Shown piece by piece: positions 1 through 43,330 of a DNA stretch of 43,330 bases. Location of the stretch: NCBI GenBank assembly GCA_903642255.1, contig CAHJWP010000003.1, forward strand, positions 1 to 43,330, written 5' to 3'. Source of the stretch: Sphingomonadaceae bacterium. GTDB lineage: Bacteria; Pseudomonadota; Alphaproteobacteria; Sphingomonadales; Sphingomonadaceae. Both the position numbers and the translations under genes were made by a program. Within the stretch, counting starts at the first letter, position 1; the number at the start of each line of letters is the position of its first letter. The notes under the pieces are model-generated. The model saw nothing but the letters and a program-made list of their open reading frames with translations, was not told the DNA's origin and searched no databases.

Positions 1-123
1 TCGTTCGTCAATATCAGCGGCACGTTGCGCGACGCGATCGACGAATGGCTGGATCAGGCCGAGGCGGGATTGAGCGTCGCGGGCTGGACCGCGGCGTCGA
101 ACGCAATATCCGACCAGGATTGA
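1..123 (+). CDS. C-terminal end of an unrecognised protein, cut by the window edge
   Basis: Frame 1 is open from the first base to a TGA at 121-123 and gives 40 residues with a normal soluble composition, including a stretch DEWLDQAEAGL. It reads like the end of a real protein, but nothing in it identifies a family. It converges on, and overlaps by about 70 bp, the WGR gene on the other strand, so one of the two ends could be wrong. The start lies outside the window. Confidence 0.35.
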   Translation, partial: SFVNISGTLRDAIDEWLDQAEAGLSVAGWTAASNAISDQD

Positions 124-401
124 GACGCCGATCGCGCGCGTTCGCGGTAGGCGACGCCGATGCGGCGGGGCGCGGTCGCGCGAACGCGCAGGCAAGTCGT
201 GACGAGACGACGCGCTTGGCGCTCATCATCGACGACGTGGACGATCGTTCGTCCCGGTGCGCCGAGCCGGCCAAACGTGATCGTCACCAGCCAGGCGCCG
301 AACAGGTCTTGGCCGGCTTCGACGCGGTAGCGTCGCCGGCAGTTGCAAGCGGCGTCGATCGCCGCGAGTTCGATGAGGAAGCACATGGCCGATGCTATCA
401 A
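54..401 (-). CDS. WGR domain-containing protein
   Basis: 115 residues. About residues 22-90 fit the WGR domain, a small nucleic-acid-associated fold: RRRYRVEAGQDLFGAW, then TFGRLG (the W-G-R position reads F-G-R), then a Gly-rich turn and a basic helix. Small stand-alone WGR proteins of this type occur on sphingomonad plasmids and islands; their role is not known. Met6 is an alternative start. The last ~25 residues look less like a domain and overlap the convergent gene end at 1-123. It is in the same orientation as the DUF932 gene, separated from it by two hairpins. Confidence 0.55.
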   Translation of the reverse strand: MIASAMCFLIELAAIDAACNCRRRYRVEAGQDLFGAWLVTITFGRLGAPGRTIVHVVDDERQARRLVTTCLRVRATAPRRIGVAYRERARSASQSWSDIAFDAAVQPATLNPASA

Positions 402-474
402 GCGCGGCAGCGCTGCTCTAACGACTTGTCTGAATCACCCGGCATGGGTGATCGATCTCCTATCACCGACGGAT

Positions 475-533
475 CGGGCGGCCCCGCCGAGGGCCGCCCG
501 CAATTTCTGGGGGCCGCCATGATAGGCGGCCCC
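475..533 (-). terminator. Tandem GC hairpins downstream of the DUF932 gene
   Basis: Two perfect stems lie back to back: CGGGCGGCCC (475-484) pairs with GGGCCGCCCG (491-500), and GGGGCCGCC (510-518) pairs with GGCGGCCCC (525-533). They start 6 bp after the DUF932 stop codon on the minus strand. No long U-tract follows, so they may act as terminator, RNA-stabilising or bidirectional elements. Confidence 0.55.
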
Positions 534-539
534 AATCGG

Positions 540-1382
540 TCAGACCGCTTTGATGCGCTGCATCCCCTCCGCCAGCGTCCACAGCGCGCGATTGAGGCCG
601 ACGCCCTGATCGATACCGTTGATCGGCCGCGTCGTGCTGCGGCGTATCTGGCCGTTGGCATTCTGGCGGCGTCCGGAAAGTCCACCGCGCAGCACGTTCT
701 CCTGAATGACGTTGAACGTGGTCCACAGGCTTTGCCCGACATCCTCGCGGCGACGGGGATTGATGATCTGTTCGGGGCGGACGGGGCTGTCCTCCTCGCC
801 GTAGCGGGCGACAAGGCTCGCCTCCGCCAGCACGCGCTGCTCGGGTTCGGACAGGCGAATATCCTTCATCTGCTCGGATGCGTCGATCAGGCGAGGGAAG
901 TCCTCGGCGACGGTGAAAACGCCCTCGATGATCTGGTCCTGAATCTTGCCCTTGTGGCTGACGCGGACCTCCTCGAACCGCTCGCCCGCGATCATGCTGT
1001 TGGTGCAGACGAACCGCAGCATCCCAGCGAACATCTGATAGGCGCTGGTGCCGTCATGACTGTTGACGATAATCACCTCGGCGGCCTCGGCCTTTCCGAT
1101 CTGATCGTCGCGGCGAAGGCGCAGCATATGCTTGGCGTGACCGTGGCGGCTGCCGTCGCGCGGCACCGACTGGACCGCAAAAAACGGCTGCCAACCCTCC
1201 CGGCGCAAACCCTCGACGATCTCGATCGTGGGGACGTAGACGTAGCGATCCGAACGGCTGTCGTGCGCCTCGCCCGCGAAGATCGAAGGGACGTGGGCGC
1301 GCAGCGCGTCGTTGTCGAGCGGGGTGCGGCCCGTGATCTCGTGCGAGCGACGTCCGAACCGGGTGGCGAGCTGATGATACAT
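540..1382 (-). CDS. DUF932 domain-containing protein (phage/plasmid-like)
   Basis: 280 residues from ATG at 1382. The frame is open further upstream to 1613, but that extension is low-complexity Arg/Pro sequence, whereas the protein proper begins MYHQLATRFGRRSHEI. The body (VPTIEIVEGLRREGW, QPFFAVQSVPRDGSR, the central NSHDGTSAYQM, then a CTNSM segment) is the pattern of the DUF932 family, common on plasmids, integrative elements and phages of proteobacteria. Biochemical role is unknown; gene context in the family suggests a link to plasmid or phage DNA biology. It supports the view that the left end of the window is mobile DNA. Confidence 0.8.
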   Translation of the reverse strand: MYHQLATRFGRRSHEITGRTPLDNDALRAHVPSIFAGEAHDSRSDRYVYVPTIEIVEGLRREGWQPFFAVQSVPRDGSRHGHAKHMLRLRRDDQIGKAEAAEVIIVNSHDGTSAYQMFAGMLRFVCTNSMIAGERFEEVRVSHKGKIQDQIIEGVFTVAEDFPRLIDASEQMKDIRLSEPEQRVLAEASLVARYGEEDSPVRPEQIINPRRREDVGQSLWTTFNVIQENVLRGGLSGRRQNANGQIRRSTTRPINGIDQGVGLNRALWTLAEGMQRIKAV

Positions 1383-1719
1383 GACTGTTTCCTTCTCAAT
1401 CGACCGCAGGGCGATGGCCCCGCCATCAACCCTGCCTTCGTGGCGAACAGCCGGGGGCGAGGGGGGCAGCGAGAATCCTACGGGGTGGTGCGGGCGCACT
1501 GAGCGCAGCGAGGGAGCCACGGCCCGGCTGATTGTCGTTGCTGGGGAGAGGGGGCGGCGCGCCCCTTTCCCCGACCAGGCAACGGATCTCGCCGGCAACG
1601 CCGGCGTCGTCATCCGCAGGCGTCAGCCTGCGCGCGAGCGATCGTGTCCCGGATGGGACGAGACGCCGGAGGCGGCTCGGTCGGAGCGCAGCGAAGATAG
1701 AGCGCGGCCGGCAAGGCGC

Positions 1720-1737
1720 GCCAAGACATGTCTTGGC
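1720..1737. repeat. 18-bp perfect palindrome
   Basis: GCCAAGACATGTCTTGGC is its own reverse complement over all 18 bases, with no spacer. It lies 60 bp before the metal regulator start and just outside the G-tract operator. A dimeric DNA-binding protein site or a recombination/replication site are both possible; nothing decides between them. Confidence 0.55.
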
Positions 1738-1764
1738 CTGCTCACAGCTAAGCTAATATCTATT

Positions 1765-1784
1765 GTATAGGGTAGGGGGGTATG
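1765..1784. promoter_or_regulatory. Probable operator of the CsoR/RcnR-family repressor
   Basis: The site reads GTATAGGGTAGGGGGGTATG and contains TA-GGGGGG-TA, the G-tract flanked by TA steps that RcnR/FrmR-class repressors bind. It ends 13 bp before the regulator start codon, so binding would block transcription of the regulator-exporter-ZIP operon. No conventional Shine-Dalgarno lies before the ATG. Confidence 0.65.
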
Positions 1785-1797
1785 CCAATATGCATAA

Positions 1798-2073
1798 ATG
1801 CACATAGCACATCACCGAGAAAAGCTGCTCGCTCGCGTCCGTCGGCTGAAGGGGCAGGTGGAGGCGATCGAGCGCGCGCTGGAGGGTGATGCCTCCTGCG
1901 GTTCGGTACTTCACCAGATCGCCGGCGCTCGCGGCGCGATGGCGGGATTGATGGCGGAGGTGGTGGAAGACCACATCGTCTCGCACCTCGTCGATCCCGA
2001 CGTACATCCCGGCGCGCTTGATCGCGTTGCCACCGAAGAACTCCTCGAAGTCGTCAGGGCCTATCTGAAATGA
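1798..2073 (+). CDS. dmeR: RcnR/FrmR-class metal-sensing repressor (DmeR-like)
   Basis: 91 residues, all-helical CsoR/RcnR family (DUF156). The signature REKLLARVRRLKGQVEAIER is intact. Candidate metal ligands are His2, Cys34, His59 and His63, which fit the H-C-H-H set of nickel/cobalt RcnR rather than the C-H-C set of copper CsoR; this is read from sequence only. Formaldehyde-type FrmR proteins share Cys34, but the downstream CDF exporter argues for a metal. The gene overlaps the exporter start by 4 bp and has a G-tract operator directly upstream, so autorepression relieved by Co(II)/Ni(II) is the likely model, as for DmeRF in rhizobia. Confidence 0.82.
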   Translation: MHIAHHREKLLARVRRLKGQVEAIERALEGDASCGSVLHQIAGARGAMAGLMAEVVEDHIVSHLVDPDVHPGALDRVATEELLEVVRAYLK

Positions 2074-3317
2074 GCGAAGTCCACTCTCCGATCACCGCTG
2101 GCATCACGCCGCACGACCATGTGTTTCTCGGCGAAGGTCACGAGCGCAACGAGCGGCGGACCTGGTTCGTGATCGTACTCTGCGGGATCATGATGCTCAT
2201 CGAGATCGTCGGCGGCATCATGTTCGGCTCGATCGCGCTCGTCGCCGATGGGCTGCACATGTCGACCCATGCCGGTGCGCTGCTGCTTGCGGCCTTGGCC
2301 TATACCTTCTCGCGCCGATACGCGAACGACCCGCGTTTCACGTTCGGCACCGGCAAGCTCGGTGACCTCGCCGGGTTTACCAGTGCGATCGTGCTAGCGA
2401 TGATCGCGCTGCTGATCGGCTATGAGTCCGTCACCCGCCTGCTGGCACCGGTGCCGATCCACTTCGGCGAGGCGATCCCGATCGCGGTACTCGGCCTGGG
2501 CGTCAACGTCGCCAGCGCATGGCTTCTGAGTGCTGGCGGTCACGATCACGGGCATAGCCACGGACACGACGATCATGACGAAGAGCATGAGGACGAAGCA
2601 CAGCGGATCACGCTTGCCGGTCGCGCGATGCTGCTGTCGATCCATGAAGACGGGGTTCCCCCTCGCTTCCGTCTCACGAGCGAGGATGGGGCTCTGCTCC
2701 CAGGCGAGATAACGATCGAAACGGTGCGTGACGGCGACGTACGCCAGCGCTTTGTGATGGTAGCGCGTGCCGGTTATCTCGAGAGCCGCCACGAAATCCC
2801 CGAACCGCACGCGTTCGCCGCACGCGTCGATGTCGCAGGGCAGGTGCAGGAGATTAGGTTCGAAGAGCATGACCACGACCATGGTGCGCACCACCGCGAC
2901 AACAATATGCGTGCCGCCGTCATCCACGTCGTCGCCGACGCGGCGGTATCGGTGCTGGTGATCGTCGGGCTGATCCTGGCGCGTACCTTTGGCTGGCTGT
3001 GGATGGACCCGATCGCGGGCCTCATCGGAGCGGCCGTCATCGCCAGTTGGTCCTATGGCTTGGTGCGCGATACCGGCGCGATCCTGCTCGACATGCTGCC
3101 GAATGCGCGAACCGCCGATCGTCTCCGGTGCGAGATCGAGGGCGGCGGCGACCAGGTGGTCGATCTGCACCTTTGGCGGCTCGGCCCGGGCCATCTCGGC
3201 GCGATCGTCGCCGTCGCGACCAACACCGACCGCGATGGTGCCTTTTATCGCGAGCGGCTTGCCCATATTCCATCGTTATCGCATCTCACGATCGAGGTGA
3301 ACCGGGCAGCGGCATGA
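2070..3317 (+). CDS. dmeF: CDF-family Co/Ni-type exporter with inserted soluble domain (DmeF-like)
   Basis: 415 residues, cation diffusion facilitator that would export divalent metal from the cytoplasm in exchange for protons. Six membrane segments are visible (about 32-54, 66-80, 102-122, 134-154, 284-304, 312-332). The TM5 site is canonical (His286-x3-Asp290), but the TM2 site reads His63-x3-His67, with His where zinc CDFs have Asp. Two His-rich stretches (158-173 and 267-275) flank about 90 extra residues (about 178-266) of beta-rich soluble sequence between TM4 and TM5, so the protein is some 90 residues longer than usual members. It overlaps the repressor gene and the ZIP gene by 4 bp each: one operon. 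Confidence 0.85.
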   Translation: MSEVHSPITAGITPHDHVFLGEGHERNERRTWFVIVLCGIMMLIEIVGGIMFGSIALVADGLHMSTHAGALLLAALAYTFSRRYANDPRFTFGTGKLGDLAGFTSAIVLAMIALLIGYESVTRLLAPVPIHFGEAIPIAVLGLGVNVASAWLLSAGGHDHGHSHGHDDHDEEHEDEAQRITLAGRAMLLSIHEDGVPPRFRLTSEDGALLPGEITIETVRDGDVRQRFVMVARAGYLESRHEIPEPHAFAARVDVAGQVQEIRFEEHDHDHGAHHRDNNMRAAVIHVVADAAVSVLVIVGLILARTFGWLWMDPIAGLIGAAVIASWSYGLVRDTGAILLDMLPNARTADRLRCEIEGGGDQVVDLHLWRLGPGHLGAIVAVATNTDRDGAFYRERLAHIPSLSHLTIEVNRAAA

Positions 3318-4039
3318 CCATGACGCATCTGCCGTTTGCGCTTCTAATCGGGGTTGTAACGGCAGTCGCGACACTCATTGGGGGCACGCTTGCGATACGA
3401 TTTAGCACTGCGCGAGGACTGCTGTTCGGCTTCAGCAGCGGCGCTGTCGTCGGCGTTGCGCTACTTGATCTGTTGCCTGAGGCGGTCGATCTCGTAAGGC
3501 CGAATGGAACCGCCCTAAGCGTGACGACGGCGGCGGCTTGCGGATTTGCTGGCTATTGCCTGCTCGACCGGTCCACGGCCATGCTATTCGCGCGCCGGGA
3601 AGCGCATGGCAGGCATCTCGGACCGGCTAGCCTGACCATGCACAGCCTGATGGATGGTCTTGGCATCGGTCTCGCTTTCCAGGTGTCGTCAGCAGCGGGA
3701 GTGATCGTCGCCGTCGCAGTCCTGGCGCACGATGTCCTCGACGGGGCTAACACGGTTACCCTTAGCCTCGCGGATGGCGGCAGCGTACGAGTAGCGCGCC
3801 GCTGGCTTGCCGCTGACGCGCTGGCGCCCCTGGTCGGCATAATGGTCGCGCGCATGGTGAACGTCCCGGCATCGACCCTGGCCGTGCTGCTCGGCATATT
3901 CGCCGGCGGCTTTCTGTTTATCGGTGCAAGCGAGCTATTGCCGCGAAGCCGTGACGGCGAAACAGGGTTGGCGAGAGCTGGGGCGACAGCGCTGGGGTTG
4001 GCTTTCATGTATTTGGTTGTGACGCTCGCCGGATCATGA
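3314..4039 (+). CDS. ZIP-family metal transporter
   Basis: 241 residues with about eight hydrophobic segments. The ZIP metal site is visible in two helices: His110-Ser-Leu-Met-Asp114 and His139-Asp140-Val-Leu-Asp143. A LDLLPEA motif near residue 51 and SELLP near the C-terminus are also typical of this family. ZIP proteins usually move divalent metals into the cytoplasm; some members in resistance operons may work differently. The ATG at 3314 overlaps the exporter stop codon (ATGA), so it is translated with dmeR-dmeF. A diverged copy of the last ~30 codons of another ZIP gene lies at 9,896-9,991. Confidence 0.82.
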   Translation: MTMTHLPFALLIGVVTAVATLIGGTLAIRFSTARGLLFGFSSGAVVGVALLDLLPEAVDLVRPNGTALSVTTAAACGFAGYCLLDRSTAMLFARREAHGRHLGPASLTMHSLMDGLGIGLAFQVSSAAGVIVAVAVLAHDVLDGANTVTLSLADGGSVRVARRWLAADALAPLVGIMVARMVNVPASTLAVLLGIFAGGFLFIGASELLPRSRDGETGLARAGATALGLAFMYLVVTLAGS

Positions 4040-4081
4040 GGCAAAGGTACAGGCCTTCCACGGCGTCGGCCGGTTCGACCG

Positions 4082-4102
4082 TTGGGCTTGTGGGTTGCCC
4101 AA
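4082..4102. terminator. Short hairpin between convergent genes
   Basis: TTGGGC (4082-4087) pairs with GCCCAA (4097-4102) across a 9-base loop, between the ZIP stop (+) and the response regulator stop (-). It lacks a T-tract, so a bidirectional terminator role is only a guess. Confidence 0.25.
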
Positions 4103-4168
4103 GGTTGACACTAGCCGAACGCAGGGCGGACCCGGTGTCGAGCTCCTGAGCTGTTGAAACGTCAAGCG

Positions 4169-4783
4169 CTAGGATACACCTGCTTCAAGCGCTAGCCGGA
4201 CCAGGTCGGCCGTGCGGTTGACGCCCAGCTTCGACTTTATTTGAGTACACGTATTCGCAATTGTTTTGTAGCCGAGTCCGAGCGCAGCAGCGATCTCACT
4301 TAGACTTCGACCACGGGCAAGCAGACGCATAATTTCAAGGTCTCGTGGCGTAAGCTGTTCGAACGCTTCGGGTGGCGCCGAATTGAGCACCATCGTCTGG
4401 GCGAGATCGCGTTCGATGTAGCGTCCATTTGCCGCGACCTGACGGATCGCTGCGACAAGCTCGTTAGGAGCGATGTTCTTGCTGACGTACCCCCTCGCGC
4501 CTGCTTCCATCGCACGGTTCACATATAAAGGCTCGGCGTGCATGCTTAGAACGAGCACGGGAAGGTTTGGCGCGACAGTCGCCAGCCGACTGAGCAATTC
4601 CAGGCCGCCCAATTCGGGCAAGTTCATATCGAGCAGCACAAGGTCCACCTGCCGAGTCCTCACGAGGGCAAGCGCCTCGCGCCCGGTGGCCGCCTCAAGT
4701 ATTTTACCGTCGAAGATGCCGCGAAGGAGCCGCCGCAGTCCATCACGCACGATAGCGTGGTCGTCGACGATCAGGATATTCAC
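4169..4783 (-). CDS. NarL/FixJ-family response regulator
   Basis: 204 residues. Receiver domain 1-120 with acidic pocket Asp7/Asp8, phospho-acceptor Asp52 (LLDMNLPELGG), Ser80 at the switch position and Lys102. A LuxR-type helix-turn-helix fills about 140-204 (LTPRDLEIMRLLARGRS, then SEIAAALGLGYKTIANTC). It would bind DNA as a phosphorylated dimer. It overlaps the upstream histidine kinase by 4 bp, so the two are co-translated partners. The inverted-repeat region before the divergent TonB receptor gene is a candidate target. Confidence 0.9.
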   Translation of the reverse strand: MNILIVDDHAIVRDGLRRLLRGIFDGKILEAATGREALALVRTRQVDLVLLDMNLPELGGLELLSRLATVAPNLPVLVLSMHAEPLYVNRAMEAGARGYVSKNIAPNELVAAIRQVAANGRYIERDLAQTMVLNSAPPEAFEQLTPRDLEIMRLLARGRSLSEIAAALGLGYKTIANTCTQIKSKLGVNRTADLVRLALEAGVS

Positions 4784-6102
4784 GAGCCGATCCTACCAGC
4801 TCGTTCAAATAGAACGTGAACGGTCCACCCCATCATGTCCTTATCGATGCGCAACCGACCCCCTGCGGCGTGCACCCGCTCACGCATACTGGTAAGTCCT
4901 AACCCAGGAACTTCGTCAACGATTGCCTTTGCGCCTCCGCGGTTAGATATCAAAACCGCTATGCTGTCCGCAGCTTGGGCGACCGAGATCGCCAAGGAAG
5001 TGGTCTTGGCGTGCCTCAGCGCGTTAGCGACAGCTTCTTGAACCACCCGGTAGATGACATCGCGTAACGCGTCGGGGACGAACGTATCGGCACCATCGAA
5101 ACCGCCGACATATTCGATTTCAGGCTGACGGGTTCTCCAGAATTTTATCACATCGCGCAAGGCCGCCTCCAGGCCGAGCTCTGCTGCACGCGTCGGTCTC
5201 AATCGAGCGATCAATTCGCGGACTTCGCGCTGCATGTAGCTGACCGCGCTCTTGATCGAACCGATCTGTTCCGGGATGGCGCGGGTCTCGCCAGCGGCGA
5301 GACTACGGCCGATCATTTCGGCATCGAGTGCTACGGCAAACAGGTGAGGTCCAATTTCATCGTGAAGGTCGCGCGCAATCTCTGCGCGTTCCTCATCCTG
5401 AATGGTCAACAATTGCGCCTCTAGCGTCCGGTTACGGGCATCGATGTCGGCCAGCCGCTCGGCCATCGCGTTGAAGCCACGCTGAAGCTTAAGCAGTTCG
5501 GGCGGACCCTGCTCCGCAACGGGGGCGTGCTCGCCGTCGCCGCCGATCCTCTCGAGCCCTTCCGACAGATCCGCCAACGGTGCGAGCGCACGCCCGATCA
5601 CCAGGTAAATAAGGGTCAGGCCCAACCCAACGGCGACTGCGAACAATTGAATTGCGCCGACATCTGCGGACCAGAGTGATGCGATGTCGCTCGCGGGCTC
5701 TGGCTTCAAGATCAGCACTCCCCCGCTGCCGCCTGGGACTTGGATCGCCGCTTGCGGAAGGCGCGGATTAAGTAACTCCGCGAACCAATCCGGGGCAGCC
5801 TTGTCAGGGGAGGCCGCTTGCGATGTGAAACGGAGCCGCGCAGTGGAATCGAACACCGCAGCCTTGATATGCCGATTGCCCTCGAAGGTTGCGACAAGCT
5901 GTCTCAAGTCGCGCTCCGGATGATCCGAATGCGGCAGATCTTCAAACGCAGAGCGCACTGTCTGCAGTCCGCCCGTTCGTGCCGCACCGAGTTCAACAGC
6001 CAGCTCGTTCCGTGCGCTGCTCCACGCGGTGACCGCATAGATTGCGACGCTCACCAGCAGCACCAGACCAATCAGGCCGATTACTCTTCCTCGTAGCGAC
6101 AT
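4780..6102 (-). CDS. Sensor histidine kinase, HisKA_3 (NarX/UhpB-like)
   Basis: 440 residues. TM1 about 8-28, a periplasmic sensor region about 29-150 resembling the LapD/MoxY N-terminal type, TM2 about 148-170, HAMP about 170-225, then the HisKA_3 dimerisation box with phospho-acceptor His in ERAEIARDLHDEIGPH, and a HATPase_c domain with N-box VVQEAVANALRHA and G-box GLGLTSMRERV. It would autophosphorylate on His and pass phosphate to Asp52 of the overlapping response regulator. The signal is not evident from sequence; the next-door outer-membrane receptor suggests an extracytoplasmic nutrient, metal or surface cue. Confidence 0.9.
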   Translation of the reverse strand: MSLRGRVIGLIGLVLLVSVAIYAVTAWSSARNELAVELGAARTGGLQTVRSAFEDLPHSDHPERDLRQLVATFEGNRHIKAAVFDSTARLRFTSQAASPDKAAPDWFAELLNPRLPQAAIQVPGGSGGVLILKPEPASDIASLWSADVGAIQLFAVAVGLGLTLIYLVIGRALAPLADLSEGLERIGGDGEHAPVAEQGPPELLKLQRGFNAMAERLADIDARNRTLEAQLLTIQDEERAEIARDLHDEIGPHLFAVALDAEMIGRSLAAGETRAIPEQIGSIKSAVSYMQREVRELIARLRPTRAAELGLEAALRDVIKFWRTRQPEIEYVGGFDGADTFVPDALRDVIYRVVQEAVANALRHAKTTSLAISVAQAADSIAVLISNRGGAKAIVDEVPGLGLTSMRERVHAAGGRLRIDKDMMGWTVHVLFERAGRIGS

Positions 6103-6151
6103 GTGGCCGGCATATCACAGCCGCGTCGGGATGCTTCCCCTCAGGCTCGAT

Positions 6152-6179
6152 CGGGAAAGTTTTCCCGAAATATCGGGAA
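6152..6179. promoter_or_regulatory. Overlapping inverted repeats in the kinase/TonB-receptor divergent promoter
   Basis: Three alternating half-sites occur: CGGGAAA (6152-6158), TTTCCCG (6161-6167) and CGGGAA (6174-6179). Half-sites one and two form a palindrome with a 2-bp gap; two and three form one with a 6-bp gap. The position between divergent genes suits control of both. The response regulator encoded next door is the obvious candidate binder, but this is inference. Confidence 0.5.
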
Positions 6180-6246
6180 GATTCGGCATCGCCACGGGGC
6201 CTGGCGTCGCCGCAAGGAGATTTGGACAAGAACAAAAGGGATTTCG

Positions 6247-8421
6247 ATGCGTATCTCATCGTCCATTATGGCTACAGCGTCGATTGCAGCACTCATGCTC
6301 GGGGCGACCCAGGCAAGCGCACTGTCGACCGGTCAGGCGACTGCGGGCTCGACCGATCTCAGCGATGCCCAGGCCGCGGCGCCCGGGAAGGATATCGTCG
6401 TGACCGCCAAGCGTTTGGACGACGCTCGCGCATCGATCCAGCCTTCCTTGGGTGCGACTAGCTACACGATCACCAACGAGACGATCCAAGCGCTGCCAGG
6501 CGGCGACAATCAGCAGTTCAACCAGATCATCTTGCAGCTTCCCGGGGTCGTGCAGGACGGATTCGGACAGTTCCACGTCCGCGACGACCACAACAACCTG
6601 CAGTACCGGATAAATGGCACGATCCTTCCCGAAGGCATCGCTGTATTTGGGCAGACGCTTTCGCCGAGGCTTATCGACCGGTTCAGCCTACTGACCGGCG
6701 CATTGCCGGCGCAGTACGGCTTGCGCACCGCAGGGGTCATCGACGTCACGACGAAGAGCGGATTGTTCAATAATGGCGGATCGGCGTCGATCTACGGTGG
6801 TAGCCACGACATGATCGAGCCGAGCATCGAATATGGCGGACATAGCGGTTCGACGAACTATTTCTTCTCCGGCGATTATCGCCATAACAATCTTGGGATC
6901 GAGAATGTCGATCCAACTCGTAGTGCGATCCACGACAAGACCGACCAGTTTCAGGGCTTCGGCTACGTCGATCACATCATAGACGAGAATAACCGGGTGT
7001 CGTTCGTCGGCGGCTACTCGAACCAGTCTTTCCAGATTCCCAATCCGCAGGGGCTGCAGCCAGACGGCACCTATAACGTGAACGGCCAATCCGCCTTTCA
7101 ATCGGACAATTTGAACGAGCGTCAGATCGAAAAGACGGCGTTCGGACAGCTGGCTTTCCTACATGACGAAGGTGCGCTTACATACCAGGCCTCGGTATTT
7201 GGCCGCTACTCGACGCTTCGTTACCGCCCTGATGGACTCGGCGACCTGTTATTCACGGGCCAGGCACAGAACGCCTACAAAACCGACGTCACGTTCGGTG
7301 GACAGCTTGATGCTTCTTACAAGCTGAACGGCTGGAACACGCTACGCGGCGGGGCGCTCGTGACGCGGGATCGCGGTACCAGCAGAACGACCACTGCAGT
7401 TTTCCCGGTGGATGACGATGGCAACCAGAGCGGACAGCCGATGAATATCGTCGACAACGGAGGGCAGACCGAGGTCACCGAAAGCGTCTATCTGCAGGAC
7501 GAGCTAAAGATACTGCCCGTACTGACCTTTAACTTCGGCGGCCGCTTCGATCATTATTGCGGCTATCGCTGTGAGCAGCAGTTCAGCCCGCGTGCGAACA
7601 TCGTGTACCAGCAGGGCGGCACGACGATCCACCTCGGCTATGCACGCTACTTCTCACCGCCACCATTCGAGCTGGTGGCGGCCACGACGGTCGCGCTGTT
7701 CAACAACACCAGCGCCGCAGCAGCGAACCAAGTCGACACGACACCCTTCGCGGAGCGTCAGAATTATTACGACATCGGCATCCAGCAGAAGATCGGCGGC
7801 GCCTTTACGATCGGCGTCGATGCCTATCATCGCCGCTCCAAGAACCTGATTGATGAGGGGCAGTTCGGTGCCCCGATTATCCTGACCCCGTTCAATTACC
7901 TGCACGGCCGGATCGACGGTATTGAGGCCAATACCAGCTACAGCGCGCACGGACTGCTCGCTTATGCGAATTTCGCCTATGCCAAGGCCAAGGGCGAGAA
8001 CATCACGTCGAGCGAGTTCAGCTTCGATCCCGTTGATCTGGCCTACATCCAGAACCACTATATCTACCTGGATCACGACCAGACATACACGGCTTCGGGC
8101 GGCCTTTCCTACACGATGCAGGATGGCACTCTAAAAGGCCTGAAGCTGGGTTTCGATGCATTGTACGGATCGGGTCTGCGCGCCGATCTCACGCTTCCCG
8201 ATGGCAGCACGATACCGAACGGTGGCAAGCTGACGCCGTACGCGACCGTGAACCTGACCGCCTCCTATCATTTGGCGCACCCGGGCCTCGGCATCCGGTT
8301 CGACGTCATCAACGTAGCCGATCATGTCTACGAGATCCGCGACGGAACGGGGGTGGGCGTCGGCGCGCCGCAATATGGCGCGCGGCGCGGCTTCTTCGTG
8401 GGGCTGACCAAAGACCTTTAA
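6247..8421 (+). CDS. TonB-dependent outer-membrane receptor
   Basis: 724 residues from ATG at 6247, which is preceded by AAAAGGG and starts a clean signal peptide (cleavage near residue 25, ...QASA). The frame is open upstream but without a better start. KDIVVTAKR (49-56) is the TonB-box-like motif; a plug domain follows (LPGVVQDGFGQFHVR, then a YGLRTAGVIDVTTKSG segment), then a 22-strand barrel ending in Leu (GFFVGLTKDL). No siderophore-specific motif is recognised and the substrate is unknown. A strong hairpin follows the stop, so it is probably transcribed alone, likely under the divergent two-component system. Confidence 0.88.
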   Translation: MRISSSIMATASIAALMLGATQASALSTGQATAGSTDLSDAQAAAPGKDIVVTAKRLDDARASIQPSLGATSYTITNETIQALPGGDNQQFNQIILQLPGVVQDGFGQFHVRDDHNNLQYRINGTILPEGIAVFGQTLSPRLIDRFSLLTGALPAQYGLRTAGVIDVTTKSGLFNNGGSASIYGGSHDMIEPSIEYGGHSGSTNYFFSGDYRHNNLGIENVDPTRSAIHDKTDQFQGFGYVDHIIDENNRVSFVGGYSNQSFQIPNPQGLQPDGTYNVNGQSAFQSDNLNERQIEKTAFGQLAFLHDEGALTYQASVFGRYSTLRYRPDGLGDLLFTGQAQNAYKTDVTFGGQLDASYKLNGWNTLRGGALVTRDRGTSRTTTAVFPVDDDGNQSGQPMNIVDNGGQTEVTESVYLQDELKILPVLTFNFGGRFDHYCGYRCEQQFSPRANIVYQQGGTTIHLGYARYFSPPPFELVAATTVALFNNTSAAAANQVDTTPFAERQNYYDIGIQQKIGGAFTIGVDAYHRRSKNLIDEGQFGAPIILTPFNYLHGRIDGIEANTSYSAHGLLAYANFAYAKAKGENITSSEFSFDPVDLAYIQNHYIYLDHDQTYTASGGLSYTMQDGTLKGLKLGFDALYGSGLRADLTLPDGSTIPNGGKLTPYATVNLTASYHLAHPGLGIRFDVINVADHVYEIRDGTGVGVGAPQYGARRGFFVGLTKDL

Positions 8422-8429
8422 GACGGGCA

Positions 8430-8457
8430 GGGGCGGCCTGGTCCTCCAGACCGCCCC
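8430..8457 (+). terminator. Hairpin terminator after the TonB receptor gene
   Basis: GGGGCGG (8430-8436) pairs with CCGCCCC (8451-8457); inside it CTGG (8438-8441) pairs with CCAG (8446-8449) around a TCCT loop. It begins 8 bp after the receptor stop codon. No T-run follows. Confidence 0.65.
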
Positions 8458-8708
8458 CCATCGTGACGTTCTGCCGCCGCCACCCTCCGGCTTGGCAAAG
8501 CGGCTGGCGATGGGCGCAGGACTTCGGCAAGCTCATGAAGACATGCCCGCGTGCGCAGCGATACCAAAGCGTCGCTCGCGCCTTGGCTTCTGCGGCAAGG
8601 ATTTTAGGAATGGTTGGGAATGGCAGGTTGATCGGCTCGGTGAATAGCAGGAGCACGGGCATAAGCCCTGACGTACGCATTCACGGTGGGGTTTAGGGGG
8701 GCAGAACA

Positions 8709-9647
8709 TTGAGGGTTTTGCTATCGCTGGCGCTTTTCCTGGCAGCTTGCCCGGCAGCGCGTGCGCAGGATGTGGCTCTCACCTTCGATGACCTCCCGGT
8801 GTTCGGCAGGACCGCCTCGACCGCCGATGCGGAGGTGGTGACGCGAAGATTGCTCGCTGGGCTTCGCAGGCACCATCTCCGGGCCACGGGCTTCGTCAAC
8901 GAAGGTAAGCTGGAAGGTGCCGACCGATCCCAACGCGTTCAGCTTCTCAGGGCATGGCTGGACGCCGGCATGGACCTTGGCAATCACAGCTACTCGCACC
9001 TATCGCTCACCACGACGCCGGTAGACGCCTATATTGCCGACGTGCAGCGCGGTGAGACCGTGACCCGGTTCCTGCTTGCGGAGCGCGGGAGATCGCCGCG
9101 CTGGTATCGCCATCCCTATCTGGAAACCGGACCAACCCTGACAATCCGGCGAAAGTTCGAGGCTTGGCTGGCGGACCACGGCTACCGTGTCGCGCCAGTG
9201 ACGATGGAGAACTCGGACTGGCTGTTCGCGGTCCCTTATGACGATGCCGTGCTGCGTCACGATCGCAAAGAGGCCAAACGGATTAGGGACGCCTATCTCG
9301 CGTTCACGGCCCGCATTATTCCATGGTATCAGCAAGCGGCGCGCGGGCTGCTTGGTCGCTCGCCCGCTTTTGTGTTCCTTCTTCACGCGAGCCGGTTGAA
9401 CGCGGACAGCATCGACCAAATCGCCAGCCTCTTGCGAGCGGAGGACCTTCACGCGGTGACGCTTGACAAGGCTATGGCTGATCCGGCCTATAAAATTGCC
9501 GACGACTATGCGGGACCCGACGGAGATGAATGGCTGACGCGCTGGGCCCGAACGCTCGGCAGGGAACTACCTTGGTCGAGCCTGCCCGAACCCCCGGCAG
9601 ACATAGCTGCGCTTGATGTAAAGCTAGAGGGCGGAACGATTCGCTAA
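8709..9647 (+). CDS. Secreted polysaccharide deacetylase family protein
   Basis: 312 residues. The start is taken as TTG at 8709 because AGGGGGG sits about 8 bp upstream and a signal peptide follows at once (MRVLLSLALFLAACPAARAQ). NodB-homology motifs are present: LTFDDLP with Asp27/Asp28, GNHSYSH with metal ligands His93 and His97, and RWYRHPYLE (Arg134, Pro136). These carbohydrate esterase family 4 enzymes remove N- or O-acetyl groups from cell-surface glycans such as peptidoglycan or chitin oligomers. The C-terminal LLHASRLN holds the usual distal His. Exact substrate is not readable from sequence. The gap upstream (8,461-8,708) holds no convincing gene. Confidence 0.8.
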   Translation: MRVLLSLALFLAACPAARAQDVALTFDDLPVFGRTASTADAEVVTRRLLAGLRRHHLRATGFVNEGKLEGADRSQRVQLLRAWLDAGMDLGNHSYSHLSLTTTPVDAYIADVQRGETVTRFLLAERGRSPRWYRHPYLETGPTLTIRRKFEAWLADHGYRVAPVTMENSDWLFAVPYDDAVLRHDRKEAKRIRDAYLAFTARIIPWYQQAARGLLGRSPAFVFLLHASRLNADSIDQIASLLRAEDLHAVTLDKAMADPAYKIADDYAGPDGDEWLTRWARTLGRELPWSSLPEPPADIAALDVKLEGGTIR

Positions 9648-9895
9648 TGATTCCGCGTTACAAATGATGGGCACGATACCAGACCTGAGTCACCTCAGCG
9701 CGGCGTATTGCTACTACGGAGAAGGCTGCTGCACTTTTCCCGAAGGTAGAGCAATGTCATTGGCGCAATATCGCGGTACTACAGATGTAATCGGCAGTGT
9801 TCTAATTGATCGATATTTCTGAGAAACTCACTCGGTTTAGGCGAGACCTATAGGCGAGCAACGAGCGAGCAGCGTTGTGGGGTTTTAAACGATCC
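9648..9895. other. Intergenic stretch without recognised features
   Basis: Somewhat AT-richer than its surroundings, with stop codons in all frames and no RNA gene that I recognise. It separates the deacetylase gene from the ZIP remnant and probably contains the left edge of an old recombination joint. Confidence 0.5.
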
Positions 9896-9991
9896 GGAAG
9901 CCGTGATGGGGAGACCGGGGCGGCCCGGGCCGGCGCGACGGCACTTGGCTTGGCCTTCATCTACCTCGTGATGAGGCTGGCCGCCGTATGA
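9896..9991 (+). pseudogene. 3' remnant of a second ZIP transporter gene
   Basis: Reading from GGA at 9896 to TGA at 9989-9991 gives about 31 codons. The peptide starts GSRDGETGAARAGATALGLA and continues FIYLV to its end. The intact ZIP at 3,314-4,039 ends with RSRDGETGLARAGATALGLA followed by FMYLV, so the two tails align along their length. Many third-codon positions differ, so this is not a recent copy but the end of a different ZIP gene whose front has been lost. The DUF1289 gene follows 13 bp later, as it might behind an intact ZIP gene. Confidence 0.8.
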
Positions 9992-10004
9992 GGAAGGGAG
10001 AGAC

Positions 10005-10202
10005 ATGAAGAGTCCCTGCGTGGACGTCTGCCAGTTCGATGGACGGACGGGCTGGTGCGTCGCCTGCGGGCGGACGCTTGCCGAGACGCGAGGCTGGCGC
10101 AAGGCACCGCGACCCAAGCTGCTTGCTATCACGGCGGAATTGCCCCGTCGGCTTGCGAAGCTGGCGACGCGGGAGGGGAACGATAAGCCGACGTCGGGCT
10201 GA
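10005..10202 (+). CDS. DUF1289 domain-containing protein
   Basis: 65 residues with the DUF1289 pattern: Cys5-x3-Cys9, then GRTGWCVACGRT (Cys18-x2-Cys21), then E and W positions (LAETRGW). Four cysteines suggest a small zinc- or metal-binding fold; function in the family is unknown. GGGAGAG precedes the ATG. It lies directly behind the ZIP remnant and converges with hutC. Confidence 0.75.
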   Translation: MKSPCVDVCQFDGRTGWCVACGRTLAETRGWRKAPRPKLLAITAELPRRLAKLATREGNDKPTSG

Positions 10203-10241
10203 CCTTCCGATGCGGGGCTTGTCTAGCATCGACGCAGCGAC

Positions 10242-11027
10242 CTACCAGGACGGCTTGAAATTGCCCTCCAGGCTGTGATCGTCCCCTGGATGCCAAAAGC
10301 GGCCGAAGGTGACGGGAACGTCGACGTTCCAAGTGCGCCGCTCGACGACGAGGCACGCCTCGCCCCTATCGATCGCCAGGTGACCCGCGATCACCGGATC
10401 GGCGGCGCGCGCGGTGATGCTGTGCTTGGCGTTGGTCCATGGAACATGCGCGAGCAGCCATTGGCCAGGGCTTACCGTTTCGAGCGGCTGACAGGCGATT
10501 TGCGGCGCTGCGTCGACGTTGACAACCCGTTCCTCCAGCTGGAACGGCTGTCCGTCGGCCGAGTGGAGGCAAAGCATTCGGACGAGCGGAGCCCGGTCCG
10601 CCACGCCGATCAGTTCCCGGGCGGGTGAGGGACCCCGGACCATCTCGCATTCGAGCAGCTTGTAGCCGTATTGACGCCCGTCGCGACGGATGCTGTCGGC
10701 GGCATCCCATATTTCCATGACGGGCCGCTCGCGAGCGAGTTCTGTAACGACGGTGCCTACCTTGGTGCGCCGTTGCAGCAGTCCTTCGCTTGCGAGACTC
10801 TGGATCGCCTTGTTCACGGTCATCCGGGCGGTGTTGTAATGCTCGGTCAGCACCATCTCGGACGGAATGCGCGTCCCAGCCGGCCAGTCGCCACTCAAAA
10901 TGGCGAGCGCGATCGATCGTCGAATCTGGAGCCAGAGCGGTCCCTCGCCGTCAAGCGTCGGTACGTCCTCGGGGTGTTTGCACGCCGGCTGGCACTGCGT
11001 GGCACGCGCGATAACAGCTACGTTCAA
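10242..11027 (-). CDS. hutC: HutC, GntR-family histidine-utilisation repressor
   Basis: 261 residues. A GntR winged helix is at about 28-95 (PLWLQIRRSIALAILSGDWP, then GTRIPSEMVLTEHY and ARMTVNKAIQSLASEGLL) and a UTRA ligand-binding domain at about 110-255. In hut systems this regulator is released from DNA by urocanate. Two 12-bp sites of the expected kind lie before the TonB receptor gene (11,163) and between hutF and hutI (17,542). The gene is divergent from the TonB receptor, so the same 200-bp region may also mediate autoregulation. Confidence 0.88.
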   Translation of the reverse strand: MNVAVIARATQCQPACKHPEDVPTLDGEGPLWLQIRRSIALAILSGDWPAGTRIPSEMVLTEHYNTARMTVNKAIQSLASEGLLQRRTKVGTVVTELARERPVMEIWDAADSIRRDGRQYGYKLLECEMVRGPSPARELIGVADRAPLVRMLCLHSADGQPFQLEERVVNVDAAPQIACQPLETVSPGQWLLAHVPWTNAKHSITARAADPVIAGHLAIDRGEACLVVERRTWNVDVPVTFGRFWHPGDDHSLEGNFKPSW

Positions 11028-11162
11028 AATACCTCCTCGGTGCCCGCAGGCGCTGCCATTTCCCGATCACCGGCTTCATACACCAAAACACGGTTAAACG
11101 CTAATGCGTATGAGCACCTCATTTTCCCTCTTGACGGCAACAAAAGGAACGTCACACTGCAT

Positions 11163-11174
11163 TTGACTATACAA
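11163..11174. promoter_or_regulatory. HutC-type operator before the TonB receptor
   Basis: TTGACTATACAA is an imperfect palindrome; its reverse complement, TTGTATAGTCAA, differs by one base from the site at 17,542-17,553. GntR/HutC proteins bind this kind of TTGT-ATA-ACAA sequence. It lies 49 bp before the receptor start and 136 bp before hutC. Confidence 0.7.
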
Positions 11175-11222
11175 AAAGAAAAGTCGGCGGGCGAGCGGGC
11201 GTTATATCAAAAGGGGGTGATC

Positions 11223-13496
11223 GTGATCGACCGGATTCGTAGATACAAGATACAGGCTTCCTTCGCAGCGCTAGCCATCGCTTGCAGCAGTGCCGCGCAT
11301 GCACAGTCGTCGCCGACGCTCGCACCGCCAACGCCGACAGGCGCGCCTCAGAACGACGGCACCGCCGTTTCCTCGACGCAGACGGCAGGCGGCACCGCCA
11401 CCACGTCGGAGACAACCCAGGCGACTGACGGCGACGTGATCACCGTCACCGGCTGGCGGCTGCGACAGCTCGATGTCGCCGCGCCGACCGCCAGCCGCCT
11501 CAATCTCTCCGTTCGCGAAACGCCGGCGACGATCGACCAGATCACGGCGGGCGAGATCCTCACACGCGGCTTCCGCACGGTTGAGGAAGCAACCGACAGC
11601 TTGCCCGGTCTCACCTCCGGCGGCTCGCCGGGCGATCCGTCGCTCTTTTCGATGCGCGGTTTCACCGGCGAGCAGGTCACGATCCTGCACAACGGCATCT
11701 ACATCGGCCCGGCGAACATGATCAATCGTCCCGGCAACACCTTCAACATCGCCAGCATCGACGTGCTGCAAGGCCCGGCTTCGGTACTATACGGCCAAGG
11801 TGCGGTTGGCGGCGCGATCAACATCGTCAACAAGCACCCCGACCTAACCCACGACAGCTTCGAGGCGCTCGGCTCCTACGGCACGTTCAACACCGTCAGC
11901 ACCGGCTTCGGCGGCAACAAGGTGCTGAGCGACAGCGTCGCGATCCAGGGCGACGCGAGCTATCATCGCACCGACGGCTATGTTCACAACACGCCATCGG
12001 ACTCGCTCGATCTCACGGGCGCGATCACCTACAAGCCGACCGACGCATTCTCCCTTGAGTTCAGCATGGATTATCTCAAGGACGATCTGTCACCCTATTA
12101 TGGCACGCCGCTGGTGCCCGCCTCGTTCGGCACCGATCCGATCAAGGGCATCCTTTCGACGCCCGATGGCCAGGTCATCGACAAGCGGACGCAATTCATC
12201 AGCTACAACGTGGCCGATCATCGTACACACTCCACCCAATATTGGCCGCGCCTGACGCTCAATTGGCAGCCGAACGACTGGATCACCGTCAGCAACAACG
12301 CCTATTATTTCCATGCCGATCGGCAATGGATCAACGCCGAGAATTACGACTTCGATACCACTACCAAGCAGATCGACCGGGACCGCTTTTTCGTGTTCCA
12401 CAAGCAAGATATCGAGGGCGATCAGTTCTCGGTCAGCTTCAACAAGCCGGTACTCGGTCTGGAAAACAAGGCGGTCATCGGCGCCGACTACAGCCACCTC
12501 AATTTCATCCGCTCTCGTGGATTTCCGGACGGCGATAGCGTCGACATCTTCAATCCCAATCCGGGTCTGTTCGGTCCGATCCAGGAGCGGGTGAGCCCGA
12601 CGCGCTGGGATCAGGGTTCGCTCTTCGGCGAAGACGTGCTGACGATCGCCAAGGGGCTGCACCTCGTCACCGGTCTGCGTGCCGAGCGCATCTACCTCAC
12701 GCGCGAAAACTACAATGTCGACGGTAGCTTCAACGCTGGGACAAGCTTCAAGCGGACCTACAAGCTGTTCAACTGGCGCGCCGGCGTCACCTACGACCTA
12801 GGCCCACTGACGACCGCCTACTTCTCCTATTCAACCGGCAAGGACCCGGTGAACTCCAACATTTTTCTCGTGAACGCGGGTGAGAATTTCCCGTTGTCCA
12901 GCGCGCACCAATTCGAGGGCGGGATCAAGACCGATCTCGCTGGCGGCCGCGGCTCGCTGACGCTTGCGCTCTACAGCATCGATCGCAAGAACATCCTGAC
13001 GCAGATCGCCCTCGATACAGTCAGCAATGTCGGGGAGCAGAAGTCGAAGGGCGTCGAATTCTCGGGCCAGTTCAAGGTCACGCACAACTGGACCCTGATC
13101 GGCAGCGCGACCTATACCGATGCAAAATATGAGAACTTCGTCGACCCGAACTATGGCGTGAACGCGTCCGGCAATACCCCGCCGGACGTTCCCGACTGGA
13201 CCGGCAACGTCTGGACCACGTTCCAGCATGTCGGCGGGCTTCCGCTCGAGATCGGTGGCGGCGTCAAATATGTCGGCAATCGCTACGGCAACACGTCGAA
13301 TACCTTGAAGCTCAAGGATTATGCCACCGGCATCGTCTATGTGACCTACACGATCCAAAAGGGCATCGACTTCACGCTTCGCGTCAACAATGTGTGGGAT
13401 AAGACCTTTGTCCAGTGGGCCGATATCTTCTACCCCGGTCAGGTCCAGCTCGGCGAGCCGCGGCGCGTCGAGGGGAGCGTCCTCGTCCACTTCTAG
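11223..13496 (+). CDS. TonB-dependent receptor of the hut island (siderophore-receptor type)
   Basis: 757 residues from GTG at 11223, chosen because AAAAGGGGG lies 5-6 bp upstream and a signal peptide follows (cleavage near ...AAHAQ, 28). GTG at 11217 is an alternative; the open frame running back to 10671 crosses hutC and is spurious. TonB-box-like DVITVTG is near residues 71-77, followed by plug (MRGFTGEQVTILHNG, then a VLQGPASVLYGQGAVGGAIN segment) and barrel ending VLVHF. The plug matches the FhuE/FpvA-like siderophore-receptor class. A HutC operator upstream and a PepSY protein downstream suggest uptake of histidine, urocanate or an iron complex when histidine is used; the substrate is inference. 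Confidence 0.87.
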   Translation: MIDRIRRYKIQASFAALAIACSSAAHAQSSPTLAPPTPTGAPQNDGTAVSSTQTAGGTATTSETTQATDGDVITVTGWRLRQLDVAAPTASRLNLSVRETPATIDQITAGEILTRGFRTVEEATDSLPGLTSGGSPGDPSLFSMRGFTGEQVTILHNGIYIGPANMINRPGNTFNIASIDVLQGPASVLYGQGAVGGAINIVNKHPDLTHDSFEALGSYGTFNTVSTGFGGNKVLSDSVAIQGDASYHRTDGYVHNTPSDSLDLTGAITYKPTDAFSLEFSMDYLKDDLSPYYGTPLVPASFGTDPIKGILSTPDGQVIDKRTQFISYNVADHRTHSTQYWPRLTLNWQPNDWITVSNNAYYFHADRQWINAENYDFDTTTKQIDRDRFFVFHKQDIEGDQFSVSFNKPVLGLENKAVIGADYSHLNFIRSRGFPDGDSVDIFNPNPGLFGPIQERVSPTRWDQGSLFGEDVLTIAKGLHLVTGLRAERIYLTRENYNVDGSFNAGTSFKRTYKLFNWRAGVTYDLGPLTTAYFSYSTGKDPVNSNIFLVNAGENFPLSSAHQFEGGIKTDLAGGRGSLTLALYSIDRKNILTQIALDTVSNVGEQKSKGVEFSGQFKVTHNWTLIGSATYTDAKYENFVDPNYGVNASGNTPPDVPDWTGNVWTTFQHVGGLPLEIGGGVKYVGNRYGNTSNTLKLKDYATGIVYVTYTIQKGIDFTLRVNNVWDKTFVQWADIFYPGQVQLGEPRRVEGSVLVHF

Positions 13497-14970
13497 GCGA
13501 CGCCGGAACGACGCGATCGTCCGGAAGCTGGTCTGGTTCCACCGGTGGCTTGGACTTGCGACGTGTCTGATCTTCGCACTCTGGTTCGCCAGCGGAGCCG
13601 TGCTGCTGTTCGAGCCCTTTCCTTCGCTTCCCAAAGCCGAAGGACAGGCGCTCGGACGCACGATCGACCAGGCGGCGGTTGTGCTTACACCGGTGCAAGC
13701 GCTCGCCGCTGCCGGCGGCGGCACGGCCGTTCGTCTCCGGCAGAGGGGTGACGCGCCTGCCTATATCGTCGCCGGTGGCGCGCATCCGGTCGTGATCGAC
13801 GCCAGCAACGGTCGACGGATGCCGTTGCTGTCGCCGCAAGCCGCTGCCTCCGTGTTCGGTCCGGGATTACCGGCGCGAGGCGCGAGCGTCGTCGGGCCGT
13901 TCGGCTACGATCAATGGGTCGTCCACAATCAGTTCGATGCCCTGCGACCCTTCTATCGCGTCGATCTCGCCGATCCGGTGGGCACGCAAATATATGTGTC
14001 GGCGCGGACCGGCGACATCGTGCAGCGCACCACGCGCTGGCAGCGTGGCTGGAACTGGGTCGGGGCCGTGCTCCACTGGGCCTATGTCACGCCGCTGCGG
14101 TCGAGCTTTGCGGCATGGGACCGGACGGTCTGGATCGTATCGTTCGTCGCGATGCTCGTCGCCGACGCGGGCATGATCCTCGGCATCGTCCGCATGCTCG
14201 CGGTTCGGCGTGCCCGTCGGCCCGGCCTGACATTCTACCGCCAGCGCTGGATGCGATGGCACCATCTGGTCGGCTTGTTCGCCGGCATCTTCGTGCTGAC
14301 CTGGATACTCAGCGGGTGGCTGTCGATGGATCACGGCCGCCTGTTCTCACGCGGGCAGCCAACGGATGCGCAGGCTGCCCTTTATTCCGGGCTCACGGCC
14401 AATGTCGCCGCTGCCAGCGTAGACGGGGCTCTGCTTCATCGCCTTTCCCCTGCGAAAGAGATCGCGATCACGTCGGTCGCCGGCGTACCGCTGCTGGCGG
14501 TCACGGACCAGAACGGAAAATCGGGGTTGCTCACTATCGCTGGGGTGCCGGTGACACCGGCGAAAGCCGACGAGCTGATCGCGAAGGGGCTCGGCCGAGC
14601 CTGGGGGACGCCACCCGCGCTTTCGGGCGTTTCGGTCCCGCTCGACGATTTTTACTCTCTCGCCGAAGGGCTTCCGCCCTCAGCGCGGCGGTTCGCGGGT
14701 GCAGATGCACGGCCGCCGGTCTATGTCGACGGAGGCACCGGAAACATCCTCGTTTTGATGAGCACGAGCCGCGCCGCCTATGCCTGGATCTATTATGCGC
14801 TGCACAGCTTCAACTTTCCCGGCGTCGCGCGTCACCAAGTCCTGCGCGACATTCTCGTGCTCATCCCGCTGACAGCGGGCTTCCTGTTCAGCATCACGGG
14901 TGTCGTCCTGGGCTGGCAGCGCCTGCGCAAATCGACAGTTCCCGCCAAATCGAAGGAGATCACACGGTGA
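13390..14970 (+). CDS. PepSY-associated TM helix protein
   Basis: 526 residues as given, but the start is uncertain. Homology-like sequence begins only near 13,510 (VRKLVWFHRWLGLATCLIF) and the only in-frame starts before it are ATG 13390 and TTG 13408, both inside the receptor gene. Four main membrane spans are visible (about 50-72, 235-290 as two, and 490-515) with two PepSY-like periplasmic regions between. Such proteins are often paired with TonB siderophore receptors, where some act in reductive iron release or membrane electron transfer. Pairing with the upstream receptor supports an iron-complex role. The GTG of the next gene overlaps its stop by 4 bp. Confidence 0.8.
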   Translation: MCGIRPLSSGPISSTPVRSSSASRGASRGASSSTSRRRRNDAIVRKLVWFHRWLGLATCLIFALWFASGAVLLFEPFPSLPKAEGQALGRTIDQAAVVLTPVQALAAAGGGTAVRLRQRGDAPAYIVAGGAHPVVIDASNGRRMPLLSPQAAASVFGPGLPARGASVVGPFGYDQWVVHNQFDALRPFYRVDLADPVGTQIYVSARTGDIVQRTTRWQRGWNWVGAVLHWAYVTPLRSSFAAWDRTVWIVSFVAMLVADAGMILGIVRMLAVRRARRPGLTFYRQRWMRWHHLVGLFAGIFVLTWILSGWLSMDHGRLFSRGQPTDAQAALYSGLTANVAAASVDGALLHRLSPAKEIAITSVAGVPLLAVTDQNGKSGLLTIAGVPVTPAKADELIAKGLGRAWGTPPALSGVSVPLDDFYSLAEGLPPSARRFAGADARPPVYVDGGTGNILVLMSTSRAAYAWIYYALHSFNFPGVARHQVLRDILVLIPLTAGFLFSITGVVLGWQRLRKSTVPAKSKEITR

Positions 14971-15302
14971 AGGATCAGCTTTTCCTCATGCAGCCCGGCT
15001 TCACGAATGCCGGCATGGGGCCGTTCTATTGCGGTGACTCGGTCAGCGTCGAAGGGCTGCTGGGCTTCTTCCCGGAGCTGCGCGAGAAGGTCGACGTCGA
15101 ATATGTCCCCTTCACCCGGCCGCGTCAGCCGATTACCGAGTTGCTCGGCGAGGACAACCAGTCGATCCCGGTGCTGGTGCTTGGCGAGGGCGAAGGCGGC
15201 GACTTTGGGGCCAAGAAGGCGAACGGTCACGCGTTCATCAGCGACGAGCGTCAGATCCGAAACTATCTGTCCGGCAAGTTCGGGCTTCCCGAAGCCGGCT
15301 GA
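14967..15302 (+). CDS. DUF3088-type small protein
   Basis: 111 residues from GTG at 14967, with AAGGAG about 9 bp upstream. The N-terminus KDQLFLMQPGF, the FYCGDSVSVEGLL segment with a single Cys, and VDVEYVPFTRPR resemble DUF3088 proteins, which have a thioredoxin-like look. Function is unknown. It is translationally coupled to the PepSY gene, so it may have a redox or accessory role in the same uptake pathway. Confidence 0.6.
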   Translation: MKDQLFLMQPGFTNAGMGPFYCGDSVSVEGLLGFFPELREKVDVEYVPFTRPRQPITELLGEDNQSIPVLVLGEGEGGDFGAKKANGHAFISDERQIRNYLSGKFGLPEAG

Positions 15303-15320
15303 CGGGATGCGGCGGCGGGC

Positions 15321-15563
15321 CTATTCGGCGGCGACGATCGCCCCGGTGGTGCCTGCCGCCGTCCGATTGGTCACCATGCGCTGATAAAGGCGCCGGACGA
15401 TTCCACTGCCGGTCGAGGTGAAGGTGCATGGAAGAACTGCATGGACAAGGCAGGCCAGACCGCCCGCGATCATGGCCATACCGAACGAGCCGGCCACGGC
15501 CATATGCTCGCTATAGCTTTCGCCGACGCTACGGGGATGATCCAGAAAAAGGCGGTTCAACAT
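15321..15563 (-). CDS. DUF6356 family small membrane protein
   Basis: 80 residues, starting at ATG 15563 (MLNRLFLDHPRSVGESYSEH). One or two hydrophobic stretches follow (GMAMIAGGLACLVHAVLPC) and then a basic tail (GSGIVRRLYQRMV). This matches a short family found in sphingomonads and relatives with no known function. It is transcribed away from the Lrp-type regulator, leaving about 110 bp for two promoters. Confidence 0.65.
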   Translation of the reverse strand: MLNRLFLDHPRSVGESYSEHMAVAGSFGMAMIAGGLACLVHAVLPCTFTSTGSGIVRRLYQRMVTNRTAAGTTGAIVAAE

Positions 15564-15672
15564 CGCTTCGGCTCCCGTGGCTGACGAGACCATTATGCCG
15601 TAGGGGCCCGCACAGCGGGTTCTCTTCTTCGGTCGTAATGCGCCTTCCCGTAGAACGTCATTCACCGACTGG

Positions 15673-16149
15673 ATGATGTCGGAGAACGTCAATCTCGATC
15701 GTACCGACCGGCGCATCCTGGCCATTCTCCAGGAGGATGCGACGCGCCCGGTCGGCGAGATCGCCGAGGCGGTCGCGCTTTCCCAGACGGCGTGCTGGAA
15801 GCGGATCAAGCGGCTCGAACGTGATCGCGTGATACTGCGGCGGGTGGCACTCCTCGACCGCGACCTGCTCGGACTCGGCGTCACCGTGATGGTCGCCGTC
15901 CGCACCGTCCAGCACAGCGAAAAGTGGCTGGAGGAGTTCGCCCGCGGTGTCTCGATGATCCCGGAGGTCGTCGAGTTCTACCGCATGAGCGGCGAGATCG
16001 ATTATCTGCTCAAAGTGGTGGTGCGCGATATCGCGGATTACGATCGCATCTACCGCAAGCTGACCAAGGTCGCCGATCTGCACGATGTCAGCTCGTCGTT
16101 CGCGATGCAGGAGATCAAGTCGACGACGGCGCTGCCGGTGCTCGACTAG
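15673..16149 (+). CDS. Lrp/AsnC-family transcriptional regulator
   Basis: 158 residues. The N-terminal helix-turn-helix is at about 8-58 (LDRTDRRILAILQEDATRPV, SQTACWKRIKRLE) and the C-terminal RAM/AsnC ligand-sensing domain at about 68-148 (VVEFYRMSGEIDYLLKVVV). Lrp/AsnC proteins often sense amino acids, so one responding to histidine or a breakdown product would fit here, but the ligand is not shown by the sequence. It converges on hutF with a 4-bp overlap of gene ends. Confidence 0.88.
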   Translation: MMSENVNLDRTDRRILAILQEDATRPVGEIAEAVALSQTACWKRIKRLERDRVILRRVALLDRDLLGLGVTVMVAVRTVQHSEKWLEEFARGVSMIPEVVEFYRMSGEIDYLLKVVVRDIADYDRIYRKLTKVADLHDVSSSFAMQEIKSTTALPVLD

Positions 16150-17492
16150 GAGGAGCGCAGCCTCCAGATCGTCCGCCGATAACGATCTGCGATCTGCGAT
16201 CGGCGAATGTGGCGACCGTCCCGAACAACCTGCCGTCCCGCACGCCAGACGCTGTGGATATCACCTCGAGCGAAAATCCAATGATCCAGCAGTGTATCAC
16301 CACTCCCCATGAAGTCTGGGCAGGCGAGGGCGACGATATCGGCTGGTGCATCGGATGTGAGCGCAGCAACGCCTGCGCCGAGCGCCTGAGCACCGCCGCG
16401 AAGCGCGGCCGAAAAGAGTGTCCGGCCGGTCGACTGCCCGTCGCGCGCGAGGACGTTGCGTTGGCGCAAGGTGAGGCGCTGGCCATATTCGAGCAGCCGC
16501 AGTTCCTCGGCGGCGTCGATCCTGACGTTCGAATCCGAACCAACGCCAAACCGGCCGCTGGCGTCGAACAGTGCGCCGACGGGAAACAGGCCGTCGCCCA
16601 AATTGGCTTCGGTGATCGGGCAAAGTCCGACCACGCAATGGCTGGCCGCTATCGCGGCAAGTTCGTCCGGTTCGACGTGCGTCGCATGAACGAGACACCA
16701 ACGCGCATCGACGGGCGCATTGTCCATCAACCACTCGACCGGGCGTCGACCCGACCACGCAACGCACGCGTCAACCTCTGCGAGCTGCTCGGCGACATGA
16801 ATATGGATCGGACCGTCGGGCGCTAAGGCGATCAGCGCCGAGAGCTGCTGGTGTGTAACGGCCCGCAAGGAATGCGGTGCGACGCCGAGTACGGCGTCGT
16901 CGAGGCCCGTCAGCGCCTGTCCGGACGCCTCGCGCAGGCGGGCGAAGCCATCGATGCTGTTGACGAAACGGCGCTGCCGCTCGCTGGGTGGAGTGCCACC
17001 GAATCCGGCGTGTGCGTAGAACACGGGAAGCAGGGTCAGCGCGATATCGGCCTCCGCGCTTGCCGCAGCGACCGCGACCGCCATGCGGGCCGGCTCGGCA
17101 TAGCCACGCCCGTCGGCATCGTGATGCAGATAGTGAAACTCGCCCACGCGCGTGAAACCTGCCTCGAGCATCTCGACAAAGGCCATGGCGGCGATGTCGT
17201 TGATATCTTCCGGGGTGAGCTTGGCGACCAGGCCATACATGGTTTCGCGCCAGCTCCAGAAGTCGTCTCTGCCGCCGCCGCCAGGCGTCTCGGCGAGGCC
17301 GGCCATGGCGCGCTGGAAGCAATGGCTGTGGAGATTGGGCAAGCCAGACAGACCTACATCGTATCGATCGTCCCCAGGCACCGGGTCGGTATCGGTTTCG
17401 ACGGCCGCGATCTTCGCGCCATCGACACGGATACGCACGCGGGTGGCCCAGCCCTGCGGCAGCAATGCCCGCCCGAACCAGATCGATTGCAT
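16146..17492 (-). CDS. hutF: HutF, formimidoylglutamate deiminase
   Basis: 448 residues from ATG at 17492, close to the usual length for this amidohydrolase. Metal-site motif LPNLHSHCFQRAM (His55, His57), the later HIHVAEQ, the HATH segment and SDSN near the C-terminus are in place. It converts N-formimino-L-glutamate to N-formyl-L-glutamate plus ammonia, the step before HutG in the five-step histidine pathway. It is divergent from the hutI-H-G-U operon, with a HutC-type operator in the 72-bp gap. The open frame continues upstream of 17492 but would run through hutI. Confidence 0.9.
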   Translation of the reverse strand: MQSIWFGRALLPQGWATRVRIRVDGAKIAAVETDTDPVPGDDRYDVGLSGLPNLHSHCFQRAMAGLAETPGGGGRDDFWSWRETMYGLVAKLTPEDINDIAAMAFVEMLEAGFTRVGEFHYLHHDADGRGYAEPARMAVAVAAASAEADIALTLLPVFYAHAGFGGTPPSERQRRFVNSIDGFARLREASGQALTGLDDAVLGVAPHSLRAVTHQQLSALIALAPDGPIHIHVAEQLAEVDACVAWSGRRPVEWLMDNAPVDARWCLVHATHVEPDELAAIAASHCVVGLCPITEANLGDGLFPVGALFDASGRFGVGSDSNVRIDAAEELRLLEYGQRLTLRQRNVLARDGQSTGRTLFSAALRGGAQALGAGVAALTSDAPADIVALACPDFMGSGDTLLDHWIFARGDIHSVWRAGRQVVRDGRHIRRSQIADRYRRTIWRLRSS

Positions 17493-17541
17493 CTCTGTCC
17501 ATTCGTTGTCTTGCCGCTGGACAATAGCGGCTGGTCGTGAT

Positions 17542-17553
17542 TTGTATAGACAA
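17542..17553. promoter_or_regulatory. HutC-type operator between hutF and hutI
   Basis: TTGTATAGACAA is a near-perfect palindrome (one mismatched pair). It ends 11 bp before the hutI ATG and overlaps the start of its AAGGAG ribosome site, and it lies 50 bp before hutF, so one repressor could silence both directions. It differs by one base from the reverse complement of the site at 11,163. Confidence 0.75.
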
Positions 17554-17564
17554 AAGGAGTGGCG

Positions 17565-18764
17565 ATGAAGGTCGACACGGTTTGGCGCAATGCGCGCCTC
17601 GCGACAATGGCGAATGGCGACCTCGGTATCGTCGAGCAGGGGGCGGTCGCGTGCGTAGGCGGGATCATCGCTTATGCCGGCCCGGCAGACGATGCCCCGG
17701 CATTCGACGCGGCTCGCTCGATCGACTGCGAACAGCGTTGGATCACGCCGGGGTTGATCGATTGTCATACCCACCTCGTCTTTGCCGGCGATCGAGCACG
17801 GGAGTTCGAGCTGCGACTGGCGGGTGCCTCCTATGAAGAGATCGCCCGGGCGGGTGGCGGCATCCTTTCCACGATGAAGGCGACGCGGGCCGCGTCGCAC
17901 GACGAGTTGATCGCTGGCGCGCTACCAAGGCTGGACGCGCTGATCGCCGAGGGCGTGACGACCGTCGAGGTGAAGTCGGGCTATGGCCTGACGATCCAAT
18001 CCGAACGCGCGATGCTGCGCGCCGCGCGACAGCTCGCCGGCGAGCGGCAGGTCGAGGTTGTTACCACCTTCCTCGGCGCCCATGCCCTGCCGCCGGAATT
18101 TGCCGGCGATCCCGACGGCTATATCACGCTGGTCTGCGACGTGATGCTTCCCATGGTCGCGGAGGAAGGTCTCGCCGACGCGGTGGATGTCTTCTGTGAG
18201 GGAATCGGGTTCAGCGCCGATCAGACAAGCCGCGTGTTCGCTGCGGCGGCAGCGTGCGGCTTGCCGATGAAGGTCCATGCCGAACAATTGTCCAATCAGC
18301 AGGGGGCAGCGCTTGCCGCGCGTCATCACGCGCTGTCGGCCGACCATCTGGAGCATGTCGATGCGGCCGGCATCGCGGCCATGGCAGCGAGCGGCACGGT
18401 CGCGACGCTGTTGCCGGGTGCCTTCTACTTCACCCGCGAGACGATGCTGCCGCCAGTCGCTGCCCTGCGGGACGCGCGGGTGCCGATCGCGATCGCGACC
18501 GACTGCAATCCCGGTACGTCCCCCCTGACATCGCCCCTTCTGGCGATGAACATGGCGGCGACGTTGTTCCGCCTCACGGTCGACGAATGCCTGCGCGGGA
18601 TGACCGTCAACGCGGCGCGAGCGCTCGGCCGGCAAGCGGAAATCGGCACGCTGGAGGCCGGCAAGCGCTGCGACCTGGCGATCTGGAATGTCGGGCATCC
18701 CGCCGAACTCGTTTATCGCATGGGGTTCAATCCGCTCCATGCCCGTATCTGGAGTGGCCAATGA
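17565..18764 (+). CDS. hutI: HutI, imidazolonepropionase
   Basis: 399 residues. ATG 17565 is preferred over GTG 17559 because AAGGAG at 17,554-17,559 is correctly spaced for it. Amidohydrolase motifs: [15 protein letters not shown] (His68, His70), KVHAEQLSN with the next metal His, [11 protein letters not shown], and [11 protein letters not shown] with the catalytic Asp. It opens 4-imidazolone-5-propanoate to N-formimino-L-glutamate. First gene of the operon; its stop overlaps the hutH start (ATGA). Confidence 0.93.
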
Positions 18765-20290
18765 ACGAGCTGGTGCTGACGGCGGGCGCGGTCGGTCTTG
18801 CCGACTGGCGCGCCGTTTATCGCGGGACGGTCATCCGCCTCGATGCCGCGTCCGGACCAGCGATCGCTGGAAGCGCCGCCGCTGTGACGCGCATCCTTGC
18901 CAAGGGCCTGCCGGTTTATGGGATCAACACCGGGTTCGGGAAGCTGGCCTCGGTGCGGATCGGCGACGCCGATCTTGCGATGCTCCAACGCAACATCGTC
19001 CTCAGCCATTCGGCGGGCACGGGGATGCCGGCGCCGGTCGCCGTCGTTCGGTTGATGATGGCGCTGAAGCTCGCGAGCCTCGCTCAGGGTGCATCGGGCG
19101 TGCGGCCGGAGACGGTGGCGTTTATCAAGGCCATGCTTTCGCGCGACCTGATACCGGTCGTGCCCTCACAAGGTTCGGTGGGCGCTTCGGGCGATCTGGC
19201 ACCGCTAGCGCACATGGCAGCGGCGATGATCGGCGTCGGCGAAATCTTCGTCGGCGGCGAGCGTTTGCCCGCCGCCGAGGCACTGGCGCGCGCCAGCCTG
19301 ACTCCGCTCGAGCTTGGACCGAAAGAGGGGCTGGCGCTTCTCAACGGTACGCAATTCTCCTGCGCGCTGGCGCTCGCCGGCCTGTTCGAGGTCGAACGTC
19401 TCTTCCAGTCGGCGCTCGTGACGGGTGCGCTGGCGACCGAGGCGGCGAAGGGGTCGGATACGCCGTTCGATCCCCGCATCCATCACTTGCGCCGGCACGC
19501 TGGCCAGATCGAGACCGCGAGCGCGCTGCGCACGCTGATGTCGGGGTCGGAGATCCGCGCTTCGCACCTCGTCGACGATGTCCGGGTGCAGGATCCCTAT
19601 TGCCTGCGGTGTCAGCCGCAGGTGATGGGCGCGGTGCTCGATCTTCTCCGCCAGGCCGCCACGACGCTGTCGATCGAGGCGAACGGCGTGTCGGACAACC
19701 CGTTGATCTTCCCCGATGACGACGAAGCGCTGTCCGGCGGAAACTTCCACGCCGAGCCGGTCGCGTTCGCCGCCGACATGATCGCGCTCGCGGTGTGCGA
19801 GATCGGCTCCATCACCGAGCGCCGGATCGCCATGCTCGTCGATCCCGCGCTATCGGGACTGCCGGCGTTCCTGACGCCGAAGCCGGGTTTGAACTCCGGC
19901 TTCATGATCCCGCAGGTGACGGCCGCGGCGCTGGTTTCCGAGAACAAGCAGCGTGCCTATCCGGCCAGCGTCGACTCCATCCCGACCTCCGCCAACCAGG
20001 AGGATCATGTGTCGATGGCGGCACATGGCAGCCGGCGCCTGCTCGACATGGCAGCGAACGCCAGCGCGGTCGTCGGCATCGAACTGCTTGCGGCGGCCCA
20101 GGGCTGCGAGTTTCATGCGCCGCTCGCGTCGAGCGACGCGCTCGAGGCGGTTCGTCGCCGCCTGCGGTCCGACGTGCCCGCGCTCGCCGACGATCGCTAT
20201 TTCTATCCGGACATGGAGGCTGCGAATGCGTTGGTCCGCTCCGGCGCCATCACCGCCGCGGCGGGCGTCGAGCTGCCGTGTCTCGCATGA
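18761..20290 (+). CDS. hutH: HutH, histidine ammonia-lyase
   Basis: 509 residues, normal for the family. Ala142-Ser143-Gly144 inside [14 protein letters not shown] would cyclise to the MIO electrophile; Tyr53 in YGINTGFG and the [11 protein letters not shown]-type segment and NPLIF are also conserved. It removes ammonia from L-histidine to give urocanate, the first step of the pathway and the source of the HutC inducer. ATG at 18761 overlaps the hutI stop. Confidence 0.95.
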
Positions 20291-21096
20291 CCGACTGGCT
20301 GACCGTCTCGCGCGGTGATGCGCCCCTGATCGTCGCGTTTCCGCACACCGGCACCGACCTGCCTCTCGATCTGGAGCCGCGGTTCACATCATCGTGGCTC
20401 GCGCGCAAGGACGCTGATTGGTGGATCGACGGTCTGTATGCCTTTGCGCGCGACCTCGGCGCGACCACGATCCACACGCGCATGTCGCGCAGCGTGATCG
20501 ACGTGAACCGCGATCCGTCAGGCGCCTCGCTCTATCCGGGGCAGGCGACGACGGGGCTTTGTCCGTCGACGACATTCGACGGGGAGCCGCTCTACCGGGG
20601 AGCTGAGCCGGACGCTGCGGAGATCGCCGATCGGCGGTCGACCTGGTTCGACCCTTATCATGCAGCGTTGCGGGCAGAGATCGTGCGGCTGCGTACCGAT
20701 CACGCCAACGTCGTGGTCTATGACGCGCATTCGATCCGCAGCCGCATTCTACGTCTCTTCGACGGCGAACTGCCGCAATTCAACATCGGCACCAACGGCG
20801 GCGCCGCCTGCTACGAGGCACTCGGTCGTGCCGTCACCGACCTCTGTGCCGCAAGCGGTCGCAGCTACATCCTCGACGGCCGCTTCAGGGGCGGCTGGAC
20901 GACGCGCCACTATGGGCGACCGACGGAGGGGGTCCACGCCATTCAGATGGAGCTGGCCATGCGCGGCTATATGGCGGAACCCGCCGACCCTAGCCCGGCG
21001 AACTGGCCGACGCCGTTCGACCTCGCGGTCGCCGCACCTATTACCGACATTCTCACCGACGTGCTGAAGGCGTGTCTCGCCTTCGCCAGAAGCTGA
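20287..21096 (+). CDS. hutG: HutG, N-formylglutamate deformylase
   Basis: 269 residues. The FGase family pattern is visible: [14 protein letters not shown] at the start, [33 protein letters not shown], and GGWTTRHYG. It hydrolyses N-formylglutamate to glutamate and formate, completing the HutF branch. Translationally coupled to hutH (ATGA at 20287). Presence of both HutF and HutG shows the five-step route rather than direct formiminoglutamase hydrolysis. Confidence 0.92.
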
Positions 21097-21105
21097 AGGA
21101 ACGGC

Positions 21106-22794
21106 ATGACCCGTCTCGACAATAGCCGCATCATCAGGCCCGCGACCGGCACGGAACTGAGCGCGAAAAGCTGGCTGACCGAAGCGCCGCTGCGTATGCT
21201 GATGAACAACCTCCATCCCGATGTCGCCGAGCGACCCGAGGAACTCGTCGTCTATGGCGGCATCGGCCGCGCCGCGCGTGATTGGGAAAGCTACGATCGC
21301 ATCGTTGCCGCTCTACGCCGGCTGGAGGACGACGAGACGCTGCTCGTCCAGTCGGGCAAGCCGGTGGGCGTTTTTCGTACCCATCCCGACGCTCCCCGAG
21401 TGCTGATCGCCAATTCAAACCTCGTGCCCAAATGGGCGGATTGGGCACATTTCAACGAACTCGATCGCAAAGGGCTCATGATGTACGGCCAGATGACGGC
21501 CGGCTCGTGGATCTACATCGGCACGCAGGGCATCGTTCAGGGCACCTACGAAACCTTCGTCGAGATGGGTCGCCAGCATTATGGCGGCGATCTATCCGGC
21601 CGATGGCTGCTGACCGCAGGGCTCGGCGGCATGGGGGGCGCGCAACCGCTGGCGGCGGTCATGGCGGGAGCCTCATGCTTGGCGATCGAGTGCCAGCCGA
21701 GCCGCATCGAGATGCGGCTGCGCACCGGCTATCTCGACCGGACGGCCGGTTCTCTTGATGAAGCGCTTGGGATCATCGAGCAGAGCTGCGCCGCGAAGAC
21801 GCCGGTCTCGGTCGGGCTCGTCGGCAATGCGGCCGAGTTGCTTCCCGAAATGTTTGCGCGCGGCGTCCGTCCTGATCTGCTGACCGACCAGACCTCGGCG
21901 CACGATCCCGTGAACGGCTACCTGCCTGCGGGCTGAACCGTCGCCGAGTGGATCGACAAGCGCGAGCGCGATCCCGCTAAGGTCGAAAAAGCCGCCAAGG
22001 CATCGATGGCGACGCATGTCCGGGCGATGCTCGATTTTCGCGCCGCCGGCGTCCCCACGGTCGACTACGGCAACAACATCCGCCAGGTAGCGAAGGACGA
22101 GGGGGTTGCCGACGCGTTCGCCTTTCCTGGTTTCGTGCCAGCATATGTTCGACCGCTCTTCTGTCGTGGCATCGGTCCGTTCCGCTGGTGCGCTCTCTCC
22201 GGCGATCCCGAAGACATCTACAAGACCGACGCCAAGGTGAAGGAACTGCTGCCGGACGATGTAAGCCTGCATCGCTGGCTTGATATGGCCAGGGAGCGGA
22301 TCAAGTTTCAGGGCCTGCCGGCCCGCATCTGCTGGGTCGGCCTGGGCGATCGCCATCGCCTTGGGCTAGCCTTCAACGAGATGGTCGCCTCGGGCGAACT
22401 CAAGGCACCGATCGTGATCGGGCGCGACCATCTCGATTCCGGCTCAGTTGCCAGCCCCAACCGAGAGACCGAAGCGATGAAGGATGGCAGCGATGCGGTA
22501 TCCGATTGGCCGCTGCTCAACGCGCTGCTTAACACCGCCTCGGGTGCGACCTGGGTATCGCTCCATCACGGTGGCGGCGTCGGCATGGGGTACTCGCAGC
22601 ACGCCGGCATGGTCATTGTCGCGGATGGGACGGATGCTGCGGCTCGGCGCCTCGATCGCGTACTATGGAACGATCCCGCCTCGGGCGTGATGCGTCATGC
22701 CGACGCGGGTTACGAGGTTGCGATCGATTGCGCGCGCGAAAAGGGGCTGGACCTGCCGTCGCTCGATCGGAGCGAAATTGCGTCGCGGGCATGA
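21106..22794 (+). pseudogene. hutU: HutU, urocanate hydratase, interrupted by an in-frame TGA
   Basis: The frame would encode 562 residues, full length for urocanase, but codon 277 (21,934-21,936) is TGA. It falls in NGYLPAG-stop-TVAEW, where the family has a Trp (PAGWT), so one G-to-A change of TGG explains it. Both sides are otherwise intact: the NAD-binding [11 protein letters not shown] before and [20 protein letters not shown] with the active-site Cys after. Without readthrough, urocanate would not be turned into imidazolonepropionate and would accumulate, inducing HutC while blocking the pathway. A sequencing error, a recent null mutation or UGA readthrough by tRNA-Trp are all possible. 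Confidence 0.88.
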
Positions 22795-23828
22795 ACACTC
22801 CGCCCATGCTCGGTGCCGATCTCTACTGTGATATCGAAGGTGAAGAGACGAGTGGGTGGCGCGAGTATCTGCCAGGCTTACTGGTGGCCGGGCTGGCATC
22901 GCTGGCGGCCGCCTATCTGTCCGATCACTATGGCGCTCCAGTAACGCTGATGGCGCTGCTCATCGGGCTCGCCATGAACTTCCTCAGTGCTGACAAGCGG
23001 CTGCTGCCGGGATTGGGCTTCGCCTCGCGCACCTTGCTGCGCATCGGCATCGTTCTTGTCGGCGCCCGCGTGACGCTCTCCCAGGTCGCCCATCTCGGCC
23101 TGCCGGCGCTGGCGTCAATCGTTGTGATCGTCGGCATGACACTGCTGACGGGGGCGCTCGTCGCGCGCTGGCTTGGGTTCGACTGGGCGTTCGGCGTGCT
23201 GGCCGGTGGCGCCGTGGCGATCTGCGGTGCCTCGGCGGCGATGGCATTGGCGACCGTGCTCGGGGAGCATCGGATCAGCCAGGCGCAGCTCGCCCTCGTG
23301 CTCGTGGGGATCTCGGCCTTCAGTGCGTTGGCGATGATCGTCTATCCGGAGCTGGCGCATCTTCTTCGGTTCGACAATGCACAGGCCGGATTCTTGCTCG
23401 GCGTTTCAATTCACGATGTGGCGCAGGCGCTCGGAGCCGGTTGTTCATTCTCGCGCGATGCCGGCGAAAGCGCGTCGATCGTGAAGCTAACACGGGTTGC
23501 AATGCTGGCACCGACCATGGCGGTCGTGGGCTGGGCGTTCGCCGATCCAGCCAGTCGGCGAGCCGGAACCTTAACGCTCCCGTGGTTTGTCGTAGGCTTC
23601 TTTGTTCTAGCGGCTATCAACTCCGCCGGGCTCGTACCCGTCGTGGTCGCGAACGGGGCCAGCAGCGCCGCAGCGGCCATGCTGGTCTGCGCCGTCACCG
23701 CGACCGGTATCCGATCACAGATGCACAGCCTGCTCGCCGGCGGCTCGCGGCCGCTCATCGTGATCTTCGCTGCAAGTCTGGTGGCGCTGACCCTCGGGTT
23801 GATCGCCGCCGCCACGATCGTCAGATAG
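22791..23828 (+). CDS. YeiH/UPF0324-family putative sulfate-exporter-like transporter
   Basis: 345 residues with about ten hydrophobic segments. Family marks: [44 protein letters not shown] and [12 protein letters not shown]. The family is often labelled a putative sulfate exporter, with little direct proof. ATG 22791 overlaps the hutU stop, and hutD follows at once, so it belongs to the hut operon. No standard histidine or urocanate permease is present here, so transport of a pathway compound is one reading. Confidence 0.85.
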
Positions 23829-24368
23829 GTGGCTCGGGAGATTGTCCGTCTGGCCGAAAAAGTCCCGACGCCGTGGCGAAACGGCGGAGGACTGACGAGA
23901 GAATTGGCATCAGGCCCGAGTGACCCAACGCCGGGCTGGCGGATCAGTATCGCCCAGATCGATCGCTCGGGTCCGTTTTCGCTGTTTCCCGGCTTTGATC
24001 GGACGCTGACGCTAATCTCCGGGAGGGCAGTGCTTCACTTGAAGCACGAAACGATAGCGTTGACGCCGGGGAACCCCTTCCGGTTTAATGGCAATGTTCT
24101 CGCGGAAGTCCGCATTGGCCGATCACGGGCGTTGGCGTTGAACGTGATGACCGATCGAAGATCGTACAGTCATTCGATCGAGATCATCCGAAGTGGCAGC
24201 CATCTACCGCAGATCGACTCTAGCGAGGACAATTACGTCGTAGCGCTGACAGCCGGACATATTGGCGCGGCTGAACTCGCACCGGGTGACCTGCTTTGGC
24301 GGGCGTCCGCCGACCCATCGTTACGGTCGGGCGCTCTCGCGGCCATGATCCGCATCATTGTTGCATAA
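23829..24368 (+). CDS. hutD: HutD family protein
   Basis: 179 residues from GTG at 23829, directly after the previous stop codon. VPTPWRNGGGLTRELA is the HutD signature and WRISIAQIDRSGPFS, FPGFDRTLTLI follow it; the fold is a cupin-like beta barrel. HutD is thought to modulate hut expression or limit the pathway, possibly by binding formylglutamate; its exact role is unsettled. It is the last gene of the operon, about 10 bp from the end of the oppositely oriented copper peptide gene. Confidence 0.87.
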   Translation: MAREIVRLAEKVPTPWRNGGGLTRELASGPSDPTPGWRISIAQIDRSGPFSLFPGFDRTLTLISGRAVLHLKHETIALTPGNPFRFNGNVLAEVRIGRSRALALNVMTDRRSYSHSIEIIRSGSHLPQIDSSEDNYVVALTAGHIGAAELAPGDLLWRASADPSLRSGALAAMIRIIVA

Positions 24369-24378
24369 CCTGCGGGTC

Positions 24379-24474
24379 TCAATCCATGCCCTGCATCAGG
24401 GCCTGCTGCGCGAGCGCGGGGGCCGCCAGCAACGCGGCTGCCGCCGCGATCATGTTCAACGCCTTCATGGTCAT
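24379..24474 (-). CDS. 31-residue secreted peptide, probably truncated
   Basis: ATG at 24474 with AGGAG 6-7 bp upstream, coding MTMKALNMIAAAAALLAAPA then LAQQALMQGMD and TGA. It is a complete signal peptide with only about 8 residues after the predicted cleavage site. It lies 15 bp after copB on the same strand and ends 10 bp from the hutD stop, right where the copper and histidine islands meet. Most likely it is the front of a longer periplasmic copper-operon gene cut by recombination; a genuine small peptide is less likely. Confidence 0.5.
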   Translation of the reverse strand: MTMKALNMIAAAAALLAAPALAQQALMQGMD

Positions 24475-24488
24475 TCTCCTGTTGTCAT

Positions 24489-25652
24489 TCAAAACCACAC
24501 GCGCACGCCGGCGACGATGCTCCTAGCCGTCGCATTATCACCCGCCGCGCGGGCGAAGCGGGCGGTGTCGCCCACCTTCCGATCCCATGACACGCCGAAG
24601 TAGGGGGCAAACTCGCGCCGGATCTCGTAGCGGAGCCGCAATCCCAGCTCGGCATTGGAGAGGCCCGATCCGATGCGGTTCTCGGGCACGTCCTGGGCCG
24701 CAAAGTTAAGCTCGGCGCGCGGTTGCAGGATCAGCCGCTGGGTGATGCGCTCGTCGTAATAGCCCTCAAGCCGGCCTAGTAGGTCGCCCTTGTTTGATAG
24801 GAACGCCGCGCCGGAAAACTCGAACTGGCCGGGTGCCAAGCCCTCGAATCCGACCGTGGCATAGGTGCGCCTGGGAGTCGGCCCCAAGTCCTGACGGGCG
24901 CCGGCCTGTAGGTTGAAATAAGGGCCGATCGCCCGGCTGTAGAGCGCCTGAACCTCGGCGCTGTCGACGCTCTGGCGGAACGCGCCCTCGCCCTCGGTCT
25001 TGACGAACAGGCGGTTGATGTCGCCACCATACCAAGCCTCGCCGTCCCAACGATAGCCGTCGCGGCCGTTGCGAAACTGATACTCCGCCAGATTGAACAT
25101 CACCTGGTAGAAGTTGCCGCCCCCGTGGTGCTGCTGAAGGTGGTGACGCCCCATCATCATCACCTCCTCGCCATAGACGCGATCGGCCGCATGGTCGGTC
25201 GGGACGGGTGGGGGCGGCGCGTTCCCGGCGGGTAGCGCCGTCCCGGTCTGCGCCATGCCCTCCATCGCCATGCCGGGCATTCCGGGCATGTCATTGCCCG
25301 CATGGGCGTCGCCGGGCATCCGCATCCCTGGCATCGACTGCCCGCCGTGGTTGGGCTGCTGCCCGGTCGCGGGCATGGTCATTCCTGGCATGGTCGAATG
25401 GTCCATGCCTTCCATGCCGCTCATCGGCGCGCCGCTGGCCTTCGCCGGTGCCGCCTTCGGCCTGCCGCTCGGTCGCGCCTTGGCGGGCGGCTTGCGCTTC
25501 GCAGCGGGTTTTGCGGCCGGCTTCTTCTTCGCCGGCGTCGATATCGACATGCCGGGCATGTTCATGCCTTGCATCGAATGATCCTGCGCAACGACGGGCG
25601 CGGCGAAGCCGAGGATCGCGGTCGCTGCGAGCGCGGCGCGAGCGCGCTTCAT
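24489..25652 (-). CDS. copB: CopB, outer-membrane copper resistance protein
   Basis: 387 residues. Signal peptide 1-22, then a Met/Gly/His-rich region to about residue 140 with repeats of the M-x-G-M type (GMNMPGM, GMEGMDHSTMPGM), interrupted by a Lys/Pro/Ala stretch (about 42-72), then a beta-barrel domain (VYGEEVMMMGRHHLQQHHGG, YRWDGEAWYG) ending in VRVWF, a typical outer-membrane C-terminus. CopB helps keep copper out of or bound at the envelope. It overlaps copA by 4 bp. The MHH-rich part would bind Cu(I). Confidence 0.9.
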   Translation of the reverse strand: MKRARAALAATAILGFAAPVVAQDHSMQGMNMPGMSISTPAKKKPAAKPAAKRKPPAKARPSGRPKAAPAKASGAPMSGMEGMDHSTMPGMTMPATGQQPNHGGQSMPGMRMPGDAHAGNDMPGMPGMAMEGMAQTGTALPAGNAPPPPVPTDHAADRVYGEEVMMMGRHHLQQHHGGGNFYQVMFNLAEYQFRNGRDGYRWDGEAWYGGDINRLFVKTEGEGAFRQSVDSAEVQALYSRAIGPYFNLQAGARQDLGPTPRRTYATVGFEGLAPGQFEFSGAAFLSNKGDLLGRLEGYYDERITQRLILQPRAELNFAAQDVPENRIGSGLSNAELGLRLRYEIRREFAPYFGVSWDRKVGDTARFARAAGDNATARSIVAGVRVWF

Positions 25653-27592
25653 GCCGCCGCTCCCTCGAACGGCCGAACGGTCACGACGCGCATCATGCCG
25701 GCGGTCATGTGATAGAGGTTATGGCAGTGGAACGCCCAATCGCCGGGCGCATCGGAGGTCAGGTCGAACGTCACCTTGCCGCCGGGCGCGACGTTGACGG
25801 TGTGCTTGCGGGGGGCATGATCGCCATGGCCTGTCAAAAGCTCGAAGAAATGGCCGTGAAGGTGGATCGGGTGGGGCATCATCGTGTCGTTGATGAGGTT
25901 TACCCGCACCCGCTCCCCGTTGCGGAGCGGGATCGGCTCGGCGGGGTCGCTGAGCTTCACCCCGTCGAACGACCACATATAGCGTTCCATGTTGCCGGTC
26001 AGATGAATGTCGAGCGACCGGCTCGGCGCGCGCATGTCCGGGTTGGGCGTCAGCGCCATAAGGTCGCGGTAGGTGAGAACCCGGTGATCGGCCTCCTCAA
26101 GCCCCTGCGGGCGCTCGCCGGTGCGATCGGTCGGCATCGGCGATATGGTCTGCACGCCCGGCCCCATCTCGACGCCGGGTGCCTTCTTCGGATCGCGCAT
26201 GGACATATCCATGCCGCCCATCCCGCCCTGACCCGACATGCCGCTCATCTGGCTATGGTCCATCCCGGCCATCTGGCCATGGTCCATCCCGGCCATCGCG
26301 TCGCCGCTGCCGCTCGTCATGCCGGTCATGCCCGCGCCGTCTGGCAGTGCGCTGGTCGAGGCCGCGGTTGCGGCGCTCCATCCGGTCGCCTGGGCGAGCG
26401 TCGCCGATGCGTTCTGCTCGGCCGTGGAATCGACGCCGCGCGTGGCTGACGGGCGTGCCATGCCTTTCATCCCGCCCATGTCGCCCATCCCCATGTCCTT
26501 CATGGTGACGACGGGGCGATTGCGAAGCGGGGGGACGGGCGCGCTCATGCCGGCACGGGGCGCGAGCGTTGCGCGCGCCAGCCCCGATCGGTCCAGCGCC
26601 TCGCTGACCAGCGTGTAAGCCCGGTCGCCGGGCGTCACGATCACGTCGTATGTCTCGGCGACGGCGATCTGGAACTCGTCGGTCTCGACCGGCCGCACAT
26701 TCTGTCCGTCCGCCTGCACGATCGTCATAGGCAGGCCGGGGATGCGGACGTTGAAGTTGGTCTGCGCCGCTGCGTTGACGAAGCGCAAGCGCACCCGCTC
26801 GCCGGGGGTGAACAGCCCGGTCCAGTTGTCGCGCGGGCCATAGCCGTTGACGACGTAGGTGTAGGTCGATCCCGTCACGTCGGAATTGTCGGTCGGATCC
26901 ATCCGCATCCGGCCCCATTGCAGCCGCTCCTTGAGCGTCTGGTCGCGGCCGGCGATCAGCCCCGCCAAGGTCTGCTTCTGGTAATTGAAATAATCGGCCT
27001 GCTGCTTGAGCTTCCGGAAAATCTCGTCGCCGTGCATCGGGCTATGGTCCGCCAGCACGATCACATGCTCGCGGTCGAACGCGACCGGATCGGGGCCGGC
27101 CGGGTCGATCACGATCGGGCCGTAAAGCCCTTCCTGCTCCTGCGCGCCGGAATGGCTGTGATACCAGTAGGTGCCCGCCTGCTTGACGCGGAAGTCGTAG
27201 GTAAAGGTCTTGCCCGCCTCGATGCCGGGGAAGCTGATCCCCGGCACGCCGTCCATCGGGAACGGGACTAGCAGCCCATGCCAATGAATCGAGCTGTCCA
27301 CGTCGAGCCTGTTCGTCACTGCCAGCCTGACGTTCTGCCCTTCCTTCAACCGGATTAGCGGCGCGGGAACGGTGCCGTTGACGCCGATCGCGGGCGTCCG
27401 CTTGCCGTCGATAATCAGCGGGAAGCTGTCGATGGTCAGCGCGATCTCGGTGCCGCTCACGGTCGGGAGCGGCTTCACGATCCCGCCCGACACGGGCTGC
27501 GCCCATGCCGGCATATAGGCTGAAAAGGCGAAGCCGCTCCCCGCGACTGCGGCTCCGCGCAAAAGCTGGCGACGATCGAGAACGCGCGACAT
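25649..27592 (-). CDS. copA: CopA, periplasmic multicopper oxidase
   Basis: 647 residues. A Tat-type signal (DRRQLLRGAAVAGSGFAFSA, Arg pair at 7-8) exports the folded enzyme. Copper ligands: HWHGLLVPF, YWYHSHSGAQEQEG, then near the end HPIHLHGHFFEL and AFHCHNLYHMTAGM, covering type 1, 2 and 3 sites. Between the second and third cupredoxin domains (about residues 365-480) is a Met/Gly-rich insert with tandem GMDHGQ/GMDHSQ units. It would oxidise Cu(I) to the less toxic Cu(II). One of three promoters with a shared ECF-like motif lies just upstream. Confidence 0.93.
   Translation of the reverse strand: MSRVLDRRQLLRGAAVAGSGFAFSAYMPAWAQPVSGGIVKPLPTVSGTEIALTIDSFPLIIDGKRTPAIGVNGTVPAPLIRLKEGQNVRLAVTNRLDVDSSIHWHGLLVPFPMDGVPGISFPGIEAGKTFTYDFRVKQAGTYWYHSHSGAQEQEGLYGPIVIDPAGPDPVAFDREHVIVLADHSPMHGDEIFRKLKQQADYFNYQKQTLAGLIAGRDQTLKERLQWGRMRMDPTDNSDVTGSTYTYVVNGYGPRDNWTGLFTPGERVRLRFVNAAAQTNFNVRIPGLPMTIVQADGQNVRPVETDEFQIAVAETYDVIVTPGDRAYTLVSEALDRSGLARATLAPRAGMSAPVPPLRNRPVVTMKDMGMGDMGGMKGMARPSATRGVDSTAEQNASATLAQATGWSAATAASTSALPDGAGMTGMTSGSGDAMAGMDHGQMAGMDHSQMSGMSGQGGMGGMDMSMRDPKKAPGVEMGPGVQTISPMPTDRTGERPQGLEEADHRVLTYRDLMALTPNPDMRAPSRSLDIHLTGNMERYMWSFDGVKLSDPAEPIPLRNGERVRVNLINDTMMPHPIHLHGHFFELLTGHGDHAPRKHTVNVAPGGKVTFDLTSDAPGDWAFHCHNLYHMTAGMMRVVTVRPFEGAAA
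26253..26300 (-). repeat. Two tandem 24-bp units in copA
   Basis: Two near-identical 24-bp units (26,253-26,276 and 26,277-26,300; core ATGGTCCATCCCGGCCAT) encode MAGMDHGQ and MAGMDHSQ in the Met-rich insert of CopA. Repeat slippage could change the number of copper-binding units. Confidence 0.6.
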
Positions 27593-27636
27593 GAAGGCTC
27601 CTGGGATGGGCCGGCAGCGGCCCCGTCTCTTCCCTC

Positions 27637-27660
27637 TACGCGGCCCCGCGCCCTATCCCT
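27637..27660 (-). promoter_or_regulatory. Putative ECF-sigma promoter of copA
   Basis: On the minus strand the sequence reads AGGGAT (27,660-27,655), 14 bases, then CGTA (27,640-27,637) followed by G. The same AGGGRT-N14-CGTA arrangement occurs before the sigma/sensor operon and before copC. The CGTA lies 45 bp from the copA start. The -35-like part overlaps the last codons of the sigma gene. Confidence 0.55.
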
Positions 27661-28225
27661 TAGCTCGCCCCATTTTTTCGATGAGGCGCGCACGCGCGCG
27701 ATAGAGGCGGGTTTCGACCGCCTTCTCGCTGATCGACAGCACCTCGGCCGTCTCGGCCTGGCTAAGCCCCTCGATCGTGCGAAGCACCAGTGCTTCCTTC
27801 AAGTTCATCGGCAAGGTCGAGATGGCGCGCGTCACCCGCTCCAGCTCCTGCCGATCGGCCGCGGCGTCGTCGATCGCCACCTGGTCGTCCACGACAGCTT
27901 CGGCCTGGCCGTCGATCGGCATGGCGAACGACAGGAACCGGCGCACGGCACGCTTCCTCGTCCAATCGCGGCACTTGTTGATGGCGATGGTGGAAAGCCA
28001 CGCACGCATCGGTCGCGCGCCGTCGTAGCGGGGGAGCGCCTGATGGGCGGCGACGAACGTCTCCTGGGTCAAGTCCAAGGCTTGATCGCTGTCGCCAAGG
28101 AAGGCCCGCGCGAGCCGAAAAACCGGCTGACGATAGCGGTGCATGATTTCCGCGAACGCGGCCTGTCGGCCGGCGATGCTGAGCGCCGCCAGCTCGCCAT
28201 CGGTCAGCGCCGTCCAGTCGATCAC
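27653..28225 (-). CDS. ECF-type sigma factor (CnrH-like) of the copper island
   Basis: 190 residues, only regions 2 and 4. Region 2 about 24-92 (FAEIMHRYRQPVFRLARAFL, DLTQETFVAAHQALPRY, MRAWLSTIAINKCRDWTRK) and region 4 about 130-185 (STLPMNLKEALVLRTIEGLS, AETAEVLSISEKAVETRLYR). It would direct RNA polymerase to copper genes when released by its membrane partner. The preceding sensor and small membrane protein overlap it by 4 bp each, the same order as cnrYXH of Cupriavidus. Here it sits next to copA, copB, copC and copD, so copper is the likely signal. Confidence 0.87.
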   Translation of the reverse strand: MIDWTALTDGELAALSIAGRQAAFAEIMHRYRQPVFRLARAFLGDSDQALDLTQETFVAAHQALPRYDGARPMRAWLSTIAINKCRDWTRKRAVRRFLSFAMPIDGQAEAVVDDQVAIDDAAADRQELERVTRAISTLPMNLKEALVLRTIEGLSQAETAEVLSISEKAVETRLYRARARLIEKMGRAKG

Positions 28226-28662
28226 CGTTGATCGTCGGTGAGCGCCTTCACCACCGCCTGATCGAACGCGGCGGTCTGGTTGGGCCGCAAGAGCTGACGC
28301 ATGGCGAAGATATGCGCCAGCGTCGCCTTCTGTAGCTCGCCCATCGCGGCGTGGCTCTGGTCCACTGCGGCGGCGACACGCGGGCCGTTGCCATGCTCGG
28401 CCTCGATCGCCTGGGCGAGCCGGGCGTTGTCGGCGCGCAATTCCAGTTCAAGCGCACGCCGCTGCACTGCGAACCGCTGCTCCAATACCGTCAACCGCGC
28501 CTGCTGGTCGGCGTCGAGCGCCATGCGGTGATGCAACAGCTCGTGCAGCTCGGTTCCCGGCTGCCTGGGCGCGGGCAACAGAGCGCGCCCGACGAACACG
28601 CCGCCGATCGCCGCCAGGAAGGCGAGCACGATGCAAAGGAACAGGCGCGCCGTCGAACTCAC
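28222..28662 (-). CDS. Periplasmic heavy-metal sensor (CnrX-like)
   Basis: 146 residues: one N-terminal membrane anchor (about 6-28, FLCIVLAFLAAIGGVFVGRAL) and a periplasmic four-helix hairpin. ELHELLHHRMALDADQQARL carries a His cluster at about residues 40-46, where CnrX-type sensors bind metal. The family reads metal in the periplasm and passes the signal to a membrane anti-sigma protein. Located between the small membrane protein and the sigma factor, with 4-bp overlaps on both sides. Confidence 0.8.
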   Translation of the reverse strand: MSSTARLFLCIVLAFLAAIGGVFVGRALLPAPRQPGTELHELLHHRMALDADQQARLTVLEQRFAVQRRALELELRADNARLAQAIEAEHGNGPRVAAAVDQSHAAMGELQKATLAHIFAMRQLLRPNQTAAFDQAVVKALTDDQR

Positions 28663-28934
28663 GGGGTTCCGATCAGCAACGTCGAGGGCGCGAGCGGGGA
28701 GCTGCCGCCAAGGGGGCCAAGTGATGCCGCCTGGCCTGCGGCCGCGGGCATTCCCGCGCCTACGACGCCGATCGCCAGCGCCGCGATCGTCGTCGCGAAG
28801 CCGATCCCAAACTTGGCCCTCACCACGGTCGGACGCGTGCCGATCCGCGCGAGCACCCGCGCTTCGAGCTCATCCAGCGCGGCCGGGGCGGGTGCGCCCG
28901 CCAGTCTCGCCAATGCTCTGTCCAGATCGTCCAT
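28659..28934 (-). CDS. Small single-pass membrane protein, candidate anti-sigma (CnrY-like position)
   Basis: 91 residues from ATG 28934. The open frame continues to 29054, but that part overlaps the divergent promoters and does not look coding. A cytosolic N-terminus of about 38 residues (MDDLDRALARLAGAPAPAAL, then DELEARVLARIG) precedes one membrane segment (about 42-66) and a short periplasmic tail. Size, topology and first place in a Y-X-H operon fit a CnrY-type anti-sigma that holds the sigma factor at the membrane. Sequence similarity to CnrY itself is not evident; the assignment rests on context. Confidence 0.6.
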   Translation of the reverse strand: MDDLDRALARLAGAPAPAALDELEARVLARIGTRPTVVRAKFGIGFATTIAALAIGVVGAGMPAAAGQAASLGPLGGSSPLAPSTLLIGTP

Positions 28935-28964
28935 GCTGTCCACTCCCGCCCCTCTACCATTGGT

Positions 28965-28988
28965 TACGCGGCGCTGCCCATCATCCCT
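28965..28988 (-). promoter_or_regulatory. Putative ECF-sigma promoter of the sensor/sigma operon
   Basis: On the minus strand: AGGGAT (28,988-28,983), 14 bases, CGTA (28,968-28,965). Same motif and spacing as the copA site; the CGTA is 31 bp from the first ATG. This would make the sigma factor positively autoregulated. Confidence 0.55.
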
Positions 28989-29005
28989 CACATGGGGCTT
29001 GGGTG

Positions 29006-29029
29006 AGGGGTGCGCGGTCGGGCCGCGTA
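29006..29029 (+). promoter_or_regulatory. Putative ECF-sigma promoter of copC-copD
   Basis: AGGGGT (29,006-29,011), 14 bases, CGTA (29,026-29,029) followed by G, 31 bp before the copC ATG. It matches the copA and sensor-operon sites except for one base in the first block. Confidence 0.5.
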
Positions 29030-29059
29030 GGAAGGTTGGAACACTAAGGAGCAATCATC

Positions 29060-29431
29060 ATGCGTCGCCTCGCAATCTCCGCTGCTCTCGCGCTCGCCGG
29101 CCTCGCGAGCGGAGCCTATGCCCATCCCAAGCTTCTCTCGGCGACGCCGGCACCGAACGCCACCGTCGCCAAACCGGTCAGGGTAGAGCTGCATTTCAGC
29201 GAGAAGCTGATGCCGAAGTTTTCGGGTGCGGACCTGATGATGACGGCGCATGGCGGCAACGCCCATGCGCCGATCAAGGTCGCGAGCGCAGCCGCGCTCG
29301 GCGCGGACGGCCGCACGCTGGTTATCACGCCAAAGTCACCACTTGGCGCGGGACGCTATAGCGTCGCATGGCACGCCGTCTCGGTCGATACGCACCGGGT
29401 AGCGGGAAACTACGCCTTCGCGGTGAAGTAA
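29060..29431 (+). CDS. copC: CopC, periplasmic copper-binding protein
   Basis: 123 residues with a signal peptide ending ...GAYA; mature protein starts His-Pro-Lys, the N-terminal His that binds Cu(II). HAVSVDTHRVAGNYAF near the C-terminus has the second His site, and FSEKLMPKFSGADLMM shows two Met. It carries copper in the periplasm, usually together with CopD, which follows after one base. AAGGAG precedes the ATG at good spacing. Confidence 0.92.
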   Translation: MRRLAISAALALAGLASGAYAHPKLLSATPAPNATVAKPVRVELHFSEKLMPKFSGADLMMTAHGGNAHAPIKVASAAALGADGRTLVITPKSPLGAGRYSVAWHAVSVDTHRVAGNYAFAVK

Positions 29432-29432
29432 G

Positions 29433-30362
29433 GTGGATGCCGACTGGCCGGTGATCGCGGTGCGCTTCGCGCTCTACGGGGTGCTAAGTGGACTGTTCGG
29501 GCTGTCGGCATTCAGCCTCTACGGGCTGCGGGGCGGCGAGCGGCGCGAAGCGCTGGCGCTCAAGCCCTGGCTGGTCGGGAGCGCGGTTTTCGGCCTGCTG
29601 CTCTCGGCCGTCGCTCTCGCGCTGCTTGCCGCCTCGATGGCTGGCACGCCCCCTTGGCCGATCGACCGCGAAGCGATCGGGATGCTGCTCTCCGGCTCCG
29701 CGACGGGCACGGCATGGGAGGCCCGCATGGTGGCGCTGGCCGTGGCGGCGCTTGTCGCCCTGGTTGCGGCTGGGCGGTTATCCCGCCTCGGCCTGGTCGC
29801 GCTCGCCTCAGGCGTCGCGCTCGCGACGCTCGCCTGGGCCGGGCACGGTGCGATGGACGAAGGCGCGATCGGCTGGGCACACCTGATCGCCGATATTCTC
29901 CATCTTCTCGCCGCCGGGGTGTGGGTGGGCGCGCTGCTCGGGCTGATCCTACTGGTGATGCGACCTGCGCCTCGGATCGACGCCGCCCATCTCGCGCTTA
30001 CGCATCGCGCGCTCAACGGATTCGGCACGGTCGGGACGATCGTGGTCGCCACGCTCGTCGTCACCGGCCTCGTCAACGCTTGGCTGCTGGTCGGGCCCGG
30101 CAATGTCGCGGCGCTGGGAGCGACGCTCTATGGTCGACTCCTGCTCGCGAAGCTGGCGCTGTTCGCCGCCATGCTGGGCCTCGCCGGGCTAAACCGATTC
30201 CGACTGACGCCGCGTTTCCAGGCGTCGATCGCCGCCGCCGAGTATCGCGGCGCTCTCGGCGCGCTGCGTCGAAGCCTCGCGGTCGAAACGGCGTGCATCG
30301 TCGCAATTCTGGCGTTGGTGGCATGGCTTGGGACGCTCGAGCCGCCAACGTCCGCGACTTGA
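29433..30362 (+). CDS. copD: CopD, inner-membrane copper transport protein
   Basis: 309 residues from GTG at 29433, starting one base after the copC stop. About eight membrane helices, with the CopD signature in the C-terminal half: HLIADILHLLAAGVWVGALL, then FGTVGTIVVATLVVTGLVNA and GRLLLAKLALFAAMLGLAGL. With CopC it is thought to move copper across the inner membrane. A GC hairpin follows the stop. Confidence 0.9.
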   Translation: MDADWPVIAVRFALYGVLSGLFGLSAFSLYGLRGGERREALALKPWLVGSAVFGLLLSAVALALLAASMAGTPPWPIDREAIGMLLSGSATGTAWEARMVALAVAALVALVAAGRLSRLGLVALASGVALATLAWAGHGAMDEGAIGWAHLIADILHLLAAGVWVGALLGLILLVMRPAPRIDAAHLALTHRALNGFGTVGTIVVATLVVTGLVNAWLLVGPGNVAALGATLYGRLLLAKLALFAAMLGLAGLNRFRLTPRFQASIAAAEYRGALGALRRSLAVETACIVAILALVAWLGTLEPPTSAT

Positions 30363-30363
30363 G

Positions 30364-30381
30364 GGGCGGAGTCTTCCGCCC
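30364..30381 (+). terminator. Hairpin after copD
   Basis: GGGCGGA (30364-30370) pairs perfectly with TCCGCCC (30375-30381) around GTCT, two bases after the copD stop. No clear T-tract. It marks the end of the copper island. Confidence 0.6.
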
Positions 30382-30473
30382 GCTGCGACAATCCAGGGTT
30401 TTGATTAGCGGATCGGCAGCTTCCGTCAGAAAGGGTATACTCTGATGAAACAGGCCGTGTGAAACAGTCTTTA

Positions 30474-30520
30474 CGTTCCATCAGGGTCGTTATCAGAGTT
30501 ATTGAACACATCACGGAACG
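30474..30520. promoter_or_regulatory. Candidate res/promoter region of the serine recombinase
   Basis: The 190 bp between copD and the recombinase gene are AT-richer than either neighbour. CGTTCC (30474-30479) and GGAACG (30515-30520) form an inverted pair 47 bp end to end, within a stretch containing TTATCAGAGTTATTGAACA. Tn3-family resolvases act on res sites directly upstream of their gene, so this is the place to look; the subsite pattern is not clear enough to be sure. Confidence 0.3.
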
Positions 30521-30553
30521 GGTCTAGAGTCAGATTGAACAGACGAGGTCCCG

Positions 30554-31120
30554 ATGGCGCTTTTTGGTTACGCACGCGTATCGACGTTAGCCCAGGACCT
30601 TGGCATTCAAGAAACAGCGCTGCGCGCGGCCGGATGCCAGACCATTCGGTCCGAGAAAAAGTCGGGGACGCAACGAGGTTCGCGGACCGAGCTGCAAATC
30701 TTGATAGACTTCCTCCGCGAAGGCGACACGCTAGTCGTCACGCGTATCGATCGGCTAGCCCGGTCTATGAAAGACCTGCAAGACATCGTCCATGAGTTGA
30801 AGGGCCGGGGGGTTGCCCTAAAGGCAACTGAGCAACCGATCGATACAAGCACGGCGGCGGGCAAGGCATTCCTTGATATGCTCGGCGTGTTCGCCGAGTT
30901 TGAGACGAACCTTCGCAAGGAGCGTCAGACAGAAGGTATCGAAGCCGCAAAGGCAAGGGGCGTCTACAAAGGAGGGAAGCCGAGGATCGATCCAGAGGCC
31001 ATCCGCAAACTGGCGGCGGCAGGGGTGAAGCCCGCGCATATCGCCCGGCAGCTCGGTATTTCTCGAGGCACCGTATATCGCTCAATTCCAGCTTGCTCCT
31101 CTGCGGATGTTGGGAAGTGA
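30554..31120 (+). CDS. Serine recombinase, Tn3-type resolvase/invertase
   Basis: 188 residues. Catalytic Ser10 in GYARVSTLAQD, conserved Arg residues in TRIDRLARSMKDL, a long E helix (FAEFETNLRKERQTEGIEAA) and a C-terminal helix-turn-helix (AHIARQLGISRGTVYRSI, about 156-175). Such enzymes resolve cointegrates or invert segments. No matching transposase gene is seen nearby, so it is an orphan at the left edge of the defence locus. A role in moving or rearranging that locus is possible but not shown. Confidence 0.9.
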   Translation: MALFGYARVSTLAQDLGIQETALRAAGCQTIRSEKKSGTQRGSRTELQILIDFLREGDTLVVTRIDRLARSMKDLQDIVHELKGRGVALKATEQPIDTSTAAGKAFLDMLGVFAEFETNLRKERQTEGIEAAKARGVYKGGKPRIDPEAIRKLAAAGVKPAHIARQLGISRGTVYRSIPACSSADVGK

Positions 31121-31175
31121 GCTTTGGCCATCCAATTCCACGGCTGGACCGGTGCTGCCTTGGCCGCACCCGCCG

Positions 31176-31271
31176 ATGCCGCTATGGTTCTCGGCAATCA
31201 CTCTCACGGCCTTCGCCCTCGCAGAAGCCAAGGGCGGGAACTGCAGGGGGGACGACTATTGCTCGTGCTAG
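31176..31271 (+). CDS. Possible 31-residue membrane peptide
   Basis: ATG 31176 to TAG 31271 gives a peptide with one hydrophobic segment (MPLWFSAITLTAFALAEA) and a Cys-rich tail ending CRGDDYCSC. There is no clear ribosome site. The rest of 31,121-31,320 shows nothing recognisable. It may be a gene remnant or chance. Confidence 0.2.
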   Translation: MPLWFSAITLTAFALAEAKGGNCRGDDYCSC

Positions 31272-31320
31272 AACGACAGGGGCGCTGGGTCGCGTCATCG
31301 ACGCGAGAAATGTCCACTCG

Positions 31321-31971
31321 ATGACCGGCGCCATTCAGAAGCATCTATGGGCAGACATCGTGAACGCGCCTGCGCTTCCAGGGGTATACGCTTGGTATTA
31401 CAGCCCCGAGATAACGGACTACGACCTCGAGCAAACCATCACGCAGTTGAAGGCCTGTCGGGAAACCGATCGACCGGCAGCTGAAGCGCTTGTCCGAACG
31501 ACGCTCGATAGTCGGGTTTTCAAGCACTTTCGCGAGGATCCATACCAAGCGTTGTTAGAGGGGCCGTTGAAGCCGACCTACAAGGGAACGCTAGAGCACA
31601 CGTTCAGTGTCTCCAGTGGGCTCGTCCAGCGGATTGTAGACGATCCTGATCGGCTACGAACAATCCGGAACGTCCTCGACATGTCGGCTCCCATGTTCGC
31701 AAGTCCTCTTTATATGGGAATGGCTGGGCAGCTCCGTAGTCGCCTCGCTACTCATAAAGGCCTAATTGAGCGATATCGGCGGCTTCACCGGCTCGAAGAC
31801 GAGCCCGCACGCGACAGCGACGCGGGCTTTGCCTGGCAAATCGCCAAGCGACGAATTCCACCAGATCGCTTGGTAGTCTTCACATGCACCACGCCAGCTG
31901 ATGATAATACGGCTGTCGACATCGAGAATATTCTCAATCGAATTTATTACCCCATCCTAGGAAGAAACTGA
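31321..31971 (+). CDS. GIY-YIG-like nuclease family protein, first gene of the Ssp locus
   Basis: 216 residues from ATG 31321. PGVYAWYY (20-27) fits the GIY strand; PLYMGMAGQLRSRLATH (129-145) fits the YIG strand plus catalytic Arg helix; VDIENILNRIYYPILGRN (199-216) fits the Glu and Asn end of the domain. The unusual point is about 108 residues between GIY and YIG, where about ten are normal, so a helical insertion (about 30-125) splits the core. It ends one base before the DGQHR gene, so the two are co-translated. It could nick or cut DNA with a given modification state, or be a catalytically weak regulator. Confidence 0.65.
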   Translation: MTGAIQKHLWADIVNAPALPGVYAWYYSPEITDYDLEQTITQLKACRETDRPAAEALVRTTLDSRVFKHFREDPYQALLEGPLKPTYKGTLEHTFSVSSGLVQRIVDDPDRLRTIRNVLDMSAPMFASPLYMGMAGQLRSRLATHKGLIERYRRLHRLEDEPARDSDAGFAWQIAKRRIPPDRLVVFTCTTPADDNTAVDIENILNRIYYPILGRN

Positions 31972-31972
31972 A

Positions 31973-34300
31973 ATGGCCCTCGGACTCAGCGTCACCTCCG
32001 CTCTGAATCTCACGCTCGAGGGATCGGTTGGCAGCTTCAGTGTCGGGGCTGGCGGCGAAACCGCGAAGTCGGTGGAGGTCAAATACTTCCTTACCCATGT
32101 CGGATTGGATTTCGAGAACGGTGCCAACGAGGAGGTGCTCAAGCACCTGGCTCCCGTAAGAGAGATCTTTCCGACCGTCGACCTGGAATTCGACGAGATC
32201 ATGCAGCGCGATATCGACGATGCGCGCGTCTCCTCGGACCTAATACCGTATTTGCTGGACCATAAGTCACGCGATCTTGTGAAGCTTTTCCCTCCCATCA
32301 TTGTCGTCGTGCTTCCGGTAAAGGCTTACGAAAACAAGCCAGCGGACTTCTACCCTGCGATCACGACCGACGTGGAGATGATGGCTGAAGGCCACGAAGC
32401 CCAAGTCATTCGATCAGGAGCGAAGGGGCAAGAGGTGTTCGAGTTCGTGCAACCTCTCCAGAACGGAAAGCTGTACGAACACGATCTCGTCCGGCTGCGC
32501 CTAAACACGAATAAGTCGCGGCTCGTCATTGTTGATGGCCAGCACCGCGCAATGGCGCTTCTAGCGGTTTACCGCAATCTCAAGCAGGACTGGAATGACG
32601 CCATGAAGGCGCCATACAAGGACTATTATGAGGAGTGGACACCGAACTACATCAAGAAGTTTGAGCTGAGGAATATCAGCCTACCTGTCATGTTTTGCAC
32701 TTTCCCGCAACTAAACGAAGATTTCCAGGGTGAATACAATGTGAAGATGGCCGCAAGGTCGATATTCCTCACCCTGAACAAGACGGCCAGACAGGTCTCG
32801 GCCTCGCGCAACCGCCTACTAGACGACAACGATCTAATTGCGCTATTTCTGCGCGATACTCTTTCTACCATAAAGAAGGGGGATCTCCACGCCGGGTCTA
32901 CGTTAGAGATCAGCAACATTGAGTTAGATCAGGCACATGATCGCGTGAAGATCGAAAGTCCCATCGCGATTTCTGGCGTGAACCATATTTACTACATCAT
33001 TGAGCATATCGTCCTCAACAAGTTAGAAGACGTGAATGGAGCAAAGCCGCGCGCAGGGCTTTATTATTTGCGGACGGACTTGGAAAGATTTGGAGCGTTC
33101 CGGCGACTAAACGGCCGAAACGTCTTGGGAGCGGACTTAGCGGACGCAACGTCTCGGCAGTTTTACACGGCCGGGGCGGGAGACCTTCTTACGAAGGAAT
33201 TCCGCGAGCGGTTCGGGAAATACGTCGTTGCGGCCTTTCAAAAGTTTGCACCCTACCAGGCACATTCCAGCGCCGTTTTCTGGCTCAGCGAACAGCTGCG
33301 GGCTCAGGCCAATACTAAACTGCGCCCGATATTGTTCGAAGGACAGGGTATCGGACGCACGTTTACCGCGCACACTGAGAACCTTGCAGAAAAGATCCGA
33401 TCGAAGGAGTTCGGTGCTGAGGCGCCGAAACTGCAGGAGATCCTGGATCGCCTGAACGCGACACAGAAGCTGGTCGACGAATTTATCGGCAAGCTGAAGC
33501 ACGAGCGCGCGGAGCGCTTCCTAGCGAAGGTATCGGACAAACGCGCGCTAAGAGCAGAAGAGGGGGGAACCCATCCCCGCGTGATCGACTTCGTAAACAA
33601 GCTCTACGAGAACGTGCTTACGACAGTCGCTTTCCAGACTGCGATGATTGCGGGCTTCTTCGGCGAGCTGGAACGAGCAAACCTCGATCGATCGAAGCAG
33701 GGTTTGGAGCCCCTCGACACGGAAGCGGCATTCGACAGCTTTATGGCCGACATCAACGGGTTCTTCTCACCCAACACCTCTCGCGAGTTCAAGCGACTGG
33801 TCGAGGTATTCCAGGACACGCTTGAGGGGGAAATCCGCGATTGGAAGATCACGCCGTCAAATTCCACCTTCCGGCGCGTCGTGTACCGCGGCGAGATGCA
33901 GCCAGCCCAGTGGCCAAAGTATAAGTATCTGCTTTTGGAAATCTGGCGTGCGTCGGGGTCGGAACTTGAAGCGCCGTTGAAGGCTGAGCGTGAAAAGAGC
34001 CGCCGTCAGGTCTTCACGTCGCTCGAGCAGGAGTACCAGAAGGACTTCCTCAATCGCAATCTCAAGCGTGAGGAGAACCTTACCTCAGCGGATCGGTCTG
34101 AGATCACGAACGGGGCATACGAGGCTTTCAAGAAGTTTCTGCGCAACGTTGGTTGGATGGCTCAGGACGTGCCGAGCAAGAAGGAGCTCCTTGAAGCGGC
34201 TGCCCCGGAGGATGCTGCTGAGGCGCCAATTGTTGGGGCCGAAGCTGAAACCTGGGAAGCTCCGGAAGATCCTGGGTTTGAATCCGGCGAGAACCTTTAG
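31973..34300 (+). CDS. Large DGQHR-domain (DndB-like) protein
   Basis: 775 residues. LVIVDGQHRAMALL, with Asp188-Gly-Gln-His-Arg192, is the DGQHR signature of DndB and relatives, which share a ParB/Srx-like fold. FPPIIVVVLPVKAYEN before it and LTLNKTARQVSASRNRLLDD after it fit the same family. At 775 residues it is about twice the length of typical DndB: residues about 450-700 are helical and charged, and the C-terminus is acidic. In Dnd systems DndB acts as a regulator and limits modification. Here it could tune or sense phosphorothioation. It is one base after the GIY-YIG gene and 8 bp before the cysteine desulfurase. Confidence 0.75.
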   Translation: MALGLSVTSALNLTLEGSVGSFSVGAGGETAKSVEVKYFLTHVGLDFENGANEEVLKHLAPVREIFPTVDLEFDEIMQRDIDDARVSSDLIPYLLDHKSRDLVKLFPPIIVVVLPVKAYENKPADFYPAITTDVEMMAEGHEAQVIRSGAKGQEVFEFVQPLQNGKLYEHDLVRLRLNTNKSRLVIVDGQHRAMALLAVYRNLKQDWNDAMKAPYKDYYEEWTPNYIKKFELRNISLPVMFCTFPQLNEDFQGEYNVKMAARSIFLTLNKTARQVSASRNRLLDDNDLIALFLRDTLSTIKKGDLHAGSTLEISNIELDQAHDRVKIESPIAISGVNHIYYIIEHIVLNKLEDVNGAKPRAGLYYLRTDLERFGAFRRLNGRNVLGADLADATSRQFYTAGAGDLLTKEFRERFGKYVVAAFQKFAPYQAHSSAVFWLSEQLRAQANTKLRPILFEGQGIGRTFTAHTENLAEKIRSKEFGAEAPKLQEILDRLNATQKLVDEFIGKLKHERAERFLAKVSDKRALRAEEGGTHPRVIDFVNKLYENVLTTVAFQTAMIAGFFGELERANLDRSKQGLEPLDTEAAFDSFMADINGFFSPNTSREFKRLVEVFQDTLEGEIRDWKITPSNSTFRRVVYRGEMQPAQWPKYKYLLLEIWRASGSELEAPLKAEREKSRRQVFTSLEQEYQKDFLNRNLKREENLTSADRSEITNGAYEAFKKFLRNVGWMAQDVPSKKELLEAAAPEDAAEAPIVGAEAETWEAPEDPGFESGENL

Positions 34301-34308
34301 GCTAGCGC

Positions 34309-35484
34309 ATGGACGAACCGGTCTACCTCGATGGGTTCGCAACGACCCCTCTGGCACCCGAAGCGCGGGATGCGATGATCGCTGCGTCGTCGCATCCCGG
34401 CAACCCCGGCTCTCCTCACTATGCTGGGGCTAGGGCGAGTGCGATGCTCGACCAAGCCCGGCAGGACGTCGCAGCGTTGATCGGCGCGGATGCCAGCGAG
34501 ATAGTGTTCACATCTGGGGCCACGGAGGCCGACAACCTAGCCGTGCGCGGCATCGCGATGTGGGCGCTTCAATCGGGCAACTCTCGCCGGAAAATCGTCG
34601 TGTCCGCCATCGAGCACAAAGCCGTGCTGGAAGCGGCCGAGAGCCTAGGCACGGCTGGGTTCAGTGTGCTCCATGCGCCGGTAAACGCCGCGGGCATCGT
34701 CGACATCGCCGCGATCGAAGCGATGATTGATGCCGAAACGCTCCTGGTGTCCATTATGCTGGCAAACAACGAGACGGGAGCCCTGCAACCGGTTGGTGAG
34801 GTTGCCGCGATGGCGCATCAATCGGGCGCATTGCTTCATTGCGACGCTGCGCAGGCGGTCGGCAAGATCCCCGTCGATGTCGATGACCTCGACATCGACT
34901 ATATGTCGATCTCCGCCCACAAGATGTACGGTCCAATGGGGGTAGGGGCGCTCTATGTCGCGTCAGGCGCGCCAAAACCGGCCGCGCTGACTTTTGGTGG
35001 AGGACAGGAAAGCTCGATCCGTCCGGGTACAGAGCCAACCTACCTTCTTGCCGGCTTCGGCGCGGCCGCACGCCTCGCGCAGAAGCGACTGCAGGAGGAC
35101 ATGGCGCACAGCCTCAAGCTCGCTGACGCGTTCCGCACTGGCCTGGCGGACGAAGGTCTCAATTTTTCCTGCACGACTAGGGATAGGGCCGTGCTGCCAG
35201 GAGCAGTGAGCATCATGGTGCATGGGGCGGAAGGAGACGGAATAGTATCGTCACTGTCGCCGTTTGCGAGCGTATCGACAGGGTCGGCATGTACGTCAGG
35301 TCAGGTCATGCCGTCACATGTATTAACGGCGATGGGTTTTTCACAAGTAACAGCGAACTCCGTCGTTCGTTTGTACTTTGGAAGATATAATACGATTGCC
35401 GATGCATTGCAGGTAATACCCGCATTTGCCAAAGCGGCGTTCCGGCAGCGTACGCCACTGGACGGATCCGCCAGTAGGATGTAA
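34309..35484 (+). CDS. sspA: Cysteine desulfurase of the phosphorothioation system (SspA/DndA-like)
   Basis: 391 residues, class V aminotransferase fold (IscS/NifS). His103 (IEHKAV) stacks on PLP, Asp179 (HCDAAQ) and His204-Lys205 (SAHKMYGP) hold it as a Schiff base, and Cys328 in STGSACTSG is the persulfide-forming residue. It would take sulfur from L-cysteine and hand it to SspD or another acceptor for DNA modification. A housekeeping Fe-S role is less likely because it lies inside the ssp operon with no isc or suf genes around. DNA at about 35,330-35,420 near its end is clearly AT-richer than the rest. Confidence 0.88.
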   Translation: MDEPVYLDGFATTPLAPEARDAMIAASSHPGNPGSPHYAGARASAMLDQARQDVAALIGADASEIVFTSGATEADNLAVRGIAMWALQSGNSRRKIVVSAIEHKAVLEAAESLGTAGFSVLHAPVNAAGIVDIAAIEAMIDAETLLVSIMLANNETGALQPVGEVAAMAHQSGALLHCDAAQAVGKIPVDVDDLDIDYMSISAHKMYGPMGVGALYVASGAPKPAALTFGGGQESSIRPGTEPTYLLAGFGAAARLAQKRLQEDMAHSLKLADAFRTGLADEGLNFSCTTRDRAVLPGAVSIMVHGAEGDGIVSSLSPFASVSTGSACTSGQVMPSHVLTAMGFSQVTANSVVRLYFGRYNTIADALQVIPAFAKAAFRQRTPLDGSASRM

Positions 35485-35493
35485 TCGGATGGC

Positions 35494-36417
35494 ATGAGGC
35501 ATGCGCTTTCCGGTTCAGACGTCCGTGGCCAATTTGCCGGCCACGAAACTTTCCCGCTGCGCCTCCTTTGGCTGAAGAAGGCCTATGACGCAGTCCGCAA
35601 TGGAGCCTCGCCCGGAACATTCCAGGAACAATCGGCTATCGCACGGTTTGGAGTGGGCCGCAACATGGCTGTGTCCATGCGGTATTGGGGCCTAGCCACT
35701 GCTTTCTTGGAAGAAGAAGACCGGATCATCAAGCCGACAGAGCTCGGCCATGCGGTTTTGGCCGATGATGGGTACGACCCATATCTCGAGCATGCCGCGA
35801 CCGTGTGGCTCGCGCATTGGGGTGTTGCCAACAGCCCGGAATGGACAACGACTGCCTATTTCGCCTTCAACGTGCTGCCCGCAATTGAGTTCGACACCGG
35901 AAGTTTGATCGATGAGCTGATGGCACTTGTTCGATTGAGGGGGTGGCGAGCGACGCAGAACACGCTGAAACGGGACGTCGAGGTGTTCCTGCGCAGCTAT
36001 GTTCGCCGTGACGGGATGGCCGGCGATGACGCTGCTGAGCCGTTGCTCGCAGAGCTAGGGTTGATCCGGGAAGCGAGGGTTGGGGGCTGGCACGAGTTCG
36101 TTCGTGGTCCAAAGCCGACGCTTCCCGATGGCATCTTCGCCTACGCCCTTGCCAACTTTTGGGAGACGAAGGGCGGATCGAGCGCGATCACTGCTGAGCA
36201 GGTCTGCTACGCGCCAGGATCGCCAGGCCGCGTCTTCAAGCTCGACGAGGATACGGTCATCACACGGCTGATGGGGATCGAGGCCGTCACCGGGGGCGCA
36301 TGGCGTTGGACGGACACGGCGGGCCTCCGGCAGGTTCAAAGGCTCGGCGATGTCGAGCCCCTTGCGCTTATTTCGAAAGCCTACGGGCATGTTCTGCGCG
36401 ATCGGGTTGCCGCATGA
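35494..36417 (+). CDS. sspB: DUF4007 protein, SspB-like
   Basis: 307 residues. GQFAGHETFPLRLLWLKKAY (12-31) is the DUF4007 opening; WGLATAFLEE, then VRRDGMAGDDAAEPLLAELG and a GIFAYALANFWE segment follow. In SspABCD systems the DUF4007 protein SspB nicks one DNA strand and is needed for single-strand phosphorothioation; the assignment rests on family and context, not on a catalytic motif I can point to. It starts 9 bp after sspA and overlaps the ATPase start by 4 bp. Confidence 0.82.
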   Translation: MRHALSGSDVRGQFAGHETFPLRLLWLKKAYDAVRNGASPGTFQEQSAIARFGVGRNMAVSMRYWGLATAFLEEEDRIIKPTELGHAVLADDGYDPYLEHAATVWLAHWGVANSPEWTTTAYFAFNVLPAIEFDTGSLIDELMALVRLRGWRATQNTLKRDVEVFLRSYVRRDGMAGDDAAEPLLAELGLIREARVGGWHEFVRGPKPTLPDGIFAYALANFWETKGGSSAITAEQVCYAPGSPGRVFKLDEDTVITRLMGIEAVTGGAWRWTDTAGLRQVQRLGDVEPLALISKAYGHVLRDRVAA

Positions 36418-39400
36418 AGCCTTTTTCCGAAACGGTAGAGATTAACCGACGGTTCGCGAGATCCGCGCGCTTGGACGCGGATCTGCAGGGGACACCGCCG
36501 CTAGTCGGCTACGTCATGCAAGCGAGCGTCACAAAGGCGCTTACTACGCTCGCAGACAGCCAGATTGAGAGCCACCAGGGGGCGTTCACCTGGACTGGGC
36601 CTTACGGTGGTGGGAAATCGAGCGCGGCGCTCCTCGTCGCCAACCTCGTCGCCGGACACCCAGACAATCGAACGATTGCCAGGGAGATCGCCGGCACCGA
36701 ACTGACAGCCGTTTATGCCCGTGCTTTTCCGGAAACGAATGGGCCTTGGGCCATCGTAGCCGTGACTGGTAGCCGAATGGGTCTTCGCCAGGCGATCGCC
36801 GACGCGGCCGTTGCTACGCTGCACTGGAGCAAGGCTGCCTACACCCGCGCGATCGCGACCGACGACGCCCTCATTGATGCTCTGATGCAAGCCGCGTCCG
36901 CCAAGCGGAGCGGTGTTTTTCTCGTCCTCGACGAGTTAGGGAAGCTCCTCGAGCACGAAGCATCGGGCGGTGGTGACATCCACCTCCTGCAGGACTTGGC
37001 TGAGCGAAGCGCCCGCTCGGAAGGCCGCCTGGTCGTGGTTGGCATCCTCCATCAGGCTTTCGACCAGTATGTTGCCCGCGCCGCACGCGATGCTCGTCAG
37101 GAGTGGGCCAAGGTTCAAGGTCGATACCAAGACATACCGTTTCTTGCAGGTGCGGACGAAACCGTTACCCTGTTGGGCAGCGCCATCACTGGTGCTGCGC
37201 CGCCGGAAGCGGCGAACGAGCAAGCTCGCCTTGTGGCTGAAGCGATCGGACGTAGGAAGCCGACCGACGAAGCCATTCTCTCGACGGCCCTGGTAGCCAC
37301 ATGGCCTCTTAATCCAGTGACGTCGCTGCTGCTCGGTCCGGTATCGCGGCAGCGCTTTGCCCAGAATGAGCGAAGCGTTTTCGGCTTCCTCAGCTCCGCC
37401 GAGCCGCACGGATTCCAAGACTTTCTGCGCTCGACGACCGACGGCGTCTCGACATACGGGCCCGATAGCCTGTGGGACTATCTCGCCTCGAACTTTGGAA
37501 TGGCCCTGTCGCATGGAAGCGACGGCAGTCGGTTCAGCCTTGCGTTCGAAGCCATCGAGCGAGCGGCAGCCAAAGGCGGCGCGATACACGTCCGTCTGAC
37601 GAAGGCAGCGGCCGTGATCGAGTTTTTCCGCAATGGTTCAGGCCTTGCGCTTGCAGATGATATCTTCAATGCCGCGGTGCCCGACGTTGTGGCGACCGAG
37701 CGCAGCGCGGCGATCGCCGATCTCGTCGATTGGGCAGTGCTGATCCGACAGCCGCGCCTCGGTGGCTATGCGTTGTTCGCAGGCAGCGACTTCGACCTCG
37801 ACGACGCGATTGCACGGACCACGAGTGCGCTCGATTTCGAGCAGCTCGCCTCGATTCCCCAGCGTGTCGGCCTTGGCTTCGCAACAGCGAAGCGCCACTA
37901 CTTCAGGACTGGCGCCCTCCGGACGTTCGAGGTCGTCGTTCAGCTCCTAACACGCGAAGACACGCCGACCGATCTCGCGGCCCGGCTAGCGGCGCGGCGC
38001 AGCCGCGGGAGTGGAATGCTCCTTCTTGCGCTAAGCGACGGATCACTAGACGTCTCCGATGTCGACAGCCGTTGCAAAGCGATCGCAAAGCACCTGCACA
38101 AAGCCGGTATCGTCGCTGCTGTCGCCGGCGCGGCGAACAGCCATTCGCTTCGGACAAGCGCTTCTGATCTGTTCGCAGTGGAACGGGTTTTCCGTGACCA
38201 CCCACAGCTTGAAGGCGACCGGATAGCGCGCCGCGAGATAGCGGCGCGCAGGTCCGGCAGCGTCGACGTACTTCACCGCGAACTGGAAGCCGCACTCAAC
38301 CGGGCGAGGTGGTGGCTAGCGTCCTCCCCGCCAAAATCGCTGCGCGAACCCATCTCAATCGTTGCCACTGCCCTCGCAGACACAGCCTATGGCTCAGCCC
38401 CGATACTGAAAAGTGAACTGCTTCAGCGTGAGCGACCATCTTCGAGCGCGATGGCAGCCGTTCGTGAGCTTGGTCATGCGATGGTGCACCGTTCGGACGA
38501 GCCAGACCTTGGTTTCGAGGGCTTTCCGGCCGAGATGGGGCTGTATCTCACCGTCCTGAAGCCTTTTGGGATCCACGGCCCTGCCGATAACGGTCGTTTC
38601 GACTTCAGAGAGCCCCAGGACTTAGGCGACGGACCAACGCTGAGGCCAGCTTGGTCCGTCCTGGCGGACGCAACAGAGATATCGCTGGCGGACGTTTATG
38701 CGACTTGGTCCCGCCCCCCCTTCGGCATGAAGGCCGGCGTCATGCCAGTGATTGCGTTGGCGATCCTGCTTGCGAACCGCGACCACTTGGCGGTTTACCT
38801 GGATGGTGTCTTCCAGACAGATATCGATGACGTTTTCGTCGACAAGCTCCTGCAGAAGCCTGCCGAGATCCGATTGAAGCGTGTTGATCGCTCCACCAAG
38901 GAGGCCGTGTTCCTTAGCGATCTGGCGCGCCATTTTGGCCTTGAAGGAGAAAGCTCGTCCCTCCCGGTCGCACAGGCGTTGTTCCAGCAGTTCAAAGGCT
39001 TGACCGTCTACGCGCAGCGAACTGACTCCTTGTCCGCCGATGCCAAGAGAGTTCGCAACGCTGTGTTGAAAGCGCGCGATCCGGAAGCTTTGCTTTTCGA
39101 GGCCTTACCAGAGGCGTTGGGCGATCGTCTTTCTGCACAGGTTGTTATAGATGCGCTGGGTGACGCGACAGACTCGTACCCCGGACTTCTCGAACGCCTA
39201 AAGGCGACGTTGGCTAAAGCGCTAGCGGTGGATCCCAATACCTTCCTAGGCGCTCAGGAACGCGCTGCTTCGATCAAAGACCTCACTAACGATTACGCGT
39301 TTGAGGGTTTCGCGATGAGAGCGGCGGCATTTGAGCGCGGGGAGGGCGATATCGAAGGCGTCGCGAGTGTCTTGCTCCACAAGCCGGCCCATGGATGGTC

Positions 39401-39719
39401 CGACCGCGACCGCGAGCAGGCTTTGCTCGAAATGGCGCGGTTTGGCCGGCAATTTCGCGAACTCGAGGCGCTAGCGGTCGTCAGGGACCGCCGCTCCAAT
39501 ACCGAGGCGCTCGCATTGGTGATTGGGGTAGATCCGCGAACTCCGCCCCTCCTTCGGTCGTTCGTTCTAACCGAACCCGAAAAAGCCGACGCCGCGCTGT
39601 TGGCCGAGAAGGTGCTGAAGACACTTCGGAAGAGCGACGGTCTCGACCGCGTGCGAATGGCCGCACTAGCGCGTGCCGTGGCGACGTTGGCGGCCGACCA
39701 GGACATGGAGGCTGCATGA
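36414..39719 (+). CDS. sspC: Large P-loop ATPase, SspC-like
   Basis: 1,101 residues from ATG 36414 (overlaps sspB stop). Walker A GPYGGGKSS at 62-70 and Walker B GVFLVLDELGK with Asp173-Glu174 are clear, placing it among STAND/BREX-BrxC-like AAA-type ATPases. The rest is long and helical with no second motif that I recognise. SspC is the ATPase partner in the SspBCD modification complex, probably driving DNA handling or complex assembly. Confusion with BREX is possible from the ATPase alone, but the flanking DUF4007 and PAPS-reductase genes decide for Ssp. Confidence 0.82.
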   Translation: MKPFSETVEINRRFARSARLDADLQGTPPLVGYVMQASVTKALTTLADSQIESHQGAFTWTGPYGGGKSSAALLVANLVAGHPDNRTIAREIAGTELTAVYARAFPETNGPWAIVAVTGSRMGLRQAIADAAVATLHWSKAAYTRAIATDDALIDALMQAASAKRSGVFLVLDELGKLLEHEASGGGDIHLLQDLAERSARSEGRLVVVGILHQAFDQYVARAARDARQEWAKVQGRYQDIPFLAGADETVTLLGSAITGAAPPEAANEQARLVAEAIGRRKPTDEAILSTALVATWPLNPVTSLLLGPVSRQRFAQNERSVFGFLSSAEPHGFQDFLRSTTDGVSTYGPDSLWDYLASNFGMALSHGSDGSRFSLAFEAIERAAAKGGAIHVRLTKAAAVIEFFRNGSGLALADDIFNAAVPDVVATERSAAIADLVDWAVLIRQPRLGGYALFAGSDFDLDDAIARTTSALDFEQLASIPQRVGLGFATAKRHYFRTGALRTFEVVVQLLTREDTPTDLAARLAARRSRGSGMLLLALSDGSLDVSDVDSRCKAIAKHLHKAGIVAAVAGAANSHSLRTSASDLFAVERVFRDHPQLEGDRIARREIAARRSGSVDVLHRELEAALNRARWWLASSPPKSLREPISIVATALADTAYGSAPILKSELLQRERPSSSAMAAVRELGHAMVHRSDEPDLGFEGFPAEMGLYLTVLKPFGIHGPADNGRFDFREPQDLGDGPTLRPAWSVLADATEISLADVYATWSRPPFGMKAGVMPVIALAILLANRDHLAVYLDGVFQTDIDDVFVDKLLQKPAEIRLKRVDRSTKEAVFLSDLARHFGLEGESSSLPVAQALFQQFKGLTVYAQRTDSLSADAKRVRNAVLKARDPEALLFEALPEALGDRLSAQVVIDALGDATDSYPGLLERLKATLAKALAVDPNTFLGAQERAASIKDLTNDYAFEGFAMRAAAFERGEGDIEGVASVLLHKPAHGWSDRDREQALLEMARFGRQFRELEALAVVRDRRSNTEALALVIGVDPRTPPLLRSFVLTEPEKADAALLAEKVLKTLRKSDGLDRVRMAALARAVATLAADQDMEAA

Positions 39720-40555
39720 TGCAGGAACGCCATATCCTGGGTATATCGGGAGGCCGAGATAGCGCGGCGCTCGCCGTCTACATGCGCCAGCACCGACCTG
39801 AACTGCCCATTGAATACTTTTTCACCGATACCGGCAAAGAGCTCCCGGAGGTCTACACGTTCCTGGACCGGCTCGAGGGTTTCCTAGGAAAGCCCATCAA
39901 GCGCCTTAACCCCGATCGAGATTTCGACTTCTGGCTCGACGAGTATGGGAATTTCCTGCCTTCGCCGCGGACCAGATGGTGCACGCGGCAGCTGAAACTG
40001 CGACCGTTGGAGCATTGGATAAAACCGGCTCTCGAGGCGGGTACGATCATTCATTCCTACGTCGCCATTCGCTCGGACGAGCCGACGCGAGAAGGCTATC
40101 AGGCCACACACGAGAACATGCTGGTGCATCTTCCCCTCCGCGAGGCGGGGATCGATCGCGCTGGCGTCATCGAGCTGTTGCAGCAGGCTGACGTGGGCGA
40201 ACCCGAATATTATAGCTGGCGATCGCGCTCGGGATGCACATTCTGCTTCTTTCAGCAGAAGATCGAATGGGTCCGCTTGGCCGCGCACCATCCCGATGAA
40301 TTTGAGAAGGCGATCGCGTACGAGAAGACGGCTTTGGAGGGCGGGTCCCCCTTCACTTGGAGTCAGGGCGAGAGCCTCACTGAACTCATCGAGCCGAAAC
40401 GTGTAGAGGCGATCGAGCTGGACTACGAGCGACGTGTTGCTCGGTTGAAAAAGCGGCGACCCAAGAACCCTTTGGCTGCCGAGACCGATGACACGATAGA
40501 CGATATCTACGGGGTCGACGAAGCTGCGGGTGGCTGCGTGATCTGCCACAAGTAG
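39716..40555 (+). CDS. sspD: PAPS reductase/ATP pyrophosphatase family protein, SspD-like
   Basis: 279 residues from ATG 39716 (ATG 39719 also possible). The PP-loop SGGRDSAAL (11-19) binds ATP; DTGKELPEV and RTRWCTRQLKLRP (Cys89) match PAPS reductase/DndC relatives. Cys174-x2-Cys177 (SGCTFC) and Cys274-x2-Cys277 (GCVICHK) with Cys89 could hold an Fe-S cluster or zinc. It would adenylate the phosphate backbone so that sulfur can replace a non-bridging oxygen. The 4-bp overlap with sspC shows one transcription and translation unit. Confidence 0.88.
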   Translation: MMQERHILGISGGRDSAALAVYMRQHRPELPIEYFFTDTGKELPEVYTFLDRLEGFLGKPIKRLNPDRDFDFWLDEYGNFLPSPRTRWCTRQLKLRPLEHWIKPALEAGTIIHSYVAIRSDEPTREGYQATHENMLVHLPLREAGIDRAGVIELLQQADVGEPEYYSWRSRSGCTFCFFQQKIEWVRLAAHHPDEFEKAIAYEKTALEGGSPFTWSQGESLTELIEPKRVEAIELDYERRVARLKKRRPKNPLAAETDDTIDDIYGVDEAAGGCVICHK

Positions 40556-40570
40556 CTTGCGATTACCGTC

Positions 40571-40652
40571 AGCCCTGCGGGGCTGGTGCTAACTGATGGC
40601 CATCGTTAGGTTCGCGGCGCGGGGGAGGCCGTAGGCCGCGCTTTCCCGCGCC
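40571..40652 (+). other. Hairpin-rich gap between sspD and sspE
   Basis: The 110-bp gap is the largest within the locus. It holds a small hairpin AGCCC...GGGCT (40571-40584) and a larger structure in which GGCGCGGG (40616-40623) pairs with CCCGCGCC (40645-40652), enclosing GGCC (40627-40630) and GGCC (40634-40637). It may attenuate or process the transcript, or isolate the effector gene sspE under its own control. The right arm nearly reaches the sspE ribosome site. Confidence 0.45.
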
Positions 40653-40665
40653 GGGAGAGCCTGCG

Positions 40666-43023
40666 TTGCCGATGAACATCACTCAGATCTTCAACGCAGA
40701 GTCGCAAAGCGTGTACGATTTTCTGACCATCGAGGGACAAGGGTGCTTCGTCCCTTCTTATCAGCGTGGGTATGCCTGGGACAGCGGGCATGTCGGTCGG
40801 CTACTAGAGGATGCAACCCTTGGGCTTGAGCGCCTCGTCGATGACGCAAGTTCTATCAGGTTCCTCGGCTCGATCATCATTGTCGAGGGCAACGCACTGG
40901 TCGCTGCGCCGCCACCATTAGACCGCGAGCTACCCCGCCGAGTGGTCACCATCATCGACGGGCAGCAGCGCCTCTGCACCATTATCATACTGAACATTAT
41001 TTTTCATGAGCGGTTGAGCCAGCTGGTCGCCGGCATGGAGGAATCCGAGGACCTTGCGGTCGTCGCGATCCGGGACGACGCAGCCGACTTTCTCGATGAT
41101 CTGGCAAAAACGTTCCATTTTGAAGGGCGCCGATCCAACGAGCTGAACCGGCTCTACCCCCGCATGGTCCGCGCTATTGAAGACAGATGGTCCAGATATG
41201 CCCATAACGCACAATACAGCTCGCCGATCGCGCGGCTGATATGGACGTACCTCCAGCACGACCAAGACGCCCAACGGGCAGACGAGGAATACGAGGCCTT
41301 TGCCTATGACGGCACCGACGCAAACGGGTCAGTAATCGATGGGCACGAAGCGCTAATCGACGCCATGACAAATCTGGCCGAGCAGGTCGATCAGCTCGCG
41401 TCAGCGGATCACCCGACGCTGTCCGTGCCTACGATCGCGCAAATAGTGGATGGCCCACAGACGGTTTTCGCGGAGTTATGGCCACATCTGCCCGCACCAA
41501 TCGTGCGCACGTTTCTACTTGATAACGAAGAATCCGAAGGCTTTGAGGAGGCCGCGAGCACCATTCGCCTGCTCGCGTTAGCCCGTTATGTGAACTTTCG
41601 CATGGCCGCTACGGTCATCGATGCAACTAATGAAGACTACGCCTTCGATATGTTCGAGTCCCTGAACACCACAGGACAACCGCTGACTGCGTTTGAGACC
41701 TTCAAGCCCAAGGTCGTCGAGTTCGAGACCTCGGCGCGGTATCTTACCTCCGCATCGAGGACCTCTATCGATAAAGTACAGGTTTTTCTTGATCGGTTCA
41801 AAAATGCCGAGCAGCGCTTGGGAGCAACAAGCTCGCTGCTGATACCTTTCGCACTGTCGGAGAACGGCCATCGCTTGGAAAAGCATCTCAGCCATCAACG
41901 CCGATACCTAAGAGACCAGTATGCCGCGGCTCGAACCCGACCCGCAAAGCTAGCCTTCGTCAAACACCTCGCTGCCACGGCTGATTTCATAGGAGCTGCG
42001 TGGAGACCCCGCCCGCGTCGGGATCCGCAACTCCTGTCAGACCCAGCCCGTCGAGACCCGGTGGCCGAGTTCTGCTTTGAAGCATTGCGGACGATCCGGC
42101 ACGATATCGTGCTTGCACCTCTGTCCCGGTTTCATGCGGCCTTTGAGACTGCGGGCGCAGCACATAAAGATGCGGCTGCCAGCGACTTCTTCGCTGCGGT
42201 GAAAGCAGTTGCCGCCTTCTCCATGCTTTGGCGTGCGGCCAAGGGTGGGACGGCGAACATCGATAGTGTTTATCGTGAACTGATGTCGCGCGGAATTGGT
42301 GGGGGTGCCGCACTTGGTCGACAAACAGGGGGCCCTGTATCGATCCTCAATCTCCGAACAGCGTTGCAAGCTAAGTTGGATGCAGAAGGGTTGGGTCGCG
42401 AGACTTGGGTTCGCGACACAAGTGTCGCAGCGATTTATAAGACTGGCCAATCGATTACGCGATTCCTGCTGTTCGCTGCCTCACACGACGCCGCGCCAGA
42501 TGACAACGCCCCAGGGCTGATCGTAAAGGCACGTCGCGGGACGAATAACCTACTGACGCGGGAGCAATGGGATGACGATGATACCCTAACCGTTGAACAT
42601 GTAGCTCCAGACTCGGCCAACAGCCCAGGATGGCCCGTTGATGTTTACGCAGAGCGCCGCACCGTTCAGCGTCTTGGAAACTTCGTCCTGATGCCTTCCG
42701 TCGAAAACGATATTTTGGCCAATCGCGGATGGGATCAGAAACGCATCCTTTATCGAATGTTCGGTGCTGATACGGCTGCCAAGGCGAGGCGCGCGATCGC
42801 CGATGGTCAGGCAATCGGTTTCAACCCTGGGAAGAGAGCGACCGAGCTAGTAGATGAATCGTCGTATTTGCCTATGTGCCAATCGATCAGCGGTTTCACG
42901 GGCCCATGGGACGAAGCGTTCATAGCCACGCGTTCGGTAAGGTTGGCAGAGCTTGCTTGGGACACGATACACCCCTGGCTCTTGGCTCCTCGCGCTCCCG
43001 TTCGACGACGCGCTAGGCCGTAA
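40666..43023 (+). CDS. sspE: DUF262/DUF1524 modification-sensing effector, SspE-like
   Basis: 785 residues from TTG 40666, which has GGGAGAG 6 bp upstream; ATG 40672 is the alternative. DUF262 domain at about 1-250: FVPSYQRGYAW (28-38) and DGQQR (98-102), the motif by which SspE senses phosphorothioate and couples it to nucleotide hydrolysis. DUF1524 HNH-type nuclease near the C-terminus: LTVEHVAPD with His645, then RLGNFVLMPSVENDI and the WDQKR segment. In known systems SspE blocks phage by nicking DNA, stimulated by the host's own modification. Related GmrSD enzymes target modified cytosines, but the ssp context supports SspE. Confidence 0.85.
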   Translation: MPMNITQIFNAESQSVYDFLTIEGQGCFVPSYQRGYAWDSGHVGRLLEDATLGLERLVDDASSIRFLGSIIIVEGNALVAAPPPLDRELPRRVVTIIDGQQRLCTIIILNIIFHERLSQLVAGMEESEDLAVVAIRDDAADFLDDLAKTFHFEGRRSNELNRLYPRMVRAIEDRWSRYAHNAQYSSPIARLIWTYLQHDQDAQRADEEYEAFAYDGTDANGSVIDGHEALIDAMTNLAEQVDQLASADHPTLSVPTIAQIVDGPQTVFAELWPHLPAPIVRTFLLDNEESEGFEEAASTIRLLALARYVNFRMAATVIDATNEDYAFDMFESLNTTGQPLTAFETFKPKVVEFETSARYLTSASRTSIDKVQVFLDRFKNAEQRLGATSSLLIPFALSENGHRLEKHLSHQRRYLRDQYAAARTRPAKLAFVKHLAATADFIGAAWRPRPRRDPQLLSDPARRDPVAEFCFEALRTIRHDIVLAPLSRFHAAFETAGAAHKDAAASDFFAAVKAVAAFSMLWRAAKGGTANIDSVYRELMSRGIGGGAALGRQTGGPVSILNLRTALQAKLDAEGLGRETWVRDTSVAAIYKTGQSITRFLLFAASHDAAPDDNAPGLIVKARRGTNNLLTREQWDDDDTLTVEHVAPDSANSPGWPVDVYAERRTVQRLGNFVLMPSVENDILANRGWDQKRILYRMFGADTAAKARRAIADGQAIGFNPGKRATELVDESSYLPMCQSISGFTGPWDEAFIATRSVRLAELAWDTIHPWLLAPRAPVRRRARP

Positions 43024-43089
43024 GACGCTGGTTTCATTGATATTGGCCATAGAGTCATCGATGACAATGGTCTTCGCGGCCAGCCTAAG

Positions 43090-43106
43090 ACGGCGCGGCG
43101 CGCCGT
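43090..43106. repeat. 17-bp inverted repeat downstream of sspE
   Basis: ACGGCGCG-G-CGCGCCGT, two perfect 8-bp arms with one central base, 67 bp after the sspE stop and 15 bp before the end of the minus-strand gene fragment. It may be a shared terminator or a binding site. Confidence 0.35.
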
Positions 43107-43120
43107 GGCAGCTAATCGAT

Positions 43121-43330
43121 TCACGACCGTCCAATGGTCATCTTCGCCGGCTTACTAGCCTGTTCCGCGTCACGAATGTCGATGGCATTCTGAAGCGCCG
43201 CGGCCGCCTCTCGCTCGCCAGCGTGGTCAAGCAGCTTGAGAGCTGCTTGCATCGTAAGCATCCGGTGAGGACCACGACATACGGTTGGCCGATCGTCCGT
43301 CATCAATGGGTTAAACGATCTTCCAGGTAA
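43121..43330 (-). CDS. C-terminal part of an unrecognised protein, open to the window edge
   Basis: The frame is open from the right edge to a stop at 43121, giving about 69 residues; TTG 43306 and ATG 43303 are possible internal starts. The end MLTMQAALKLLDHAGEREAA then ALQNAIDIRDAEQ is a plausible helical protein tail, with no family recognised. It converges on sspE and marks the right flank of the defence locus. Confidence 0.35.
   Translation of the reverse strand, partial: LPGRSFNPLMTDDRPTVCRGPHRMLTMQAALKLLDHAGEREAAAALQNAIDIRDAEQASKPAKMTIGRS

Follow-up and report, generated by a model that had tools for sequence, protein, structure and literature searches.

The DNA examined here carries copper resistance genes on both sides of an operon for an ECF sigma factor, with copAB on one side and copCD on the other, and this arrangement raises the question of whether the sigma factor controls its neighbours through a promoter sequence of its own. 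A preliminary description of the locus had proposed such a promoter because two short blocks, AGGGRT and CGTA, recur with the same 14-bp spacing before copA, copC and the sigma operon. We judge that the three elements are very probably promoters of this sigma factor, which is of the CnrH type, and that its release by a metal-loaded sensor would drive expression of its own operon, copAB and copCD.

Three matching elements and the genes around them

A pattern search of the window (the whole stretch analysed, 43,330 bases) returns exactly three matches to AGGGRT-N14-CGTA, so that the two blocks and their spacing are confirmed for all three regions and on the strands appropriate to the genes that follow (Table 1). 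The chance expectation from shuffled sequences is 0.08 matches, and three matches were obtained in none of 100 shuffles. These sites receive scores of 23-26 from a score matrix, whereas the top score in ten simulated windows is no higher than 12.9; the matrix was trained on loci of the same family, and the pattern counts are independent of that training. Start codons are separated from CGTA by 44 bp for copA (start at 27592) and by 30 bp for both the first gene of the sigma operon (28934) and copC (29060), and the range of 31-45 bp given in the preliminary description differs only through a one-base difference in counting. At the copA promoter, the -35 box reaches into the final codons of the sigma gene, which has its stop at 27653, and the copC and sigma-operon promoters stand back to back with 17 bp between their -35 boxes. 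An extended form, T[GA]AGGG[AG]T-N13-GCGTA, is common to the three sites. All lack the T that usually comes after CGTA, and at the copA site TAAGGG replaces the usual TGAGGG.

Table 1. Genes, predicted promoters and predicted transcript starts of the locus, in window coordinates
Feature	Position	Strand	Elements or basis
copB, outer-membrane copper protein	24489..25652	-	PF05275, E 7.5e-86
copA, multicopper oxidase	25649..27592	-	TIGR01480, E 1.2e-235
copA transcript start, predicted	27627..27628	-	9-10 nt after CGTA
copA promoter, predicted	27637..27660	-	-35 AGGGAT 27660-27655, -10 CGTA 27640-27637
copA extended site	27636-27662	-	TAAGGGATAGGGCGCGGGGCCGCGTAG
ECF sigma factor, CnrH-like, 190 aa	27653..28225	-	Sigma70_r2 and r4_2
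Periplasmic metal sensor, CnrX/NccX-like, 146 aa	28222..28662	-	PF13801
Small one-helix membrane protein, CnrY-like putative anti-sigma, 91 aa	28659..28934	-	CnrY alignment, operon place
Sigma-operon transcript start, predicted	28955..28956	-	9-10 nt after CGTA
Sigma-operon promoter, predicted (autoregulation)	28965..28988	-	-35 AGGGAT, -10 CGTA
Sigma-operon extended site	28964-28990	-	TGAGGGATGATGGGCAGCGCCGCGTAA
copC promoter, predicted	29006..29029	+	-35 AGGGGT, -10 CGTA
copC extended site	29004-29030	+	TGAGGGGTGCGCGGTCGGGCCGCGTAG
copC transcript start, predicted	29038..29039	+	9-10 nt after CGTA
copC, periplasmic copper-binding protein	29060..29431	+	NF033814
copD, membrane protein	29433..30362	+	NF033808

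The ECF sigma gene reported among the three sites is borne out by its domain matches. The best match of its product in the PDB is CnrH (4cxf, E 9.4e-29), with SigW behind at 5e-17, and the protein stops directly after region 4 without C-terminal cysteines. The sensor matches the solved structures of NccX and CnrX (E 6e-22 to 2e-19; NccX 4clv, E 5.8e-22). It keeps five metal ligands, H40, H44, E61, H117 and M121 in window numbering, which correspond to the ligands of the CnrX structures. Among 27 aligned sensors, the first four are invariant and M121 is nearly so. The first gene of the operon encodes a protein that matches no Pfam or NCBIfam model; it has 28% identity with CnrY and shares with it an SPFG/LL-type C-terminus, its place in the operon, its size and its apparent topology. 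Judged from these likenesses, the three-gene operon is a CnrYXH system composed of a small membrane protein, a CnrX/NccX-like sensor and a CnrH-like sigma factor. The preliminary description, although essentially right in its reading of the locus, had missed this identity.

The copB gene overlaps the copA stop and is presumably co-transcribed with copA, as copD presumably is with copC. Directly after copD lies a resolvase gene (30554-31120). Farther on are a gene for a large protein of 775 aa (31973-34300) with the string DGQHR and no PADLOC match, and one for a cysteine desulfurase (34309-35484) that matches SspA/DndA (E 7e-120). This run of genes possibly marks the beginning of an Ssp/Dnd island for DNA phosphorothioation.

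The preliminary description had also suggested a search of the host genome (2.5 Mb, 71% complete), and this yields six exact matches to AGGGRT-N14-CGTA: the three window sites and three that we judged not to be sites. One of the latter (C171:292-315) falls in the part of another ECF sigma gene that encodes region 4. It first resembled a second sensor operon, given that a PF13801 gene follows, until its coding location ruled this out; this second locus of the genome (L039, G000:C171, 3-1305) encodes an ECF sigma factor, then a membrane protein and then the PF13801 protein. Another match (C38:14044) is located inside a coding ORF. The third (C7:37841) has on its own strand only a doubtful 177-aa ORF with a start more than 80 bp off, and a 173-aa ORF lies on the opposite strand. 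Matches in the genomes G134 and G020 overlap sigma-gene matches and were set aside with a similar match in the genome G063.

Conservation among relatives and dependence on the sigma gene

We searched for the sigma factor in 149 genomes of the family and obtained matches at E of about 1e-25 or better in 64, such that about 64 of the 149 sampled genomes carry a CnrH-like sigma factor. At the 29 best homologous loci, AGGGRT-N14-CGTA occurs 45 times at a spacing of 14, and the remaining spacings from 6 to 23 add one match in total. A larger count used AGGGNN-N14-CGTA with 60 family loci and 80 named sphingomonad loci; these relatives share phylogeny and so are not independent, and the named loci are mostly Sphingomonas, but the site is present before copA in 44 of 45 and 77 of 77 cases, respectively, before copC in 28 of 30 and 72 of 72, and before the sigma operon in 49 of 53 and 67 of 78.

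Where misses were examined, most could be traced to an additional gene inserted after the same promoter or to a site that differs by one base, for example TGAGTG. We do not regard the 11 sigma-operon misses among the named loci as counter-examples. Seven of them were examined: six have a gene inserted behind the same promoter, which puts the site beyond the distance limit, and one (L193) showed no sigma-operon site. In some sphingomonads, a conserved extra gene (GAYDIGADSPHSRP-like) separates the YXH operon from its promoter, and two other families have a similar gene that is preceded by a site of its own; these cases comprise L243-L250, L255, L263, L268 and L274, L275. The extra gene may belong to the copper response.

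The consensus of 172 sites is TGAGGGNT-N12-YGCGTAT, and a purine is present 10 nt after CGTA in 84% of them. Three other alphaproteobacterial families likewise have sites with these elements ahead of the sigma operon and of copA homologues. Further genes with the site in front of them in relatives encode four-helix copper-binding proteins, Met/His-rich periplasmic proteins, DUF411 proteins and heavy-metal ATPases, and some resemble genes for TonB receptors. Because these targets are mostly copper genes, copper is the likely signal.

Two further groups of genes were observed behind sites. In nine family genomes (L097-L100, L103, L105, L108, L110 and L111), a near-consensus site is located about 119 bp before the apparent start of a permease (MGTGVMIGAGIFALTG...). 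Large proteins with Cys-rich N-termini (CGCS...SSCC) are encoded behind sites at L113:4403 (-), L131:9548 (+), L209:840 (-) and L230:2125 (-), and the counterpart in Sphingomonas naphthae, which lies beside cueR, carries the annotation of a heavy-metal P-type ATPase.

Use of the site depends on the presence of the sigma gene. Upstream of copA in family genomes that are negative for the sigma gene, the site is present in one of 40 regions and absent from 39, compared with its presence in 44 of 45 regions where copA lies beside the sigma gene (Fisher's exact p = 6e-22, which serves only as a guide given that relatives are non-independent). A locus that appeared to use the site without a sigma gene (L149, G040:C31:10492-11142) is a decayed remnant of the sigma operon, in which the promoter site and a CnrY-like gene are followed directly by copA, and the sensor and sigma genes are missing. 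When the exact motif with the following T was counted, the 64 sigma-positive genomes gave 116 matches versus 37 for the control, and the 85 sigma-negative genomes gave 43 versus 54. Of 20 copper oxidase genes at other places in sigma-positive genomes, four have the site, one of them beside the sigma operon. Since most of these genes are without it, not every copA is a target.

Proposed mechanism and alternative explanations

The promoters cnrYp and cnrCp on plasmid pMOL28 of Cupriavidus metallidurans read AGGGGG-N15-CGTAT and AGGGGA-N15-CGTAT, and their published transcript starts, used here for comparison (PMC9045368), lie 9 nt after CGTA. On the basis of these starts and the purine enrichment 10 nt after CGTA, we predict that transcription in the window begins 9-10 nt after CGTA. 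The cnr promoters score low with our matrix (0.6 for cnrCp, and lower for cnrYp), but the spacer of 15 explains this result and we do not consider it a mismatch. Given the matching elements at N14 and N15, the sphingomonad promoters are of the same kind as the cnr promoters, with a spacer one base shorter. The spacing and strand are fixed, the site depends on the sigma gene, and the elements match those of cnr promoters with mapped starts; together these points argue for a sigma-specific promoter. Thus, the preliminary claim of a new sigma-specific promoter holds for the specificity, on comparative evidence, but the promoter is not of a wholly new class, since the sigma factor is CnrH-like and the cnr promoters have these elements one base further apart.

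In the CnrYXH system, the anti-sigma factor embraces the sigma factor and the sensor binds metal in the periplasm (reviewed in PMC4598750). By homology, a metal-loaded sensor would free the sigma factor of the window. In the resting cell, the CnrY-like small protein would hold the sigma factor at the membrane, and the CnrX-like sensor would keep this complex in the off state. Filling of the His/His/Glu/His/Met site of the sensor by a metal, most likely copper, would then lead to sigma release. Domain 4 of the sigma factor is predicted to bind TGAGGGRT and domain 2 to bind GCGTA, with AGGGRT and CGTA 14 bp apart, and RNA polymerase would start 9-10 nt downstream, such that the sigma operon, copAB and copCD would be transcribed together. 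The idea of one regulon linking the sensor, the oxidase and CopCD, as put forward in the preliminary description, is supported by the family-wide conservation, the sigma dependence and the cnr match. Its target genes suggest copper as the inducer, and nickel or several metals are less likely.

This last point represents the most serious alternative, wherein the promoters are correctly assigned but respond to nickel, cobalt or several metals, and the cop genes are a general output of metal stress. We consider it unlikely. In its favour, all five CnrX metal ligands are kept in the window sensor, and copA, copB and copC genes of Sphingobium sp. ba1 are up in cells grown with 10 mM nickel (PMC5557971). 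The observation in ba1 concerns expression, however, and the regulon in relatives comprises almost throughout copper genes rather than CnrCBA-type efflux genes. Moreover, copper-linked sensors of Alphaproteobacteria have nearly invariant H104 and M107 residues, in place of which CnrX of Cupriavidus has Glu and Ala, and these two residues possibly mark a change of sensor metal.

We see very little prospect that the motif is instead an operator for another regulator, of the two-component CopR type or the MerR type, that accompanies the cluster. CopRS or CueR control copper operons in many proteobacteria, and cueR occurs within the same plasmid islands in some relatives, but the motif is asymmetric and directional, has a fixed spacing, lies at promoter distance and matches promoters of a homologous sigma factor with mapped starts. 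It is also absent before copA in 39 of 40 cases where the sigma gene is absent, and the genes from 24.4 to 30.5 kb of the window include no recognisable CopR- or MerR-type regulator. A chance likeness of GC-rich upstream regions that was picked out in hindsight has a negligible probability. The motif was indeed first found by eye, a kind of search open to a look-elsewhere effect, and three of the six genome-wide matches do not resemble sites; nevertheless, replication in other genomes and the spacing test refute this explanation.

A broader proposal can also be made, for which we hold the chances to be evenly balanced. A CnrYXH-type module may have been re-tuned to periplasmic copper, with H104 and M107 reflecting the change of metal and the shorter spacer insulating the sigma factor from CnrH-type promoters. 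In many Sphingomonadaceae, this module rather than CopRS may be the main switch for copper, and it may travel with copABCD on plasmids.

Relation to known metal-responsive sigma factors

The sigma factor, the sensor and the promoter type are known from nickel and cobalt resistance. What is apparently new is the use of CnrYXH-type parts for copABCD across sphingomonads, along with the 14-bp spacer. In the literature covered by our search, which reached few subscription papers and had the primary work on CnrH promoters outside its range, we found neither an N14 promoter of this form nor a CnrH-type copper regulon in sphingomonads described. The promoter recurs before copper genes throughout the family, and this looks like a widespread copper switch made from a known type of part. 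This assignment supplies the copABCD system of a large environmental family with a regulator, a predicted metal signal and the sequence of its promoter, none of which is described there in the literature covered, and the consensus given above allows the regulon to be listed for any sphingomonad. The same scaffold with a nickel/cobalt or a copper output, and with a spacer of 15 or 14 bp, also offers a natural comparison that bears on the metal choice of CnrX sensors and on the measurement of spacer length by ECF sigma factors.

Two other copper-responsive systems differ from the one described here. SigF/NrsF of Caulobacter crescentus (ECF16) likewise involves an alphaproteobacterial ECF sigma factor, with a regulon induced by copper and other metals, but it has a different anti-sigma factor and the promoter GTAACC-N16-CGAA (PMC3511200, PMC8224329). 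The AGGGRT-N14-CGTA form of the window sites excludes this promoter type. CorE of Myxococcus xanthus is also an ECF sigma factor that controls copper genes; however, it senses copper by its own Cys-rich C-terminal domain, no anti-sigma factor has been found for it, and its promoters were sought via the AAC of the -35 element (PMC3107203). The window sigma factor has no such domain, and we therefore rejected a CorE-type assignment.

The closest likeness is to CnrYXH of C. metallidurans pMOL28, whose sigma factor is CnrH, and to NccYXH. These systems have the gene order Y-X-H in common with the window operon, and CnrYXH also has a homologous sigma factor and sensor, identical sensor metal ligands, an autoregulated operon with a second promoter before the resistance genes, a CGTAT -10 element, a G-rich AGGG -35 element, and a start 9-10 nt after CGTA, as predicted here. 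In contrast, its targets are cnrCBAT, whereas those in the window and relatives are copABCD and other copper genes; its -35 element is AGGGGR rather than TGAGGGRT; and its sensor differs at the H104 and M107 positions noted above. The cnr spacer of 15, which another Cupriavidus plasmid also shows, means that data for CnrH are not exactly transferable to promoters with a spacer of 14. CnrYXH is found in Cupriavidus, whereas the copper-linked modules are found in sphingomonads and some other Alphaproteobacteria. A YXH locus is also found on plasmid pCB4 of Caulobacter henricii: the same three genes lie beside copper genes and encode a sensor with H104 and M107, but AGGGGT-N15-CGTA and CGGGAT-N15-CGTA, located before the genes for a copper-binding protein and the Y protein, have the spacer of 15 seen in Cupriavidus and not the 14 of the promoters described here.
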